From NCBI GenBank assembly GCA_002733665.1, contig NVWM01000001.1, positions 62,001 to 126,000 of the forward strand: DNA of 64,000 bases, in the 5' to 3' direction. The position numbers were made by a program, and so were the translations under genes. The notes below the pieces were generated by a model, which made no database searches, was not told the DNA's origin, and saw only the letters and a program-made list of their open reading frames with translations. Below, piece after piece: positions 1 to 64,000 of this stretch. Source of the DNA: Lutibacter sp. (lineage in GTDB: Bacteria; Bacteroidota; Bacteroidia; Flavobacteriales; Flavobacteriaceae). Within the stretch, counting starts at the first letter, position 1. The number at the start of each line of letters is the position of its first letter.

Positions 1-783
1 TGGGTCACCATCACCATTAGTGTCTTCATTTATTGTTTGTATCCCATCTCCATCATCATCAGTATCTGTAAAGTTAGGGATTAAATCCTCATCAGTATCG
101 TCATTAGTTACATCTCCATCACCGTCAATATCTTCATCATTTGAAAGAACACCATCACCATCATGATCTGCAGCAGTTGCATATTGAACAGCAATTTTAA
201 AAATTAATGGCTCACTTTGTGGAATTAATAATTGAGGAGCATTTCTATATCCTAGTCCTGAAGGAATAAATAAAAATCCATTGCTAAAATCAACAAACTC
301 AAGTGGTTGATTTGGCATAGAAATATTTGTTCCTCCTTTAAAATTCGGAATACCATATGTCCAACCCTTTACAACACCTGTCAAGTTAATCCATGGATTT
401 CCAACAGCAAGTGAAGGGCGGTCGTCAAATATAGTACCGTCTAATAATTCCCCTCTATAAGTAACCAAAACATTATCTACTTGTGATGGCTGATAGCCAA
501 CTCCTTGTTCTGAGACTATATAATATAATTTATAATCAACCTCATTTTCAACAATATCAATTGTAATAATTTGATCAGAAAATGGAGTTTGTCCTGCATC
601 TACTACTTTTATAGAATCTAATGCAGCATTATAATAATGTGTTTGCATGTATTCAACCAGTTTTGCATCATCCACAATTGCTTGTCCAGCATGATCAAAA
701 ATAAATTGTTGATTCGTGTCATCATTACATGAAAAAATTGTTAATGCTAGCGCAAAAACTAAACCTATGTTTTTTATATTCAT
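1..783 (-). CDS. FKBP-type peptidyl-prolyl isomerase lipoprotein with Asp-rich tail (3' end outside window)
   Basis: Open on the minus strand from an ATG at 781-783 to the window edge (261 codons, no stop). The N-terminus is a lipoprotein signal with lipobox IFSC and lipidated Cys19, so the protein should be membrane anchored in the envelope. Residues about 90-185 resemble an FKBP domain (VLVTYRGELLDGTIFDD, then a late GLGYRN segment), a family that isomerises Xaa-Pro bonds in exported proteins. From about residue 200 the chain turns into Asp/Asn-rich DxDGDG runs like thrombospondin type 3 calcium-binding repeats, which continue out of the window. It is divergent from the S4-domain gene. The FKBP call is good; the calcium role is inferred. 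Confidence 0.82.
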   Translation of the reverse strand, partial: MNIKNIGLVFALALTIFSCNDDTNQQFIFDHAGQAIVDDAKLVEYMQTHYYNAALDSIKVVDAGQTPFSDQIITIDIVENEVDYKLYYIVSEQGVGYQPSQVDNVLVTYRGELLDGTIFDDRPSLAVGNPWINLTGVVKGWTYGIPNFKGGTNISMPNQPLEFVDFSNGFLFIPSGLGYRNAPQLLIPQSEPLIFKIAVQYATAADHDGDGVLSNDEDIDGDGDVTNDDTDEDLIPNFTDTDDDGDGIQTINEDTNGDGDP

Positions 784-821
784 TTTTAAACTTAATTTAA
801 GTGCGCAAGATACAATTTTCA

Positions 822-829
822 TACCTTTG
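822..829 (+). promoter_or_regulatory. -7 promoter box TACCTTTG before the S4-domain gene
   Basis: TACCTTTG matches the Bacteroidetes -7 consensus TAnnTTTG and lies 33 nt before the ATG at 863. No good TTG-type -33 box is visible at the usual distance. It sits between divergent genes, so it is most likely the promoter of the plus-strand gene. Confidence 0.4.
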
Positions 830-862
830 TTAAAAGACAAACGTGAAAATTTAACTTTTTGT

Positions 863-1231
863 ATGAGAATTGATAAATATTTATGGTGTACACGCTATTT
901 CAAAACAAGAAATATAGCAACGGAAGCCTGTAAAAAAGGACATATTCGTATAAATAATAGTGTTGCAAAACCATCAAAAGAAGTTTTTAATGGAGAGCAA
1001 ATAACTATTCGCAAGAACCAGATCAATTACCAAATTGTTATTTTAGATATTCCGAACAGTCGAGTTGGTGCTAAATTAGTTGACTTATACCGAAAAGATA
1101 CGACTCCAAAAGAAGAGTTTGAAAGACAAGATTTATTAAAATACTCTAAAGATTATTATCGTAAAAAAGGAATGGGAAGACCTACAAAAAAAGATAGAAG
1201 AGATATTGATGAGTACCATGAAGAACCATAA
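863..1231 (+). CDS. S4-domain RNA-binding protein, Hsp15-like
   Basis: A 122-residue protein starting MRIDKYLWCTRYFKTRN. The Hsp15/RluB-type S4 RNA-binding fold covers residues 1-65 (KTRNIATEACKKGHIRIN, then KPSKEV and GEQITIR), followed by a basic tail. Hsp15 family members bind free 50S subunits carrying nascent chains, so a ribosome-associated rescue role is likely. I chose the ATG at 863: an earlier in-frame ATG (716) would run antisense through the FKBP signal peptide and add about 49 residues without family counterpart, and the -7 box at 822-829 lies between the two. It stands upstream of a phosphoribosyltransferase with an 83-bp gap. Confidence 0.85.
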   Translation: MRIDKYLWCTRYFKTRNIATEACKKGHIRINNSVAKPSKEVFNGEQITIRKNQINYQIVILDIPNSRVGAKLVDLYRKDTTPKEEFERQDLLKYSKDYYRKKGMGRPTKKDRRDIDEYHEEP

Positions 1232-1314
1232 ACAAATATGCTAAAACTTTATCACTCAAAGAAATGATAAATTGCGAACAAAATGTGACCATTGAAAAAC
1301 AATAAATAATACCC

Positions 1315-1812
1315 ATGAAAAGCACAATAATACTTAGCAACAACCAAATAAATCATATAATCAAGAGAATTGCTTATCAAATAATAGAGGTAAACAATAA
1401 TGAAAAGGAGATTATTCTTGCTGGAATTACTGGAAATGGATTTCTTTTTGCAAAAAAAATAAAAACAACACTTAATTCTATTTCTTCAATAGATGTTATT
1501 TTATGTGAAGTGATAATAGACAAACAAAACCCTTTAAATCAAGTAACAACTTCTATTGAATCTGAGAAGTATAAAAAGAAATCTTTAGTCTTGGTTGATG
1601 ATGTTTTAAATTCTGGGACAACTTTAATCTATGCGATTAAACATTTTCTTGAAGTTCCATTAAAACAATTTAAAACGGCAGTTTTGGTTAATAGAAATCA
1701 CAAAAAATATCCTGTAAAGGCAGATTTTAAAGGGATTTCTTTATCTACAACTATTGACAGTAATATTACTGTTGAGTTTAAAGGAAAATCAACAATTGCC
1801 TATTTAGATTAA
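1315..1812 (+). CDS. phosphoribosyltransferase domain protein, PyrR-like
   Basis: A 165-residue type I phosphoribosyltransferase. The PRPP-binding loop LVLVDDVLNSGTT is at residues 91-103, preceded by the hydrophobic strand IILAGITGNGFLFAKK that binds pyrophosphate in this fold. Length and layout fit PyrR-like enzymes (uracil phosphoribosyltransferase or regulator), but specificity cannot be read from sequence. It is a single-domain cytoplasmic protein. Its last 9 bases overlap the end of the convergent aroK gene (1804-1812), so the two genes share terminal sequence. Confidence 0.8.
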   Translation: MKSTIILSNNQINHIIKRIAYQIIEVNNNEKEIILAGITGNGFLFAKKIKTTLNSISSIDVILCEVIIDKQNPLNQVTTSIESEKYKKKSLVLVDDVLNSGTTLIYAIKHFLEVPLKQFKTAVLVNRNHKKYPVKADFKGISLSTTIDSNITVEFKGKSTIAYLD

Positions 1813-2319
1813 CTTATCCTTAATTTCTTCTACAATTTCGTTGATAATCTTGTCATCAGTATTTATTGAATGAATTGATTGCTCATAGAATGAAGTTCGT
1901 TCAAATAAATGCTTCGCGATAAATTCTTTTAAATTTTCTAATTTCAAATTTGCAATTAAAGGACGGCTTTTTCGCTGTCTTTTTAACCGATTATAAAGTG
2001 TATTTAAAGATGCTTTTAAATAAAATGATTGTGCCTTTTCTGAAATCAATTGAATGTTATTAGCATAACAAGGAGTTCCACCACCAACAGAAAGCACAAA
2101 ATTATTTTCTGAATTCAATAATTCTGTAAGATATTCTGTTTCTTTTATTCTGAAATAAATTTCTCCTTTTTCAGCAAATATATTAGAAATAGAATGCCCT
2201 TCATTCTCCTCTATATATGCATCTAAGTCAATAAAATCGAGATTTAATCGCTCTGCAATAATTTTTCCTACAGATGATTTTCCACTTGCCATATATCCTA
2301 GTAAAACTACTTTAATCAT
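1804..2319 (-). CDS. aroK: shikimate kinase
   Basis: A 171-residue P-loop kinase phosphorylating shikimate at the 3-hydroxyl with ATP, step five of the chorismate pathway. Walker A is GYMASGKS (residues 8-15). Shikimate-binding residues appear as DLD (31-33), an arginine in YFRIKE (about 57) and GGGT (79-82), and the lid arginines fall in RQRKSRPL (114-121). Length is normal. It is transcribed away from the tRNA cluster and converges on the phosphoribosyltransferase gene with a 9-bp overlap. Confidence 0.95.
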   Translation of the reverse strand: MIKVVLLGYMASGKSSVGKIIAERLNLDFIDLDAYIEENEGHSISNIFAEKGEIYFRIKETEYLTELLNSENNFVLSVGGGTPCYANNIQLISEKAQSFYLKASLNTLYNRLKRQRKSRPLIANLKLENLKEFIAKHLFERTSFYEQSIHSINTDDKIINEIVEEIKDKLI

Positions 2320-2367
2320 ACAATTTTTATAAAAGACAAATATCGATAAAAAATTATAAAAATAGGC

Positions 2368-2398
2368 TTGTGTTTTATAATATTAGGCAGTATATTTG
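2368..2398 (+). promoter_or_regulatory. promoter of tRNA-Lys
   Basis: A TTG (2368-2370) and TATATTTG (2391-2398) are separated by 20 nt, a close match to the Bacteroidetes primary-sigma promoter (TTTG, about 19-21 nt, TAnnTTTG). The tRNA begins 19 nt after the -7 box. Confidence 0.75.
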
Positions 2399-2417
2399 CA
2401 CTCGCTAATAGAAAAAG

Positions 2418-2490
2418 GACTTGGTAGCTCAGTTGGTAGAGCACCTCCCTTTTAAGGAGGTGGTCCTGGGTTCGAGCCCCAGCCAAGTCA
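2418..2490 (+). tRNA. tRNA-Lys (anticodon UUU)
   Basis: A complete cloverleaf: acceptor GACTTGG pairs with CCAAGTC, D-arm GCTC-AGTTGGTAG-GAGC, anticodon stem CCTCC/GGAGG with loop CTTTTAA (anticodon TTT), T-arm CTGGG-TTCGAGC-CCCAG, discriminator A. The CCA tail is not encoded. Confidence 0.97.
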
Positions 2491-2491
2491 C

Positions 2492-2521
2492 AAAAAAGTT
2501 AAGTTTTTACTTGACTTTTTT
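2492..2521 (+). terminator. hairpin terminator between the two tRNA genes
   Basis: A 12-bp stem (2492-2503 with 2510-2521, one G-U pair) closes a TTTTTA loop and ends in a run of T. It separates tRNA-Lys from tRNA-Leu, so either the tRNAs are separate transcripts or read-through is partial. Confidence 0.65.
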
Positions 2522-2542
2522 CGTTTAGAATAGTTTCTAAGA

Positions 2543-2626
2543 GCGCGTATGGCGGAATTGGTAGACGTGCAAGCTTGAGGGGTTTGTGTTCGCAAGGACG
2601 TGCTGGTTCGACTCCAGTTACGCGCA
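2543..2626 (+). tRNA. tRNA-Leu (anticodon GAG)
   Basis: An 84-nt class II tRNA: acceptor GCGCGTA with TACGCGC, anticodon stem CAAGC/GTTTG around loop TTGAGGG (anticodon GAG), a long variable arm (TGTTCGCAAGGACG) typical of Leu, T-arm CTGG-TTCGACT-CCAG, discriminator A. CCA is not encoded. Confidence 0.95.
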
Positions 2627-2633
2627 CTAAAAA

Positions 2634-2668
2634 AATCTGTTAAGAAAATTCTTAACAGGTTTTTCTTT
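2634..2668 (+). terminator. terminator after tRNA-Leu
   Basis: The stem ATCTGTTAAG pairs with CTTAACAGGT (one U-G) around AAAATT, followed by TTTTCTTTTT. It lies 8 nt after the tRNA end. Confidence 0.8.
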
Positions 2669-2801
2669 TTATACTCTTTTAGACTTGTCAATTCTGATGC
2701 ATAGAATAACAAATTATAAGTGTTTATATAAAGAATTAATTTGCTATTGTTATTTCACATTACTTTAACTTCTTGTAAAATATTTATTCTTATACTTGCA
2801 T

Positions 2802-3617
2802 ATGATTAAAAAAATATTATTTATTACAGTATTATGTATAGGTTTAGTAGGATTTTCACAAGAAAAATCAACAGATTCTACAGAGGTAATTAATCTTCCT
2901 TCAATTGATTTAAAAGGATTTATTGTAAACGGTTTTGATAAAAAACCACTAAAAGGTGCACATATTTATAATATGAATTCTGTTAGAGGAACTGTAAGTA
3001 ATAATGATGGTTCTTTTATTATACCTACACGTGTAAACGACACAATTTTCTTTTCTCATATTGGTTTTCAATCTGTAAAAATAAAAATCACCAATGATTT
3101 ATTAAAAGGTAATGAACTTGAAATTGCACTTTTTGAAAAGGCTGAACAGATAACAGAAGTAAGAGTAAAATCCATTCAACTGGTTGGTGTTTTAGAAATT
3201 GATGCTAGAAATGTACCTAAAGATAAGTACACTCGTATTCATATTAATGGATTGCCTCAAACGTATGAAATAGGACGTCCAAGACAAAAAACATATGATT
3301 CTCCTGTTGATGCAATATTTCACCCTATAGATTTTGTATATAATTTATTTGGAAAGAAACCAAAGCAATTAAAACGATTAAAACAGCTTAAAAAAGACAA
3401 TGAAATTCGTGATATGCTAAATGCTAAAGTAAATCGTGAAATAATGCTTGAGTATCTTGAATTGAGTAGAAGTGAATTAGATGAACTACTTGATGATTGT
3501 AATTATTCTGACTATTTTATACGAAAAGCAAGTGATATTCAAGTCATTGAAGCAGTTTTGGAATGTTACGAAAATCACAAGGCAATCAAAAAAGGGAGTA
3601 CTATACGAAAAGAGTAA
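2802..3617 (+). CDS. exported CarboxypepD_reg-like protein
   Basis: A 271-residue protein with a cleavable signal peptide (MIKKILFITVLCIGLVGFSQ). Residues about 35-110 form a carboxypeptidase-regulatory-like beta-sandwich: LKGFIVNGFDKKPLKGAHIY, then GTVSNNDGSF and FFSHIGFQSVKI, the pattern seen at the N-terminus of SusC/TonB receptors. Here no receptor barrel follows, only a charged helical C-terminus rich in Lys, Leu and Glu. The role is unknown, probably in the periplasm. I use the ATG at 2802 rather than the in-frame TTG at 2796. The sequence TATACTTG ends 3 nt before this ATG and may be a -7 box, which would imply an almost leaderless transcript or a promoter further upstream. Confidence 0.75.
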   Translation: MIKKILFITVLCIGLVGFSQEKSTDSTEVINLPSIDLKGFIVNGFDKKPLKGAHIYNMNSVRGTVSNNDGSFIIPTRVNDTIFFSHIGFQSVKIKITNDLLKGNELEIALFEKAEQITEVRVKSIQLVGVLEIDARNVPKDKYTRIHINGLPQTYEIGRPRQKTYDSPVDAIFHPIDFVYNLFGKKPKQLKRLKQLKKDNEIRDMLNAKVNREIMLEYLELSRSELDELLDDCNYSDYFIRKASDIQVIEAVLECYENHKAIKKGSTIRKE

Positions 3618-3622
3618 GCAAT

Positions 3623-3683
3623 ATTCAGTATTCAGTATTCAGTATTCAGTATTCAGTATTCAGTATTCAGTATTCAGTATTCA
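3623..3683 (+). repeat. tandem heptamer array, ATTCAGT x 8.7
   Basis: Eight perfect copies of ATTCAGT (3623-3678) and a partial ninth (3679-3683) start 6 bp after the stop codon of the CarboxypepD_reg-like gene. It is noncoding: the two short reading frames across it only translate the repeat. The same heptad occurs in inverted orientation at 30920-30955. Confidence 0.95.
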
Positions 3684-3688
3684 AAACT

Positions 3689-3727
3689 AAAAAAAATCCG
3701 ATTACAAAATTTGTGATCGGATTTTTT
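3689..3727. terminator. bidirectional terminator between convergent genes
   Basis: AAAAAATCCGATTACA pairs with TGTGATCGGATTTTTT around a short AAATT loop. A runs on the left and T runs on the right allow function on both strands between the genes ending at 3617 (+) and 3771 (-). Confidence 0.8.
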
Positions 3728-3770
3728 ACGTCATTTATATCTAACGTCTAGAAGTTAATCTGTAGTCTTT

Positions 3771-4601
3771 TTAGTTATTCCCTAAAATCAATGGCATTCC
3801 ATCTTTACCTCCAACTATTACTACTTTAGAATTTGGTGATTCAGCAAGTTTTAACGTTGCATCAATACCTTTATCTTTCAAAATTTTATCTGTTAAAGAT
3901 GCACTTAAAATTCTATTAGATTCTGCTTTTCCTTCAGCTTCAATTATCTGTTTTTCAGCCTCTTTAGCAGCAGTAATTAATCTAAATTCATATTCTAATG
4001 ATTCTTGTTCTTGCTTTAACTTACGTTCAATAGCGTCTTTAATTGTTGGTGGCAATGTAACATCTCGTATCAAAATATCATTAATTTGAACATATTGACC
4101 TTTTGCTTTTCTTGCTACTTCATCAAAGATTTCTCTCTGAATTACATCACGTTTACTCGAGTATAATTGTTCTGGAATATAACGACCAACAATACTACGT
4201 CCAGCAGAACGTACTTCTGGAATAATAACTACTTCTAAATAGTTTTCACCTTTTGTTTTGTGTAGTAATCCTAGTTGATCAATTTTTGGCTGGTATAGAA
4301 TAGATACATCTAATTTAATCTCTAATCCGTTTGAAGACAGTACTTCCATATCCTTAATGAACATGTTTTGCTGACGAACATTATAAATATCTACCTTATT
4401 CCAAGGTGCAACAATATGAAACCCTTCACCCAATGGTGGTGAATCTGTAACAACTCCTCCATCAAAACGTTTCCATAAAACTCCTGCTTCTCCTCTGTCA
4501 ACTGTAACAAATGTTTTGGAGAAAAACATCATTGCTATAACCGCCAAGACGACGATTCCTATTAATCCTTTTGGTAATTGTAATTGTGGTTGTTGTGCCA
4601 T
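3771..4601 (-). CDS. SPFH/prohibitin family membrane protein
   Basis: A 276-residue protein with one N-terminal membrane segment (about residues 11-28, LIGIVVLAVIAMMFF) followed by a band 7/SPFH domain (about 30-225: VDRGEAGVLWKRFDGG, YNVRQQNMFIKD, then VVIIPEVRSAGRSIVGRY). A helical Glu/Ala-rich segment (EFRLITAAKEAEKQIIEAEG) follows. Family members oligomerise into large membrane rings that scaffold microdomains or restrain proteases such as FtsH. It is a single gene read toward the terminator at 3689-3727; the start is the only ATG compatible with the membrane segment. Confidence 0.88.
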   Translation of the reverse strand: MAQQPQLQLPKGLIGIVVLAVIAMMFFSKTFVTVDRGEAGVLWKRFDGGVVTDSPPLGEGFHIVAPWNKVDIYNVRQQNMFIKDMEVLSSNGLEIKLDVSILYQPKIDQLGLLHKTKGENYLEVVIIPEVRSAGRSIVGRYIPEQLYSSKRDVIQREIFDEVARKAKGQYVQINDILIRDVTLPPTIKDAIERKLKQEQESLEYEFRLITAAKEAEKQIIEAEGKAESNRILSASLTDKILKDKGIDATLKLAESPNSKVVIVGGKDGMPLILGNN

Positions 4602-4693
4602 TTTTTTATATTTTTAAGTTGATACCTCGATGCAGAGAATTCGAAGTGTTATTTTTTTATCTATTCTTAAACCTTTTGATTATCGCCCTGCAA

Positions 4694-6718
4694 TTAAATT
4701 AATCCTTTATATTTTCTTATAAACCATTCGATGCTCAAAGATACTATAATTACTGCTAATAACCACTTCCAATCTATAATTGAATTTGATTTCTTTTCTG
4801 ATTTTTGAATGGATACAAACTTCTTATCTATAAGTAAGTCCGAGGTCAATTTTGTTACAGCATCCGCAAAATAAATTTCCCCTTTTGTCTTTTCACTGAT
4901 AGATTTTAACTTATCTACATTTGCATTAACAAATTGTTGTTCTACATCAAATTCTAAGATTTTAAAACTTCCATTTGTTTTCACATTTTGGTTTTCTAAT
5001 GATACATTAAAGTTATAATTTCCTGCTTCTAATCCAGAAAGTGATGCTAAGTAACTATTTCCATTTAATAAAAATGGAAAACGTTTCTTTTCATTTGTTT
5101 CTCTATTTACTACTGATAACCAAACCGTTGCACTAGAATAAAACATATAATTCTTATCCAAATAATTTGCCGAAACACGTACATTTTCATTAGCATAATA
5201 AATAGACCTATAATCAATCGTTAAACGTTTTGAATTTATATTTGATGATAAATATTGAATAATTTTATTAATATAATTATCGTAATCTACAAACGTTTTA
5301 CGTTCTAATTTGGATGTCATTCTCCATCGCCAACTATTCTCACCAAATAATACTGCTCCTCTCATATTAGTTGCTTCATATGTAGCCAATAATGGTTTTT
5401 CTGTTATATAATTTCCAACTTGTTGAAATAACAAACTCTCAAAAGACGTTTTGAACTTCACTTCACCAAACATATCAATCAACGGTGGAAAGTCTTCAAA
5501 TCCGATATCATCAGTAATAAAAGAAGTATAACCTTGATTGAAAACTGGCGTATAATTCTCTGTCTGATTGATAGTCATTTTAGAAAAATGCTCTTGCGCA
5601 TTATTCAAAAAATTCCAATCAGTTTTAGATCCAGTAATTACAAAATAATTCGTCTTTTCAGTAGTTAATTGAGAGAAAATAGTATTAAAGCTATTTGTAG
5701 GTTGATACAGTATAACTAATTGATAATCTTTTAGTTGAATTTTATCACCTATCTTTTTAATAATAACATTACGCTGCTTATTACTTTCAATAGATTTTTT
5801 TAATGCACCAATATCTGGATGCAAAAATGAGGTCAATATTAAGGTTTTAGACTGCTCATCAATCACTTCGACAACAAAATTTTTAGTGTTATTTACTGTG
5901 TTTTTCTCATTATCTAATTGACCAATTCTTGATGTGTAATAATGCGTACCAACTTTAGCTGTTGGTAAATGAAAAGAAAGATTTTGTGAGTTGTTTTCTT
6001 TTGAAAAGGAAACCTTTTTAGAATATACTTTTTGATTTCCTTTAAAAATAGTAAAAGTTGTGTTTACTGGCTTTTTACCTTCATAATTTAAAAACACTTC
6101 AACTGGAAACTTATTTTTTAAATACGCATAGCGATTCACGTTTTGTTGTGAAATTCTCAAATCAACATATTTCGTTGTATCACCAACAATAATTGAGTAA
6201 ACTGGTTGATTTATGGTTAAATATTCATAGTCTGCTCCGTAGGTTTGGTTTCCATCAGTAATTAAAATAATAGGTGCAATATCATTTTTATAAAGTTCAC
6301 TGAATTGCTTGAAAGGCTTTGAAATATTGGTTTGTGAATTATCAAAACTCAAAGAATCTAAAAGTTGCACATCATCAGAAAAAGAAAAGAAATTGATGTT
6401 AAATTTCTCATTCAAATCTTTATTATTCTTAATACTCTCAACCAAACTTAAAACTTCATCTGTTTGATTCATGTACTTGATCGATGAAGAATTATCAACA
6501 GCAACAACTAATTTCGGCTTGATTGTCTTAATTATACTTTGCTCAACTTTCGGATTTATCAATAGTAAAAACAGTGCAAAAAGGCTCAAAAAGCGTAAAA
6601 AAGTCAGTAAAATAACACTTCTTTCTTTACTTTTAGATTTATAGAAATAATGGAAAATAGCAATCAATAATGCAATAATTGCTGCTCCTATAATACATAA
6701 AAAATTTTCTGTTGTCAA
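4694..6718 (-). CDS. VWA-domain membrane protein
   Basis: 674 residues. There are two N-terminal membrane helices (about 5-26 and 35-55), then a von Willebrand A-like domain with the MIDAS motif DxSxS at residues 75-79 (VAVDNSSS) and a second motif near 155 (ILITDGNQTYGADY). A long extracytoplasmic segment (about 180-640) follows, with a C-terminal membrane helix (DWKWLLAVIIVSLSIEWFIRK). This topology is common in Bacteroidetes VWA/BatA-like envelope proteins of unknown role. It directly follows the small exported-protein gene with no gap (6718/6719), suggesting translational coupling. The VWA call is good; the biological role is open. Confidence 0.8.
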   Translation of the reverse strand: MTTENFLCIIGAAIIALLIAIFHYFYKSKSKERSVILLTFLRFLSLFALFLLLINPKVEQSIIKTIKPKLVVAVDNSSSIKYMNQTDEVLSLVESIKNNKDLNEKFNINFFSFSDDVQLLDSLSFDNSQTNISKPFKQFSELYKNDIAPIILITDGNQTYGADYEYLTINQPVYSIIVGDTTKYVDLRISQQNVNRYAYLKNKFPVEVFLNYEGKKPVNTTFTIFKGNQKVYSKKVSFSKENNSQNLSFHLPTAKVGTHYYTSRIGQLDNEKNTVNNTKNFVVEVIDEQSKTLILTSFLHPDIGALKKSIESNKQRNVIIKKIGDKIQLKDYQLVILYQPTNSFNTIFSQLTTEKTNYFVITGSKTDWNFLNNAQEHFSKMTINQTENYTPVFNQGYTSFITDDIGFEDFPPLIDMFGEVKFKTSFESLLFQQVGNYITEKPLLATYEATNMRGAVLFGENSWRWRMTSKLERKTFVDYDNYINKIIQYLSSNINSKRLTIDYRSIYYANENVRVSANYLDKNYMFYSSATVWLSVVNRETNEKKRFPFLLNGNSYLASLSGLEAGNYNFNVSLENQNVKTNGSFKILEFDVEQQFVNANVDKLKSISEKTKGEIYFADAVTKLTSDLLIDKKFVSIQKSEKKSNSIIDWKWLLAVIIVSLSIEWFIRKYKGLI

Positions 6719-7270
6719 CTATTTTTTTACATTTATTAGTTCTAAAGATTCAAAAAATCGCTTAGCATTTTCATTGCCATCATCCTTTTCCTCGTAGATA
6801 ACTTGAGCCAAATACAACCTAATATCTACTAAAAGCACTTTCATATAAATAATATAACCACCACTAAGTTTTATTTTAATAACTCGCCCTTTATAGCCAT
6901 TAAATGTAATTTTTTTATCTAATATTAATTCCCCTTCTGTATTGGTAACTGCTCCATTAACACTGTTATCTAAAACTGTATTTTGTGACTCCTCTGAAAC
7001 TAAACCATCTTCAAAAAAAGATTCTGGGTACTTGGTAAATGATGACATATAAATCATATTAACATCATCTGACGTCTGTAAAGTATATGTATTCATCTTA
7101 ACAGTTCCTTTATCTGTCTGCACATCGTTTTCTCCTTTTTCCGGTTCGGAAGGAAAATCTATTAGATACGCCGCATCCTTGTCTTTAATTTCAAACCAAT
7201 CATTGTTTTGTGCAATAGAACCATAAATGTTACAAAGTGCAAATAGGCATAGTAAAATATATTTTTTCAT
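6719..7270 (-). CDS. small exported protein of unknown function
   Basis: A 183-residue protein with a signal peptide (MKKYILLCLFALCNIYGSIAQ, cleavage after SIAQ expected). The mature part contains alternating beta-rich segments (DAAYLIDFPSEPEKGEND, YTLQTSDDVNMIYMSSF, KITFNGYKGRVIKIKL). I do not recognise a named family. Its stop codon abuts the VWA gene start, and 13 bp separate it from fabG upstream, so fabG, this gene and the VWA gene are probably one operon. Confidence 0.65.
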   Translation of the reverse strand: MKKYILLCLFALCNIYGSIAQNNDWFEIKDKDAAYLIDFPSEPEKGENDVQTDKGTVKMNTYTLQTSDDVNMIYMSSFTKYPESFFEDGLVSEESQNTVLDNSVNGAVTNTEGELILDKKITFNGYKGRVIKIKLSGGYIIYMKVLLVDIRLYLAQVIYEEKDDGNENAKRFFESLELINVKK

Positions 7271-7283
7271 AATTATAGTAAGT

Positions 7284-8030
7284 TTATGTTAACATTCCAC
7301 CATCTACACTAAGTGTTTGCCCTGTAATATAAGCGCTCATATCTGATGCTAAAAATACACATGCATTTGCAATATCTTCAGGAGTTCCACCTCTTTTTAG
7401 TGGAATTGCATTTCGCCATCCTTTTACAGTTTCTTCATCCAATTTTGCAGTCATTTCAGTTTCAATAAATCCTGGAGCAATAACATTACTTCTAATATTT
7501 CTTGAACCTAATTCTAATGCAACAGACTTAGAAAAGCCTATTATTCCTGCTTTTGAAGCAGCATAATTTGCTTGTCCTGCATTTCCTTTTAGTCCAACAA
7601 CCGAACTCATATTAATAATTGAACCTTTACGTTGTTTCATCATTGGTCTAATCACTGCTTTGGTTAAATTAAAAACCGATTTCAAATTGATTTCTATCAC
7701 TTTATCAAAATCATCTTCTGAAATGCGCATCAACAGATTATCTTTTGTAATTCCTGCATTGTTTACCAACACATCTATACTCCCAAATTCTTTTAAAACT
7801 TCAGATGCCAATTCCTGTGCAGCATCAAAATCTGCAGCATTTGATTGATATCCTTTGGCTTTTACACCATAAGAAGATAATTCTTTCTCCAATGCGTTTG
7901 CAGCATCTACTGACGAACTGTATGTAAACGCAATATTTGCGCCTTGTTGTGCAAAGACTTCTGCAATGCCTTTACCAATACCACGAGTTGCGCCTGTAAT
8001 TATGGCTGTTTTATTTTCTAATAATTTCAT
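7284..8030 (-). CDS. fabG: 3-oxoacyl-[acyl-carrier-protein] reductase
   Basis: A 248-residue short-chain dehydrogenase. The NAD(P)H glycine motif TGATRGIG is at residues 12-19, followed by VNNAG, the catalytic serine in INMSSVVG, the Y156-xxx-K160 pair in NYAASKAG, and IAPGFIETEM. It reduces beta-ketoacyl-ACP in fatty acid elongation. An in-frame ATG eight codons upstream (8054) exists, but MKLLENKTAIITG is the usual family start, so I use 8030. It is first in a probable operon with the exported protein and VWA gene. Confidence 0.92.
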   Translation of the reverse strand: MKLLENKTAIITGATRGIGKGIAEVFAQQGANIAFTYSSSVDAANALEKELSSYGVKAKGYQSNAADFDAAQELASEVLKEFGSIDVLVNNAGITKDNLLMRISEDDFDKVIEINLKSVFNLTKAVIRPMMKQRKGSIINMSSVVGLKGNAGQANYAASKAGIIGFSKSVALELGSRNIRSNVIAPGFIETEMTAKLDEETVKGWRNAIPLKRGGTPEDIANACVFLASDMSAYITGQTLSVDGGMLT

Positions 8031-8130
8031 TTCTAGTTGATTTTTGAAAATCAAAGATATAAAAAGTAAGTTTGAATTGATAGCACATTATAAAATATTA
8101 TTATCATCCTTTTGTCATTTCACATTATCA

Positions 8131-8176
8131 TTTTAAAACACTATCTTCGCTTTCGTATGTTTATAGTTTATTAAAA
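8131..8176 (+). promoter_or_regulatory. shared upstream element with TATCTTCGCTTTCGTA (copy 1)
   Basis: A 46-bp stretch containing TATCTTCGCTTTCGTA (8142-8157) and ATAGTTTATTAAAA (8163-8176) recurs almost unchanged at 11926-11971. TATCTTCG resembles the -7 box TAnnTTTG with C for T at the seventh base. It ends 56 nt before the dipeptidase ATG. Promoter function is inferred. Confidence 0.5.
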
Positions 8177-8232
8177 ATAAACAGACCTTAAACTTAGTCA
8201 ATAATTTAAAACCAAAAATTAAAATCAAGAAT

Positions 8233-9417
8233 ATGAGATATTTAATCATTCTATTTATTGTTTTATCATCTTGTAAATCTTCGCCAGATAAAGAATCTGA
8301 ACCTAAAACATTTATAGAAATTCATAATGAGGCAATAGTAATTGACTCCCACAATGATATCCTAATGAAAACTGTGGACATAGGAATAATGTTGGATCAA
8401 GATTTAACCGGGAAAACACATAGCGATCTGAACCGTTGGAAAAAGGGAGGTTTGGATGTTCAAATATTTTCTGTGTATAGTGATGGAGGTGTTAAAAATC
8501 CTTATACAATAGCCAACAGGCAAATGGATAGTCTAGATGCAGTAGTAGCACGGAACCCAAATAAGATTATTAAAGTTGCCAACTCTGAAGCGATTTTAAA
8601 GACTATAGATGAAAATAAAATTGCAGCAATGTTTGGTGTTGAAGGTGGTCATATGATTGAAGATGACCTTAATAAATTAGAAGCACTCTATAAACGTGGC
8701 GCAAGATATTTAACTTTAACTCATAATGTCGCCCCTTCTTGGGCAACGAGCGCTGCAGATGAAACAACAAATCCAAACCTTCCCCAAAAAGGATTAACAG
8801 ATTTTGGAATACAGGTTGTAACAAAAATGAATAAATTAGGAATGATGATAGATGTGAGTCACTCTGGCGACCAGACTTTTTGGGATGTGATTAAGATTAC
8901 TAACAAACCAATTATTGCTTCTCATAGTTCGGTTTATAGTCTTGTTCCGAGCCCTCGAAATTTAAAAGACGATCAAATAAAAGCAATTGCTAATAATGAT
9001 GGTGTAATTATGATAAACTTTCATCCTGGTTTTATTGACAGTAGTTTTGGTGAAAAAGAAACGGCCTTTTTTAAAAAACACGCTATTGAAAGTGATTCAC
9101 TTTTAAAAAGAGGAATGGATGAATGGTATATGATGGATTACTTGTACAAAAAACATACTACAGAGGCAAACCAAATGAGACCTCCATTATCTAAGTTAAT
9201 TGATCATATAGATTACATTGTCAAACTGGTGGGTGTTGATTATATAGGTTTAGGGTCTGACTTTGACGGAATCAATCTTACACCACTGCAATTGGATGAT
9301 GTTACAGCATATCCTTTAATAACTAAAGCATTAGTGGAAAAAGGATACACTAAAAAAGATATTGTCAAAATTCTCGGAGGCAATTTCTTGAGAGTTTTAA
9401 AAGCGAATGAATTATAA
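8233..9417 (+). CDS. membrane dipeptidase (M19 family) lipoprotein
   Basis: 394 residues with a short lipoprotein signal (lipobox LSSC, Cys14). Family M19 zinc dipeptidase features are in order: IDSHNDIL near 42, the Glu ligand in GVEGGHMIED near 136, TLTHN, DVSHSGDQTFWDV near 212, ASHSSVYSLVPSPRNL near 234, and GLGSDFDG near 338. These enzymes hydrolyse dipeptides including L-D forms. Anchoring suggests processing of dipeptides or peptidoglycan fragments in the periplasm. It is a single gene with its own upstream element and is followed by a long inverted repeat. Confidence 0.92.
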   Translation: MRYLIILFIVLSSCKSSPDKESEPKTFIEIHNEAIVIDSHNDILMKTVDIGIMLDQDLTGKTHSDLNRWKKGGLDVQIFSVYSDGGVKNPYTIANRQMDSLDAVVARNPNKIIKVANSEAILKTIDENKIAAMFGVEGGHMIEDDLNKLEALYKRGARYLTLTHNVAPSWATSAADETTNPNLPQKGLTDFGIQVVTKMNKLGMMIDVSHSGDQTFWDVIKITNKPIIASHSSVYSLVPSPRNLKDDQIKAIANNDGVIMINFHPGFIDSSFGEKETAFFKKHAIESDSLLKRGMDEWYMMDYLYKKHTTEANQMRPPLSKLIDHIDYIVKLVGVDYIGLGSDFDGINLTPLQLDDVTAYPLITKALVEKGYTKKDIVKILGGNFLRVLKANEL

Positions 9418-9434
9418 TAAAACTATTGCCAAAG

Positions 9435-9551
9435 CCGTATAAAATTAATTACTAGTGCAAGTCTATTTACAAAAATCTTTGCGAATTTTCTATTTGATTT
9501 GTATTTGCTAAATTAGGTGCGTTAAAACACGCAACTAAATCTTATATACGG
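9435..9551. repeat. long imperfect inverted repeat element (copy 1)
   Basis: CCGTATA at 9435-9441 is answered by TATACGG at 9545-9551, with imperfect continuation inward. Inside lie GTGC, CAAAAATCTTTGCGAATTTT and a small hairpin TGCGT-TAAAAC-ACGCA (9518-9533). Layout and sequence resemble the element at 12965-13133. No open reading frame crosses it. Confidence 0.6.
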
Positions 9552-9638
9552 AAGCGAAATATCCAAACACAATCCTTTATTATTAAAAATAATCTTACAC
9601 ACACATAACTATCAATAATTAAATAGTAGCAAAAATCG

Positions 9639-9651
9639 TACATTCGCTTTC
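9639..9651 (+). promoter_or_regulatory. TACATTCGCTTTC box immediately before the PfpI gene
   Basis: TACATTCGCTTTC ends directly at the ATG (9652). It matches the core of the elements at 8142 and 11939 (TAnnTTCGCTTTC). If it is a -7 box the transcript would be leaderless or nearly so. Confidence 0.4.
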
Positions 9652-10422
9652 ATGAAGTCAATAAAAATTTTAATTCCCATTCCTTCTTACGGATTTGACA
9701 CTACAGAAGTTGCCGTTCCATGGAAGTTATTCTCAGAAAATAATTTTGAAGTTGTATTTGCTACTCCAAACGGAGAAATAGGAATCACAGATCAATCAAT
9801 GCTTCACGGCACTAAACTTGGTATTTGGAAATCGGCATTAATGGCTCGAAAAGATGCTGTTGAGGCACATAATGAACTTATAAAAGTATCTAATTTTCAG
9901 AAACCATTAAAGTATAGCGAACTTAAAGAAACCGATTTTGATGCGCTCCTTTTACCTGGAGGTCATGATAAAAAAGTAAAAGAATATTTAGAATCTACAC
10001 TACTCCAAAACCTTGTTGTTGATTTTTTTAATGCTGACAAACCTGTTGCAGCAGTATGTCATGGAGTTGTGTTGGCCGCAAGAAGCATCAACCAAAAAAC
10101 AGGAAAGTCGGTTTTGCATAATTTAAAAACGACTTCCTTATTGAAATCTCAAGAATTATTGGCTTACAATCTTACACGGCTTTGGCTTGGAGATTACTAC
10201 CTTACCTATCCAGAAATAACTGTAGAAGATGAAGTTGTAGCAACATTATCTGACAAGAAAAATTTTATAAAAGGACCAACACCAATTTTAAGAGATGATA
10301 TGAACCATCTCAATCGAGGCTTCGCTGTTACTTGCAAAAATTATGTGTCTGCTCGTTGGCCTGGAGATATCTATACCTTCTCTTTAGATTTTATTAAGTT
10401 GATTAAAAAGCACTATGTCTAA
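9652..10422 (+). CDS. DJ-1/PfpI family protein (Hsp31/glyoxalase III-like)
   Basis: A 256-residue class I amidotransferase-like fold. The nucleophile elbow VAAVCHG has Cys136 and His137; an upstream glutamate sits in TTEVAVPW (Glu19), and LLPGGHDKK (100-108) forms the neighbouring loop, as in Hsp31-type proteins. Known members act as glyoxalase III, deglycase or chaperone; which applies here is not visible. Its last 8 bases overlap glpK, so the two are translationally coupled. This suggests a link to glycerol metabolism, where triose phosphates give rise to methylglyoxal. That link is inference. Confidence 0.8.
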
Positions 10423-11902
10423 AAAATATATTATCGCATTAGATCAAGGAACTACAAGTTCTCGTTCTGTTTTGTTTGACCAAAACGGAAAACAAATAGC
10501 AATGGAACAACAAGAATTCAAGCAAATATTCCCTCATTCTGGTTGGGTGGAACACGATCCTCAAGAAATACTTGATTCGCAATTAAACACCTTTCAAAAC
10601 TTAATAAAAAACAACAATGTTGCTATAAAATCTATTGCAGGAATCGGCATCACCAATCAACGAGAAACAACTGTTGTGTGGAATAAATCTACAGGAAAAG
10701 CGATTTATAATGCAATAGTATGGCAAGACAAACGTACAGCAAGTATCTGTGAAGATCTAAAAAATAACGATTTAGAAGAATATGTGAAGAAAAATACGGG
10801 ATTGGTTATTGACTCTTATTTTTCTGGAACAAAAATTAAATGGATTCTTGACAATGTAGATAACGCAAGAGCATCCGCAGAAAAAGGAGAATTACTATTT
10901 GGCACTATTGATACTTGGCTACTTTGGAATTTAACAAATGGTAAAGTCCACGCAACAGATTATTCGAATGCCTCAAGAACAATGTTGTTTAATATCAATA
11001 CTTTAAAATGGGATGAAAAGTTACTTAAAGCATTAGACATTCCTAAAAATATGCTTGCTAAAGTGCATCATTCAAGTCATCATTTTGGAAATTTTGAATA
11101 CAAGAATCATCAAATTCCAATTGCAGGAATTGCAGGTGATCAACAAGCGGCATTGTTTGGTCAAGCATGTTTTGAAAAAGGTGAAGCAAAAAACACCTAC
11201 GGAACAGGATGTTTCCTGTTAATGAATACAGGAACAAAACCACAATATTCTAAAAACGGACTTCTGACAACGATTGCTTGGGGTATTGACAACAAAGTAT
11301 ATTATGCGCTCGAAGGAAGCGTTTTTATTGCAGGAGCAGCGATACAATGGCTTAGAGATGGTTTGCAAATAATTGATACTGCTGAAGAAAGTGAAACTAT
11401 TGCAAAACAATTAACTGGAGATAACCCAGTATATGTAGTTCCAGCATTTGCAGGTTTAGGAGCACCTTATTGGGATATGTATGCTCGTGGAGCCATCTTT
11501 GGTCTGACACGTGATACAGGAAAAGAACACTTAGTCAAAGCGACTTTAGACTCTTTGGCGTATCAATCAAAAGATTTGATAAATGCTATGCAAGAAGATT
11601 GCAACACACAACTCACTTCTCTAACCGTTGATGGTGGCGCAAGCGCAAACAATGTATTAATGCAGTTTCAAGCAGACATCCTCAACTGTACTGTAAATCG
11701 CCCTAAAAACACTGAATCTACAGCACTTGGAGCAGCATATTTGGCTGGAATTTCGGTTGGATTGTGGAAACAAAACGATATTCTCAAAACCAAAACAATT
11801 GAGCATACATTCACTCCAGAAATGGAAAACACAAAGCGAGAAAAACTATATAAAGGTTGGCAAAAAGCAGTAAAACGCAGTATGAATTGGGAAGATGAGT
11901 AA
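10415..11902 (+). CDS. glpK: glycerol kinase
   Basis: A 495-residue FGGY kinase of normal length. The N-terminal phosphate motif [15 protein letters not shown] is followed by [19 protein letters not shown], the ADP-site [11 protein letters not shown] and the second-domain motif [18 protein letters not shown]. It makes sn-glycerol-3-phosphate from glycerol and ATP in the cytoplasm. No glpF or glpD is adjacent. It is the distal gene of a two-gene operon with the PfpI-like gene (8-bp overlap). Confidence 0.96.
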
Positions 11903-11925
11903 TTATTAACAATACATAATCTTTG

Positions 11926-11971
11926 TTTTTAAAGTGCTATCTTCGCTTTCGTACGATATAGTTTATTAAAA
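11926..11971 (+). promoter_or_regulatory. shared upstream element with TATCTTCGCTTTCGTA (copy 2)
   Basis: TATCTTCGCTTTCGTA (11939-11954) followed by ATAGTTTATTAAAA (11958-11971) repeats the element at 8131-8176 with a one-base length change between the two blocks. It ends 60 nt before the ATG at 12032, much like the first copy. Confidence 0.5.
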
Positions 11972-12031
11972 CAGAACCATATCTTATACAATTGTGTGCT
12001 ATATACAAACTGAAAGGAACTAAATAAAAAA

Positions 12032-12940
12032 ATGATAAAAATGATAAAAATTAAACTATGTAGTCTGATAGCAATTTTATGTTCAGGTTTTGTATTAATG
12101 GGGCAGGAAACTGTAGAAAACAATGTTCTCAAATATCATAATCAATATTTAGAAAATTTTACTTATAACAAAAAGGAGAATACAATTTCTATGCAAAAAA
12201 ATTCTGCAAGATTTTCTTGTCAAGAAAATAAAAGTGATACAAAAAAAATAAATGTTTTATTAAAAAAAAATAAATCCAATTATACAAGCACTATGTATAA
12301 ATGTAATTATATTGATTTTATAGGAGAATCTAATGACATAATAATAAGTTTATTTAAAGATGATGGATCAATTAGTATAACTTCTATTTATCATAATAGA
12401 TTGAGCAATAACTTTACTTCTACAATTAAATATTCAAAAGGTAAATTGCTAAGCTTCGCTGGTTTCGCTAGCAATGCTACTTCAGGAGTGGCTAGTATAG
12501 ATGAAGAAGGAAATTTACTTAATAAAGGGGATTATGTAAGTATACAAATACCAAAGAGATTTAAGGGAAAACTTTATACTCAAAAATTATGTGAAAAAAT
12601 TTCAAATGTTAATATGACTTCTTCAATAAAATTTGAAGAATTTATAGATTACGTAAAATCTTCCGAATATAAGAAAGAAGAAAAAAAACAATTTTACCAA
12701 ACGTATAGAGATGATTATGCTAGTCGCAACAAAGGACTTGGTCTAAAGTTAAATAGTTTAACAAAAACTAAAGTAATAGACATCATGTTTGAAGAAGAAT
12801 ATTCTGGTTTACTTGAATTTTTAAAAATAAAAAAAATAACAAGCCTTGAAGGTGCTTTAGAAAACAAACGGAGATTTGGTTATTTACAAAATAAGTGTGT
12901 AAGACTTTTTGATATTAAATTGCCCCCATCATTCGAATAA
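12032..12940 (+). CDS. exported protein of unknown function
   Basis: A 302-residue protein with a signal peptide (KIKLCSLIAILCSGFVLMGQE; start at 12032 or the in-frame ATG 12041). I recognise no family. The mature protein is Lys/Asn-rich, has scattered cysteines (SCQENKS, YKCN, KLCEK, NKCVRLF) and a helical, charged second half (EYKKEEKKQFYQTYRDDYA). The gene is more A-rich than its neighbours and carries poly-A tracts at 12241-12248 (A8) and 12262-12270 (A9). It may be a lineage-specific or recently acquired gene. It is monocistronic with the shared upstream element. Confidence 0.6.
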   Translation: MIKMIKIKLCSLIAILCSGFVLMGQETVENNVLKYHNQYLENFTYNKKENTISMQKNSARFSCQENKSDTKKINVLLKKNKSNYTSTMYKCNYIDFIGESNDIIISLFKDDGSISITSIYHNRLSNNFTSTIKYSKGKLLSFAGFASNATSGVASIDEEGNLLNKGDYVSIQIPKRFKGKLYTQKLCEKISNVNMTSSIKFEEFIDYVKSSEYKKEEKKQFYQTYRDDYASRNKGLGLKLNSLTKTKVIDIMFEEEYSGLLEFLKIKKITSLEGALENKRRFGYLQNKCVRLFDIKLPPSFE

Positions 12941-12964
12941 TATAATTAAACGGCACACAACAAT

Positions 12965-13133
12965 GGCTATAATTAATACGGGCTTTAGTGCTTTTCCAAA
13001 AGGTTAGTACTTTTTACAAAAACCGCAAAATTTACAATTTTGCATTTAGTTGAAATTTAAAAGAAAAATTGTAAATTTAGCTAAGTGCAAGACCGAAAGT
13101 TCAGTCCTTCGAAATCCCGTACTAACCATAGCC
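12965..13133. repeat. nested inverted repeat element (copy 2)
   Basis: Outer arms 12965-12982 (GGCTATAATTAATACGGG) and 13116-13133 (CCCGTACTAACCATAGCC) match at 15 of 18 pairs, the rest being G-U type. Inner arms 13028-13041 (AAATTTACAATTTT) and 13065-13078 are perfect complements. The element fills the gap between convergent genes and resembles 9435-9551 (TATAA-ATTAAT-AC, TAGTGC, ACAAAAA, CATTT). Confidence 0.7.
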
Positions 13134-13163
13134 GAGCCAAAAAGCGAAACATTAAAAAATTCA

Positions 13164-15584
13164 CTAATAATTATCCACATCCAACCCAAAACGAATAGGT
13201 CTAAAATCTTTAACCGCTTGAAAAGTATTTTTAATTCTCAATATATGTTCTTTCGTTGTTTTTAATGATTGCTTTGGTGGTATTTTAATCAATAAAGTGC
13301 GTATATATTGATTGCGAACTCTAGAAACCACAGGAATTGTAGGACCCAAAACATTTTCTTTAAACACATTGATCAAAGACTTTCCGAGCCAAATAGCAGC
13401 AATATCAACTTTTGAGTAATCACGATGCTTTAAGGTGATTTTAACCATTCTATAAAACGGCGGATAGTGATATTGCCAACGCTCATCTAACTGTTCTTTA
13501 AACATTGTTTGATACTCATTGGTAGAAACTTGTTGTAATATTTGATGGTATGGATTGAAAGTTTGTATGGCAACTTTCCCCCGTTTCTTTGCTCTTCCTG
13601 CTCTACCAGAAACTTGAACCATCAACTGAAAACTACGTTCGTGTGCTCTAAAATCTGGAAAATTGAGCATATTATCAGCATTTAAAATTCCAACGAGTGA
13701 CACATTGCTAAAATCCAATCCTTTAGAAAGCATTTGTGTACCAACCAAAATGTCAATTTCTTGTGCCTGAAACTGTCCTATTATTTTCTGATACCCATAC
13801 TTTCCACGAGTCGTATCTAAGTCCATTCTTCCAACCTTTATAGTCGGAAACAAATCTGCTAATTCTAACTCAATCTGCTCAGTACCAAAACCTTTGGTGT
13901 TTAATTTTTCACTTCCACAAGCACCACAATTGTGTTGCATTGCTTGATGATGTCCACAATAATGACAACGCAATTCATTTTTAAACTTATGATAAGTCAA
14001 ACTTACATCACAATTAGAACATTGAGGAGAAACTCCACAAGTTTCACACTCAACAATTGGTGAGAACCCTCTCCTATTCTGAAATAAAATGACTTGTTCA
14101 TTTTCTTCTAACGCATTGTTTATCAACGCTATCAAACGGTCAGAAAAATGACCTTTCATTCTTTTCTTACGATGTTTTTCCTTGATATCTACCAATTCAA
14201 CTTCAGGCAACAATACGTTTCCATGACGTCGATTTATGGTAACCAAGCCGTATTTTCCTTCTTTCGCATTGTGAAAACTTTCTATAGATGGCGTTGCAGA
14301 ACCTAATAAAATTTTGGCTTTATGCATGTGTGATAATACAATTGCTGCATCACGTGCATGGTATCTCGGCGCAGGATCAAATTGCTTATACGATGTTTCA
14401 TGTTCTTCATCAACTATTATCAATCCGAGATTAGAAAACGGCAAAAATAATGAGGAACGCGCACCTAAAATAATCTGTGCTTTTGGCTTGTTTTCAAGAA
14501 CATTATTCCAGACTTCAACTCGTTCATTCATTGAATATTTAGAATGAAAAACAGCAACTTTATCGCCAAAATAATGTTGCAATCTTGTGATGAGTTGTGT
14601 AGTTAAAGCAATCTCTGGAAGCAAGTATAAAATTTGCTTATTTTCATCAAGTTGTTTCTGAATTAAATCAGCGTAAATCTCTGTTTTACCACTACTTGTA
14701 ACTCCATGAAGCAATACAACATCTTTTTCTTCAAATGATATTTCTATTTCAATTAACGCCTTTGATTGATGTTCGTTAAGTGTTTTCAGTTGGTTGTTCT
14801 TACCTTCAAAAGTGATTCTATCAACTTGTATAAAGTAATATTCAAAAACATCTTTCTCAACCAATGCTTTTATTACTGCAGTCGAACTTCCAGATGCTGT
14901 TTCTAAATCAGTAACTTTTACAGGCTTTTTGGTACTAAGTTGCAATTGAAAATATGATAAAACTGCTTCTCGCTGTTTCTTTGCTCTGTTTAACGATTCT
15001 AATAAATCATTTAATTTTTCTTCGGTATAAATAGAATTCAGGCGAACATATTTAACCAATTTTGGTTTGTATTGTTCGTAGATTCTTTCTTTTAAAATGA
15101 TTGCTTCTTTATCAAGCATCGATTTTAAAATCGGAAAGACTGTTTTTTTATTTAGGATACTGACAACTTGATTTACATTTAATTCTGACTGATGTTGCAA
15201 GGCATCAAAAATCAAAAATTCGTCGTTACTGAGTTCGTTTTCGGAAGTAAAACCCTCTTTTTTGAGGATACTCGTTTCACTTTCCAACAGGAATGCTGAA
15301 GGCAGCGCAGCACGAAATACGTCGCCCAACGTACACATATAGTAATCAGAAATCCATTGCCAATGCTGCAATTGTATTTCGTTTACAATTGGCGTTTCAT
15401 CTAATATTTGATGAATATCTTTTGCGTCATATCCTTTTGGTGCATTTTGGTGGATCTCATAGACAAGTGCTGTATAAATCTTCTTTTTACCAAATTCTAC
15501 TGCAACACGCATCCCTTTTTTCAGGAATTGTGACTCTGCTTCTGTTATTTTATAAGTAAATAACTTTGGCAACGGAATTGGCAA
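13164..15584 (-). CDS. priA: primosomal protein N' (replication restart helicase)
   Basis: A superfamily 2 DNA helicase of 806 residues as written. The N-terminal 3'-DNA-binding domain begins PIPLPKLFTY; Walker A GVTSSGKT is near 295, the DEEH box (IIVDEEHETSYKQ) near 390, the paired-Cys zinc region (CETCGVSPQCSNC to CGACG) about 511-555, and helicase C motifs (GTQMLSKGLDF, VSGRAGR) follow. It reloads the replisome at stalled forks. The start is uncertain: 15584 is TTG, but the frame continues to 15605 with YYINVIL, which matches the conserved N-terminus of homologues and would need an ATC start. It is 26 nt (or 4 nt) downstream of the TerB-like gene. Confidence 0.93.
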   Translation of the reverse strand: MPIPLPKLFTYKITEAESQFLKKGMRVAVEFGKKKIYTALVYEIHQNAPKGYDAKDIHQILDETPIVNEIQLQHWQWISDYYMCTLGDVFRAALPSAFLLESETSILKKEGFTSENELSNDEFLIFDALQHQSELNVNQVVSILNKKTVFPILKSMLDKEAIILKERIYEQYKPKLVKYVRLNSIYTEEKLNDLLESLNRAKKQREAVLSYFQLQLSTKKPVKVTDLETASGSSTAVIKALVEKDVFEYYFIQVDRITFEGKNNQLKTLNEHQSKALIEIEISFEEKDVVLLHGVTSSGKTEIYADLIQKQLDENKQILYLLPEIALTTQLITRLQHYFGDKVAVFHSKYSMNERVEVWNNVLENKPKAQIILGARSSLFLPFSNLGLIIVDEEHETSYKQFDPAPRYHARDAAIVLSHMHKAKILLGSATPSIESFHNAKEGKYGLVTINRRHGNVLLPEVELVDIKEKHRKKRMKGHFSDRLIALINNALEENEQVILFQNRRGFSPIVECETCGVSPQCSNCDVSLTYHKFKNELRCHYCGHHQAMQHNCGACGSEKLNTKGFGTEQIELELADLFPTIKVGRMDLDTTRGKYGYQKIIGQFQAQEIDILVGTQMLSKGLDFSNVSLVGILNADNMLNFPDFRAHERSFQLMVQVSGRAGRAKKRGKVAIQTFNPYHQILQQVSTNEYQTMFKEQLDERWQYHYPPFYRMVKITLKHRDYSKVDIAAIWLGKSLINVFKENVLGPTIPVVSRVRNQYIRTLLIKIPPKQSLKTTKEHILRIKNTFQAVKDFRPIRFGLDVDNY

Positions 15585-15609
15585 TATGACGTTAATATAA
15601 TAGATACCT

Positions 15610-16011
15610 TTAGCCTAAAAGTAAGTTTTTTATTTTTGCAAGCATTTCTTTTTCAGCACTATTACGTCCATAAAAAGCATCAGCAATCGCTAAACATGTT
15701 CTCCAAATAATTCGTTCAACTTTTGGAGGAAATAATTCTTCATTTTCTTTTTTGAAAGTTTCAAAGTCACCAACAAAATCATTTGCATGTGCTTCAAATG
15801 CACTTGCATGTAAAAAATCAAATACAATTTCTATTTGATATGCTGCATCATTTCCAAATTCATCTTCAGAATCATCAATTTCCATCCAATGATTGGTTAC
15901 TGTTTTCTTTAATGATGCGAATTCTTCATCTCTTACTACTTTATCACTTGCAGCAACTGCAAAAAATAGTTTTCCTAAATTTTGATAAAATTTATTTCCA
16001 ATCAGATCCAT
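15610..16011 (-). CDS. TerB-like protein
   Basis: A 133-residue helical protein resembling the TerB/DjlA-type fold: LGKLFFAVAASDKVVRDEE near 11-30 and RTCLAIADAFYGRNSAEKEML near 105-125, each with acidic residues placed as in TerB repeats. TerB-like proteins bind metals or act as envelope-stress accessories; the function here is not established. I use the ATG at 16011 (MDLIGNKFYQNL); a longer frame to 16098 adds 29 poorly conserved-looking residues. It probably leads an operon with priA. Confidence 0.6.
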   Translation of the reverse strand: MDLIGNKFYQNLGKLFFAVAASDKVVRDEEFASLKKTVTNHWMEIDDSEDEFGNDAAYQIEIVFDFLHASAFEAHANDFVGDFETFKKENEELFPPKVERIIWRTCLAIADAFYGRNSAEKEMLAKIKNLLLG

Positions 16012-16088
16012 AATTAGTGTTTTAAATTGTACTTCAAAAATACACTTTTTTACAATTGTGGAATTGCTTAACTGTTTATTTGTTGTTA

Positions 16089-16114
16089 GATTCTTCACTT
16101 CGTTCAGAATGACA
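16089..16114. repeat. REP-like family A (TTCTTCACTTCGTTCAGAATGAC)
   Basis: AGATTCTTCACTTCGTTCAG plus AATGACA. The reverse complement reads TCATTCTGAACGAAGTGAAG, the same family as the pair at 32535-32616. Confidence 0.75.
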
Positions 16115-16268
16115 AAAAAATATTGTTTGTAATAATTTGATGTTTATTTTCTTATCGATTCTTTGTTTTAGTTCAAATACACTCAACAACCAAACTCAGA
16201 ATAACATCATTAATTTTTCACTATCAATATTCTTAGCAAGAAAATTTTGTTATAGTTTATAAAGGTTT

Positions 16269-16339
16269 GTCGTTACCATGGAAATGGGAATCCAGTTATA
16301 ATAGCCTTTATGGATTCCGCATCTAGTGCGGAATGACAG
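16269..16339. repeat. REP-like family B (GGAATCC/GGATTCCGC unit)
   Basis: CGTTACCATGGAAATGGGAATCCAG is followed 14 bp later by ATGGATTCCGCATCTAGTGCGGAATGACAG. The arms GGAATCC and GGATTCC are complementary, and CCGCATCTAGTGCGG is itself a hairpin. Confidence 0.75.
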
Positions 16340-16394
16340 ATAATTAATATTCTTAAATCAATTCAAATAACTTTTTTTTTATAAATATTGGATA

Positions 16395-16487
16395 TCATTG
16401 CGAACGAAAGAGTGCTTAGTAAAGTACGAATGTGGCAATCTCATCAAAAAAAGAGATTACTTCAGTCATACTTCCCTCGTAATGACG
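16395..16487. repeat. REP-like family C (CATTGCGA ... GGCAATCTC)
   Basis: TCATTGCGAACGAAAG (16395-) through GTGGCAATCTCATC (to 16446), then the inverted partner GAGATTAC...CGTAATGACG (16453-16487). TCATTGCG and CGTAATGA, and GCAATCTC and GAGATTAC, pair in a large palindrome. Confidence 0.75.
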
Positions 16488-16567
16488 TTCCATTTTTTTT
16501 TGGCACGTTGTTTGTAAAGTATTCATTGTAATGCTAGCCAAGTATTATTAATTTTAAAACACGTACC

Positions 16568-17650
16568 ATGAAAAAACGAATTTTATTAGTTGTCGCAATT
16601 GCATTATCAGCAATCTCAATGCAAACATCAAAAGCATTCGCAACAGGAATTTCAACTACCATTTACAATTCTTCAGATAATTCAATGACATTCGTAGAGA
16701 ATGGAATTACATTTTCTATTTTCGAAAATGGTGAATTTGATTTTTATTTAAATTTTTTATCAAATGGTATACACGTTGGTTATAATAGTCCTGGAATTAG
16801 CAGTAGTTATAATTCTGGATATGATTACGATGCATATGTACAGTATGATAGTTATGGAGCAATCATCCAAATTGAAAACACTCCAATATATTATGATTCT
16901 TACGGGCGTATAAAACGTGCAGGTGATATTGATATATATTATAATTCTGGAAGATTGCGCAGAATTGGCGGTTTAAGTGTTTATTATAATAGTTATGGTC
17001 GTTATTCTCACTGTTCGGGATATATCAATACATACAATAGAAATTATGTGTATCATCCTTATCACAATTGGTTTGCAAGACCTTATTTCGGATTTACGAT
17101 TGTAAGAGTAAACCCTTATAGATACAACTACAATCCATATAGATATACATATTACAGAGATCATCGTTACTCATATAAACACAATAGAAACAGATACGAT
17201 ATCCGTCAACAAAAAAGAAATAAGTATAACTCACGTAGAGCAACAAGCAATATCAGAAATAACAATGATTATAGAAGAACTGCTTCTACAAGAAACCAAA
17301 ATACTAGAAGAGTTTCTGATAGAGCAACAACATCTACAAGAAGAAACCAGAGAACTGTGAGAGATAATAATACGACAAGAAATACTAGAGACGTTAGAAG
17401 AAAACCTTCTCAAACACAGAGAACAACACGTAGTACGCAGAGAAAACCTGCACAAACACAGAGAACAACTCGTACTACACAAAGAAAACCTTCTCAGACA
17501 CAGAGAACGACTCGCAGCACACAAAGAAAACCTACGCAAACACGTAGCAATACTAGTAGAACTCCAACAAGACAAGCCTCAAGAAGTACAAGAAGTTCTT
17601 CTTCAAGAAGTAAATCTACAAGTTCAAGAAGCACGGGAAGAAGACGTTAA
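16568..17650 (+). CDS. exported Tyr-rich/Arg-rich repeat protein
   Basis: 360 residues with a signal peptide (MKKRILLVVAIALSAISMQT, cleavage near AFAT). Residues about 30-200 are Tyr/Asn/Gly-rich with recurring YDSYG, YYNSG and YYNSYG units and a PYRYNYNPYRYTYYRDHRY stretch. From about 205 the chain is strongly basic, and residues 278-333 contain four 14-residue repeats of the form RKPxQTQRTTRxTQ. The tail is Ser/Arg-rich. I recognise no enzyme. A cationic envelope or surface-binding role (polysaccharide or DNA) is plausible but inferred. The gene stands alone behind the REP island and ends at a strong terminator. Confidence 0.75.
   Translation: MKKRILLVVAIALSAISMQTSKAFATGISTTIYNSSDNSMTFVENGITFSIFENGEFDFYLNFLSNGIHVGYNSPGISSSYNSGYDYDAYVQYDSYGAIIQIENTPIYYDSYGRIKRAGDIDIYYNSGRLRRIGGLSVYYNSYGRYSHCSGYINTYNRNYVYHPYHNWFARPYFGFTIVRVNPYRYNYNPYRYTYYRDHRYSYKHNRNRYDIRQQKRNKYNSRRATSNIRNNNDYRRTASTRNQNTRRVSDRATTSTRRNQRTVRDNNTTRNTRDVRRKPSQTQRTTRSTQRKPAQTQRTTRTTQRKPSQTQRTTRSTQRKPTQTRSNTSRTPTRQASRSTRSSSSRSKSTSSRSTGRRR
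17399..17566 (+). repeat. in-frame 42-bp tandem repeat, four units
   Basis: Four consecutive units encode RKPSQTQRTTRSTQ, RKPAQTQRTTRTTQ, RKPSQTQRTTRSTQ and a diverged RKPTQTRSNTSRTP. The unit length is a multiple of three, so copy-number change would keep the frame. Confidence 0.85.
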
Positions 17651-17674
17651 TAGCATCTCCCCAAATAACTCCAA

Positions 17675-17705
17675 AAAAAAACCCTGCAAATTGCAGGATT
17701 TTTTG
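17675..17705. terminator. bidirectional terminator
   Basis: CCTGCAA-A-TTGCAGG (17683-17697) with A run before and T run after, between convergent genes ending at 17650 and 17708. Confidence 0.85.
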
Positions 17706-17707
17706 AT

Positions 17708-18874
17708 TTAAGGCTTTTCTTGTTTAACAGCTTTTCTACTTCCTTCATACATATCATAACGTACAAATCGACAATCTAAATCACCGTTTTTAAGTGGTAT
17801 TCTACGTGAAGTACGCAAACCGACATATTTTAAAGCATCAATATCAGATGTGATAAACCATACTCTTGAATCAGGATATCCATGCTTTAAAGTATCTCCA
17901 ATTTTCTTATAAAATTCTTCTGCATCAATATTTAAACGCTCACCATAAGGAGGATTAAACAAAATATGTGTCGAACCAAATACTTCTTTCATTGAGTTAA
18001 AGAAATTAACGTGATGTATTCCTATAAACTCTGATAAATTAGCACTTTCAACATTTTCATTCGCCTTTCTAACTGCAGATGGTGCCTTATCAAATCCCAT
18101 AATTTTAAACTGCGGATTTATAATTTTTTTCAGTAATGAATCTTGAATTAAATAATATAAATCTTCATCATAATCACTCCATTTTTCAAACCCAAATTCT
18201 GGTCGATTGATATTCGCAGGAATATTACATGCAATCATCGTAGCTTCAATCAATATAGTTCCAGAACCACACATTGGATCAATAAAATTACTATGACCTG
18301 TGTAACCTGAAAGTAATACCAAACCTGCAGCGAGAACTTCGTTAATCGGTGCTATATTGGTAGAGGTTCTATACCCTCTTTTATGCAATGAATCACCTGA
18401 GGAATCTAAAGAAACAGTACACATATCTTTCAGAATATGCACATGAATCTTTAAATCTGGATGTTTTAAATCTACATTAGGACGTTTATGATATTTATGG
18501 CGAAAATAATCGGCAATTGCATCCTTTGATTTTAATGAAATATAATGAGAATTGGATGTAAAAAACTTAGAATTTACAACTGCTCCGATAGAAAATGTAC
18601 CATCAACCGACATGTAATCTTCCCATTTTATTTTCTGAAGACTTTCATATAAATCCTCTTCATCAAATACTTTAAAAGTCTTAATAGGTTTTAAAATTCT
18701 GATTGCTGTCCGCAAAGTCATGTTTGCCTTATACATAAAGCCTGTATCGCCATAAAAAGAAACATTACGCACGCCTTTTTTGACATCTACAGCGCCCAAG
18801 TCTTTCAACTCATTTTCCAAGACTTCTTCTAATCCGAACATGGTAGTTGCTACCATTTTGAAGTTTTTACCCAT
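17708..18874 (-). CDS. THUMP-domain class I rRNA methyltransferase, RlmL N-domain/YpsC-like
   Basis: 388 residues. The N-terminal part has a ferredoxin-like/THUMP RNA-binding domain (VATTMFGLEEVLENELKDLG, to about 155). The C-terminal Rossmann methyltransferase has the SAM motif DPMCGSGTILIEA near 195-207 and the catalytic motif FNPPYGERL near 305, typical of N2-guanine methyltransferases. Related enzymes make m2G in 23S rRNA (the RlmL/RlmK group). It is divergent from the small methyltransferase gene, with a face-to-face promoter pair between them. Confidence 0.87.
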   Translation of the reverse strand: MGKNFKMVATTMFGLEEVLENELKDLGAVDVKKGVRNVSFYGDTGFMYKANMTLRTAIRILKPIKTFKVFDEEDLYESLQKIKWEDYMSVDGTFSIGAVVNSKFFTSNSHYISLKSKDAIADYFRHKYHKRPNVDLKHPDLKIHVHILKDMCTVSLDSSGDSLHKRGYRTSTNIAPINEVLAAGLVLLSGYTGHSNFIDPMCGSGTILIEATMIACNIPANINRPEFGFEKWSDYDEDLYYLIQDSLLKKIINPQFKIMGFDKAPSAVRKANENVESANLSEFIGIHHVNFFNSMKEVFGSTHILFNPPYGERLNIDAEEFYKKIGDTLKHGYPDSRVWFITSDIDALKYVGLRTSRRIPLKNGDLDCRFVRYDMYEGSRKAVKQEKP

Positions 18875-18891
18875 CCATTTAAATTTTGATG

Positions 18892-18899
18892 CAAAGATA
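18892..18899 (-). promoter_or_regulatory. -7 box of the rRNA methyltransferase gene
   Basis: On the minus strand this reads TATCTTTG, a perfect TAnnTTTG match 17 nt upstream of the gene start at 18874. Confidence 0.6.
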
Positions 18900-18902
18900 A
18901 CG

Positions 18903-18910
18903 TATTTTTG
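18903..18910 (+). promoter_or_regulatory. -7 box of the 18929 methyltransferase gene
   Basis: TATTTTTG is a perfect TAnnTTTG match 18 nt upstream of the ATG. It is only 3 bp from the opposing -7 box, so the two promoters overlap. Confidence 0.6.
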
Positions 18911-18928
18911 TGATGATAATTATTATTT

Positions 18929-19663
18929 ATGAATACATCTACAGATTGGTTTACTTCTTGGTTTGACACTGATTTTTATCACACCTTATACAAACACCGC
19001 GATGATAAGGAAGCTCAACAGTTTATGACAAAATTGGTTACTTTTTTAGAATTAAAAAAGGACAACAAAATTTTAGATTTAGCTTGCGGAAAAGGACGAC
19101 ACTCAGTATTTTTAAACTCTTTAGGATTTGATGTTATTGGTGCAGACTTGTCTCAAAATAGCATTGATTTTGCAAAGCAATATGAAAATGAAACCTTAAA
19201 ATTTGTACAGCATGATATGCGTTCTACTTTTAAAACAAAATTTGACGCAATCTTTAATCTATTTACAAGTTTTGGTTATTTTGTTGATGATTCAGAGGAT
19301 ATAAATGTGCTTAAAAATATTAAAAACGGATTAAAAGACGAAAATAGTTTTGCAGTCATTGATTTCATTAATGTTAAAAATGCCATAAAAAATCTAGTTA
19401 CAAAAGAAACGATTAATCGTGAAAACATTCAATTTAATATCACTCGTTCGGTTGAAAATGGTTTTATTATTAAAAATATTGAAGTTATCAGTAATAATGA
19501 AAAGTACGATTATTTTGAACGTGTAAAATGTCTTGATTTTTCGAAAATAAAAACATATCTAGAAACAGTTGATTTGAAATTAAAAGCTGTTTTTGGAGAT
19601 TATGATTTACAAGAATTCGATGAAGAAAACTCTAATAGATTACTGTTAATTATTTCAAAATGA
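18929..19663 (+). CDS. class I SAM-dependent methyltransferase
   Basis: A 244-residue single-domain methyltransferase: motif I ILDLACGKGRHSVFL near 49-63, motif II VIGADLSQNSIDFA near 70, and FDAIFNLFTSFGYF in the position of motif IV. The substrate is unknown; the domain looks like ubiquinone/menaquinone-type or small-molecule methyltransferases. The stop overlaps the ZIP transporter start by 4 bp (ATGA), so the two genes are coupled. Confidence 0.82.
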   Translation: MNTSTDWFTSWFDTDFYHTLYKHRDDKEAQQFMTKLVTFLELKKDNKILDLACGKGRHSVFLNSLGFDVIGADLSQNSIDFAKQYENETLKFVQHDMRSTFKTKFDAIFNLFTSFGYFVDDSEDINVLKNIKNGLKDENSFAVIDFINVKNAIKNLVTKETINRENIQFNITRSVENGFIIKNIEVISNNEKYDYFERVKCLDFSKIKTYLETVDLKLKAVFGDYDLQEFDEENSNRLLLIISK

Positions 19664-20325
19664 ACTTATTAATTTTATTCTTATCTGTTGCAGTTGGTGT
19701 TTTAGTTGTCTATCTACTAAAGCCTAAGAAATCAATTACACAATTATTACTTTCATTTAGTGGTGCATATTTATTGGCGATAACAGTAACTCATTTATTA
19801 CCAGAAGTCTTTGAAAATTCCTCAAAAAATATTGGTGCATTCATCATTTTAGGATTGCTTATACAATTAGTGATGGATTATTTTTCAAAAGGTGCAGAAC
19901 ATGGTCATATTCATGTACATGGAAATAAATTTCCTGTCATTTTATTTGTGAGTTTATGTTTACATGCTTTTATGGAAGGAATTCCGTTGGCGGACAATGA
20001 ACATCAAGAATTATTATGGGCAATTGTGGTTCATAAAATACCTATTACTATTGTATTAGGGAGTTTTTTAGCATTTTCTGATACAACAATAGTAAAAAGC
20101 CTTTCTTTACTCCTACTCTTTGCGCTAATGTCTCCATTAGGAAGTTATGCTGGTGCAAACATTTCTTTTATACTGGAATATAAAACTGAAATTACTGCAA
20201 TTATCATTGGAATATTTTTGCACATTTCAACGATTATAATTTTTGAAAGTGCTGAAAATCATAAATTTAACAGTGCGAAATTTATTGCGATTGTAATTGG
20301 ATTTGGAGTTGCATTGATGGTTTAA
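19660..20325 (+). CDS. ZIP family metal transporter
   Basis: 221 residues with about seven to eight membrane segments. The ZIP signature histidines are in VTHLLPEVFENS (TM2), LCLHAFMEGIPLADN (TM4) and VVHKIPITIVLGSFLAF (TM5), and a His-rich loop GAEHGHIHVHGNKF lies between TM3 and TM4. The family imports Zn, Fe or Mn; the metal cannot be told. It is coupled to the methyltransferase gene. Downstream lies the first palindrome-bearing promoter (20358-20404). Confidence 0.88.
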   Translation: MNLLILFLSVAVGVLVVYLLKPKKSITQLLLSFSGAYLLAITVTHLLPEVFENSSKNIGAFIILGLLIQLVMDYFSKGAEHGHIHVHGNKFPVILFVSLCLHAFMEGIPLADNEHQELLWAIVVHKIPITIVLGSFLAFSDTTIVKSLSLLLLFALMSPLGSYAGANISFILEYKTEITAIIIGIFLHISTIIIFESAENHKFNSAKFIAIVIGFGVALMV

Positions 20326-20357
20326 TTATTTTTCACTAACTTTATTACATCAAAATA

Positions 20358-20404
20358 TACCTATTATTGGGTATTTTTTTGTGTTACAATTTATTTCATA
20401 TTTG
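20358..20404 (+). promoter_or_regulatory. palindromic operator plus -7 box, promoter 1 of 4
   Basis: The operator TACCTATTATTGGGTA (20358-20373) is followed after exactly 23 nt by CATATTTG (20397-20404), a near match to TAnnTTTG. The ATG of the lipoprotein-kinase-regulator operon follows 34 nt later. It is the most diverged of four copies (two changes in the left half). Confidence 0.65.
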
Positions 20405-20438
20405 TAATATTAATTCACACTAACTAAAACTAACTATT

Positions 20439-20912
20439 ATGAAAAAACTCATTTATTTATTTTCAATCTTTTCTTTACTGTTTTTATTTAATTCATGTAA
20501 GAAAATTGAAGTTACTATTGAGCCTACAATAACAACAGAAACAACTATTGGAAATCTATGCGAAACTACAAAAGCTGTTGAAAGTAACTCTTGCTATAAT
20601 ACTGAAAAAGGATTTGCAGTATTATATATTCAAATTCCAAAAAATCATATATTAAGTTTTGATAGAGCAAACTCTACAAAAACCGCCTTAATTTTTAATA
20701 GTATTGGAAAAGAATATGGAAATAATACAAAAACTGAAAGAGTCATCGTAAAAAACTTAAGCACAAATGTAAGTGGATCATTAAATGTGAAATTAAATAT
20801 AAAGTATGATGAATATATGTGTGGAGATAAAATTGAAAAACTTGGCGTAAAGCATAAAGAGAGTGATGTCCAAGGGATTCCTGTTACTCCGTGCTTATTA
20901 CCAAGAAATTAG
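20439..20912 (+). CDS. lipoprotein of unknown function, first gene of the two-component operon
   Basis: 157 residues with a lipoprotein signal (lipobox FNSC, Cys20). The mature part looks beta-rich (GFAVLYIQIPKNHILSFDRA, ERVIVKNLSTNVSGSLNVKL) and has four further cysteines (NLCET, NSCYN, YMCGD, TPCLL), possibly two disulfides. No known family. It lies directly upstream of the histidine kinase with a 1-nt overlap if the kinase starts at GTG 20912. A role as periplasmic sensing partner is possible but unproven. Confidence 0.65.
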   Translation: MKKLIYLFSIFSLLFLFNSCKKIEVTIEPTITTETTIGNLCETTKAVESNSCYNTEKGFAVLYIQIPKNHILSFDRANSTKTALIFNSIGKEYGNNTKTERVIVKNLSTNVSGSLNVKLNIKYDEYMCGDKIEKLGVKHKESDVQGIPVTPCLLPRN

Positions 20913-22789
20913 TGCATATTCATTTGAAATATCAAATTTTAGTAATTATTACATTTTTAAGTTGTTTGTCGTTTTGTTATGCACAACAAAACGACTCAAC
21001 TTATTATTACTTTAATCGCGGTACGTCAATTAAAAAATTAGAACTTAAAATCAACAATAGTGATGACATTGAAAACTATAACTATTATAAACTTATTTAT
21101 TTTAGTAAACTAAGAAGTATTGATTCGATGCTAAAATATAAAACTATTTTAGAGAAAAACAGTAACTTATTAGATAACAGAAAAGCGAGATTGCTTTACT
21201 TTTCAGGATATTTAGCCAAAATTTCTGGAAACGATTCTCTATATTTTATCTATAGTAATCAAGCATATAAAAAGGCACTAAACATTAAAGATTCCTTAAC
21301 CGTTTTATACAGTTTAGCGGCGTTATCTCAAACATATGATTATATAAATGATTTCTCTTACAATAAAGAATATCTTGATTTATTGGAGGAAAAATCAATA
21401 GCATATAATAACAATTACTACAAAATCGCACATCGCTACCTAAACGGAAATTATTATCTATTTAGAGAAAAAAATAATGAAGCAATTAAGAACTACAAAG
21501 AACTTTTAAAATATAAATTTACCAATGAGGACAGTACATTTATATTGAATACTTATAATACTTTAGGTGTTCTTTACCAAGAAAATTTATCAAACCCTGA
21601 CTCTGCTATTTATTATTACAAAAAAAAATTAAATTTTATAGCAAGTGATATAAAATTTCAAAAAGCAAGAAACTATTACACAACTTATCTAAATATTGGT
21701 AATTCATATAAAAGCAAAGAGGAATATAAAAAAGCTGAATACTATTACTTAATGGCAGATAGTACGATTGGAAACTCTTTTTTAACTTATAATAAGTATA
21801 TGGTTAAAGAAAATTTATCAAGTGCCTATTTTAATCAAAGAAAATATAAAAAAGCATATTCTAGTTTATTAGAATCTAATAAATACTTGGACAGTTTAAA
21901 TAAGAATGATCATAGGGAAGCTGTTGCAGAAATCAAAGAGCAGTTTGACAACGAAAAACTAAGAAATGATAATCTTGAAAGTGAAGCAAAAAGAAAACAA
22001 AACAAAAACTTATTATATGGTTCGCTCACACTGTTATTTTTCGGAGGAGTAACTACTACGCTATTCTTAAAAAACTCAAAACGCAAAAGGCTTCTTGCTG
22101 AGAAAAACAATGAAATAGAGCAACAAAAAGTAGTTACGCTTCTAAAAGAACAAGAACTCACAAGTATTGATGCTATGATAGAAGGTCAAGAAAAAGAGCG
22201 TAAACGTATTGCTGAAGACTTACATGACGATTTAGGAAGTGTATTAACAACGCTAAAACTACATTTTGAAAATTATAAAGTCAATAAGGACAAAAAGAAG
22301 TTTAAAGAAGATGAATTGATTGATAAAACCGATGCATTACTAGATGAAGCCTATAAAAAAGTACGAGGAATTGCACATGCTAAAAATTCTGGTGTTATAG
22401 CGAATCAAGGGTTATTACTTGCCATAGAAAATATGGCAGAAAAAGTATCATCATCCAAAAAAATAAAAATAGATGTTGTAAACCATGAACTTGAAAACAG
22501 GCTCGAGAATAGTTTAGAGTTAACTATCTTCAGAATCATTCAAGAGTTGATCACCAATATCATTAAGCATGCAGAGGCAACTCATGCAACCATTCATATC
22601 ATTAACCATGAAAAAAGCCTAAATATAATGGTTGAAGATAACGGAAAAGGGTTTGACACTAGTCAAATATCAAGTAAAGGAATGGGAATTCATAGTATAG
22701 ACAAACGTATTGAACATCTTGATGGAACTATGACTATAGAATCTGAACTAAATAAAGGAACAACAGTAATAATTGATATACCATTATGA
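20912..22789 (+). CDS. TPR-domain sensor histidine kinase (NarL-type, HisKA_3)
   Basis: About 625 residues. The signal peptide YQILVIITFLSCLSFCYAQQ is followed by a long periplasmic region of tetratricopeptide-like helices (about 90-350), one membrane helix (LLYGSLTLLFFGGVTTTLFL), a coiled coil, the HisKA_3 segment QEKERKRIAEDLHDDLGS with the phosphoacceptor His codon at 22223-22225, and a HATPase domain (ELITNIIKHAEA, VEDNGKGFDTS, GMGIHSIDKRIEHLDG). No ATG precedes the signal peptide: GTG 20891, GTG 20912 and TTG 20924 are the candidates, and I use 20912. The stop overlaps the regulator start by 4 bp. Confidence 0.88.
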   Translation: MHIHLKYQILVIITFLSCLSFCYAQQNDSTYYYFNRGTSIKKLELKINNSDDIENYNYYKLIYFSKLRSIDSMLKYKTILEKNSNLLDNRKARLLYFSGYLAKISGNDSLYFIYSNQAYKKALNIKDSLTVLYSLAALSQTYDYINDFSYNKEYLDLLEEKSIAYNNNYYKIAHRYLNGNYYLFREKNNEAIKNYKELLKYKFTNEDSTFILNTYNTLGVLYQENLSNPDSAIYYYKKKLNFIASDIKFQKARNYYTTYLNIGNSYKSKEEYKKAEYYYLMADSTIGNSFLTYNKYMVKENLSSAYFNQRKYKKAYSSLLESNKYLDSLNKNDHREAVAEIKEQFDNEKLRNDNLESEAKRKQNKNLLYGSLTLLFFGGVTTTLFLKNSKRKRLLAEKNNEIEQQKVVTLLKEQELTSIDAMIEGQEKERKRIAEDLHDDLGSVLTTLKLHFENYKVNKDKKKFKEDELIDKTDALLDEAYKKVRGIAHAKNSGVIANQGLLLAIENMAEKVSSSKKIKIDVVNHELENRLENSLELTIFRIIQELITNIIKHAEATHATIHIINHEKSLNIMVEDNGKGFDTSQISSKGMGIHSIDKRIEHLDGTMTIESELNKGTTVIIDIPL

Positions 22790-23409
22790 TACGATTGGCA
22801 ATTGCAGAAGATCATCAGTCATTAATAGACGGAATTGAATTACTCTTGAAATATGAGGAAAATATTTCAATTATTGGAACGGCTAATGACGGTGAAAAAT
22901 TGATTGATATTGTGCGTTTAAAACAACCTCATGTTGTTTTGACTGATATTAGAATGCCAAAAATTGATGGTATTGCTGCAACTAAAATTATTAAAAAAGA
23001 ATTTCCTCATATCAAAGTTATTGCTTTCACAATGTTTGAACAAACAGATGCAATAGAACAGATGATAAATGCTGGAGCATCTGGTTATATTTTAAAAAAC
23101 TCCTCATTAGAAGAAGTGTTGAACGCAATAAATGTCGTTTCAAAAGGAGAAACTTATTTTGGAAAAAATGTGAATGTAAATGCTATAAATAAAGAGTCAA
23201 GTACCAAGAAAAAAGGCAAACTAACAAAACGACAAATTGAAATTTTAGCCTTGGTTGCTCAAGGAAAAACATCTCGTGAAATTGCAGAACAACTTTTTAT
23301 TGGTGTACAAACTGTTGATACTCATCGTAAAAACATGATTCGCATTCTTGGTTTACATGGTAAGGGTGAATTGTTGCGCTATGCATTGGAGAAAAAATAT
23401 AATTTTTAA
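22786..23409 (+). CDS. LuxR/NarL-family response regulator
   Basis: 207 residues. The receiver domain has acidic residues E8/D9 and phosphoacceptor Asp54 in VVLTDIRMPK, with the conserved Lys in GYILKNSS. The C-terminal LuxR helix-turn-helix (about 140-185) reads LTKRQIEILALVAQGKTSRE then TVDTHRKNMIRILGL. It is the cognate regulator of the kinase just upstream (4-bp overlap). It is the best candidate to bind the palindromes at 20358, 23413, 24353 and 25505, since all four lie at promoters in or next to its own operon. Confidence 0.93.
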   Translation: MIRLAIAEDHQSLIDGIELLLKYEENISIIGTANDGEKLIDIVRLKQPHVVLTDIRMPKIDGIAATKIIKKEFPHIKVIAFTMFEQTDAIEQMINAGASGYILKNSSLEEVLNAINVVSKGETYFGKNVNVNAINKESSTKKKGKLTKRQIEILALVAQGKTSREIAEQLFIGVQTVDTHRKNMIRILGLHGKGELLRYALEKKYNF

Positions 23410-23412
23410 AAT

Positions 23413-23459
23413 TACCCTTTATTGGGTATTCTTTCGCTTTTGAAGTCTTCATATTTTTG
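23413..23459 (+). promoter_or_regulatory. palindromic operator plus -7 box, promoter 2 of 4
   Basis: TACCCTTTATTGGGTA (23413-23428), then 23 nt, then TATTTTTG (23452-23459). The ATG follows 28 nt later. This copy lacks the long T run of the others, arguing against a purely terminator role. Confidence 0.7.
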
Positions 23460-23487
23460 AGTATTACTAACCTAAACTCAATTTATT

Positions 23488-24324
23488 ATGAAAAAATTAC
23501 TGCTTGCTTCCTTCCTTTTCTATGCAGGATCTATCTTTAGTCAAGAAATTACTATTAATCTAAATAATATGCCTAGGGCTATTGAAGAGACTCTAGAAAA
23601 AGGCGAATATATTTTAAATGTTGAAGGCGAATTTGAAACTGATAAATATTATATTAATTATTCGCAAGGTATAACCAGCTCACTTATCGACCCATTACAA
23701 ACCAAAATTTCGAAAGAAAACGACTCTACTATTATAATAAATTCTTTACCTCCCCAAAAAGATCAGTTTGAAAAAAAGTTTTATATATCAATGGGAAATC
23801 GTTCAAAATTTGAACTATCTATACATGTAATTCAAAAAGAGAACGATTCAATTATTCAAAAACATAAAATAATATATAAAAGCAAAGCAAAGAGAAAATG
23901 GGTGACTTCACTTGGTGTTTCTTCAAACTTTATAAAAAGTAATACATACCGCTCTTTAAAACAAGATGATGATACTTATAAAATTGTAAAAGATGGGAAT
24001 AATCAAAAACTACAAGTAATCCCTTTAATGCAATTTTCATTTATCAACCTTGAAAAGGATAATGATTTTTGTTTAACTGGTGGAATTGGCTTTGACACAG
24101 AAAACATCTCGGTATTTGCAGGCGGATCATATTATGTTGGACAAAACATTTTCTTAACAGCAGGAGTTTCATTACATAAACAAAAACAACTGAATAACTT
24201 ATATAATGAAAACCAAATTCTTACTGAAGCAGTAGATGAATCAATTATAAACAAAGATTATTATAGAATCAATCCGTTTATCTCTTTTACGTATCGATTA
24301 TCTTCTAATGTCTTTAAAAAGTAG
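23488..24324 (+). CDS. exported protein, possibly a small outer-membrane barrel
   Basis: 278 residues with a signal peptide (MKKLLLASFLFYAGSIFSQ). Residues about 25-130 look like a periplasmic beta domain. The second half has alternating amphipathic strands with aromatic ends (FCLTGGIGFDTENISVFAGG, YVGQNIFLTAGVSLHK) and finishes ISFTYRLSSNVFKK, reminiscent of a short outer-membrane barrel. I recognise no family. It has its own copy of the palindromic promoter directly after the response regulator, making it a likely target of that regulator. Confidence 0.65.
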   Translation: MKKLLLASFLFYAGSIFSQEITINLNNMPRAIEETLEKGEYILNVEGEFETDKYYINYSQGITSSLIDPLQTKISKENDSTIIINSLPPQKDQFEKKFYISMGNRSKFELSIHVIQKENDSIIQKHKIIYKSKAKRKWVTSLGVSSNFIKSNTYRSLKQDDDTYKIVKDGNNQKLQVIPLMQFSFINLEKDNDFCLTGGIGFDTENISVFAGGSYYVGQNIFLTAGVSLHKQKQLNNLYNENQILTEAVDESIINKDYYRINPFISFTYRLSSNVFKK

Positions 24325-24352
24325 TACTCCTCATTAACTATGTTTTAAAAAA

Positions 24353-24399
24353 TACCCTTCATTGGGTATTTTTTTACTTTCTATCCTATCGTAGTTTTG
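24353..24399 (+). promoter_or_regulatory. palindromic operator plus -7 box, promoter 3 of 4
   Basis: TACCCTTCATTGGGTA (24353-24368), then 23 nt, then TAGTTTTG (24392-24399); the ATG follows 37 nt later. Flanking A and T runs also let this copy fold as a terminator for the gene upstream. Confidence 0.7.
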
Positions 24400-24436
24400 T
24401 TAAAACAAACTTAATTAATTATCAAATTTTATTACC

Positions 24437-25468
24437 ATGAAAAAAATTATTACAATTATTGTAGTTACACTTTTATTAACATCGTGTGGCTCATCAAAAA
24501 ACAAACGTAGCACAGATACAAAATTATCAGGACCACAAGTAACTTCAAGTGCAAGAGAACTAGTACGAATTACTAATGATGTTGTTGCGGAGTTTCAACC
24601 ATGCCTTTCTCCTGACGGAAAGAAATTATTATATGTAATTAGAGATGATGCAAATTCAGGAAATGGTAAATGGAGTATTCGTTTAAAAAATGATGTAATG
24701 CTTCCTGGTTTTACACCATTGATTGGTAAAAAAACTGGAGCACCTACATGGATAAATGATGATGGAGATTTTATGTTTACTTACTATTCAACAAATCCTA
24801 TAATTGCTACAAGTAATATAAAAAGGTTGGGGATAACCTATGTAGGACAAAATGCATATGGAGATTATGACAATTCTGCAATGGCATCTCCAAATGGAGA
24901 AAAAATTGTATTAACAACTTCATTACAAGGTGAAAGAAGTATTTGTTTAGTCAACAGAGATGGCAGTAGCTTTACTGTATTATCTGAGGGTATAAATCCA
25001 AAATGGCATCCTAATGGAACGACACTGTTGTACAGTAAACTTTCTGGAGATTATTTCCAGTTATTTGAATTAGATTTAAATACATACCAAAGTACGCAAA
25101 TAACAACTGGAGAATCTCATTACTCAAATGGCGCTTATTCTCCAGATGGAAAACACATTACGTTTATAGCAAATAAAGATGATAAATTTGGCCATTTATT
25201 TTTAATGAAGCGAAATGGTAGGTCAGTAACTCAATTAACAAGTGGAGAATCAAATGAAACACAGCCATTTTGGGGTACAGATGGATATATCTATTTCGCT
25301 TCAACTGCAGGCGCTAAAAGAGCAGAGAAAGAAAAATCTAGGAAAAGAAAAGATATTTTAAACCTAATATTATCTGGAAAAACAACCAAAGGTCTTCAAG
25401 AAGAATTAGGATCTTATTCGTATCCTTATTCAGATATTTGGAGAGTGAAGCCATTAATCGTACAGTAA
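24437..25468 (+). CDS. TolB-like (PD40) beta-propeller lipoprotein
   Basis: 343 residues with lipobox LTSC (Cys17). At least five PD40/WD40-like blades are visible: FQPCLSPDGKKLLYVI, MASPNGEKIVLTTS, NPKWHPNGTTLLYSKL, AYSPDGKHITFIANK and QPFWGTDGYIYFAS. Propellers of this type bind partner proteins or ligands in the periplasm, as TolB does, but no other Tol genes are near. It is driven by its own palindromic promoter, so it is probably a member of the LuxR-controlled group. Confidence 0.8.
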   Translation: MKKIITIIVVTLLLTSCGSSKNKRSTDTKLSGPQVTSSARELVRITNDVVAEFQPCLSPDGKKLLYVIRDDANSGNGKWSIRLKNDVMLPGFTPLIGKKTGAPTWINDDGDFMFTYYSTNPIIATSNIKRLGITYVGQNAYGDYDNSAMASPNGEKIVLTTSLQGERSICLVNRDGSSFTVLSEGINPKWHPNGTTLLYSKLSGDYFQLFELDLNTYQSTQITTGESHYSNGAYSPDGKHITFIANKDDKFGHLFLMKRNGRSVTQLTSGESNETQPFWGTDGYIYFASTAGAKRAEKEKSRKRKDILNLILSGKTTKGLQEELGSYSYPYSDIWRVKPLIVQ

Positions 25469-25504
25469 TTAATTTAGATAGAGTTTTTAAATAGTAGTTA
25501 AAAA

Positions 25505-25551
25505 TACCCTTTGTTGGGTATTTTTTTGCATTAAATTCTATTGTAATTTTG
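25505..25551 (+). promoter_or_regulatory. palindromic operator plus -7 box, promoter 4 of 4
   Basis: TACCCTTTGTTGGGTA (25505-25520), then 23 nt, then TAATTTTG (25544-25551); the ATG follows 29 nt later. The bases after the -7 box (AGTAATACTAA) also resemble those at promoter 2 (AGTATTACTAA). Confidence 0.7.
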
Positions 25552-25580
25552 AGTAATACTAATTTAAAACTTAAGCTATT

Positions 25581-25931
25581 ATGAAAACATTTAAAAATTT
25601 ATTATTATTCGTATTTGCCATCAGTTTAATGACTTCTTGCGAAGAACTTGAAGATGCATTAATTGAAAACGCTGGAGGAAAGGTTAATTTTGTTCTAACT
25701 GATAATTCTGGGCATTCCTTTGTTAACATTAAAATAAATAACCAAACAAAAAATTCTTCCTCTTCTTCAATAAGGTTTGATCCATGTGATGGAGGTAATT
25801 ATGTAGGCCATGCATCTTTTTCATTGGCATCAAATACAACTTACAAAGTGTATGATACAAGTGGTAATCAAATAGGAAGTGGAAATATTAATGTAGATAA
25901 TACATCATGCCAAACAATTTATTTAGACTAA
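25581..25931 (+). CDS. small lipoprotein of unknown function
   Basis: 116 residues with lipobox MTSC (about Cys20). The mature domain of about 85 residues is beta-rich and Asn/Ser-rich (VNFVLTDNSGHSFVNIKIN, YKVYDTSGNQIGSGNINVD) with two further cysteines (DPC, TSC) that could pair. No family recognised. It is the first gene of a three-gene run of small exported proteins behind palindromic promoter 4, with gaps of 34 and 26 bp and no promoter-like boxes inside. Confidence 0.65.
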   Translation: MKTFKNLLLFVFAISLMTSCEELEDALIENAGGKVNFVLTDNSGHSFVNIKINNQTKNSSSSSIRFDPCDGGNYVGHASFSLASNTTYKVYDTSGNQIGSGNINVDNTSCQTIYLD

Positions 25932-25965
25932 TACACTATAAAATAACATTAAAAGCAATATAATT

Positions 25966-26349
25966 ATGAAAACACTAACAATTATCAGCAGTTTATTTTT
26001 TTTAGCAATCTTTAACTTTTCTTCGGAAAAAGAGTACAAAACAACTGAGTCAGTTGATACAGAAACAACTCAATGCTATTGGAATGGTTATAACAATACC
26101 TATTCAAAACGTGGAGTATCTTGTGGCTCGGATACTTCATTAAAAGTATTTTATACAAACCCATATTCTTACAAGGTAAGAGTTGCTTTTTATTTAAGAG
26201 ACGCTCAAGGCTATACAAGTGGCAGACCATACGTTATTCATGTTGCAGCTGGTAGAAGAGGATATACTCACAAATGCTATTCTAATGGTAGATATTCTGT
26301 TTTAGTATCAAGATATGACCAAAGATGTAGTTTTCCAGATTATAATTAA
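25966..26349 (+). CDS. small exported four-cysteine protein
   Basis: 127 residues with an N-terminal export signal (MKTLTIISSLFFLAIFNFSS). The mature protein is about 105 residues with four cysteines (37, 53, 104, 121), rich in Tyr, Arg and Gly (YVIHVAAGRRGYTHKCY), and compatible with two disulfides and a secreted or cell-surface location. No family recognised. It is the middle gene of the 25581-26762 run. Confidence 0.6.
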   Translation: MKTLTIISSLFFLAIFNFSSEKEYKTTESVDTETTQCYWNGYNNTYSKRGVSCGSDTSLKVFYTNPYSYKVRVAFYLRDAQGYTSGRPYVIHVAAGRRGYTHKCYSNGRYSVLVSRYDQRCSFPDYN

Positions 26350-26375
26350 TAACTGAAATTTTAAAACTTTTTATT

Positions 26376-26762
26376 ATGAAAAACACAATCACAATACTCT
26401 TATTCTTAATTTTATCCGTAATCGGATTAAAAAGTCATTCACAAGACACAAAATATGCCTATGGAGTAATTCATGGTACCGCAATGATATATGGTGAATT
26501 TAATAGTTTTTGGTATTTCACCGAAATTGATGAAATCAATTGTTTTATTAGTAAATCTAATGCTGAAAATCAACTTCAAAATAAATTAAAGTCCGTAGGT
26601 TCTAGATGGGATGATCCAGAATATATTGTTAATATTTTTAGTTCATATGATGAAGCTCAACGTTTTAAAAATAATAATATACAAAAAGTTAGATCTACTA
26701 GAAGATTACGTACTTCAATAGTAGCAAAAAATGACCCTATTAATTTTAAATGTTCAGACTAA
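26376..26762 (+). CDS. small exported protein of unknown function
   Basis: 128 residues with signal peptide MKNTITILLFLILSVIGLKS and probable cleavage before HSQ. The mature part has a mixed alpha/beta look (YAYGVIHGTAMIYGEFNSFW, SSYDEAQRFKNNNI) and two cysteines (INCF, FKCSD). No family recognised. It is the last gene of the run behind promoter 4 and ends at the terminator shared with recQ. Confidence 0.6.
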   Translation: MKNTITILLFLILSVIGLKSHSQDTKYAYGVIHGTAMIYGEFNSFWYFTEIDEINCFISKSNAENQLQNKLKSVGSRWDDPEYIVNIFSSYDEAQRFKNNNIQKVRSTRRLRTSIVAKNDPINFKCSD

Positions 26763-26792
26763 TTAATTTAAAAAACTAGCATAAACTTGACT

Positions 26793-26828
26793 CAAAAAAA
26801 GCCTATTAAATAATAGGTTTTTTTTTAA
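26793..26828. terminator. bidirectional terminator
   Basis: CCTATTAAATAATAGG (26802-26817) flanked by A and T runs, between genes converging at 26762 (+) and 26825 (-). Its T run overlaps the recQ stop region. Confidence 0.8.
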
Positions 26829-29014
26829 TTTGCCACTTCGCTAATAAACTTAATTCGCATAAGTTGAAGTTCATCAAAATCATAGTCGCCATCAAACTCT
26901 TCCATTGCATCATCAATTTTATCAGATTCTGCTTCCATAAAATAGTCAAAAATTTCTTCCTGTTGATCTTCATCTAATATTTCATTAAGATGATAACCAA
27001 TATTTAGCTTTGTTCCCATAAAAACAATACTTTGCATTTCTATAATCAACTCGTTAATTTGCAAGCCTTTAGATTTAGCAATGTCTTCCAAAGGTATTTT
27101 CTTATCAGTGTTTTGAATGATTGATAATTTTAAAGACGAATTAACTCCTGTACTCTTCACGACCAAATCTTCTGGTCTCAGAATATCATTTTCTTCAACA
27201 TAGTCTGCAATTAAAGCAATAAAATCTTTACCAAATTTACGTGCTTTACCTTCTCCTACACCATGAACGTTAGATAATTCTTCAAGAGTTATTGGGTATT
27301 TTAGCGTCATATCATCTAATGATGGATCTTGAAACACTGCAAAAGGAGGTACTTCTTGACGCTTTGCAACACGCTTTCGTAAATCTTTTAGCATTTTCAT
27401 CAACTTGTCATCAACACTTCCTCCAGCACTCTTTGCGTTTACAATTACACCATCATCATCAGTATCATATACATGATCTTCAGTCATCATAAAAGAGGTT
27501 GGATTTTCTAAATAATCCCTACCCTTTTGAGTAACTTTTACGACTCCATATTGTTCTATTTCTTTACGAATTAAATTCACTACTAAAACTTGACGTAAAA
27601 GAGCCATCCAATAGTTGGCATTCTTATCTTTCCCTTTTCCAAAAAATTCTTGCTCATTGGTCTTATGAGAAATCAACATTGCATTTTCTCTTCCTACTAT
27701 AGTATTTACAACTTCTTTTGGTTTGTATTTTTCTTTGGTAAATAAAATTGTTTCTATTAGCAACTTTACATCCTCTTTTGCTTCAGCTTTTTTCTTAGGA
27801 TTTCTTGTGTTATCATCCATATCAGCACCTAAACCATTGACTTCATCAAATTGTTCGCCAAAGTAATGCAATAAATATTTACGGCGACTCATAGATGTTT
27901 CTGCATATCCAACTACTTCTTGTAATAGCGCATGACCAACCTCTTGTTCTGCAACAGGTTTTCCTGCCATAAATTTTTCTAACTTCTCAATATCTTTATA
28001 CGCATAAAAAGCCAAACAATAACCTTCACCATCATCACGACCTGCTCTACCCGTTTCTTGATAATAACTTTCTAAACTCTTTGGAATATCATGATGAATT
28101 ACAAAGCGAACATCAGGTTTGTCAATTCCCATACCAAACGCAATTGTCGCAACAACGACATCTGTATCTTCCATCAAAAACATATCTTGATGTTTTACAC
28201 GTGTTTTGGCGTCTAAACCTGCGTGATAAGGAACAGCTTTAATCCCATTTACTTGTAGTACTTGTGCAACTTCTTCAACTTTTTTACGGCTCAAACAATA
28301 CACAATTCCAGATTTTCCAGCATACTTTTTTACAAAACGAATAATATCACTATTTACATCATCTGTTTTCGGACGTACTTCATAAAATAAATTTGGTCTA
28401 TTAAATGATGCTTTAAAAGTATTAGCATCTGACATTCCCAGCGTTTTGAGAATATCTTCTTGTACCTTTGGTGTTGCAGTTGCCGTTAAACCAATAATTG
28501 GTACGTCATCTATTTTACTGATAATATTTCTTAAATTTCTATATTCAGGACGAAAGTCATGTCCCCATTCTGAGATACAATGCGCTTCATCAATTGCAAC
28601 AAATGATATTTTTTGCGCTTTTAAGAAATCTATATACTCTTCTTTGGTTAAAGATTCTGGTGCAACATATAGTAACTTGGTAATACCATTTTCTATATCT
28701 GATTTAACTTGAGCAACCTCTCCTCTATTTAATGACGAATTTAAAACATGTGCAATACCATGCTCCGAGGATACTCCACGAATAGCATCTACTTGATTTT
28801 TCATCAAAGCAATTAATGGAGAAACAACAATAGCAGTTCCTTCTTGCATTAGCGCAGGCAATTGGTAACACATTGATTTCCCTCCACCTGTAGGCATAAT
28901 AGCAAATGTGTTATCACCAGCGACTAAACTTTTAATAACTTCTTCTTGTAAACCTTTAAATTGCGTGAATCCAAAATATTTTTTCAGCGCTTCATGTAAA
29001 TCAATTTCCTTCAC
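26825..29014 (-). CDS. recQ: ATP-dependent DNA helicase RecQ
   Basis: 729 residues. Helicase motifs are in order: FGFTQFKGLQ, Walker A MPTGGGKS (40-47), DEAH in AIDEAHCISEWGHDFRP near 140, TATATPKV, and IAFGMGIDKPDVRFVIH with the QETGRAGRDD motif near 320. An RQC region follows (about 355-530), then an HRDC-type helical domain (LEELSNVHGVGEGKARKFG near 600) and a C-terminal acidic tail. It is a 3'-5' helicase in recombination and repair. The canonical RQC zinc cysteines are not obvious in my reading (YGEQFDEV replaces the first pair). It is divergent from kdsD. Confidence 0.94.
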   Translation of the reverse strand: MKEIDLHEALKKYFGFTQFKGLQEEVIKSLVAGDNTFAIMPTGGGKSMCYQLPALMQEGTAIVVSPLIALMKNQVDAIRGVSSEHGIAHVLNSSLNRGEVAQVKSDIENGITKLLYVAPESLTKEEYIDFLKAQKISFVAIDEAHCISEWGHDFRPEYRNLRNIISKIDDVPIIGLTATATPKVQEDILKTLGMSDANTFKASFNRPNLFYEVRPKTDDVNSDIIRFVKKYAGKSGIVYCLSRKKVEEVAQVLQVNGIKAVPYHAGLDAKTRVKHQDMFLMEDTDVVVATIAFGMGIDKPDVRFVIHHDIPKSLESYYQETGRAGRDDGEGYCLAFYAYKDIEKLEKFMAGKPVAEQEVGHALLQEVVGYAETSMSRRKYLLHYFGEQFDEVNGLGADMDDNTRNPKKKAEAKEDVKLLIETILFTKEKYKPKEVVNTIVGRENAMLISHKTNEQEFFGKGKDKNANYWMALLRQVLVVNLIRKEIEQYGVVKVTQKGRDYLENPTSFMMTEDHVYDTDDDGVIVNAKSAGGSVDDKLMKMLKDLRKRVAKRQEVPPFAVFQDPSLDDMTLKYPITLEELSNVHGVGEGKARKFGKDFIALIADYVEENDILRPEDLVVKSTGVNSSLKLSIIQNTDKKIPLEDIAKSKGLQINELIIEMQSIVFMGTKLNIGYHLNEILDEDQQEEIFDYFMEAESDKIDDAMEEFDGDYDFDELQLMRIKFISEVAN

Positions 29015-29043
29015 AAACTAACTATTATTAATCTAATTTTAAA

Positions 29044-29051
29044 TACATTTG
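29044..29051 (+). promoter_or_regulatory. -7 box of kdsD
   Basis: TACATTTG matches TAnnTTTG perfectly and lies 46 nt before the TTG start of kdsD. The -33 region is not convincing. Confidence 0.5.
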
Positions 29052-29097
29052 CAACTAAAGTAATACTTTTTTTTGAATCCAAAAAAAAAACATTTTT

Positions 29098-30063
29098 TTG
29101 AAAACTAATACATCCATTATTGCACTTGCTAAACAAACCATCACTATTGAAAGCGATGCGATAGCGAATTTAACGAATTTTATAGACCAATCGTTTGAAA
29201 ATTGTGTTAAACTTATTCACAATTCTAAAGGAAGAGTAATTATTACTGGAATTGGCAAGAGTGCCATTATCGCTAATAAGATCGTTGCAACCTTTAATTC
29301 TACTGGAACTCCAGCCATTTTTATGCACGCTGCAGATGCCATTCATGGAGATTTAGGCTCAATTTTAAAAGACGATATTGTTATATGTATTTCCAAAAGT
29401 GGAAATACTCCAGAAATTAAAGTTTTAGTGCCTTTGATAAAAAATTACGGAAATAAAATTATTGCACTGACTGGAAATACAACATCTTTTCTAGGTTTAG
29501 AATCAGATTTTGTTTTAAATTCTTTTGTAGAAAAAGAAGCATGTCCAAATAATTTAGCGCCTACATCAAGTACAACAGCACAGTTAGTTATTGGCGATGC
29601 ATTGGCAGTTTGCTTATTAAACCTAAATGATTTTAGTAGCAACGATTTTGCAAAGTATCATCCAGGAGGAGCGTTAGGTAAAAAATTATATTTACGCGTG
29701 AGTGATTTGGTAGAAAAAAACGAAAAACCACAAGTAAAACCTTCAACATCAATAAAATATGTTATTATTGAAATTTCTGAAAAACGTCTTGGAGCAACTG
29801 CAGTCATTGATAATAATAAGATTGTTGGTGTTATTACTGATGGAGATATCCGAAGAATGTTAAAAAATACAAATGATTTTTCATCGCTTATAGCAAAAGA
29901 CATTATGAGTGAGAATCCAAAGACAATAAACACAAATGCTATGGCTGTGGATACTTTAGAAACTATGGAGTCACACAATATCACGCAAATTTTAGCGCAA
30001 AATAATGGTGTATATGCTGGAATTGTACATTTACACGATTTAATTAAAGAAGGGATTTTTTAA
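29098..30063 (+). CDS. kdsD: arabinose-5-phosphate isomerase, KpsF/GutQ family
   Basis: 321 residues: an SIS domain (about 30-180: GRVIITGIGKSAIIANKIVA, HAADAIHGDLGS, ICISKSGNTPEIKVL, ACPNNLAPTSSTTAQL) and two CBS repeats (about 205-321, VITDGDIRRML). It converts ribulose-5-phosphate to arabinose-5-phosphate, the first step to Kdo for LPS. The start codon is TTG: no in-frame ATG precedes it, and KTNTSIIALAKQTI is the expected N-terminus. It is followed after 1 nt by tatC, then lptB, a gene group devoted to envelope building. Confidence 0.93.
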   Translation: MKTNTSIIALAKQTITIESDAIANLTNFIDQSFENCVKLIHNSKGRVIITGIGKSAIIANKIVATFNSTGTPAIFMHAADAIHGDLGSILKDDIVICISKSGNTPEIKVLVPLIKNYGNKIIALTGNTTSFLGLESDFVLNSFVEKEACPNNLAPTSSTTAQLVIGDALAVCLLNLNDFSSNDFAKYHPGGALGKKLYLRVSDLVEKNEKPQVKPSTSIKYVIIEISEKRLGATAVIDNNKIVGVITDGDIRRMLKNTNDFSSLIAKDIMSENPKTINTNAMAVDTLETMESHNITQILAQNNGVYAGIVHLHDLIKEGIF

Positions 30064-30064
30064 G

Positions 30065-30874
30065 ATGACGAAAGAAAAAAACGGCATGTCATTTTTAAAT
30101 CACCTCGAAGAACTACGTTGGCATTTGGTACGTTCAACTTTTGTTATTTTTATAATTGCTATTGCTGTATTTGTATTTTCTGAAGTGATTTATGAAGACT
30201 TTCTTCTTGCACATCTTAATGAAGACTTTCCAACATATAGATGGATGTGTAATGTTGCAAAATCAATAGGTTTTGAAAGTGATTTTTGCAATATTACATT
30301 TACAAAAAATCTACAAAGTTTAGCACCAACAGGACAGTTGATGAATTTAGTTTGGACTTCCATCATTTTAGGATTTATTGTTGCATTTCCTTATGTTTTA
30401 TGGGAAATGTGGCGTTTTATCAGTCCAGGACTTCATAAAAATGAACGTAAAAAATCGAGAGCGTTTATTTTCTTTGCTTCGCTCCTATTCTTTATCGGAG
30501 TTTTATTTAGTTATTATGTAATTGCGCCATTATCAGTTTACTTTTTTTACAATTTTAAAATAACTGATATGATACAAAATCAATTTGACTTTAAAACTCA
30601 TATCAACTTAATAACAAACACGTTACTTGGAGTTTCATTGATGTTTGAATTGCCTGTAATTATTTACTTTTTGACAAAAATTGGTTTGGTAACTCCAGAA
30701 TTTTTAAAGAAATACAGAAAAATTGCGTTAATATTAGTGTTGGTGCTTTCAGCAATTATAACACCTCCAGATATTGCAAGTCAAGTTATTGTTACAATAC
30801 CTATTATGATATTATATGAAATTAGTATTTTTATATCGAAAAGAGTGCTAAAAAGAGAACAGAAAAATAAGTAA
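30065..30874 (+). CDS. tatC: Sec-independent translocase subunit TatC
   Basis: 269 residues with six membrane helices. The N-terminal signature MSFLNHLEELRWHLVRSTF is the conserved cytoplasmic region that recognises twin-arginine signals. Further conserved parts are FPYVLWEMWRFISPGL (loop 2) and SAIITPPDIASQVIVTIP (TM5-6). It exports folded proteins together with TatA, which is not in this window. It begins 1 nt after kdsD. Confidence 0.95.
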   Translation: MTKEKNGMSFLNHLEELRWHLVRSTFVIFIIAIAVFVFSEVIYEDFLLAHLNEDFPTYRWMCNVAKSIGFESDFCNITFTKNLQSLAPTGQLMNLVWTSIILGFIVAFPYVLWEMWRFISPGLHKNERKKSRAFIFFASLLFFIGVLFSYYVIAPLSVYFFYNFKITDMIQNQFDFKTHINLITNTLLGVSLMFELPVIIYFLTKIGLVTPEFLKKYRKIALILVLVLSAIITPPDIASQVIVTIPIMILYEISIFISKRVLKREQKNK

Positions 30875-30919
30875 ACAGTTAGAAAGTCAGCAGTATAACA
30901 GTCATTAGTTTGACAGTTA

Positions 30920-30955
30920 ACTGAAGACTGAAAACTGAAAAACTGAATACTGAAA
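30920..30955 (+). repeat. degenerate heptamer array ACTGAAN x 5
   Basis: ACTGAAG, ACTGAAA, ACTGAAAA, ACTGAAT, ACTGAAA run head to tail; their reverse complement is the ATTCAGT family seen at 3623-3683. The preceding bases 30873-30919 contain further looser CAGT/CAGTT copies. It lies in the 85-bp tatC-lptB gap. Confidence 0.75.
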
Positions 30956-30959
30956 AAAG

Positions 30960-31694
30960 ATGATATTAAGAGCAGAAAATATTCAAAAAAAATACGGAAG
31001 CCGATTGGTTGTAAAAGGTATTTCACTGGAAGTAGAACAAGGTCAAATTGTAGGTCTTTTAGGACCAAATGGTGCTGGTAAAACAACTTCGTTTTATATG
31101 ATTGTTGGTATGGTTCAACCAAATGACGGACATATATTTCTTGACGATGAAGAGATTACTACTGCACCAATGTACAAACGCGCACAAAAAGGAATTGGTT
31201 ATTTAGCACAAGAAGCATCGGTGTTTAGAAAATTATCTGTTGAAGATAATATCTTATCTGTTTTACAATTTACAAAGTTATCTAAAAAAGAACAGAAGCA
31301 AAAAATGGAAGACTTAATCGAAGAATTTGGTTTAGGTCATGTTCGTAAAAACCGTGGAGATTTATTGTCTGGAGGAGAACGAAGACGTACTGAAATTGCA
31401 CGCTGTTTGGCGTCTGATCCAAAATTTATTTTGTTAGATGAGCCATTTGCAGGAGTAGATCCTATTGCCGTTGAAGATATTCAAAGTATTGTAGCACAAT
31501 TGAAGAACAGAAATATTGGTATTCTTATTACAGACCATGATGTACAAGCAACTCTTGCCATTACTGATAAAACGTACTTAATGTTTGAAGGAGGAATTTT
31601 AAAAGAAGGTACTCCTGAAGAATTAGCACAAGATGAAACCGTGCGTAGAGTATATCTTGGAAAAGACTTTGAATTGAAGAAAAAGAAATTTTAA
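30960..31694 (+). CDS. lptB: LPS export ABC transporter ATP-binding protein
   Basis: 244 residues. Walker A GPNGAGKT (35-42), Q-loop [18 protein letters not shown], signature LSGGERRR near 139, Walker [14 protein letters not shown] near 160, and switch His in [10 protein letters not shown]. The sequence pattern is that of LptB, which powers extraction of lipopolysaccharide from the inner membrane with LptF/LptG. It is in line with kdsD and tatC, separated from tatC by a heptamer repeat. Confidence 0.94.
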
Positions 31695-31736
31695 TCGCAG
31701 AGCGACTAATCAATAATTTTATACTTTTTTCAGTAA

Positions 31737-32474
31737 TTATTTACTCTTCATATTTTCAACAATCGAAAATAACACATATAGGACTATAATTACTGGAATT
31801 GCTACAAATTGCAATAAAACAAGCAACACAATAGAAAGTAGAATAAAGATGTATTTTATCACATTGTTTTTAAATGAATAGTCTTTAAACTTCAACGAAA
31901 ACAATGGTATTTCAGCATTCATAATATAACTTCCAAGTAAAGTTACTGCAATCAAAAACCATTTATTGCGAATTAAATCATTCGCGAAGTCTACATCACT
32001 ATATTTTAAAATTAGAGGTAAAGACAGTACAAATAACGCATTTGCAGGTGTTGGCAGCCCTATAAACGAACTCGTTTGACGTTCGTCTATATTAAAATTC
32101 GCCAATCTATATGCTGCTGCCAATGTGATTAGCAAACCTATTAATGGCAAGTAAGAAATTCCATCAATAAATAAAGAAGTACTTGATATTCCCTCTTCAT
32201 TCCACAGTGTAGATGACTGTTTTATAAGCTGATACATTATTATTCCAGGAACTACTCCACTCGTTACCATATCTGCAAGCGAGTCTAATTGCTTTCCAAG
32301 TTCTCCTTGTACATTGAGTAGTCGAGCAAAAAATCCATCAAAAAAATCAAAGAAAATTCCGATTAAAACAAAAATCCCTGCCAAGACTAAATTTCCTTCA
32401 ACAGCAAGCATTGTAGCAATGATTCCTGCTAATAAATTTAAAAGTGTAATGATATTTGGAATATGTTTTGTCAT
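31737..32474 (-). CDS. pssA: CDP-diacylglycerol-serine O-phosphatidyltransferase
   Basis: 245 residues with about seven membrane segments. The CDP-alcohol phosphotransferase signature FFDFFDGFFARLLN then ELGKQLDSLADMVTSG (D-x2-DG-x2-AR-x8-G-x3-D-x3-D) lies near 42-71. HIPNIITLLNLLAGIIA at the N-terminus is characteristic of PssA. It makes phosphatidylserine, the precursor of phosphatidylethanolamine. I use ATG 32474; another ATG two codons earlier (32480) is possible. It is divergent from the YheT-like gene across a REP pair. Confidence 0.85.
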   Translation of the reverse strand: MTKHIPNIITLLNLLAGIIATMLAVEGNLVLAGIFVLIGIFFDFFDGFFARLLNVQGELGKQLDSLADMVTSGVVPGIIMYQLIKQSSTLWNEEGISSTSLFIDGISYLPLIGLLITLAAAYRLANFNIDERQTSSFIGLPTPANALFVLSLPLILKYSDVDFANDLIRNKWFLIAVTLLGSYIMNAEIPLFSLKFKDYSFKNNVIKYIFILLSIVLLVLLQFVAIPVIIVLYVLFSIVENMKSK

Positions 32475-32534
32475 CTGCATAAATTTAATGTAAATATACT
32501 ATTTTTGGATTCATTATTTACAAATATTAATTTG

Positions 32535-32616
32535 TGTCATTCTGAGTGAAGCGAAGAATCTCTTTTAGTATAGACAATTAGATTCTTTACTCCGTAAACT
32601 ACGTTCAGAATGACAT
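32535..32616. repeat. REP-like family A, inverted pair
   Basis: TGTCATTCTGAGTGAAGCGA...AATCTC (32535-32562) faces AGATTCTTTACTCCGT...TTCAGAATGACA (32580-32615), forming a palindrome in the divergent pssA/YheT spacer. A single half-site of the same family is at 16089-16114. Confidence 0.8.
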
Positions 32617-32640
32617 ACTAGAGTAAAATAAAATCCATAA

Positions 32641-33612
32641 ATGCCATTACTAACCTCTGATTACAAACCTTCATATTTATTTAAAAGCACACATTTTAAC
32701 ACCGTTTTCCGTACATTTTTCATGCATGCTACTAACAATTACAATAGAGAACGATTAGAATTAAAAGATGGTGATTTTATAGATTTAGACTTTTCTACGG
32801 TAAATTCTGATACGATTGTGATTGCGCTTCACGGATTAGAAGGGAGTTCGAATTCAAAATATATTCTTGCAATTTCGAGATACATAAACCAGCAAAAAAT
32901 AGATGTTGTCGCTATAAATCATCGAGGTTGTAGTGGAGAACCAAATAGATTAATGGAATCATATCACAGTGGAAAAACTGATGATTTAGATAGTGTAATC
33001 AAGTATATTGATCAAAACAATGCATATAAAAACATCATTTTATTGGGTTATAGTTTAGGAGGGAATATGACTCTTAAATATATAGGTGAACAAGGAAAAA
33101 ATATTAATCGAAAAATAAAATGTGGTATTGCGATTTCTGTTCCTTGTGATTTAACTGGTTCTTCGGTTGCTTTGGCAAGATCTGAGAATAAAATTTATAT
33201 GAAGAAGTTTTTGAAATCTTTAAAGCCAAAAACGCTCTATAAATTAAAACAATTTCCAAATTCATTCTTAAAAAAAGATACAATTCTTGCTGCACAAAAT
33301 TTCTATGATTATGATAACTTATACACGGCTCCTGCACATGGTTATAAAGATGCTGAAGATTATTGGAAAAAATGTAGTAGCAAACCTTTTTTATCAGAAA
33401 TAAAAATTCCGACTTTATTGATTAATGCATTGGATGACACATTTTTATCAGAAGAGTGCTTTCCAACAGAAATTGCAGAAAATAGTAAATTCTTTTTCCT
33501 AGAAATGCCGAAATTTGGAGGTCATGTTGGATTTAATTCCAGAATGGTGAGCAAAAATGGTTTTTGGGTGGAAAAAAGAATTTACAAATTTTTGAAGTCG
33601 TATTTGAAATAA
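32641..33612 (+). CDS. alpha/beta hydrolase, YheT family
   Basis: 323 residues. Features of the YheT/ABHD1-3 branch: an N-terminal cap (HFNTVFRTFF), oxyanion motif ALHGLEGSSNSKY (about 62-74), NHRGCSGEPNR near 97, nucleophile elbow LLGYSLGGN with Ser near 140, an acid in NALDDTFLSEEC and the catalytic His in GGHVGF near the C-terminus. These are esterases or lipases of uncertain substrate. It is a single cytoplasmic gene. Confidence 0.88.
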   Translation: MPLLTSDYKPSYLFKSTHFNTVFRTFFMHATNNYNRERLELKDGDFIDLDFSTVNSDTIVIALHGLEGSSNSKYILAISRYINQQKIDVVAINHRGCSGEPNRLMESYHSGKTDDLDSVIKYIDQNNAYKNIILLGYSLGGNMTLKYIGEQGKNINRKIKCGIAISVPCDLTGSSVALARSENKIYMKKFLKSLKPKTLYKLKQFPNSFLKKDTILAAQNFYDYDNLYTAPAHGYKDAEDYWKKCSSKPFLSEIKIPTLLINALDDTFLSEECFPTEIAENSKFFFLEMPKFGGHVGFNSRMVSKNGFWVEKRIYKFLKSYLK

Positions 33613-33780
33613 TCAGATACAATAACTTGTACAAAAAAGTGTTATTTAACATAGAATGTTAGATATTTGTTCACCATAAAAAATGATTTTTTTTGAAACG
33701 AGCAAATAAAATTTTTAATAATTGTAAAATGAATTATAGCGAACAGCATATGTTACCAGATAAAAATGATATTTAAACAT

Positions 33781-34845
33781 ATGAAAAAAATATTTCTCTT
33801 ACTGCTTTTTATATCACAAATCACTTACAGTCAAACATTACGTAAATATTCTAACGAATTTTTGAGTATTGGTGTTGATGCAGCAGCCTTCGGAATGGGA
33901 AAAGCAGTTGTCGCCTCATCAAAAGATGTGAATTCTGGTTATTGGAATCCATCAGGATTAGTAAACATCAAAGATTATCAAGGTTCATTAATGCATACAG
34001 AATATTTTGCTGGGATTTCTAAACTAGATTATATAGGCTTTGCAATGCCGATAAATAGTGAAAGTGCACTAGGTTTTTCGTTGATTCGTTTTGGAGTTGA
34101 TGATATTTTAGACACCACAGAACTAATTGACAGTCAAGGAAATATAGATTACAATCGTATTAACTTATTTTCTGCAGCAGATTATGCTATGAATATGGCG
34201 TATGCAAAAAGATTGCCTGTTCAAGGTTTAAATTTGGGTGTGAATGCAAAAGTTGTACATAGAAGAATAGGTGATTTTGCCTCTTCTTGGGGATTTGGAT
34301 TAGATGCTTCTTTACAATTTGAGCGTAACGATTGGATGTTTGGGTTGATGTTGCGTGACATAACAACAACTTTTAATGCTTGGAGTATAGATGAAGATAA
34401 GTTTAATTTGATTAAGGATGCAATTCCTGGTCAAAATCAAGAATTGCCTGAAACAATTGAGTTAACTCTGCCAAAAGCACAATTAGGGATTGCAAAAAAG
34501 TTTGAAATCACAAGAGATTATGGTTTATTAGCAGAATTTGATTTGAATATGCGTTTTACCAAAACCAACGATATTATATCAACTGACATCGTAAGTATTG
34601 ATCCTGCTTTTGGGTTTCAGTTTGATTATATTGAAATGGTTTATTTAAGAGGAGGAATTGGAAATATCCAAAATGAATTAGAATTTGACGGAAGTAAATC
34701 AGTTTCTTTTCAACCAAGTTTAGGTGTTGGTTTTCGTTATCAAGGTATTCAAATTGATTATGCCTTAACAAACATTGGAAGTGTTGGAAACGCGTTGTAT
34801 TCTAATGTGTTTTCATTAAAAGTAGATTTTGATTATTATAGGTAG
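33781..34845 (+). CDS. PorV/PorQ-type outer membrane protein
   Basis: 354 residues with a signal peptide (MKKIFLLLLFISQITYSQ). The N-terminal motif SIGVDAAAFGMGKAVVASSK then SGYWNPSGLVNI is typical of the PorV/PorQ/FadL-like family in Bacteroidetes. The rest is a beta-barrel pattern ending in an aromatic residue region (VFSLKVDFDYYR). PorV works with the type IX secretion system; this paralogue could be an outer-membrane assembly or shuttle protein, but its role is not proved. I use ATG 33781 rather than 33766. One base separates its stop from the Lnb-domain gene. Confidence 0.8.
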   Translation: MKKIFLLLLFISQITYSQTLRKYSNEFLSIGVDAAAFGMGKAVVASSKDVNSGYWNPSGLVNIKDYQGSLMHTEYFAGISKLDYIGFAMPINSESALGFSLIRFGVDDILDTTELIDSQGNIDYNRINLFSAADYAMNMAYAKRLPVQGLNLGVNAKVVHRRIGDFASSWGFGLDASLQFERNDWMFGLMLRDITTTFNAWSIDEDKFNLIKDAIPGQNQELPETIELTLPKAQLGIAKKFEITRDYGLLAEFDLNMRFTKTNDIISTDIVSIDPAFGFQFDYIEMVYLRGGIGNIQNELEFDGSKSVSFQPSLGVGFRYQGIQIDYALTNIGSVGNALYSNVFSLKVDFDYYR

Positions 34846-34846
34846 C

Positions 34847-36013
34847 ATGAAAAAAATCATTTCTTTATTATTAGTATTACTCTCATTATCAGCATTTTCT
34901 CAAGAAATAGAACTCAGTAATCGAGCTGAAATAGGTATTATAACTTGCGGTCCAGGAACTAATGAATTATTTACAGCATTTGGGCATTCTGCAATTAGAG
35001 TTAAAGATCCTCTTCAAGGAATTGATATTATTTATAATTATGGAACTTTTGACTTTAATCAGCCTAATTTTTATGGGAATTTTGCCAAAGGAAACACTCT
35101 TTATTTTTTAGGAACTTCTGATACTGGACGTTTTATAAGAGCCTATAATTATGAAAAACGTTGGATAAAAGAACAGGTTTTAGATTTACAACCAGAAGAC
35201 GTACAAAAAGTATTTGATTTTTTGCAAAATAACGCCTTACCAAAAAATAGAGATTATTTGTATAATTATTTTTTTGATAATTGCTCTACACGATTGTATG
35301 ATTTAGTTAATGAAATTCTTGGACAAAAACTAGCTCCAATAAGCCCTTTCCTCAGTGACCCTCTTTCACATAGAGAATTAATGCAATTGTATTTAAGTAA
35401 TCAACCTTGGGGAGATTTTGGTATTGATTTAGGGCTTGGTTCACCTATAGATAGAAAAGCAACATCTAAAGAATATTTATTTTTACCAGAAAATATTTTT
35501 ATATATTTTGATAATCTCAAGATTGAAGAAAACGGAATTACAAGACCTATTGTTAAACAAACGAAGGTTATACTACCTGAATCTAAAATTATTCCTAAGA
35601 GACCTTTCTTTACACCGCTCTTGTTTTTTTCTGTTGTAGGTTTACTCATTATATTATTAACTCTAAAAAATATAAATAATAGGAAGCGTAGTAAATGGTT
35701 AGATTTTACGCTATTCTTTACCACAGGAATAGTTGGATTGATTTTATTGATGATTTGGTTATTTACAAACCATATATCTGCTAAAAATAATTTTAATGTT
35801 TTATGGGCATTTGCTCCTAACCTATTCGTCAGCTTTTTTCTATTAAAAACAACATTTCCAAAATGGATAAAAAAGTATAATTTCTTATTACTAATCTTAT
35901 TAATATTAGTAATCGTTCTTTGGTTACTGAAGGTTCAAGTGTATTCAATTGCAGTATTACCAATACTACTATTTCTTGGGTTTAGATATTATTATCTATG
36001 CTTTAAGGCTTAA
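34847..36013 (+). CDS. Lnb-domain (DUF4105) membrane protein
   Basis: 388 residues: signal peptide (MKKIISLLLVLLSLSAFSQ), a periplasmic Lnb/DUF4105 domain (about 25-220) with TCGPGTNELFTAFGHSAIRV (Cys34, His47), YNYGTFDFNQPNFYGNF and FFDNCSTRLYD near 145, then four to five C-terminal membrane helices (about 255-388). DUF4105 is named for the N-terminal part of the lipoprotein N-acyltransferase Lnb of some Gram-positives, so a membrane-lipoprotein or thiol/His enzyme activity is possible. Coupled to the PorV-type gene. Its stop overlaps that of the convergent sugar transferase by 4 bp. Confidence 0.82.
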   Translation: MKKIISLLLVLLSLSAFSQEIELSNRAEIGIITCGPGTNELFTAFGHSAIRVKDPLQGIDIIYNYGTFDFNQPNFYGNFAKGNTLYFLGTSDTGRFIRAYNYEKRWIKEQVLDLQPEDVQKVFDFLQNNALPKNRDYLYNYFFDNCSTRLYDLVNEILGQKLAPISPFLSDPLSHRELMQLYLSNQPWGDFGIDLGLGSPIDRKATSKEYLFLPENIFIYFDNLKIEENGITRPIVKQTKVILPESKIIPKRPFFTPLLFFSVVGLLIILLTLKNINNRKRSKWLDFTLFFTTGIVGLILLMIWLFTNHISAKNNFNVLWAFAPNLFVSFFLLKTTFPKWIKKYNFLLLILLILVIVLWLLKVQVYSIAVLPILLFLGFRYYYLCFKA

Positions 36014-37392
36014 TTACCCTTAAAATACACTACTGTACTTATCGTTTTTATTAAAATTCTAAAGTCTAAAAGTAAATTTCTTTCTTTGATATAATATAAG
36101 TCATAATGCAATTTTGTTTTTTGCTCTTCAAGATTACTTGCATACGGATGCATGACTTGTGCCCAACCTGTTAATCCTGGTTTTATAACGTGCCTAATTG
36201 CATAAAAAGGAAGCTCTTTTTCTAATTCATCTACAAATTTTGGACGTTCTGGTCTTGGGCCAATTAAACTCATTTCACCTCTCAGAATATTAAAAAATTG
36301 TGGCATTTCATCTAATCTAGTTTTTCTTAAACACCTACCAAAAGAAGTTATTCTATGATCATTTTTATCTGCCCAAACTGCACCATCTGATTCTGCATTT
36401 GAAATCATTGTTCGCAGTTTAATAATATTAAATGTTTTCCCTTTTTTTCCAACTCTATCTTGAAAATAGAATAAACTCCCTCTATTTGCTACGAGGTTTC
36501 CGATGACAAAAAACGGAAGGAAAATAACAAAAAATAAAACTCCTATTAAAGAAATTAAAACATCAATAAGGCGAATAAATACAATATATAAATTACTTTG
36601 ATGGCTTGTACTAAATGCCAAATAATCATAAAAAGATTCTTTCAGATTTAAAACTGGAAGTGAAAAAGTAATGTTTTCTATAAATTTTCTGGAACTAACA
36701 ATAGAAACTCCGTTTTCAAATAATTGAATTAACTGATTATTGATTTTATGAGATGTCGAAATTTTACTTTTAGAGACTACAATTTCTGACACAGAATACT
36801 CACTAACAATATCCTTAATTTTAATATTCGCTGCATCAAAAAAATTATACTTATCTAAATTTAAAATTTTATTATTACTTACATATCCAATAATGTTATT
36901 ATCCGGAGCATTCTTTGAAATCAAAGGAATTAAGTCCGATAATTCAACTTCATCACCAATTAAAAGAATGTATTTATGATATTTTGGCAATGTAACAAGT
37001 CCTATATACATAAAACGCCAAATAGTAAGCGGCATAAAAACAACAATAAATAAATACAGAATTTGCAGTCTGTGTTCTGGAAGTTCAGGTGAAATTATAG
37101 GAGTAAAAATATAAAATACTGTTACTAATAATGCCGTAATAAAAACACTTCTTATTACTAAAAATCGGCTACTAGAAACTTTTAAGTTATACAATTCAAA
37201 TATTTCCCCAAAGAAAAGAATATACACGCAAAGGGTTGATATCCAAATTATTAAATTTGAACCTAGTGCTTTAAAATAATGGAAATCTAAAAAACTTGAA
37301 AGTATAAAAATACTAGCGCCAACAACAACTACATCAATTATTCTCAAAAATAATTTACGCTCTGATATATTATATTTTGTTTTCTGCTGCAT
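36010..37392 (-). CDS. polyprenyl-phosphate glycosyl-1-phosphate transferase (WcaJ/WbaP type)
   Basis: 460 residues: four N-terminal membrane helices, a CoA-binding-like middle domain, a fifth membrane segment (VIFLPFFVIGNLVANRG) and the catalytic bacterial sugar transferase domain (about 300-460) with RVGKKGKTFNIIKLRTM, LRKTRLDEMPQFFNI, MSLIGPRPE and KPGLTGWAQV. It starts glycan synthesis by moving a sugar-1-phosphate from UDP-sugar to undecaprenyl phosphate. It is the last gene of the long polysaccharide locus and overlaps the preceding GT4 gene by 1 bp. Confidence 0.93.
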   Translation of the reverse strand: MQQKTKYNISERKLFLRIIDVVVVGASIFILSSFLDFHYFKALGSNLIIWISTLCVYILFFGEIFELYNLKVSSSRFLVIRSVFITALLVTVFYIFTPIISPELPEHRLQILYLFIVVFMPLTIWRFMYIGLVTLPKYHKYILLIGDEVELSDLIPLISKNAPDNNIIGYVSNNKILNLDKYNFFDAANIKIKDIVSEYSVSEIVVSKSKISTSHKINNQLIQLFENGVSIVSSRKFIENITFSLPVLNLKESFYDYLAFSTSHQSNLYIVFIRLIDVLISLIGVLFFVIFLPFFVIGNLVANRGSLFYFQDRVGKKGKTFNIIKLRTMISNAESDGAVWADKNDHRITSFGRCLRKTRLDEMPQFFNILRGEMSLIGPRPERPKFVDELEKELPFYAIRHVIKPGLTGWAQVMHPYASNLEEQKTKLHYDLYYIKERNLLLDFRILIKTISTVVYFKGN

Positions 37393-38603
37393 TAAAACAA
37401 GTTTTGATAACTATTACTCAAGTAGTCAAAATTATGATATTTTTTGACATAATTATAACCATTTTCACCAAACTTTTCCATTTCATCTGTTGATAAGCTT
37501 ACAAAATTCAGGATTGCACTCTTGATTTCTTCACCACTTTCTGGTTTTACAATAATACCACAGTTTGATAATTCAACTGGATCTTTTATCAGATTAGAAG
37601 ATTCCAAAATTGGTTTTTTTGCTAACATATAGTCAAAATATTTATTATACGACACACCATGCTTATAAAGAGATGAATCGTAACGTCCTACATAACATAC
37701 ATCAAAATATTGTAATATTGTTTGCACTTGCGATTTCTTAATTTTATCTATAAAAGTGATATTCATTAATCCCTCAGTCTGTTTCATAAATTTCGCTTTC
37801 AAATAACCATCACCAACAATAACAAAATGAATGTTCATTTCTTTTTTCAATAATTCAACTGCATCAATCAAATATTCCATAGCATTGGCTAAACCAAGAG
37901 TTCCTGTATAGCCAATAATAAATTTATTTTTTGGAATTTTATCAATGATTTCTTTAGAAAGTGATTCATTTCCAACCAAACTTTCATCTATACCATTCGG
38001 AATATAATTAAATTTAGAAGGTTCTTTTGATATTTTGTTAATATAATGGTAGGCGTTTGGAAGCACAGAAACAATGGCGTCAGCCTTTCTATAGCCAAAT
38101 TTCTCAATCAGAGACATCACAATAACTACAGGATGCCATTTTGAATATCCCTTCAAATAAATTGGTGTTTGTGGCCATAAATCTCTAACCTCAAAAACTA
38201 ATTTTGCCTTGTACTTCTTTGATAAATAATATGCTGGAATTACAGAAAATAAAGGCATTGATGATATTATGATAATTGATGGCTTGTCATATTCATCAGA
38301 AGGGATAAATAAAATCTTCCATGCAAACACAATCATACTCCACAATTTAAAAATACTATTTGGATTGTATTTTTTTATTTTCACCCAACTAAAAGTGATT
38401 CCTTTTTCAATCTGTTCTTTGGTAAATGTTTTATTTGAAATCTTAGGTTGATTAGTAAATAAATGATTGTATGAGCCTGAAAAAATAGTTGTGTTCCATC
38501 CTTTTTTCATCCAATATTTACTTAAAAAATAATGGCGTTCTCCCCAACCAGAATCAGGTTTTCCTGCTGTTTGATTGAGTATCCAAATGGTTTTGTTTTT
38601 CAT
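37392..38603 (-). CDS. glycosyltransferase family 4 (WbuB-like)
   Basis: 403 residues. The GT-B fold shows WILNQTAGKPDSGWGERHYF at the N-terminus (WbuB-type), FEVRDLWPQ near 140, YIPNGID near 208 and IGYTGTLGLANAMEYLIDA near 230. The donor-site E-x7-E motif lies in the KPILESSNLIKDPVELSNCG stretch. It transfers a sugar in the cytoplasm during repeat-unit assembly. Specificity unknown. Coupled to the initiating transferase (1-bp overlap). Confidence 0.87.
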   Translation of the reverse strand: MKNKTIWILNQTAGKPDSGWGERHYFLSKYWMKKGWNTTIFSGSYNHLFTNQPKISNKTFTKEQIEKGITFSWVKIKKYNPNSIFKLWSMIVFAWKILFIPSDEYDKPSIIIISSMPLFSVIPAYYLSKKYKAKLVFEVRDLWPQTPIYLKGYSKWHPVVIVMSLIEKFGYRKADAIVSVLPNAYHYINKISKEPSKFNYIPNGIDESLVGNESLSKEIIDKIPKNKFIIGYTGTLGLANAMEYLIDAVELLKKEMNIHFVIVGDGYLKAKFMKQTEGLMNITFIDKIKKSQVQTILQYFDVCYVGRYDSSLYKHGVSYNKYFDYMLAKKPILESSNLIKDPVELSNCGIIVKPESGEEIKSAILNFVSLSTDEMEKFGENGYNYVKKYHNFDYLSNSYQNLF

Positions 38604-38616
38604 CTATAAAACTATC

Positions 38617-39996
38617 CTAGTTTTTAAGATGTGAAATTACGGCTTTAAATTTTCCGTTTGCAGCTTTTGGAATATTTTTTAAATAATTAAATTTAATTTG
38701 AACATTCCCTAATTGACTCTTAAGGCGAGTAGAAATTATATTTTCACTATTCTTGTTATAATTAGTATCTACAACTAAATTAATTACAATCAATTTTTTT
38801 TCTTCTTGTATAACTTGTGAAACTATTAGATCTTCAATTCCAATGAAGAGTGCATGAAATCGAACCATTTTCTGACCATCAGCGCCAACAATTATATCTT
38901 CTGTCCTACCTTCTATTGCATCAATTTTTAACATTGTATTGTTTTGATTGGCAGATAACTTAACTCGATCTCCAATACGATATCGTATTAACGGTTGGTC
39001 AAAATTTAACAATCCTGTAGCAACAACTTCTCCAGTTTCGCCAAACTCTACTTGAGTTCCTTGATCGTTTACAACTTCCATAATTCCAGTATCTGGACTG
39101 AATAATAAATCACCTTTATTATTTTCAGAAATTAAACCACAAGCCTCAACTCCACTATACGCATCAAAAACCTTACAACCAAATGCTTTTTCAATGGTTT
39201 TTCTCATATGCTTGGTTAATTTTTCGCTTGAAGTAAGTACAGCAACAAGTTTTGGTGCTTTTATATTCAATTTTAAAATAAAGTCTGCAAGGATAAAAAC
39301 ACTCATAGCATAGCCAACAAAGTATTCTACCCTATTATTTACCAACCCTTCAACATAATTTGGAGTTGTTTCTTCTGAAATATGGTAAGCTGAAAAATAC
39401 GTTTGCTTTTCAGCAGCATTATAACGGTAATATGGTGGTTTTGCAGTTGCATCAAGAATAATTCTCCTTCCGCCAATCATTCCTCTAGCCATTTTATTAT
39501 TTACTCCAGCCCAATTTCTCACTCTCACTTCATACGCTGCATTCCATGTTTGATGCATGGTTTTTGAAAAATATACTGAAATTGGAGTACCTGTACTTCC
39601 GCTGCTTGAGTAGAACTTCCCTCTATTTTTTTTGGTTGATAACAATGTAGTTTTACTAAACTTTCTTAGTTCTTCTTTTTCTAAATAAGGTAATTTTGAA
39701 ATATCCGCCAATTCGAATTTCTTAAAATCTTTCAAAGAAAAACCTGCATTTTTATATTTATCTGTATAAAAAGGAACAGTCGTAAAAGCATGAATTAGGA
39801 GTTTTCTCAATTCTAAAGTTTGGTATTGCTTCCATTGATTTATGGTGAATGATTCTCTTTGGCTAAATTCATCTAATTGCCTTTTGAATATTGACCCTAA
39901 GCGTCTATTTTTCCAATAATATCCATATATAGAAATAATCATATTTTGTAATGTGACAGGGCTTTTAGCATATATTTTATCTATAATCTTATTCAT
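38617..39996 (-). CDS. CapK-like adenylate-forming enzyme (phenylacetate-CoA ligase family)
   Basis: 459 residues. The family signature FYSSSGSTGTPISVYFSKT is near 128-146, followed by AYSGVEACGL near 281 and LIRYRIGDRV near 340. CapK-type proteins occur in capsule loci and are thought to activate a carboxylic acid for attachment to, or modification of, a sugar. The substrate is unknown. It ends 13 bp before the WbuB-like gene and starts directly at the end of the next GT4 (39996/39997). Confidence 0.85.
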   Translation of the reverse strand: MNKIIDKIYAKSPVTLQNMIISIYGYYWKNRRLGSIFKRQLDEFSQRESFTINQWKQYQTLELRKLLIHAFTTVPFYTDKYKNAGFSLKDFKKFELADISKLPYLEKEELRKFSKTTLLSTKKNRGKFYSSSGSTGTPISVYFSKTMHQTWNAAYEVRVRNWAGVNNKMARGMIGGRRIILDATAKPPYYRYNAAEKQTYFSAYHISEETTPNYVEGLVNNRVEYFVGYAMSVFILADFILKLNIKAPKLVAVLTSSEKLTKHMRKTIEKAFGCKVFDAYSGVEACGLISENNKGDLLFSPDTGIMEVVNDQGTQVEFGETGEVVATGLLNFDQPLIRYRIGDRVKLSANQNNTMLKIDAIEGRTEDIIVGADGQKMVRFHALFIGIEDLIVSQVIQEEKKLIVINLVVDTNYNKNSENIISTRLKSQLGNVQIKFNYLKNIPKAANGKFKAVISHLKN

Positions 39997-41007
39997 TTAT
40001 GATAAAACTTTTATCCATTTATTTTTTATATAATTCCAATCAAATTTTTCTACTTTATGACGTGCTTTATTTGATATTTTATTTGTTTTAATAGGATTCT
40101 CTATATAATTTTTTATCGCATTTGCCATTCCTACAACATCATCTTTATCAACCAAAACTCCATCCTTACCATCATCAATCAAAAAAGGAATTCCACCAAC
40201 TTTTGTAGAAATTATAGGCAATCCTAACGCCATTGATTCTATCAAACTAAGAGGAGTATTGTCAAAATTAGTTGTATTAATGAAAATATCGAATTCCTCA
40301 GACTTTTTGTGCCATTCTTCTTTAGGCAAAACTCCTGTAATTTCAACAGAATCTTCTAAACTTAATTTCAGAATTAATTCTTTTGTCAACTCCAATGTTT
40401 CATCTTTTTCAGGACCAATCATACATAATTTTGCTTCTAAAAAATCTTTTTTAAGTTCATATAAAACTTTAACTGCCATTTCTGGATTATAGGTTTTATC
40501 AAATGCTCGCACCCATAATATCATCGGCTTAAAGTCAATTCTTTCATTAAATTTATACTGATTTATTTCAATTGTATTTGGGATTAATAGTGTTTCATAC
40601 CCTTCTGCTTCAAAAGCGTTTTTTAAATAATTTGATGGTACAACGTTTATTTTTGAATTGTTGAAAATCATCTTTGCCATTCTAGGTGATGTATGTAATC
40701 TATTAGGCAAATTTCCTCCATGTAATATTGGAATATATGGAATTTTAAAAAACCGTGCTAATTGAGATGTGAAATAGGCATAATAAAAATTGGTAGTGCT
40801 AAATGTATCTATCAATATAAAATCAATCTTATTATTTTTTACCACAGCCATACACATAGCAAATAATCTATAAAACTTGTTTTTTTTATTTGATGAAATA
40901 ATCACCTCAAAACCTTCACATTTTAAAAGGTTACTCAGCGTAGTTAATGTAGAATTATAGTTGGATTTTTTGGTTAAATTATTACCTATGTAAAGAATTT
41001 TATTCAT
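39997..41007 (-). CDS. glycosyltransferase family 4
   Basis: 336 residues with GT-B layout: YIGNNLTKKSNYNSTLTTLS at the N-terminus, IPILHGGNLPNRL near 92, VVPSNYLKNAFEAEGYETLL, ILWVRAFDKTYNPEMAV near 165 and the C-terminal nucleotide-binding block FDNTPLSLIESMALGLPIIS near 260 with the usual E-x7-E pattern. Donor and acceptor are unknown. The start is an ATG 46 bp after the polymerase gene. Confidence 0.85.
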   Translation of the reverse strand: MNKILYIGNNLTKKSNYNSTLTTLSNLLKCEGFEVIISSNKKNKFYRLFAMCMAVVKNNKIDFILIDTFSTTNFYYAYFTSQLARFFKIPYIPILHGGNLPNRLHTSPRMAKMIFNNSKINVVPSNYLKNAFEAEGYETLLIPNTIEINQYKFNERIDFKPMILWVRAFDKTYNPEMAVKVLYELKKDFLEAKLCMIGPEKDETLELTKELILKLSLEDSVEITGVLPKEEWHKKSEEFDIFINTTNFDNTPLSLIESMALGLPIISTKVGGIPFLIDDGKDGVLVDKDDVVGMANAIKNYIENPIKTNKISNKARHKVEKFDWNYIKNKWIKVLS

Positions 41008-41053
41008 GTTTCTTTATTATTTCCTATTTCGGTCACTTACTGTTCGCAATTAA

Positions 41054-42409
41054 TCATTCTTTTAAAGATTCATTTTTCGGCTTGCTCGTTTCATTTAATT
41101 TTATTCTAATTAAACTCAAACCATATATAAATCCTGGAAACGAGACTCGCATTGCTGAATGATTTATTGTAAGAAACCAAAATATAAAAAATGCTCCTAA
41201 AAATGCTTTTGCATAAGCAGGTTGTTGCCAAGCATTAAAAATTGGAATAAGAATGAGCATAGTTAATATCAAAACTCCAATCATACCATGCTCTCCTAGT
41301 AATCGACTCATTTCGTTATGAGAGGCTATAACTAGTCCTGTAGTTTCCAAGCGTTTAAATTTTCCACTACCAACACCCATTCCAAAAACTGGGTTTTTAA
41401 AAAGACCTTCTAATTCACTATTAAAAATCTCGGTTCTTCCTGTTGTTAAATCTTTTTTCTTTACACCACTTGCATTTCTATTTGTATATCTATTTTCAAG
41501 CATTCCTCCTGTTGCATCTGAAGTATATATCCAAACTGACAATCCAAAAAACATGACAATTCCAATATGCTTAAAAACGCTTGTTATTCTATCACTTTTA
41601 CTATAAATAAACAGCGTAGCAAAAAATAAAATTGCTATTATTGCAGTCAATAATCCTCCTCTTGAAAAAGTAAGTAAACTTCTATAGAATAGATAAATAA
41701 TCAAGAAAGCATCAAAAAATAATATTGTTGTAAATTTCTTTTTAAATAATAGATGAGCAATAAAAACAAATACTCCAACTCCAAGGATTGTAGAAACTTG
41801 ATTTGGTCCAAAACCTCCAGATGCTACAAAATTTGCTGCACCACCAAAAGCAATATCTCTGATGTCTGGTGTTTTGAAATATAGCAAACTTAATATTGCA
41901 ATTATTGGCAAAGCAAGGCAATATAAAACATCTAACAATCTAGTAATCGAAAATTGACGTTTATAAAAGTAAATTGCAGCAACACCTAATGAAATTGGTC
42001 CACTTAAATTAAACGCAATTGCTTTACGCACAGACTCTGGGTATGGAATGTCGCTAAAAGCAATACCAATTAATAGCAATAAAATATAAAATATAAAGAT
42101 TGGATTCACCTCACTTTTTTTCTTTTCAACAATCAATGCAGTGATTAAAAATAACGCAATTGCATACTTATGCATTTCATGAAAAAACATTCCGCCACTC
42201 ATCCGAAACAGCACATCACTTCCTGCTAAATACGCACTCCACATTGCAGCTTGCTCATAACTGTTTTTATTTTTTAGAATACTCAAGAAACCAACAATAA
42301 CGACAGCCAATGCATAAAACTTTGCGAAAACACCAATTAGAAGTAAAAACCCTAAAAGAAGGTGAAAAATCACCAGTAAAAAACGTGTATTTTTAAAATA
42401 ATCCCTCAC
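41054..42409 (-). CDS. O-antigen ligase/polymerase family protein (Wzy_C)
   Basis: 451 residues with about eleven membrane helices. The family region FYRSLLTFSRGGLLTAIIAI near 222-241 is followed by a periplasmic loop with LTTGRTEIFNSELEGLFKNP and GMGVGSGKF, where Wzy/WaaL proteins carry catalytic Arg and His (here SHNEMSRLLGEHG). Either polymerase or ligase is possible; in this locus a repeat-unit polymerase is more likely. It overlaps the upstream GT4 gene by 1 bp. Confidence 0.85.
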   Translation of the reverse strand: MRDYFKNTRFLLVIFHLLLGFLLLIGVFAKFYALAVVIVGFLSILKNKNSYEQAAMWSAYLAGSDVLFRMSGGMFFHEMHKYAIALFLITALIVEKKKSEVNPIFIFYILLLLIGIAFSDIPYPESVRKAIAFNLSGPISLGVAAIYFYKRQFSITRLLDVLYCLALPIIAILSLLYFKTPDIRDIAFGGAANFVASGGFGPNQVSTILGVGVFVFIAHLLFKKKFTTILFFDAFLIIYLFYRSLLTFSRGGLLTAIIAILFFATLFIYSKSDRITSVFKHIGIVMFFGLSVWIYTSDATGGMLENRYTNRNASGVKKKDLTTGRTEIFNSELEGLFKNPVFGMGVGSGKFKRLETTGLVIASHNEMSRLLGEHGMIGVLILTMLILIPIFNAWQQPAYAKAFLGAFFIFWFLTINHSAMRVSFPGFIYGLSLIRIKLNETSKPKNESLKE

Positions 42410-43428
42410 TAACTTTTATAAATATCAAGTAATTTATGAATAATCTTTTGTTCAGAATAATTTTCTATAATATGTTGATGAAATTCATCAGAAAATCTAT
42501 TTCTCAAATCAAAATTTGAGATCATTTCCTCAATATTTATTGCTAACATTTTTTCATCTGAAGGAGAAACAAGCATTCCAAACTTACCTCCAACTAAAAC
42601 CCTTTCACATTCGCCAACTTTTGTAACAATAACAGGCAATTTAGCCAATCCATATTCTAATAATGAAACTGGTAACCCTTCTGATTTGGACGATAATACA
42701 CCAATGGTGGATTGAGTTAATATATTTTTTATATCAATTACATTATGATACATATAGCTATTATCTAACAAATCATTTCTATCAATATAATCCTTTACAC
42801 TTTTAAAATAATCGTCACCATACTGATTTCCAACTAAATGTAAAGTCCAATTTGGATGCAAGTCCAAAACAATTTTAAACGCTTTTAATAGATTTAAATG
42901 ATCTTTTTGTGATCTAAATCCTGCAAGACAGATAATTCTTTTCCCTTTTTCTCCTTTTAACACTGTTTTTTGAGAAGCATCAGAAAGGGAAGCAAAATTA
43001 GGTACATAATAAACATTTTTTGCCTTCAGATTATTTTTTGACCATTTTTTTAATAAATTATTTACTGATATAATTGCATAAAAATATCTAGACAACATTT
43101 TTAAAGGATTTTTTTTTCTTTCTTTTAAATGTTCACTATCTCCATAATGATCATGCCAAATAAGTTTTACATTTGGTGTCAATAATTTAACTATTGAAGA
43201 TATAAAATATGATGAAGAATGGGCGTGAATAATATCAATCTTATTGTTTTTAATATACTTGCGAAGTCTTAAAATTGCCGAAATATCAAAACTTCTTTTC
43301 CTTTTTAGAAAAATGTATTTTACGTCATTATCCAGTTTTTGTTTTAAAGCACCTTCTTCTCTTGTTGCACATAAATAAGATTCAACATCTTGCGTCTTAA
43401 CTGCATTAGCAATGTTTACCGACATCAT
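42409..43428 (-). CDS. glycosyltransferase family 4 (probable ATT start further upstream)
   Basis: 339 residues from the first ATG, but that ATG lies inside the conserved N-terminus. The frame continues upstream with KVIQIIDSLAVGGAEMMS, the standard GT4 beginning, and the only plausible start before the in-frame stop at 43492-43494 is ATT at 43485 (or 43488), giving about 358 residues. Other GT-B features: IHAHSSSYF, YYVPNFASL, ICLAGFRSQKDHLNLLKAF and SKSEGLPVSLLEYGLAKLP with the E-x7-E site. With the ATT start the gene overlaps its upstream neighbour by 13 bp. Confidence 0.85.
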   Translation of the reverse strand: MMSVNIANAVKTQDVESYLCATREEGALKQKLDNDVKYIFLKRKRSFDISAILRLRKYIKNNKIDIIHAHSSSYFISSIVKLLTPNVKLIWHDHYGDSEHLKERKKNPLKMLSRYFYAIISVNNLLKKWSKNNLKAKNVYYVPNFASLSDASQKTVLKGEKGKRIICLAGFRSQKDHLNLLKAFKIVLDLHPNWTLHLVGNQYGDDYFKSVKDYIDRNDLLDNSYMYHNVIDIKNILTQSTIGVLSSKSEGLPVSLLEYGLAKLPVIVTKVGECERVLVGGKFGMLVSPSDEKMLAINIEEMISNFDLRNRFSDEFHQHIIENYSEQKIIHKLLDIYKS

Positions 43429-43472
43429 TTCAGCACCTCCAACGGCTAGAGAATCAATTATTTGTATGACTT

Positions 43473-44591
43473 TTAATTTTTTAATAATTCTTTAATTTCT
43501 GATTCAAATTTTTCTAAAGTATAATTCTGCGACCAATCTTTAGCCTTTTCAACTTTCTTTTGATATAACTCCTTATCATTTAAATAGGTTTCAATTTCTT
43601 TTACTATCTGATTTCTATTTGCGTTTACCAGACTACCTCTATTTCCATTATCAATCATATACGGAACGCAAGATACAGCAGTTGTAATTGGCAAACAAGA
43701 CCAAAACATCGCTTCAGCAACTACTTTAGGCCAACCTTCAGACTTTGAGATGAATACTAAAAAATGTGCTTTTTGAAATGCTTTTTTTATTTCATTTTTA
43801 TTTACATTTCCATGTAAATTTACAATCCCTTGTAAACTATTATCCAAAATATAATCTATTACTCGATTTCTTTCAACTCCATCACCATACATATCCAACT
43901 GTACATTATACCCTTTATTTTTTAATTCCTCAATAATTTTAATTGAAATCATTGGTTGTTTTCCAATACTCAATGCTCCAACAAAAATAAAATTGATTTT
44001 CTTAGAGAAATCTTTCTTTGGAATACTCACTATATCTTTTGTTGAATACGTTGCTGTAAAAAATGGAACAATATTCTTTGACTGATTTTCCCATTTTCCA
44101 TATACCAATACTTTACAATTTTTCGTTAAAAAAGTATTCGAAAGAATCCACTTTTGAAGTCTATAACTTAATGGCTGCTTACTATTTGGATCCCAATTTC
44201 CTGCATACTTCACAGTTTTTGATTTTGATGGAAATAATATCTGAACAAAACATCCCAAAAGACCTATATTTCCTGGACATCTTAAATGGATATGATCTGC
44301 CCAAAACATTGCTTGAAATATTTTAAAACTAATAATTGGAATAACAAATATGGCTTTTATCACTTTTAAAAAAGTTGTGATATCAAACTGAGGAATAACT
44401 TTTTGAATTAGTTTTAGATGAATATATGGCACATCTATTGAAGATGGCTTTTCGGAAGATAATGGCGCTATAACATGAACTTCATCAACATACTTTAACC
44501 ATAAGTTCATTTCGCGAACATAGGGTTCGTATGCAACTAATTCTTTTGCATTCTTTTTATGCTCTACATGTGTAATTATTGCAAACTTCAT
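43473..44591 (-). CDS. glycosyltransferase family 4
   Basis: 372 residues. The N-terminal Rossmann half (FAIITHVEHKKNAKELVAYE, ADHIHLRCPGNIGLLGCF) and the C-terminal donor domain (INFIFVGALSIGKQPMISIK near 200, FISKSEGWPKVVAEAMFWSC near 278) make a standard GT-B enzyme. The sugar is unknown. The GT2 gene upstream is separated by a 52-bp gap holding a REP-like sequence, one of the few gaps in this locus. Confidence 0.85.
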   Translation of the reverse strand: MKFAIITHVEHKKNAKELVAYEPYVREMNLWLKYVDEVHVIAPLSSEKPSSIDVPYIHLKLIQKVIPQFDITTFLKVIKAIFVIPIISFKIFQAMFWADHIHLRCPGNIGLLGCFVQILFPSKSKTVKYAGNWDPNSKQPLSYRLQKWILSNTFLTKNCKVLVYGKWENQSKNIVPFFTATYSTKDIVSIPKKDFSKKINFIFVGALSIGKQPMISIKIIEELKNKGYNVQLDMYGDGVERNRVIDYILDNSLQGIVNLHGNVNKNEIKKAFQKAHFLVFISKSEGWPKVVAEAMFWSCLPITTAVSCVPYMIDNGNRGSLVNANRNQIVKEIETYLNDKELYQKKVEKAKDWSQNYTLEKFESEIKELLKN

Positions 44592-44605
44592 TTCAGATAT
44601 TAAAT

Positions 44606-44632
44606 AGTTCTCGACTGCGCTCGAACAGACAT
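44606..44632. repeat. REP-like family D (TTCTCGACTGCGCTCGAA)
   Basis: AGTTCTCGACTGCGCTCGAA plus CAGACAT is a GC-rich imperfect palindrome in an otherwise AT-rich locus, placed in the gap between two glycosyltransferase genes. Only one copy is in the window. Confidence 0.6.
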
Positions 44633-44643
44633 ATAATATTGTT

Positions 44644-45639
44644 TTATTTTTTAACTTTTGGTTTATTAAACAGTAAGCTCAACCAACCTATTTTTCGCCC
44701 AACTACTTCGGTAAATACTTCCATTCTATTTGGTGAAGCAAATATATTGATTCCTCTTAAAGAAATTTGTAAAAAGACAATTGCATTCCATTTAAATCTT
44801 GCCTTGAATGTCGGTTTTGGATATTTCACTCTCCAAACATACCAACCATTTCTAACAACCATCTTACCATATTTATATTTATTTGGTCGTCCTGCTTCTT
44901 CATGGTAATGTCCTAATCTTGCAGCTGTATTAACGTATAATTTTCCAATTTTAGAGGCTCGTAAACAAAAATCTAAGTCTTCATACAAGCCATAACCTTC
45001 AAAATAGGTAGAAAACGATATTTTATCAAACAACTCTTTTCTATAAGATGAAACTCCGCCCATAAAAGATTCTACTTCATAAATTTTACCTGTTGGAGGT
45101 AAGAAACTAATTGGGAATCCGTTTGAGAAAGTCGGCATTATTCCAGGAGGTTTATCACTCAATAAACCAAAACGTTTTCTTAGAACATTTCTTTGACCAA
45201 TCTTTCGTACAAAACCATCAAATTCAAATTCATCATTAGCCGTTTTTACACTTTTTTGTTTCCAATCAACTTCATTTGTTATAGTTCCACCAACGGCAAT
45301 TGCATCTAAATGAGTTGTATACGTTTCAATAAGTTTTTCAAAATATTCTTTTTCTAAAACAGTATCATCATCTAAAAAACAAACAATCTCACTATTGTAA
45401 TCTACCTTTTTAATTCCAAAATTCCGTTGTTTAGTTAAACCTCTTTGTGAATCATCAACTTTAAAATAGGTAAGATTTTTAAATAAGTTATGATTTAAAA
45501 TATTTTCTGTTTTTGCATCTGTAGAGCCGTCAATAATTAAAATTTCATTTGGATATAACGACTGCTTTTCAACTGATTGCAAGAGTTTTACAACAGTTTT
45601 TGGACGCATATATGTACAAATGATTAAACTAAAGTTCAT
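44644..45639 (-). CDS. glycosyltransferase family 2
   Basis: 331 residues. The GT-A nucleotide motif SLIICTYMRPKTVVKLLQSV is at 4-23, ILIIDGSTD near 33, and the metal-binding DDD in VCFLDDDTVLEKEYFEKL near 87. Acceptor-side ED motif in YEDLDFCLRASKIG near 225. Donor unknown. It overlaps the preceding gene (45629-45639) by 11 bp. Confidence 0.87.
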   Translation of the reverse strand: MNFSLIICTYMRPKTVVKLLQSVEKQSLYPNEILIIDGSTDAKTENILNHNLFKNLTYFKVDDSQRGLTKQRNFGIKKVDYNSEIVCFLDDDTVLEKEYFEKLIETYTTHLDAIAVGGTITNEVDWKQKSVKTANDEFEFDGFVRKIGQRNVLRKRFGLLSDKPPGIMPTFSNGFPISFLPPTGKIYEVESFMGGVSSYRKELFDKISFSTYFEGYGLYEDLDFCLRASKIGKLYVNTAARLGHYHEEAGRPNKYKYGKMVVRNGWYVWRVKYPKPTFKARFKWNAIVFLQISLRGINIFASPNRMEVFTEVVGRKIGWLSLLFNKPKVKK

Positions 45640-47173
45640 CTGTGTTGTTTTGTAAAGTTTTACTCCAATTTTTTGAAATTTCCCAACGATTTTTCATCAT
45701 TATCAAATACTTAAATGGGTTTTTAACATCTTGAATTCTATAAAACTTGAAGAATAATAATGTTTTATAACCCAATAATTGCTCCTTAGAATTGTATTTT
45801 TCGTTATATAACATTATTGTTGGAGAAGGTTTTGGCTGTAATGATTCTTTTTCCCATTGCTGAATAAATTTAGTTCTAAATCCACCCATTGGCGCCTTCA
45901 AATGCAGTAATTTAATTGACGGAACGTAAATCACATCAACACCTTGATTACGCAACTGCATACCAAAATCTGCATCTTCTCCAAAACCGTGCTCAAAACC
46001 CATATCAAACTTACGCTTATTAGCGTTCTTGATATTGACAATACTACATCCAGAACCAAAAGCTGGCCATTGGAAAGGGAATTTATTTATTTCAACTTCA
46101 TTTTCTAACAAGCAACTCACAGTTATTGCGTCTGCTTTTAATTTGTTAATGATGTCGAAAGATTTTTCAATAAAATCAGGCTTTATTCTAATATCATCAT
46201 CTGCAAAGAAAACCCAATTTGAATCTACTTTTTGTAAGGCAATATTCCGAGCATTACATGCTCCTGATTGATGTATAAACTCATGCTTGACTACAAAATT
46301 CCAAGTATTATTCTTCAAATAATCTAGTTCTGAAACTGCATTCTTATTAGTATTTTGTTCAATAACAATTACATTCTTTGGTGGAATTGTTTGATTATTC
46401 AAATCTTTTAAAACATCAAATAAATATTTTTCCCTCCCTATTGTTGGAATGACTACATCCATCAGCTTAGGCGCACCACTATCTGTCGATGTTATTTTTA
46501 TATTATTAAAATCTATTTTTGTTGTTCTATTTTTAAGAAAAAGAGCTTTTAAAAACGGAAAAGCCGTTAATTTCTTTTCATAAATAAGAAAATTAAAATT
46601 CAAAATGAGAAGCCATCTCAACTTATAATGCTGCTTTACAAACTTAAATAGTTTAAAATTTGATAATTCTTTTTTTTCTAAAACTGTTGAGTTAATCTGT
46701 AATAATCTTGGTTCAGAATAACAAAACAAACCGTTTGGCATCGAAATTTTGGCTATCGAATTTAAAAAATAATCGAAGTCTGAATCATTCGCGACTTTAT
46801 TTTTAATTTGATTTATTACATCCGTATTTATCCCACCAACATCACTGCTCATCCTCCAAGTTGGGTATTTCACTTTAAAATTTATATTTATAAAAGGTGA
46901 TACTTGTTCGACATAGCCTATTGTTTTTGGAATCACGAAAGTATGTGACGTAGAAAAAGATGCCATAATTAGCGAATGCTGAAAAATTTCAGAAAGAGAT
47001 TCTATATTTAAACTCTTTTGCAAATCATAATGACACCAAATAATTAATTCTGATGGATATAACTCAGCAATTTCAAACAATAAACTTGATAGACTCCCAT
47101 TCTTAAAATTGAGTTTAACCCCTTTTTTAACAACGTCAATTGGTTTGTTATTTAAATGTGAAATTAGAATCAT
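45629..47173 (-). CDS. glycosyltransferase family 2 with an extra N-terminal domain
   Basis: 514 residues. The GT-A catalytic part is in the second half (about 235-514): MDVVIPTIGREKYLFDVLKD, VIVIEQNTN, FADDDIRIKPDFIEKS near 328 with the metal-binding DDD, and FGEDADFGMQLRNQG near 405. The first 230 residues are an additional domain with no recognised homology (LIIWCHYDLQKSLNIESL, FLNSIAKISMPNGLFCYSEP). It may serve acceptor recognition; this is inference. Confidence 0.8.
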   Translation of the reverse strand: MILISHLNNKPIDVVKKGVKLNFKNGSLSSLLFEIAELYPSELIIWCHYDLQKSLNIESLSEIFQHSLIMASFSTSHTFVIPKTIGYVEQVSPFININFKVKYPTWRMSSDVGGINTDVINQIKNKVANDSDFDYFLNSIAKISMPNGLFCYSEPRLLQINSTVLEKKELSNFKLFKFVKQHYKLRWLLILNFNFLIYEKKLTAFPFLKALFLKNRTTKIDFNNIKITSTDSGAPKLMDVVIPTIGREKYLFDVLKDLNNQTIPPKNVIVIEQNTNKNAVSELDYLKNNTWNFVVKHEFIHQSGACNARNIALQKVDSNWVFFADDDIRIKPDFIEKSFDIINKLKADAITVSCLLENEVEINKFPFQWPAFGSGCSIVNIKNANKRKFDMGFEHGFGEDADFGMQLRNQGVDVIYVPSIKLLHLKAPMGGFRTKFIQQWEKESLQPKPSPTIMLYNEKYNSKEQLLGYKTLLFFKFYRIQDVKNPFKYLIMMKNRWEISKNWSKTLQNNTDEL

Positions 47174-47177
47174 ATTG

Positions 47178-47993
47178 CTAAATTAAAACTGCAGGCCCTG
47201 CAAAAGTTATTATCTCATTACCTCTAAATTTTTTAGTAACAAAAGGATAATTAATTTCCTTAAAAAACTCTTCTAATTTTATGTAAGTTAACTCTCCGTT
47301 TACCATATGATATGATGCTATTGCAAAATTAGGCTGGAATTTTTCAATAATTTCCTTACATCCTTTAATAGCTTCTAATTCAGCACCTTCAATATCCATT
47401 TTAATAAAATCAATTTTTTCTAATTTCATATCTTCACTCCACTCATCTAAAGAAATTGCTTGCTTTTTCACTATATCAATATCGTCAGAAAACCACAATG
47501 CTGACGAAGCAACTGTACCAGATTCTTGAAAATCAATTAACTCATTTTTACTCCACATCAATGAATCAATAATATCATAATTTTTATATAAATCTTTATT
47601 CAGTACAAAGTTTGATTTCATCATATTAATGTTTAATCTATCAGGCTCAAAGCAATAAACATACCCTTTTGCCTTAGTTTTCTTCATAAACAGCATAGAT
47701 AAAATTCCAACATTTGCTCCTCCATCAATTATAACATCATTCTCTTTAACTTTATAAAAAAATTGATAATAATCAAAGTCTGGAACTATAGAATATAGTG
47801 CCTGCTCTGTAAAAAAACATAAATCATTATAAATAGTTTTATAAATGATTTTTAATGTGTTTTCCTTAACTATTTCAAATTTCACAAATTTTGGACTAAA
47901 AAGGTTATAAAACTTAAGTTTTATCTCTTCTTTTAGAATTCCTTTAGGAATAAAGAAACTAATTCCTTTCTTTATAGTTTTCTTAATTGACAT
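47178..47993 (-). CDS. FkbM family methyltransferase
   Basis: 271 residues. The FkbM SAM domain has motif I VIIDGGANVGILSMLF near 87-102, VYCFEPDRLNINMM near 112, and the signature DFIKMDIEGAELEAIKGCKE near 195-214. It probably O-methylates a sugar of the glycan. It overlaps the upstream GT4 gene by 11 bp and ends 5 bp before the next start. Confidence 0.88.
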   Translation of the reverse strand: MSIKKTIKKGISFFIPKGILKEEIKLKFYNLFSPKFVKFEIVKENTLKIIYKTIYNDLCFFTEQALYSIVPDFDYYQFFYKVKENDVIIDGGANVGILSMLFMKKTKAKGYVYCFEPDRLNINMMKSNFVLNKDLYKNYDIIDSLMWSKNELIDFQESGTVASSALWFSDDIDIVKKQAISLDEWSEDMKLEKIDFIKMDIEGAELEAIKGCKEIIEKFQPNFAIASYHMVNGELTYIKLEEFFKEINYPFVTKKFRGNEIITFAGPAVLI

Positions 47994-49128
47994 TTTTAAT
48001 AATCTTTTTATAATACTCTACGTTAAGTTGAGTAATTTTTTGTTGAGAAAAAGATGCTTCAATTCTCTTTCTAGCATTATCACCCATCTTTTTACTTAGA
48101 GATACATCATTCAACAACTGCAAAATTCTATCTGCATATAATTGATGATTCTTTGGATTTACAGCAAATCCTGTTTCACCATCAATCATCAATTCATTAG
48201 ACCAACCAATATTTGAAGTTACCAATGCTTTATTCATTGACATTGCTTCTAACCAAGTCATTGGAAATGCTTCAGCAAAACTTGGTAAAACAACAACACT
48301 AGATTTTGAAATATGCGATTTTACTTCTTCGTATGGCACATGTTCAATATGTAACAAATTATTTTTCGCCTTTTCAGACAACTTATCATTAAACAACTCT
48401 AATGTAGAAGTCTTTTCAAAGATATCAATAACATCTTTTCCCAACAAAGTTAACTTAACTTCTGATGATTTCTCAATAATTAAATTAAAAATAGAAGCCA
48501 ATTCTAACACTCCTTTTTTGCGAATAATCGAACCAAAATATAACAATGTATTAGGCTCTATTTTATCTATTGAAGTAGAAAACTGTTCAATATCAATTCC
48601 GTTATGGATAATCTTAATTTCTTTATTAATTTTAAACAGTTCTTTTGTTTTATTTGCAGTAAATCTACTTACTGAAGTTATATAATCTGCCGACTTCAGT
48701 GCCTTTTGCTCAAAGAAAAAGTTTTTCCTCTTTTGTTTCCTTCCTTCAAGATTACAAAAATATGCATCCGAACCATGTAAACGAATTAACAATGGACAGT
48801 CAAACTTCATAAAAGCAGTTATTCCAGTCCAGTCAGGTGCTTCAACTAAATCTATCTGTTCCTTTTTTACAACAGAATTTATATAATTCTGAATATCTTT
48901 TCTATAAAAATACCAACTAAAAAATGGGTGCTTTTTATACCCAATTTTATGAATTATAATTCCGTTAACATTTAAAATTTCTGAAACATCTTGACTATAA
49001 ACAAAAACTGTAACTTTATGTTTTAATTTAACCAATTCAGTTGCTAAATTTTTGATACTTGTCCCTAAACCTGCACTTTGACTTGTAGATTCATGTGGAT
49101 ATTCTGATGTCAAAAAGGCTATATGCAT
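47983..49128 (-). CDS. glycosyltransferase family 4
   Basis: 381 residues. A clear GT-B/GT4 protein: FLTSEYPHESTSQSAGLGTS at the N-terminus with the glycine-rich loop, LIRLHGSDAYFC near 112, IIHNGIDIEQF near 184, LLYFGSIIRKKGVLELASIF near 204 and LPSFAEAFPMTWLEAMSMNK near 288 with E-x7-E. The sugar is unknown. It overlaps neighbours by 10-11 bp on both sides. Confidence 0.88.
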   Translation of the reverse strand: MHIAFLTSEYPHESTSQSAGLGTSIKNLATELVKLKHKVTVFVYSQDVSEILNVNGIIIHKIGYKKHPFFSWYFYRKDIQNYINSVVKKEQIDLVEAPDWTGITAFMKFDCPLLIRLHGSDAYFCNLEGRKQKRKNFFFEQKALKSADYITSVSRFTANKTKELFKINKEIKIIHNGIDIEQFSTSIDKIEPNTLLYFGSIIRKKGVLELASIFNLIIEKSSEVKLTLLGKDVIDIFEKTSTLELFNDKLSEKAKNNLLHIEHVPYEEVKSHISKSSVVVLPSFAEAFPMTWLEAMSMNKALVTSNIGWSNELMIDGETGFAVNPKNHQLYADRILQLLNDVSLSKKMGDNARKRIEASFSQQKITQLNVEYYKKIIKNVN

Positions 49129-50201
49129 TTCAACAGTTTTAAATGATTAGCAACCATTATTTCTAAAGTAAATTCGTTTTCAATCTTCGAGCTTACCTCA
49201 TTCTCAACTGATAATTTTCCAACTACAATATTTTCAATAATATTCGATAATTTTAAAATATCTTTTGGTTCAAAAAGAAAGCCATTTATACCATCTTCAA
49301 CAATCTCTGGATTTCCACCAACTGTAGTTGTAATCACTGGAACATTACTTGATAAACTTTCTAAAATAGACAGGCTAAAACACTCCATATAAGTTGGTTG
49401 TAGCAAATAATGATATTTATAGAAAAATTCATTTAATCTTGGTGAATTGCCTTTAAAATGAACATTGTTTTCAAGTTTATACTCTTTCTGCAACTTAATA
49501 AGTTCTTCTTTATATGGCCCATCACCATATACATCAACTATAATACTTTCATGATGTTTTTTATCAATTTTATATAAGGCAAGTAATAAATCTTGAATAC
49601 CTTTTGACTCTCGCAAATGAGATACTACCAAAAAACGAGTTGGCAACTCCTTTCTATCCAATTCTTGTTTTTTATAATCAGAAACGTCTATTCCGTTATA
49701 AATAGTAGTAGATTTATTTCTTAAATGACTTCCAAAATCCTTAATAATATGTTTGGTTGTGTACTCAGAAACCCCAACTAACTTGTCAATGTATTTACCG
49801 TAAACTAAGCCTTTAATTTTATTTTTAAGTCTTTTCTTGAAAGAGAACCCATCTAAAGGTCTAGGATTATGATCAATATTTATGATTTTAGAATTCATAC
49901 GCCGTTTTATCTCTTTAAAAAAAGGAGAAACTGGTTGTAAAAAATGTGTAATCACTACATCAAACTTTAAATTGTTTGATGCACTATATTCTAAAAAAAA
50001 AGATTCTACTGCTTTGTCCTCTGCGCTAACAATATTAAGATTTTTATAAAAATCAAATTCAGTAACATTTTTAAAAAACCAAATTGGATTATAATTTTCA
50101 TTTTTAAGTGTCAAATCATATTCCTTGAAAAAACGGTCCATTCCTCCTATTCTTTCTGGAAACAGAACATACTCACATATGATGGCTACAGACTTTTTCA
50201 T
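49119..50201 (-). CDS. glycosyltransferase family 4
   Basis: 360 residues. GT-B features: ICEYVLFPERIGGMDRFFKE at the N-terminus, IINIDHNPRPLDGF near 105, TTIYNGIDVSDYK near 162, FLVVSHLRESKGIQDLL near 186 and YMECFSLSILESLSSNVPVI near 278. The sugar is unknown. Its start overlaps the end of the next upstream gene by 4 bp, keeping the run translationally linked. Confidence 0.87.
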   Translation of the reverse strand: MKKSVAIICEYVLFPERIGGMDRFFKEYDLTLKNENYNPIWFFKNVTEFDFYKNLNIVSAEDKAVESFFLEYSASNNLKFDVVITHFLQPVSPFFKEIKRRMNSKIINIDHNPRPLDGFSFKKRLKNKIKGLVYGKYIDKLVGVSEYTTKHIIKDFGSHLRNKSTTIYNGIDVSDYKKQELDRKELPTRFLVVSHLRESKGIQDLLLALYKIDKKHHESIIVDVYGDGPYKEELIKLQKEYKLENNVHFKGNSPRLNEFFYKYHYLLQPTYMECFSLSILESLSSNVPVITTTVGGNPEIVEDGINGFLFEPKDILKLSNIIENIVVGKLSVENEVSSKIENEFTLEIMVANHLKLLKCI

Positions 50202-51607
50202 TCACTTAATTGAAATAAAGCATTGACAATTCTATCACTTGTTCCTTTTAAAGGCTTACTGATTTCAAGATTTAATATTTCTTGTTGTTCATTTTTAGTT
50301 CTTATTGGGTTTTCTAAGGAATCATTTATCGCTATAATTAATTCTTTAGCAGTTTTTGCTAATACAACTGCGCCACTTTCAATAACAGTTTTATAATGAT
50401 TATAATTTAAAAATCGCTGGTCATCAAACAATCCATTTTCTTTATTTCCCAGTACTTGGTTAATTACAGGCTTTCCAAATACCATAAAATCTAAACTCAT
50501 CGTTGAGCACATATTGATTCCTAAATCTGAATACTCTAATATGCTGCGTAGTTCTATAATATCTTCTTTTAATGGCAATCTCTGAGACCAAGGTTCTGCA
50601 TGATTTTTACGAGTTTGAACCCATTTTGGAGTATTCCAAATAATAAATGGGTATTTCTCTTTTATTGAATTAAACCTTGAACCATCATCTGCAGGTGAAG
50701 TTCTAACTAATAAATTAACTGGCTGTAAAATTTTATTTTCAATAATAGCATCAGCAATTATACTAATTGAAAGTTGGTCATTTCTTCCAGTTGATAAATC
50801 TCCGCAACTAAAGCAAATTGTCTTCTTAGTACTATTTAAGTTTAATTTTGAATGAAATTCACTTAATGAAGTTTGATATTCATTCATTACATATGGTTCA
50901 AACTGTGGAGTTCCAACAACACAAATATCACTTTGATCTACTGAAGGATAAAAATACTTTAACTCATTCTTCATCAAATCACTCCAAACTAAAAAAGAAT
51001 CAAACATCGCAGGAATTCTTCCTTTCGATGCCAAATTATCCCAACTAAAGATAAACGAACATGTTTTAATCTTATTTACATTGGCAGCATAAACTAATGG
51101 CGCTATATATGGCGGTCTTTGATGCGTAAAAAATAATATATCTGGTTTGTCTGAAGTCAAAATTTTAATAAAATTCTGCGTGACAACACTCTGACTAAAA
51201 GCCTTATATACTTTTTTCTGGTAGAATTTCATATTCTTTTCAGAATGAAAAATAGCTGCAATAAAACGAATACATCTATTCAATATAGATCGTTTTGAAT
51301 AACCCTTTGGCTTCGTGAAATTAAGTGTGTCATTCATTCCAAAAAAGGAACGATGTTTAAATAAATGCGCTATTTCATTTAATTTCCTCCAAAACTCAGC
51401 CTTTCTATTTTCTCGATATACTTCTAATTCTACAATATTAATATTACTATATTTAGATACATCATAAACACTTTCTTTCAATCCTGAATAAATAACAATT
51501 TCATCAAAACTATCTGATGACACTTCCAAGAACTTACTCAAAACAAAATTCCTATAACCAACTCCATCAACTATAACTAAACCAAGTTTCTTTTTTTTGT
51601 CAGACAT
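50198..51607 (-). CDS. putative GT-B-like surface carbohydrate protein next to neuC
   Basis: 469 residues with no family I can name. The N-terminus LGLVIVDGVGYRNFVLSKFL and the later blocks TCSFIFSWDNLASKGRIPAM, KTICFSCGDLSTGRND and DLGINMCSTMSLDFMVFGKP resemble a two-domain GT-B enzyme, where the last block would bind the nucleotide sugar. It is directly downstream of neuC and overlaps it by 8 bp, so it may be the transferase using the CMP-activated nonulosonic acid. That role is a hypothesis; the fold call itself is tentative. Confidence 0.5.
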   Translation of the reverse strand: MSDKKKKLGLVIVDGVGYRNFVLSKFLEVSSDSFDEIVIYSGLKESVYDVSKYSNINIVELEVYRENRKAEFWRKLNEIAHLFKHRSFFGMNDTLNFTKPKGYSKRSILNRCIRFIAAIFHSEKNMKFYQKKVYKAFSQSVVTQNFIKILTSDKPDILFFTHQRPPYIAPLVYAANVNKIKTCSFIFSWDNLASKGRIPAMFDSFLVWSDLMKNELKYFYPSVDQSDICVVGTPQFEPYVMNEYQTSLSEFHSKLNLNSTKKTICFSCGDLSTGRNDQLSISIIADAIIENKILQPVNLLVRTSPADDGSRFNSIKEKYPFIIWNTPKWVQTRKNHAEPWSQRLPLKEDIIELRSILEYSDLGINMCSTMSLDFMVFGKPVINQVLGNKENGLFDDQRFLNYNHYKTVIESGAVVLAKTAKELIIAINDSLENPIRTKNEQQEILNLEISKPLKGTSDRIVNALFQLSE

Positions 51608-52727
51608 CTCTAAACTGTTTTTGATGATTTAAATTCCAAAAACTATCAGTATTTAAAGATTGTAAAAATTGTTTTGCGCTATTTCCTTTTCCAAAACTCT
51701 TAGTTTCAATAGTAACTTTTTCAGTTTGAGTATTAATTGCCTCCAAAATATCATTGGAATGGTAACTAACATTGTTGATATGTGCATGCAATGCCCTATT
51801 CTCTTGACGTGTACCAATATTTATTGTTGGCACTCCATAATATGGAGCTTCACGGATTCCTGCACTTGAATTGCCTATTATAAAATTGGCATTTTTAAGT
51901 AAGACTAAAAAGTATTCAAATCGTATAGAAGGAAATATTTTAAAGTTTTTATTATTAACTAATCTTTTATAAGAATTAATAATATGCTTATTCCCAAAAT
52001 CATTATTTGGGTAAATAACTACATATTTCTTATTTGATTTCACCAAAGCATTCACAAAATTTTCGGAATAGTTTTCCATAAAATTCGCTTCAGTTGTAAC
52101 CGGATGAAACATCACGACTGCATATTCTTCAAAAGGAATTTCGTAATAACTTTTAGCTTCACTTATTGTTGGCAAATCATCAGAAAACATAATATCAATA
52201 TCTGGAGAGCCAATGGTATAGATAGATTCTGGCAATTCGCCCATTTGAATCAAACGCTTCTGAGCATCACTATTAGAAACAAAATGAATATGACTTAATT
52301 TACTTACAGAATGGCGAATCAATTCATCAATTGTTCCAGATAATTCTCCGCCTTCAATATGAGCAACCAAAATATTATTTAAACTCCCTACAATGGCTCC
52401 TGCAAGTGCTTCTACTCTATCGCCATGCACAACTATAATATCTGGATTAATTTTCTTTACATAAGCAGAAAAGCCTTCAATAGTCTTAGCAAGTGTTAAA
52501 TCCATTGTAGATTCATCTGTATGGTTTTCGAAAGTTGAAATATTTTTAAAACCACTTCGCTCTACTTCTATCAACGTATATCCATATTCTTGCATCATAT
52601 GCATTCCTGTAACAAAAATAGTTGGTTCAAAACTTTCATTGTTTTGAAGGATTTGCAACAACGATTTTATTTTACCAAAATCAGCTCTTGTGCCTGTTAA
52701 AAATGCTATTTTCTTTGATTTACTCAT
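51600..52727 (-). CDS. neuC: UDP-GlcNAc 2-epimerase (hydrolysing), NeuC-like
   Basis: 375 residues of the WecB/NeuC superfamily in its hydrolysing branch: AFLTGTRADFGKIKSLLQIL at the N-terminus, VVHGDRVEALAGAIVGSLN near 95-113, AHIEGGELSGTIDELIRHSV near 118, MFHPVTTE near 208 and IIGNSSAGIREAPYYG near 285. It would release ManNAc (or a 6-deoxy-di-N-acetyl analogue, as in legionaminic acid synthesis) from a UDP-sugar for NeuB. It is separated from neuB by the DUF559 element. Confidence 0.88.
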   Translation of the reverse strand: MSKSKKIAFLTGTRADFGKIKSLLQILQNNESFEPTIFVTGMHMMQEYGYTLIEVERSGFKNISTFENHTDESTMDLTLAKTIEGFSAYVKKINPDIIVVHGDRVEALAGAIVGSLNNILVAHIEGGELSGTIDELIRHSVSKLSHIHFVSNSDAQKRLIQMGELPESIYTIGSPDIDIMFSDDLPTISEAKSYYEIPFEEYAVVMFHPVTTEANFMENYSENFVNALVKSNKKYVVIYPNNDFGNKHIINSYKRLVNNKNFKIFPSIRFEYFLVLLKNANFIIGNSSAGIREAPYYGVPTINIGTRQENRALHAHINNVSYHSNDILEAINTQTEKVTIETKSFGKGNSAKQFLQSLNTDSFWNLNHQKQFRDV

Positions 52728-52751
52728 GTGATTTTTTATACCCTAAAACTA

Positions 52752-53174
52752 TTAATTCCCCTCTTGAGAGGGGCTAGGGGTGTGTCGTTCAAAATTAAAA
52801 ATATAATATTCTATTGCTCTTAAAACATTCTCCATATCATTTTTCACTTGATTATCTGTAAATCGTAAAATTGTAATATCCAATTCATTCATCCTTTTTT
52901 CCTTTGCAACATCCTTTTTATAAACTTCAACCAACTCATGTGAATAGCCATCAACTTCGATTCCTAACATCAATTCTTGGCAAAAAAAATCTAAAATATA
53001 ATTATCAATTGGTTTTTGTCTGTGAAAATCATATCCATACATTTGTTTTCCTTTTAACTTTAGCCACAAATATATTTCTACTTCTGTAGCATTATTCCTT
53101 AATTCTCTTGCGTATTCTTTTAATTTTGGATTGTATACTATTATTTTTCTTTTTTTTATTGTATTTTCACACAC
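52752..53174 (-). CDS. DUF559 (Vsr-like) endonuclease-domain protein inside inverted repeats
   Basis: 140 residues. The DUF559/very-short-patch-repair-like nuclease fold shows NPKLKEYARELRNNATEVE (15-33), FHRQKPIDNYILDFFC (Asp62) and LGIEVDGYSHE (Glu73, Asp75, His79), a PD-(D/E)xK-type arrangement. The start is GTG at 53172-53174, inside the right inverted repeat; the last ten residues HTPSPSQEGN are encoded by the left repeat, with TAA just outside. It interrupts the neuB-neuC gene order by about 0.45 kb and has no link to sugar metabolism, so it is probably a mobile or REP-associated nuclease. Confidence 0.82.
   Translation of the reverse strand: MCENTIKKRKIIVYNPKLKEYARELRNNATEVEIYLWLKLKGKQMYGYDFHRQKPIDNYILDFFCQELMLGIEVDGYSHELVEVYKKDVAKEKRMNELDITILRFTDNQVKNDMENVLRAIEYYIFNFERHTPSPSQEGN
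52755..52785 (+). repeat. left 31-bp terminal inverted repeat of the DUF559 element
   Basis: ATTCCCCTCTTGAGAGGGGC then TAGGGGTGTGT. It contains its own hairpin CCCCTCT-TG-AGAGGGG and is a perfect inverted copy of 53169-53199. Confidence 0.95.
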
Positions 53175-53199
53175 CCCTAGCCCCTCTCAAGAGGGGAAT
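53169..53199 (-). repeat. right 31-bp terminal inverted repeat of the DUF559 element
   Basis: The exact reverse complement of 52755-52785. It contains the GTG start codon (53172-53174) of the endonuclease gene. Confidence 0.95.
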
Positions 53200-53213
53200 A
53201 TTGAATTTGATTA

Positions 53214-54260
53214 TTATGATGTAATATCTTCCCAAGTTAATTGTTCGTCATTACTTATACTTCTTGTTGCTTTTTTTCCAAGAATAGCATTGTATTCTTC
53301 TGCTAATATTTCTCCTGTTCCTGGGCGTTTCACCCAAATATTATCTTTAGTAAAAATGGCTCCTTCTTTGATCTCAGCAATTGTACAAACCGTTGCAAAT
53401 GCAAAATCAATGGTAACTTGCTCTTCTTTTGCTGGTTCTTTTGTTCCGCCTCTCATTTGCCAAATTAATTTTGACCCTTCTATTAATTCTTTGGTCTGAG
53501 TTTCATCCATAGAGCAGACAATATCTGGTCCAGTTCTATTCATGTGATCTGTAAAATGGCGCTCTAAAATACTTGCTCCTAATGCTACTGCACCAAAACA
53601 AGCGTGATTTGATGTTGTGTGATCTGACAAACCAAAAACGCTATTTGAAAATGCTTCATGCATTTCAGTCATTGCTCCTAAACGAACTAATTTTGCTGGA
53701 GTTGGGTATAAGTTTGTGGTGTGTAATATGGCTACATCAACATTATATTTATCAAAAATTGCCAATGCTTTAGAAATACTTTCTATAGTATTCATTCCAG
53801 TACTTAAAATCACTGGTTTTCCAAACTGAGCGATATGCTCTAATAAAGGGTAATTATTACATTCACCTGAGCCAATTTTATATGCTGCAACATCCATTCT
53901 TTGCAATCTATCTGCTGCTGCACGAGAAAATGGTGTAGAAATAAATAGCATTCCTTTACTTTCTACATATTCTTTTAATTTTATCTCTTCTTCTTCATTT
54001 AAAGAGCATCTATCCATAATTTCGTAGATAGAAACAGTTGCATTTCCAGGAATTACTTTTTTTGCTGCAGCGCTCATTTCGTCTGCTACAATATGTGTTT
54101 GGTGTTTTACAACCTCAACGCCTGCTCTTGCTGCTGCATCTACCATTTCAAAAGCTGTTTTTAATGAACCTTCGTGGTTAATACCTAATTCAGCAATTAC
54201 TAAAGGCGCAAAATCTTTTCCAATTTTTCTTCCTGATATTTCTATAAAAGGATTAATCAT
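53214..54260 (-). CDS. neuB: N-acetylneuraminate synthase family protein, NeuB-like
   Basis: 348 residues from ATG 54260 (another ATG is at 54266). The TIM-barrel domain shows [20 protein letters not shown] near 19, VEVVKHQTH near 49, [48 protein letters not shown] near 192 and ERHFTDH; an antifreeze-like SAF domain forms the last 60 residues. It condenses a 2-acetamido sugar with phosphoenolpyruvate to a nonulosonic acid. Its start overlaps neuA by 8-14 bp; neuC follows beyond the DUF559 insertion. Confidence 0.9.
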
Positions 54261-54924
54261 TTGCATAATTTTTTAGAATATAATTAGCATACTCAAAATC
54301 TTCTTGCGTATCAATATCAATTTGAGAAAATAGATGATCTACTATCATTGCATGATTATTATCTCCCATTATTTTCCCTTGTTTGATAAGGTTTGTTTTG
54401 GTTATGTATAACAATCCGTTTTCAAAAAATAAGGGTTCTAAATCTTGACTTCGCTGCCCAATTTTGTAATTATATGGAATAAAGTTACCATCAATTATTT
54501 TTCCAAATTTTTGATGGTTACGTGTAACCGTCATCAAACTATCAAAATCACTTGTATTAAATAGTTTTAAAGCATCAACAAGTAAATTTTTAGGTCTCAA
54601 TGGATTTGTTGGTTGCAATAAAATGACATTGTCATATACTGTGTCAAGGTTTTCAACAACATATTTTAAAGTATCTATTGTAGGTGAAGTATCGGTTGAC
54701 AGGTGTTTTGGTCTATCTTGAACTATTGCTCCATATTTTTGGGCAATTAATTTTATACGCTCATCATCAGTTGAAACTATAATATCAGAAATTCCATTGC
54801 TCTTAGCATATTCAATACTATATGCAATCAAGGGTTTATTTCCCAATAGTTTTAAATTCTTATCGAGTAATCTTTTTGAGCCTCCTCGTGCAGGAATAAT
54901 TGCTATGTTCTTTTTTGATTTCAA
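54253..54924 (-). CDS. neuA: CMP-nonulosonate (acylneuraminate) cytidylyltransferase, NeuA-like
   Basis: 223 residues. The nucleotidyltransferase signature [20 protein letters not shown] is at 9-28, [13 protein letters not shown] near 46, and [20 protein letters not shown] near 94 with the RPK motif. It activates the nonulosonic acid with CTP to the CMP-sugar used by a transferase. It is upstream of and overlapping neuB, forming an A-B-(DUF559)-C order. Confidence 0.9.
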
Positions 54925-54945
54925 ACTGATGTAAATATAATTAAT

Positions 54946-55848
54946 TTATGGCTTCCAATAAATTTTAGCATCTGCAATTTTCTGATACGCATCAAACTCA
55001 TTATTTGTTAGTCGATTACTATTTTTATAAAGCCTCGGAATATTCAGAATCACATCAAAAAGCGCCTGTATAATTGCAATTAGTGCTTTAAAATCTCCTT
55101 TGAAAACTTTTAATTTTAGTTGCATCCACAATGTATAGAAAAATCTTCTTGGAATTTCTTTCAACGGATAAAATAAAAAGTACAGATACCAACCTGAACG
55201 CAATGACCTTCGCAATCTTAATCTATAATCTTTATCATTTTTACGTGATTTTACATCTACTCTGTGATGCACTAGTACTTCTGGCAAATAATCAATTTTC
55301 CATCCTTTTTTAAATAGTTGAAATGCAATAAAGTCTTCTTCACCATAAAACTTAAACCATTCCAATAACTTTGGGATTTCATTCCATGTTTTCATTCTCA
55401 TTGCAAAACCAACTGCTCCAAAACTTTTTACTCTAACTGGCTTTTCAATTGTATTTGTTGATAACGGCTCCTTTAAACTCCAAAAAGCGCGAAAAGAAAC
55501 CAACCCAACCTTTTCATTATTCTTAAAATATTCTTCAATGTTTTTTAATACGTCTTCAGTAATAAAATGTGCGTCATCATCAATACTAAGAGCAAAAGGC
55601 GTCTTTACAAGGCTTAAAAGTTTATTTCTGACTGCATGAATTCCTTTTGAACTCCTGTTTCTTATAACTTTTATATTTGGGTGATTTTCAGTTAAATATT
55701 CAGAAGTGCCATCTGTAGAACCATCATCACATATTATACAATCTACTAATGGATTTTCTAATATAAATTGAAGTTTCTTTAACGTGAATCTTAATTCTGT
55801 TAATCTGTTTTTTGTAGGAATGAGTAGGGTAAATTTATGATTGGTCAT
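54946..55848 (-). CDS. glycosyltransferase family 2
   Basis: 300 residues. FTLLIPTKNRLTELRFTLKK is the GT-A start, CIICDDGSTDGTSEYL near 38, ALSIDDDAHFITEDVLKNIE near 93 with the metal-binding DDD, and FYGEEDFIAFQLFKKGWKI near 160. A basic, hydrophobic C-terminus follows (SGWYLYFLFYPLKEIPRRFF) that may contact the membrane. Donor unknown. It lies 1 bp from the upstream gene and 21 bp before neuA. Confidence 0.87.
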   Translation of the reverse strand: MTNHKFTLLIPTKNRLTELRFTLKKLQFILENPLVDCIICDDGSTDGTSEYLTENHPNIKVIRNRSSKGIHAVRNKLLSLVKTPFALSIDDDAHFITEDVLKNIEEYFKNNEKVGLVSFRAFWSLKEPLSTNTIEKPVRVKSFGAVGFAMRMKTWNEIPKLLEWFKFYGEEDFIAFQLFKKGWKIDYLPEVLVHHRVDVKSRKNDKDYRLRLRRSLRSGWYLYFLFYPLKEIPRRFFYTLWMQLKLKVFKGDFKALIAIIQALFDVILNIPRLYKNSNRLTNNEFDAYQKIADAKIYWKP

Positions 55849-55849
55849 A

Positions 55850-56875
55850 TTAGTACTTCTCAGCTATAGTTTTATCTAATCCTTTTCTGATTAGCATTCT
55901 TTTAAAAATGCTTTTTCTTGATAATAACTTTCTAAACAAATGGTTTTTCAAATTATACTTCCACTTAGACGATTTTAATAAAACAGTACTGCTTTTTATT
56001 ATTTCCCTATCTGATTCATCATTAATGGCATTTAATTCTTCAAGCATCCAACCTTCAAATACATTTCCTAGGTGATAGGCATAATTATTATTGGTTGTCA
56101 ATCGCCATCCTCCAGTTTTTAAAACTGGTTCATCTAGATATAGTCTTTCACTATTTCCGCCTAATTGATAGGTACTATTTTCTATAGGCAATTGCTCAAA
56201 AACTTCATTCTTATAGGTTGCAACAACATGACCAGAACCAACAATTGCTTTCACTTTAGTATCTGATTCTAAAGTTAAATTAGTTTTTAAATAGTCTTTG
56301 TTATAAGTATCATCCCAACCAATACTTTTATAGAATTTGATTAATGCTTCTGGATTAATCACTTTAGTAAATTGCAGTTTTTTGGAAAAAAAATTATCAA
56401 AAAGTAAATTATAACTAAACGTTGTATATAATTTGAATTGTGGTATGATTCCAACAACTCCAGCCTTAGGAAATACATTAAAAACTTGGGTTGTACTATC
56501 TTGCCATCCGTTTAAGAATAGTACATCAGCGTCAGAAACAGTAACATACTCTTCTTCTATATTTCTCAAAACTTTTAACAACGAATTTAATTTCCCTATT
56601 GGTTCTGTATGGATAACCTCATGAATAGTTCCTTTTTTAAATTCATCATTCAAAAAATCAACAACAGCATCACAACTCCCATTATTTACGATCGTAATTG
56701 CAGTTTTTTGATGAATTGTTTTATACAGAGATTGCAATGACATCTTAAAAATAGTGAATGCATCTTTAAAATAACCTTCAAAATTAGGAATATGCAATGG
56801 CATTACAATTCTATAATTATAAGAGTTTGCAGTTGATTCTTGTAAGTCTTTTGATGGATTATATTTTTTTCTCAT
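55850..56875 (-). CDS. GT-A glycosyltransferase (family 2-like)
   Basis: 341 residues. Features are less canonical than in neighbours: NYRIVMPLHIPNFEGYF near 20, KTAITIVNNGSCDAVVDFLN near 58 and the metal site EYVTVSDADVLFLNGWQ near 108 with DAD in place of DDD. The second half (WDDTYNKDYLKTNLTLESD, HLGNVFEGWMLEELN) is unfamiliar. It is a glycosyltransferase by fold pattern and context; specificity unknown. It begins 1 bp after the next upstream gene ends. Confidence 0.75.
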   Translation of the reverse strand: MRKKYNPSKDLQESTANSYNYRIVMPLHIPNFEGYFKDAFTIFKMSLQSLYKTIHQKTAITIVNNGSCDAVVDFLNDEFKKGTIHEVIHTEPIGKLNSLLKVLRNIEEEYVTVSDADVLFLNGWQDSTTQVFNVFPKAGVVGIIPQFKLYTTFSYNLLFDNFFSKKLQFTKVINPEALIKFYKSIGWDDTYNKDYLKTNLTLESDTKVKAIVGSGHVVATYKNEVFEQLPIENSTYQLGGNSERLYLDEPVLKTGGWRLTTNNNYAYHLGNVFEGWMLEELNAINDESDREIIKSSTVLLKSSKWKYNLKNHLFRKLLSRKSIFKRMLIRKGLDKTIAEKY

Positions 56876-56876
56876 T

Positions 56877-57809
56877 CTATTTTGAAAAAATAATTTTTAA
56901 TCTTTTTAATATTCTTCTTTTTAATTTAGTTGCCTTCAAAAACAAATTATCTGCTTTTAATTGCTTTTTGAAAAATAACTTATTTTCTTTTATTAATTTT
57001 GGATACGTTCTTTTAATTTCAAAATAAACACTTTCCTTTTTCTTATCAAGAAAAATTGTGTTTTTATATTTCAACAAATATAAAGATTCTATAAGCATCC
57101 AACTTTTTATTAGACTCTTTGCTTTATCCAGTGAGTTTAACATACTTAAATTCTCTCCAGAATGTGTTCGATATTTCACATAAGTTGAGTCAGCAAAAAG
57201 GATTTTTTTAGAATTAGACAAAACTCTAAAGAAAAACTCGCCATCATCATTCATTGTTAATTCTTCATTCCAATATCCTGAAATATCAATTAATTCTTTA
57301 CTTATTAAAAAAACGTGTGGCGGAAAAAAACCACCCTTCAAACCAATGATATCAAAATAATCTTCTGATTTAGTAAAATCTCTATAATCAATGTTGTTTT
57401 CGAAAAGTAAAAATTCATCCTCTTTGTTTTGAAACAATCCCCATTTACAAGTAGCAATTGAAAATTTATCTTCTGATGAAAGTTTTTTAATTTGTTCTTC
57501 TAATTTATTCTCTGCAATAATATCATCAGAATCTAAAAACTGAATATAACTTCCTTTACTCTCTTTCAAACCAATATTTCTAGAAATACTTGCTCCATTC
57601 TTTATTTCATTAGGTTTTAAAATAAGCCTAAATCTAGAGTCTTTAGTAGCGTAACTATTAATAACATCTAATGTATTATCTGTAGATCTATCATCAATAA
57701 TAATGCATTCCCAATTTTTATAGGTTTGATTTAAAACACTATTTAACGTTTCTGTCAATAGTTTTTCTCTATTGTATGACGGAATAATAATTGAAACTAG
57801 TGGATTCAT
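56877..57809 (-). CDS. glycosyltransferase family 2
   Basis: 310 residues. VSIIIPSYNREKLLTETLNS at 5-24, CIIIDDRSTDNTLDVI near 36, IQFLDSDDIIAENKLEEQIK near 90 with the DSD metal site, and MNDDGEFFFRVLSNSKKI near 182. The C-terminus is very basic. Donor unknown. Its start overlaps the end of the upstream GT2 by 4 bp. Confidence 0.88.
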   Translation of the reverse strand: MNPLVSIIIPSYNREKLLTETLNSVLNQTYKNWECIIIDDRSTDNTLDVINSYATKDSRFRLILKPNEIKNGASISRNIGLKESKGSYIQFLDSDDIIAENKLEEQIKKLSSEDKFSIATCKWGLFQNKEDEFLLFENNIDYRDFTKSEDYFDIIGLKGGFFPPHVFLISKELIDISGYWNEELTMNDDGEFFFRVLSNSKKILFADSTYVKYRTHSGENLSMLNSLDKAKSLIKSWMLIESLYLLKYKNTIFLDKKKESVYFEIKRTYPKLIKENKLFFKKQLKADNLFLKATKLKRRILKRLKIIFSK

Positions 57810-58705
57810 ATAAATCTACTTTTTAAAAACCGTTTACTATATTTTAAAACATAAATTACTTTAAAATACTTCAAATACAACCTTCCCAAAAATTTCCATT
57901 CATCCATTTTCAACTCTCTAACCTTCTTTATTGATGATTCATATTGCAAGATGAACTCTAGTTTTTTATTTTTATTTAAGTGAGTTAATTTATTAGAAAC
58001 AAGATATTTATAAAATTGAATTGAAGCCATATTCTTCAAGTCAAAATTATCTTGTTTTCCAGAAATATTAATTTCTGAAGTTCTTATATAGATTTGCGCA
58101 TCGTTGATAGTGTAGATATCTTTGTTTTCAGAATATTCTAACCACATCCTATCATCACTATGCCAAGCAAGAGGATGTTCTGCAAAACCAAATTTATTAT
58201 ATGATGTAGTTGAAAATATATATTCTGATAATGAACTTCTACTTTTCCCTTTAAATCTACGATAATATGAGTCTATTGGTTTTTCCCAAATTGGATGCGT
58301 AACTGTTTTTGAAATAGTTCCTGCTTTTTCATTCTTTACTTTAGTAGAAAAACGGATTACATTAGATTTCTCTTTAAACACTTCCAAATTACTATACCAA
58401 GATTCAATAACATTGTCTCCAAGATAGTCATCATCACCTAATAATAGAATCCATTCTTCACCTTCAATTAAGTCAATACAACGTTTCCATTGCTGAGTCA
58501 AAGAGGTACTTCCTAAATTATTGTCAAATCGAAGATATTTAATATTTAATTGCTCGTTATATTTTTCAATTAATTCCTTTGGATTTTCTGGACTCGCATC
58601 ATCGCCAATATAAACATTAAAACGTTTGTCTGTCTGAGAGGCTAACGATTGCAGTGCCTCTTCAAAAAAAGTATGTTTATAATATGGTATTACAATTGCA
58701 ATCAT
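57806..58705 (-). CDS. glycosyltransferase family 2
   Basis: 299 residues. MIAIVIPYYKHTFFEEALQS at the N-terminus, VYIGDDASPENPKELIEKY near 31, EEWILLLGDDDYLGDNVIES near 75 with DDD, and LAWHSDDRMWLEYSENKD near 180. Donor unknown. It shares 1 bp with the GT2 upstream and 4 bp with the one downstream. Confidence 0.87.
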   Translation of the reverse strand: MIAIVIPYYKHTFFEEALQSLASQTDKRFNVYIGDDASPENPKELIEKYNEQLNIKYLRFDNNLGSTSLTQQWKRCIDLIEGEEWILLLGDDDYLGDNVIESWYSNLEVFKEKSNVIRFSTKVKNEKAGTISKTVTHPIWEKPIDSYYRRFKGKSRSSLSEYIFSTTSYNKFGFAEHPLAWHSDDRMWLEYSENKDIYTINDAQIYIRTSEINISGKQDNFDLKNMASIQFYKYLVSNKLTHLNKNKKLEFILQYESSIKKVRELKMDEWKFLGRLYLKYFKVIYVLKYSKRFLKSRFI

Positions 58706-59553
58706 TAAAAAATCTTTTTTAATTTACTTTTCAAAAATTGAAGGTGAAATTTCAAAAAGGGTGCTGTAAATAACAATTTCAACCAAATTGTATATGCAAT
58801 TTTATGTTTTTTAAATTCTACTGCATTAGTGATAAATCTAATAGCATTTAAGTTTTCCAATTTGGTGTCAAGTTTATTACTACCAACATTTATTGGCAAT
58901 TTATCTTTATTCAATTTATAAAAATCAAATGTAGATTTCACCCATTTTTCATTTACAGTTCCAGAAGAAAAATGTTCAATCAATAGTTGATTTGTAACAT
59001 ATACTTTATACCCTTTTTCAATACATTTTAGAGATATATCTATGTCATAATTATGAAATCCTTTTAATTCATCATTAAATTTCAACTCATCTTTATTTCT
59101 TATTGCAATAAAAACGCCGTCAACTACAGCAACTTCAATTAAATCATTTGAATCAAATCCATGATAAATTATCTCTTTCTCTTTTACTTTATGGTGTTGA
59201 ATAATATTTACTGCAGTTTTATTTTTTGGACATTCCCACCAAGCGGAAGGCATTTTTGTTTTAATTTTTGTTCCTGCAACACCTATTAAACCTATTTCTT
59301 CATTTTCATTAAAAATTTCTTGAAGTTTTGTTCCCCAACCAATTGTATGCATCAAAATATCATCATGAATAAAACATAAATATTCACCGCTACTTTTTTC
59401 AATTCCACTATTATATGCTTCAAAAATTGAATATTTATTTTGTGAATTGTCAATTACAATCAATTCATATTCACAGCCAATAGTGTCTTCAATGTTTTTC
59501 TTAAAAGTTTCTTTCAAACTTTTAGTTCGCGAACATATAATTATTGAAATCAT
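58705..59553 (-). CDS. glycosyltransferase (GT-A, family 2-like)
   Basis: 282 residues. ISIIICSRTKSLKETFKKNI starts a GT-A domain, LIVIDNSQNKYSIFEAYNSG near 31, EYLCFIHDDILMHTIGWG near 57 with the HDD metal site, and FHNYDIDISLKCIEKGYKV near 165. HDD and the NSGIEKSSG context are typical of family 2 enzymes that act on rhamnose-like or methylated glycans, but specificity is not determined. 1-bp overlaps on both sides. Confidence 0.84.
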   Translation of the reverse strand: MISIIICSRTKSLKETFKKNIEDTIGCEYELIVIDNSQNKYSIFEAYNSGIEKSSGEYLCFIHDDILMHTIGWGTKLQEIFNENEEIGLIGVAGTKIKTKMPSAWWECPKNKTAVNIIQHHKVKEKEIIYHGFDSNDLIEVAVVDGVFIAIRNKDELKFNDELKGFHNYDIDISLKCIEKGYKVYVTNQLLIEHFSSGTVNEKWVKSTFDFYKLNKDKLPINVGSNKLDTKLENLNAIRFITNAVEFKKHKIAYTIWLKLLFTAPFLKFHLQFLKSKLKKIF

Positions 59554-60551
59554 TAATTTCTTTTAAAGTTAAATAAATTAGCAATCTTCGTTCTCATTTT
59601 TTTTCCAAAATTAAATTTCCTCTTAAAAACATCTAACACGCTTAATAATAGAATAAAACCTTTTATTTTATTATTGTTTCTAATTAATAGTAATGCCTTT
59701 TCGTATTTCAATATTTTCCTAGTTGCTCTTTCATTTACTAATATTTCTCTTAGGTTTAAAGGGTTTTTACTTCTCAGAAATTTAATAAATTCATCTTTGG
59801 TTGTAAGTTCAATATCTATAATATCAATTCTATTTTCACTTTTATTGGCAGTAGCAATTACACTTTCACTATGATATCTAAACCCATTTAGCGATTCAGA
59901 AACATAACTAATTTTATTGTTTATTATCAAGTTAAAATACAGTATCCAATCTCCACAATACTTAAATTTAGAAACTCTTTCTAAACTTCCTAAATCCTCT
60001 AAAGACTGTCTTCTAAAAACAACCGCACTTGCATTTGGTATTACATTTTTATAAATTAGAAAGCGTTCTATAAATTCATTTCCGTTTAAAGTAAAGTCAC
60101 TTAAGAACAAAGTGTCATCTAATTCTTGGGTTTGTTTGAGCCAACTGCCAGTAACCTTACTTTTAGCATTCACTCTGTTAGATTGACAATATGATAATAC
60201 AATCTCCTTATCTTCTAGCAGTGGAGTCAATACTTTTTCTAAAAAATTGTTTTCACAATAATCGTCACTTTCAGCAATCCAAATATAAGTTCCTTTTGCC
60301 AATGCAATTCCTTTGTTCCATTGATCAAAAGTGTTTCCTGAATTAATTTCATTGAAAACACAGTGACTAACCTTCTCTTTTTCTGCGTATTTCGTTAGTA
60401 TCTCTCTACTAGCATCTGTACTACAATCATCTAATAAAATAACTTCAAAATCTTGAAAAATTTGATTAAAAATACTATCCAATCGTTCCTTTAAATAAAG
60501 AGCATGATTGTAGTTTGGGATGATAATAGAAACAAGTGGTTTATTATTCAT
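59553..60551 (-). CDS. glycosyltransferase family 2
   Basis: 332 residues from ATG 60551; a TTG one codon earlier is less likely. VSIIIPNYNHALYLKERLDS near 7, VILLDDCSTDASREIL near 37, YIWIAESDDYCENNFLEKVL near 88 with SDD, and KYCGDWILYFNLIINNKI near 190. Donor unknown. The ATG overlaps by 1 nt (TGATG) with the stop of a 39-codon glycosyltransferase relic, showing that translation coupling was kept after the relic decayed. Confidence 0.88.
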   Translation of the reverse strand: MNNKPLVSIIIPNYNHALYLKERLDSIFNQIFQDFEVILLDDCSTDASREILTKYAEKEKVSHCVFNEINSGNTFDQWNKGIALAKGTYIWIAESDDYCENNFLEKVLTPLLEDKEIVLSYCQSNRVNAKSKVTGSWLKQTQELDDTLFLSDFTLNGNEFIERFLIYKNVIPNASAVVFRRQSLEDLGSLERVSKFKYCGDWILYFNLIINNKISYVSESLNGFRYHSESVIATANKSENRIDIIDIELTTKDEFIKFLRSKNPLNLREILVNERATRKILKYEKALLLIRNNNKIKGFILLLSVLDVFKRKFNFGKKMRTKIANLFNFKRN

Positions 60552-60670
60552 CAATTACTTGTGTTTAATAGTTCATGTTTAACTACCGAAAATAAATGTA
60601 GACAAAGAACATCTGCAATAACTGTTGAGCCATTATAAGTTGGAATACAAATAGATATTAAAAAATTCAT
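60551..60670 (-). pseudogene. relic of a GT2 glycosyltransferase (39 codons left)
   Basis: The frame opens MNFLISICIPTYNGSTVIAD, the classical start of a family 2 glycosyltransferase, then ends after 39 codons at TGA. The start overlaps the stop of the upstream GT2 (TAATG) and the stop overlaps the start of the downstream GT2 (TGATG), so both gene junctions are intact while about 250-300 codons between them are missing. This is best explained by an internal deletion of a former gene. Confidence 0.7.
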
Positions 60671-61539
60671 TATAATATTCTTAAAAATTTCTTAACTCTA
60701 TTTAAAACAGTATTTATTCTCTTAAGTTTTTTACTTTTATCAGGAACTATATTCATTAAAATTCCTTTTACTGCAACTGGTAACTCAAGATTTTCCAAAA
60801 CAAGTTTAACTGATGTCAGAGTTCTATTAATTTTTGCTTCTTGTGAAAGTCTAGACCATATAGAGGTATCATGTGTACGGTATACACTCATAACTTCTTT
60901 CAACTTTTTTATTTTTTTCTCTTTTAATACAATCATATATAATGTCCAATCTCCAATAGGCGATTTTTCAAACCAATCTGGAATAACAAAATCATTTCTT
61001 AGCATTACAGATGGAGTATGAATATAATTCCCATTAGCTAATTCAATAATATCTGTAGTTTCTTTAACTTCTCTTGTAATATTATCATCTATTAATTTAT
61101 TGTTTTCTTGATCATAAATGGCCACATTATGAAAGCAAATACCAAAATCCGTGTTTTGTTCTAAAAAACTTACTTGTTTCTGCAATTTTAAAGGGTCAGC
61201 CCAATAGTCATCTCCATCTAAAAATGCAATGTACTTTCCGCTACAATTTTCAACAATGTCCATAAAGTTTGTTCGAACTGAAGCATTTTTATTTTTTCTT
61301 TTGCACCAATACTCTCCACCAACAGGTCTATCCAAAATCTTTATTTTAATTTTTTTTGTGCTTTCATATGATCTGATTATTTTCAAGGTATTGTCAGTTG
61401 AAAAATCATCACCAACAACAATTTCCACCTTGAATTCTGTATTTTGCATAAGAATACTTTCAATAGCTTCTCTAATAAATGGTTCATTGTTATAAACCAT
61501 AAGACGCACACTCACTAAAGGATAATCTACAAGACTCAT
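60670..61539 (-). CDS. glycosyltransferase family 2
   Basis: 289 residues. VSVRLMVYNNEPFIREAIES near 10, EIVVGDDFSTDNTLKIIRSY near 36, GKYIAFLDGDDYWADPLKLQ near 94 with DGDD, GICFHNVAIYD, and IGDWTLYMIVLKEKKIK near 205. The C-terminus is basic. Donor unknown. Its start overlaps the upstream methyltransferase by 4 bp. Confidence 0.88.
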   Translation of the reverse strand: MSLVDYPLVSVRLMVYNNEPFIREAIESILMQNTEFKVEIVVGDDFSTDNTLKIIRSYESTKKIKIKILDRPVGGEYWCKRKNKNASVRTNFMDIVENCSGKYIAFLDGDDYWADPLKLQKQVSFLEQNTDFGICFHNVAIYDQENNKLIDDNITREVKETTDIIELANGNYIHTPSVMLRNDFVIPDWFEKSPIGDWTLYMIVLKEKKIKKLKEVMSVYRTHDTSIWSRLSQEAKINRTLTSVKLVLENLELPVAVKGILMNIVPDKSKKLKRINTVLNRVKKFLRIL

Positions 61540-62237
61540 TTTTTTGTTATTTTATACAATAATTGTCCTTCAAAAAAAGTTTCTTTTGGTTCACCAGTTT
61601 TATAATCTATATACTTAACTTGTTCAAGAATCAAATCAGTATCTAATAAATATTCTTCAATATCAAATGGAGAGTGTACATAAACTTTTGTTTGATTTGG
61701 CTCATTCCCTAATTTAAACCAGCCATTATTTTCCATGTTTAACTTGTCATTTTTTAAATTTCTCTCAACATTTTCGTAACCATAATGAGAAATATTATAT
61801 CTATTATTAACATCAAAAATAAAAGCACCTCCATTAACTAGTAAATCATTAATTTTTTGAAACAAACTAATTATGGCTTCTTTAGATGGAAAATGACCTA
61901 AAACATTCCACAAACAAGTTATAAGGTTAAATTTATCAGAATGATTAAAATCAAATATAGATTGATTAAAGGTTTTTATATTTGGTTTTCCTTCAAATTT
62001 ACTTAACATTTTTAAGCTATCATCAACCAATATTGTTTCATATTTAACATTAATACTTTCAGAAATTTTTACGGAACGTCTTCCATCACCACAACCTATG
62101 TCTAGATAATTATCTACCACATTAAGATTGTCATTGATTATAAAGTCATCAATGGCGTTTAAATATTTAATTCTATCATTTACTTGAACACTATAAGTGT
62201 TAGCTAAACTATTGTAATAAGATTTAGAATTTTTCAT
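61536..62237 (-). CDS. class I SAM-dependent methyltransferase
   Basis: 233 residues. Motif I NYLDIGCGDGRRSVKIS near 42-58, ILVDDSLKMLSKFEGKP near 70, and FNLITCLWNVLGHFPSKEAI near 102. It resembles small sugar or natural-product methyltransferases. Placement among glycosyltransferases and next to a sulfotransferase suggests it decorates the glycan. It overlaps neighbours by 4 bp on both sides. Confidence 0.82.
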   Translation of the reverse strand: MKNSKSYYNSLANTYSVQVNDRIKYLNAIDDFIINDNLNVVDNYLDIGCGDGRRSVKISESINVKYETILVDDSLKMLSKFEGKPNIKTFNQSIFDFNHSDKFNLITCLWNVLGHFPSKEAIISLFQKINDLLVNGGAFIFDVNNRYNISHYGYENVERNLKNDKLNMENNGWFKLGNEPNQTKVYVHSPFDIEEYLLDTDLILEQVKYIDYKTGEPKETFFEGQLLYKITKK

Positions 62238-63103
62238 ATATAACTATACTTTTCTAAGACTTCTTTTGCAAGATTATTAAATAACTCAATCTCATTAGAA
62301 CTAAGTTCTTTTTTATATTTGCCAATATTGCTAGTTAAAGGAGGTTGCATTAGCTTTTCTTTCCAATCAAAAAACAATTCAGGTTCAATATCATTCTTAG
62401 GTCTTTTATAATACTTCAATTGCTTATCCATATAATCTAATTTCAGCATGTTTAAAACACTGACCAAAGTTTTTTTAGGCTCTTTAATTAAATCTTCATA
62501 TTTAATCTGAACAATATTTTTAGAATTAATTAATTTTAAATAATTCTCTACATAGTTATTATTATTTACCCAACTATTAGCAATAACACTAATATCTTGA
62601 GGAAGTTTTGGTGCATATTTTGATTTAATTTCTCTTTTGTGTAAGTTTTTATAAGAGCATGCTACATCTCTCCCATCTCTAATTATATAAATATAATATG
62701 CATCAGGATAATACTCCTTAATTTTATACAGTTTCTCTTTCCACAAACTATTCTTATCTCCCCAATAAACAATATCATTATTAGTTTTTAAAGAATAGAA
62801 GTAATAAATCAAACTATTTAAATGGCTATAATCTAAAACATTTTTATCTGTTAAGAAAAGTTTTAAATTATCTTTATTTATATTCCAAGTTTCAAACTTT
62901 GTTGAATTAAATAAGTCTTCAATATAATTATCTAATAATAAATTATTCCATTCTCCATATTTATTTTCTAACCAGAGAAAAAAATGAGATTCTGGAGGAA
63001 TACATATATTGGAATGACTGTCTAGCATTAATCGCAACAAGGATGTACCTGATCTTGGGTTACCTAAAATAAAGATTGGTTTTTGCCAGAGAAATTGTGT
63101 CAT
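62234..63103 (-). CDS. sulfotransferase family protein
   Basis: 289 residues. The 5'-phosphosulfate loop FILGNPRSGTSLLRLMLDSH is at 11-30 and the 3'-phosphate site YIYIIRDGRDVACSYKNLHK near 135-154, the two PAPS-binding motifs of this fold; a QIKYEDLIKEPKKTL segment near 210 supports it. It would add sulfate from PAPS to a hydroxyl of the glycan. It overlaps the methyltransferase by 4 bp and starts 1 bp after the aminotransferase gene ends. Confidence 0.87.
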   Translation of the reverse strand: MTQFLWQKPIFILGNPRSGTSLLRLMLDSHSNICIPPESHFFLWLENKYGEWNNLLLDNYIEDLFNSTKFETWNINKDNLKLFLTDKNVLDYSHLNSLIYYFYSLKTNNDIVYWGDKNSLWKEKLYKIKEYYPDAYYIYIIRDGRDVACSYKNLHKREIKSKYAPKLPQDISVIANSWVNNNNYVENYLKLINSKNIVQIKYEDLIKEPKKTLVSVLNMLKLDYMDKQLKYYKRPKNDIEPELFFDWKEKLMQPPLTSNIGKYKKELSSNEIELFNNLAKEVLEKYSYI

Positions 63104-64000
63104 CTATAGTACTTTTTTAATGATTCCAACTATCCTTTTAACATCTTCATTTAATAATTCTGCGAAAAGAGGTAAACACAATACGCGCTTAGAAATATCC
63201 TCAGAAATTGGCATTTCTTGATAATTAACATACTCTATAGTATTTAAAGACGGGAAAAAATACCTCCTTGTAAATATATTTTCTCTTTCTAAGGTAGAAA
63301 TCAATTTTAATAAAGTTTCCTCATTATCTAATATGATTGGGTAATAACTATAATTCCATATTGTATGCTCTCTAATTTTCAAGTTTTTTATACTAGTAGA
63401 AAATAATTCTTCATTATAAATATTTACAACACGCTTACGTTCATTCAATATATAATTTAAATGTGGGAAAACAGCTAAACCCATGGCAGCTTGAAGTTCA
63501 CTCATTTTAGCGTTAACACCTACTCGACTAAATTTTCCTGGTCCATTATGACCAAAATTATGACTGTCGAAAAGCATTTCATTTAATGAATCTTCATTTG
63601 AAATCATACATCCTCCTTCACCTGTATGAAACAATTTAGTAGCATGAAAACTACATGTACTCACATCTCCATAATTAAAAATAGATTTTCCTTTATAAGT
63701 AACTCCAAAACAATGTGCTGCATCATAGATTACTTTTAAGTTGTATTTTTTCGCAATCTTTTCAATCTCATCTACAGCACATGGGTTTCCAAAAACATGA
63801 GTAGCCAATATTGCTGAAGTTTTTGAAGTTATCGCAGCTTCAATCTTTGTTTCATCAATGGTTAAATATTCTGAATGAATATCAACAAAAACAGGAGTAC
63901 AACCTTCCCAAACAATACTAGATGTAGTCGCAACATAACTAAAAGGAGTAGTAATTATTTCCCCTATTAATCCCAAAGCCTTTATCGCTATTTGCAATGG
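63104..64000 (-). CDS. DegT/DnrJ/EryC1/StrS sugar aminotransferase (5' end outside window)
   Basis: 299 codons are present and the frame runs off the window edge (last bases read PLQIAIKALG); about 60-70 N-terminal residues are missing compared with the family. The PLP fold shows IITTPFSYVATTSSIVWEGC, PVFVDIHSEYLTID, YDAAHCFGVTYKGKSI and the Schiff-base lysine in SFHATKLFHTGEGG. It aminates a nucleotide-linked keto-sugar, for example in synthesis of aminodideoxysugars. Whether it feeds the nonulosonic acid route (a LegC/PseC role) or another amino sugar cannot be decided here. Confidence 0.9.
   Translation of the reverse strand, partial: PLQIAIKALGLIGEIITTPFSYVATTSSIVWEGCTPVFVDIHSEYLTIDETKIEAAITSKTSAILATHVFGNPCAVDEIEKIAKKYNLKVIYDAAHCFGVTYKGKSIFNYGDVSTCSFHATKLFHTGEGGCMISNEDSLNEMLFDSHNFGHNGPGKFSRVGVNAKMSELQAAMGLAVFPHLNYILNERKRVVNIYNEELFSTSIKNLKIREHTIWNYSYYPIILDNEETLLKLISTLERENIFTRRYFFPSLNTIEYVNYQEMPISEDISKRVLCLPLFAELLNEDVKRIVGIIKKVL

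Follow-up and report, generated by a model that had tools for sequence, protein, structure and literature searches.

Among described systems, the closest to the locus analyzed here are the RAYT (TnpA-REP) systems, that is, REPtrons and REPINs, in which one small gene is flanked by its own REP-type hairpins, the type of repeat is coupled to the enzyme lineage, and solo repeats are dispersed in some genomes. Their enzyme is an HUH Y1 transposase, and their hallmark is the GTAG foot of the repeat. Two other groups of repeats invite comparison: MITEs and IS elements, with inverted repeats around a gene, and the palindromes inserted in frame in conserved genes, that is, the Rickettsia palindromic elements and the CGTC REPs, the latter left without an enzyme by Di Nocera et al. 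(2013; PMC3733652), whose paper, in the part available to us, describes no nuclease gene between the repeats. A fourth comparison is with the Vsr-like homing endonucleases (e.g., I-Bth0305I).

We analyzed a 64,000-nt stretch of DNA from Lutibacter sp. (Flavobacteriaceae; the window), in which a gene encoding a DUF559 protein lies between two REP-like hairpins (Table 1). Units of this type resemble RAYT/REP systems in the flanking hairpins, in the coupling of repeat type to enzyme lineage, and, in some genomes, in the dispersed solo repeats; they differ in that the gene encodes a Vsr-like nuclease instead of a Y1 transposase, the repeat in the window lacks the GTAG foot (on both strands of the 31-mer), the repeats around other DUF559 genes are often direct, and some units are located in frame within genes. 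With homing endonucleases they share a similar predicted fold and apparently a single site per gene in different genera, but some stand alone between hairpins and others are fused in frame to a host protein, and no intron or intein was recognized at them (short of a systematic search). Unlike MITEs and IS elements, they have a DUF559 nuclease as the sole gene, the ends themselves are hairpins, and no target duplication is readable.

Table 1. Features of the nuclease locus and its neighbors (positions in the window).
Feature	Position	Strand	Basis
DUF559 (PF04480) Vsr-like nuclease gene, 140 aa	52752..53174	-	ORF and Pfam scan
Left REP-like repeat: ATT, hairpin (52758-52773), tail CTAGGGGTGTGT	52755..52785	+	Repeat search, folding
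Right REP-like repeat, exact inverted copy of left; hairpin 53181-53196	53169..53199	-	Repeat search, folding
neuC (UDP-GlcNAc 2-epimerase), host gene on one side of insertion	51600..52727	-	ORF and TIGR03568
neuB (N-acetylneuraminate synthase type), host gene on other side	53214..54266	-	ORF and TIGR03569
Inserted segment, 496 bp by G006 alignment	52727..53222		Alignment to congeners G006 and G013

The two 31-nt arms are exact reverse complements with a spacing of 383 nt. Across the entire window, a scan for inverted repeats (at least 28 nt, exact seed of 14 nt) lists this pair (52755/53169) and a second one with a complementarity of only 71%; because no other exact pair is listed, chance is not a serious option for the 31-bp pair. 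Folded as single-stranded DNA, each arm forms a 6-bp hairpin (CCCCTC/GAGGGG) followed by an unpaired tail, with energies of -5.3 to -5.4 kcal/mol (z -2.0 to -2.2). The repeat search and the folding thus agree with the initial annotation, which had described exact 31-bp inverted repeats with internal hairpins around the gene. The left repeat encodes the last ten codons (HTPSPSQEGN) of the minus-strand ORF, with the stop codon immediately outside, and the GTG start at 53174 lies within the right repeat. The latter arrangement is peculiar to this copy: most aligned relatives use an ATG that is a few codons further in and outside the repeat, so the proposal that the repeats hold both the start and the last codons is correct here, and its second half also describes many of the relatives (17 of 32 have the repeat-coded C-terminus). 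Of the flanking host proteins, NeuC scores above the cut-off of its model (TIGR03568) and the NeuB-type synthase slightly below (TIGR03569; 398.6 bits, cut-off 399.65). No third copy of the repeat was found in the window genome (26-mer, up to three mismatches; the assembly is 92.5% complete), contrary to the expectation of further copies and a point against the initial reading; one other DUF559 domain is present in this genome, in leuS (L005).

Elsewhere in the window, four 52-nt copies of a hairpin (ACCC...GGGT) that precedes a T run (20353-20404, 23408-23459, 24348-24399, and 25500-25551; 67-75% alike to the first) are perhaps a shared terminator family. A 42-bp tandem repeat occupies 17398-17607, and a short AGTATTC-type tandem repeat occupies 3613-3689.

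The protein matches DUF559 with an E-value of 6.9e-27 (93.9 bits; the gathering score is 20.6). The Pfam scan gives only this domain and a sub-threshold MTES_1575 match, that is, the flanked gene is not a Y1 transposase (PF01797). From invariant alignment columns we chose E33, D62, E73, D75, and H79 as the putative active-site residues. An AlphaFold (AF2) model built with an alignment of 30 sequences has a pLDDT of 82.7 (the single-sequence version, with a pLDDT of 35, is unusable); used as a Foldseek query, it retrieves the DUF559 structure 3hrl (5.8e-6) as the sole match below 0.001, and 3hrl is also matched by sequence (7.7e-24). The second match is the homing endonuclease I-Bth0305I at 2.5e-3, above the usual threshold; lower matches include mitoribosomal proteins (1e-2), Vsr (1cw0; 4.3e-2, weak, and behind some of the mitoribosomal proteins), an R2 retrotransposon protein (5.5e-2), and TnsA (0.5). 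The predicted fold is therefore Vsr/homing-endonuclease-like, as the suggestion of a Vsr-like nuclease had it, with the homing-endonuclease match weaker than the DUF559 match.

An alignment of the neuC-neuB locus shows that the two genes are directly joined in the congeners G006 and G013; we found no match to the junction in the other 11 congeners. The G006 alignment ends at base 52726 of the window and restarts at 53223, leaving 496 bp extra in the window; this segment includes 28 bp to the left and 23 bp to the right of the repeats, which may be part of the element or a later change. Given the closed junction in these two congeners, we read the segment as an insertion, that is, as probably gained in the window genome, with loss elsewhere the less likely alternative. 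No target-site duplication can be read, as the flanks at the empty sites are too diverged to call one. The minimal unit (hairpin, nuclease, hairpin) originally proposed for the neuB-neuC gap is supported by these two empty sites, and neuC-neuB loci that lack the gene do exist.

We then asked how often DUF559 genes elsewhere are flanked in this way, scoring inverted or direct repeats (score of at least 16) within 300 bp on either side and using distant flanks as controls (loci with short flanks are absent from these controls). Three collections were used: 32 relatives found by scanning named genomes (mostly of Flavobacterium, Arenibacter, and Balneola); a sample of the window's family, Flavobacteriaceae (149 genomes, 148 genera); and a plasmid/phage collection, from which 26 of 40 records were fetched (Alphaproteobacteria, Deinococcota, Cyanobacteriota, Neisseria, and others). 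In the family sample, a DUF559 match above the cut-off is found in 72 of the 149 genomes, many of the matches being weak and partial. Apart from the window genome, 82 places reach 77.5 bits, and 81 of these were fetched, leaving out one truncated hit (G050:C310) and all weaker places (a free-standing 57.7-bit gene in G147 is below this limit, so G147 is counted as having no free-standing DUF559); 26 of the 81 are in ORFs longer than 300 aa and 55 are free-standing.

Flanking repeats are present at 28 of the 32 named relatives (1 of 28 further out), at 42 of the 55 free-standing genes in the family (1 of 49 further out), and at 17 of the 26 plasmid/phage loci (0 or 1 of 26 further out); the other nine plasmid/phage loci have none, and in phage L268 the repeat that was counted does not resemble a REP. 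The prediction that other DUF559 genes would also have repeats around them is therefore upheld for most relatives, with almost none further out. A strict hairpin (5-bp stem with at least four G-C pairs) is found in the flanking repeats of 24 of 28 named relatives, 26 of 42 free-standing family loci, and 14 of 17 plasmid/phage loci, vs 4 of 532, 19 of 864, and 66 of 280 control segments, respectively (equal-length segments further out at the same loci); it is missing from the repeat at 16 of the 42 family loci. Most of the 32 relatives have the same hairpin type on both sides of the gene, and in copies such as L020, L021, L024, L026, L028, and L029 the hairpin is on both sides even though a stop codon precedes the right repeat; several Arenibacter copies have no such hairpin pair. 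The repeat-coded tail, PSPSQEG-like, ends the proteins of the 17 relatives mentioned above, in agreement with the SPSQEG tails initially proposed for a widespread DUF559 family. Inverted repeats are the more frequent in the named relatives (22 of 32; direct, 13 of 32), and direct repeats, the longest up to 292 bp, in the family (40 of 55; inverted, 16 of 55; some loci have both). The predominance of direct repeats in the family is not what a simple element with inverted ends predicts. We had intended direct repeats as the negative control for inverted repeats; they were dropped in that role as part of the finding itself, and distant flanks were used instead. As a general form, the hairpin-pair unit is supported by the flanking of most genes, with the qualifications that direct repeats are commoner in the family and some repeats lack a hairpin.

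Several individual loci deserve description. In L099, L104, L121, and L126, the direct repeats look like the 5' end of a duplicated small neighboring gene (presumably of DUF6090 type) and not like a REP; L104 (G086:C2:234561-236264) also has a pair of DUF559 genes separated by 1.4 kb, with identical domains and with direct repeats around them, likely a recent duplication. L169 (G146:C12:175609-176155) is a tandem array of six C-type repeats (types are defined below) with a 104-bp period and a single orientation. In L032, L033, and L038 (Arenibacter), the DUF559 frames are apparently shortened or shifted relative to those of relatives and are perhaps decaying copies. The repeat in S. meliloti probably resembles RIME elements. 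On plasmids of three Deinococcus species (L267, L272, and L275), a 4-hydroxyphenylacetate (hpa) cluster contains the DUF559 gene; the gene junction that it occupies differs from species to species, although the gene content of the clusters differs too.

The types of repeat were compared with a 123-domain tree (built on few columns, with 45 of its 119 inner branches open; L038 and L130 left out for length), in which we named six clades of free-standing units; the comparison omits L065 and adds L128, a fused copy. A flanking repeat is shared by 117 of 309 pairs from different genomes but one clade vs 60 of 1155 pairs from different clades, and by 1 of 18 pairs from one genome but different clades; with distant flanks, the numbers are 12 of 309 same-clade and 10 of 1155 different-clade pairs. 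By these sequence comparisons, the type of repeat goes with the nuclease clade, not with the genome. Searches of the 149 genomes agree (these counts include the copies beside the nuclease genes themselves): the B type is present in four genomes, all four with a B clade nuclease (p 5e-8); the C type in 14, eight with the C clade (p 6e-7) and two with the W clade; and the W type, which is that of the window, in seven, four with the W clade (p 3e-4) and none with the C clade. The off-diagonal overlaps are 0 to 2, and none is significant. The C type occurs without a matching nuclease in G053, G067, G074, G082, G086, and G131 and the W type in G060 (where one contig ends in a DUF559 fragment), G092, and G158; a W-clade nuclease occurs without the W repeat in G042, G096, and G132.

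In one genome, G046, the W type is abundant: 164 copies of about 28 bp, mostly dispersed, are found with up to three mismatches (the window genome has two). In 400 kb of each genome, 14 such repeats were counted in G046 and none in its congener G161 (74-92% identity in the aligned pieces inspected); by BLAST, both DUF559 genes of G161 are nearest to clade A, whereas those of G046 represent clade A and also the clade of the window. Seven of the 14 repeats are in or beside stretches that align to G161, and the other seven are where G161 did not align; of five G046/G161 alignments, four show a G161 stretch without the repeat and one enters masked bases.

We also counted the pattern CCCCTN{0,12}AGGGG in the family genomes and expressed it as a surplus over a reversed-pattern control (the pattern misses types such as CCTCCC...GGGAGG). 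The median surplus is 8 in the 39 genomes with free-standing DUF559 and 1 in the other 110 (p 2e-6); after four hairpins per unit are subtracted, the rank test gives p 0.09 (0.05 in low-background genomes), that is, the flanks of the units themselves account for much of the median. A surplus of at least 10 is kept by 13 of the 39 DUF559 genomes and 5 of the 110 others (p 1.5e-5), and three of those five carry DUF559 inside a gene. We had considered the surplus as proof of spreading; it is weakened by the subtraction, and only the count of high-surplus genomes is retained.

These counts bear on an explanation that we consider improbable, in which the repeats are moved by a Y1 transposase, such as a RAYT, and DUF559 merely travels along as a passenger that became enclosed by a pair of REPs. 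Free-standing DUF559 and Y1_Tnp do co-occur (28 of the 39 DUF559 genomes; OR 6.5, p 3e-6), Y1 alone goes with the surplus across the 149 genomes (p 0.006), the window genome itself has three Y1 matches, and in genomes without Y1 the effect of DUF559 is only a trend (11 vs 79 genomes, medians 3 and 1, p 0.09). However, Y1 has no effect in the 110 genomes without free-standing DUF559 (31 vs 79, medians 1 and 1, p 0.85), whereas among genomes with Y1 the surplus is higher in those with DUF559 (medians 9 vs 1, p 3e-4); of the 22 genomes with a surplus of at least 10, five have no Y1 match and all five have a strong DUF559 copy. The coupling of repeat type to DUF559 clade and the missing GTAG foot also argue against the passenger role.

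The 26 long ORFs in the family sample identify a second location for DUF559, in frame within host genes: leuS (11), hemD (6, at the N-terminus), recG (4), metH (3), hisD (1, at the C-terminus), and a dehydratase of the threonine/hydroxyaspartate-dehydratase type labeled ilvA (1). Family models confirmed one or two examples per host gene (Pfam only for hemD and the dehydratase), and the rest were assigned by eye. The congener G008 has in-frame units in recG, between residues 514 and 519 of 1gm5 (which we take to be the T. maritima structure) and just before MSATPIPR, and in ileS, between residues 534 and 541 of 8c8u and before DQTRGWF. Judged by eye, the leuS, metH, recG, and hemD units are at like positions across several genera. 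Repeat-like peptides are found at the borders of many in-gene copies, and two leuS copies (L055 and L071) keep inverted hairpins at the DNA level (score 19). Outside the window's genus, 27 of 28 in-gene copies retain all five putative active-site residues; among the 86 copies labeled free-standing, each residue is kept in 85 or 86. In the window's genus, a DUF559-derived domain is in frame within leuS in 9 of 14 genomes (G000:C7:10580-10867, L005, and the congeners L041-L048; five were read as leuS and four were placed by ORF and tree), and two of the five residues are lost in all nine; this domain looks like a degenerate insert that has been retained in an essential enzyme. In the tree, the metH copies and a recG-ileS clade fall among the leuS copies, on weak inner forks, as if the unit had moved between host genes.

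Three further loci involve pglX or an Eco57I-type gene: a unit in frame within BREX-6 pglX on a Pseudanabaena galeata plasmid (L277:388-3321; inverted repeat flanks, score 37), a unit in frame within an Eco57I-type methylase gene in Algoriphagus (L039:1309-5688), and a DUF559 gene directly upstream of pglX in Synechocystis (L269).

The in-gene copies recall homing, in which the nuclease would cut alleles that lack the unit and the unit would be copied in by recombination, with the hairpins as by-products or protective ends and the solo repeats as remnants after gene loss. The second fold match (I-Bth0305I), the apparently single site per gene in different genera beside conserved motifs (e.g., recG and ileS in G008), and the patchy distribution (a strong copy in 51 of the 149 genomes) are all consistent with homing; nevertheless, homing alone does not spread the 164 mostly dispersed repeats of G046, the free-standing units are in varied intergenic places, and the common insertion sites could also reflect vertical descent. 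We consider homing unlikely as the whole explanation.

The same copies weigh against a host function, in which DUF559 would be a Vsr-type repair nuclease and the hairpins ordinary terminators or hot spots for insertion. The Caulobacter DUF559 protein VsrA is reported to be Vsr-like and to cause a DNA damage response in cells that lack a cytosine methyltransferase (PMC12907096); also, all 26 solo repeats sampled in G046 (the first listed) are outside ORFs of at least 150 aa. However, the flanking pairs are specific to the immediate surroundings of the gene and to the clade, empty neuC-neuB sites exist, and a repair role leaves the in-frame copies within recG, ileS, and metH unexplained, so we regard this explanation as very improbable.

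The explanation that we favor, and hold to be reasonably probable, is that the window contains a copy of a small mobile element, composed of a REP-like hairpin, a DUF559 gene, and the inverted hairpin, with the nuclease acting on the repeat; some form of mobility of the unit is very likely. The nuclease would recognize its own repeat and cut or nick DNA there, much as RAYTs act at REPs and homing endonucleases at their sites, and host replication or repair would then copy the unit, or the repeat alone, to a new place. The G/P/S-rich peptides encoded by the repeats would be stop-free linkers, such that insertion in frame is tolerated. The parallel with RAYTs and REPs, with a Vsr-like nuclease in place of the transposase, was drawn at the outset and is supported by the flanking repeats, the empty sites, and the predicted fold. 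Judged from sequence, the arrangement of a gene between repeats recurs across bacterial phyla, and related units occur even within essential genes; these elements may thus represent a kind of selfish DNA that has yet to be described.

A broader proposal can be made more tentatively, as one that could well be wrong: DUF559 proteins may be the mobilizing enzymes of G-rich palindromic repeats that form a large, unrecognized class across bacterial phyla and parallel RAYT/REP with a nuclease as the enzyme, with a lineage that homes in frame into housekeeping proteins (leuS, recG, metH, and ileS), its putative active site intact and its ends tolerated as linkers instead of being spliced. We also considered DUF559 as the enzyme of the CGTC REPs. 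In 18 plasmid/phage loci, a CGTC-type string is present at five; because it is within the flanking repeat only in Novosphingobium, this partnership was dropped for now.

We rate the kind of system as new, its mechanism being proposed only, because it is RAYT/REP-like yet lacks two defining features of RAYT/REP systems and because we found no published link between DUF559 and such repeats in the titles and abstract openings of the open-access literature, which does not establish its absence from print.

If the favored explanation is correct, a domain of unknown function would turn out to be the enzyme behind a new type of mobile element, a class of palindromic repeats would gain a candidate author, and the Vsr/homing-endonuclease-like fold would be used for the spread of repeats. 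The pairs of clade and repeat make this directly testable, since each nuclease has a predicted substrate and a mismatched control. It would also mean that tRNA synthetases, RecG, and MetH can contain in-frame nuclease domains whose putative active sites are intact and which could affect essential enzymes.
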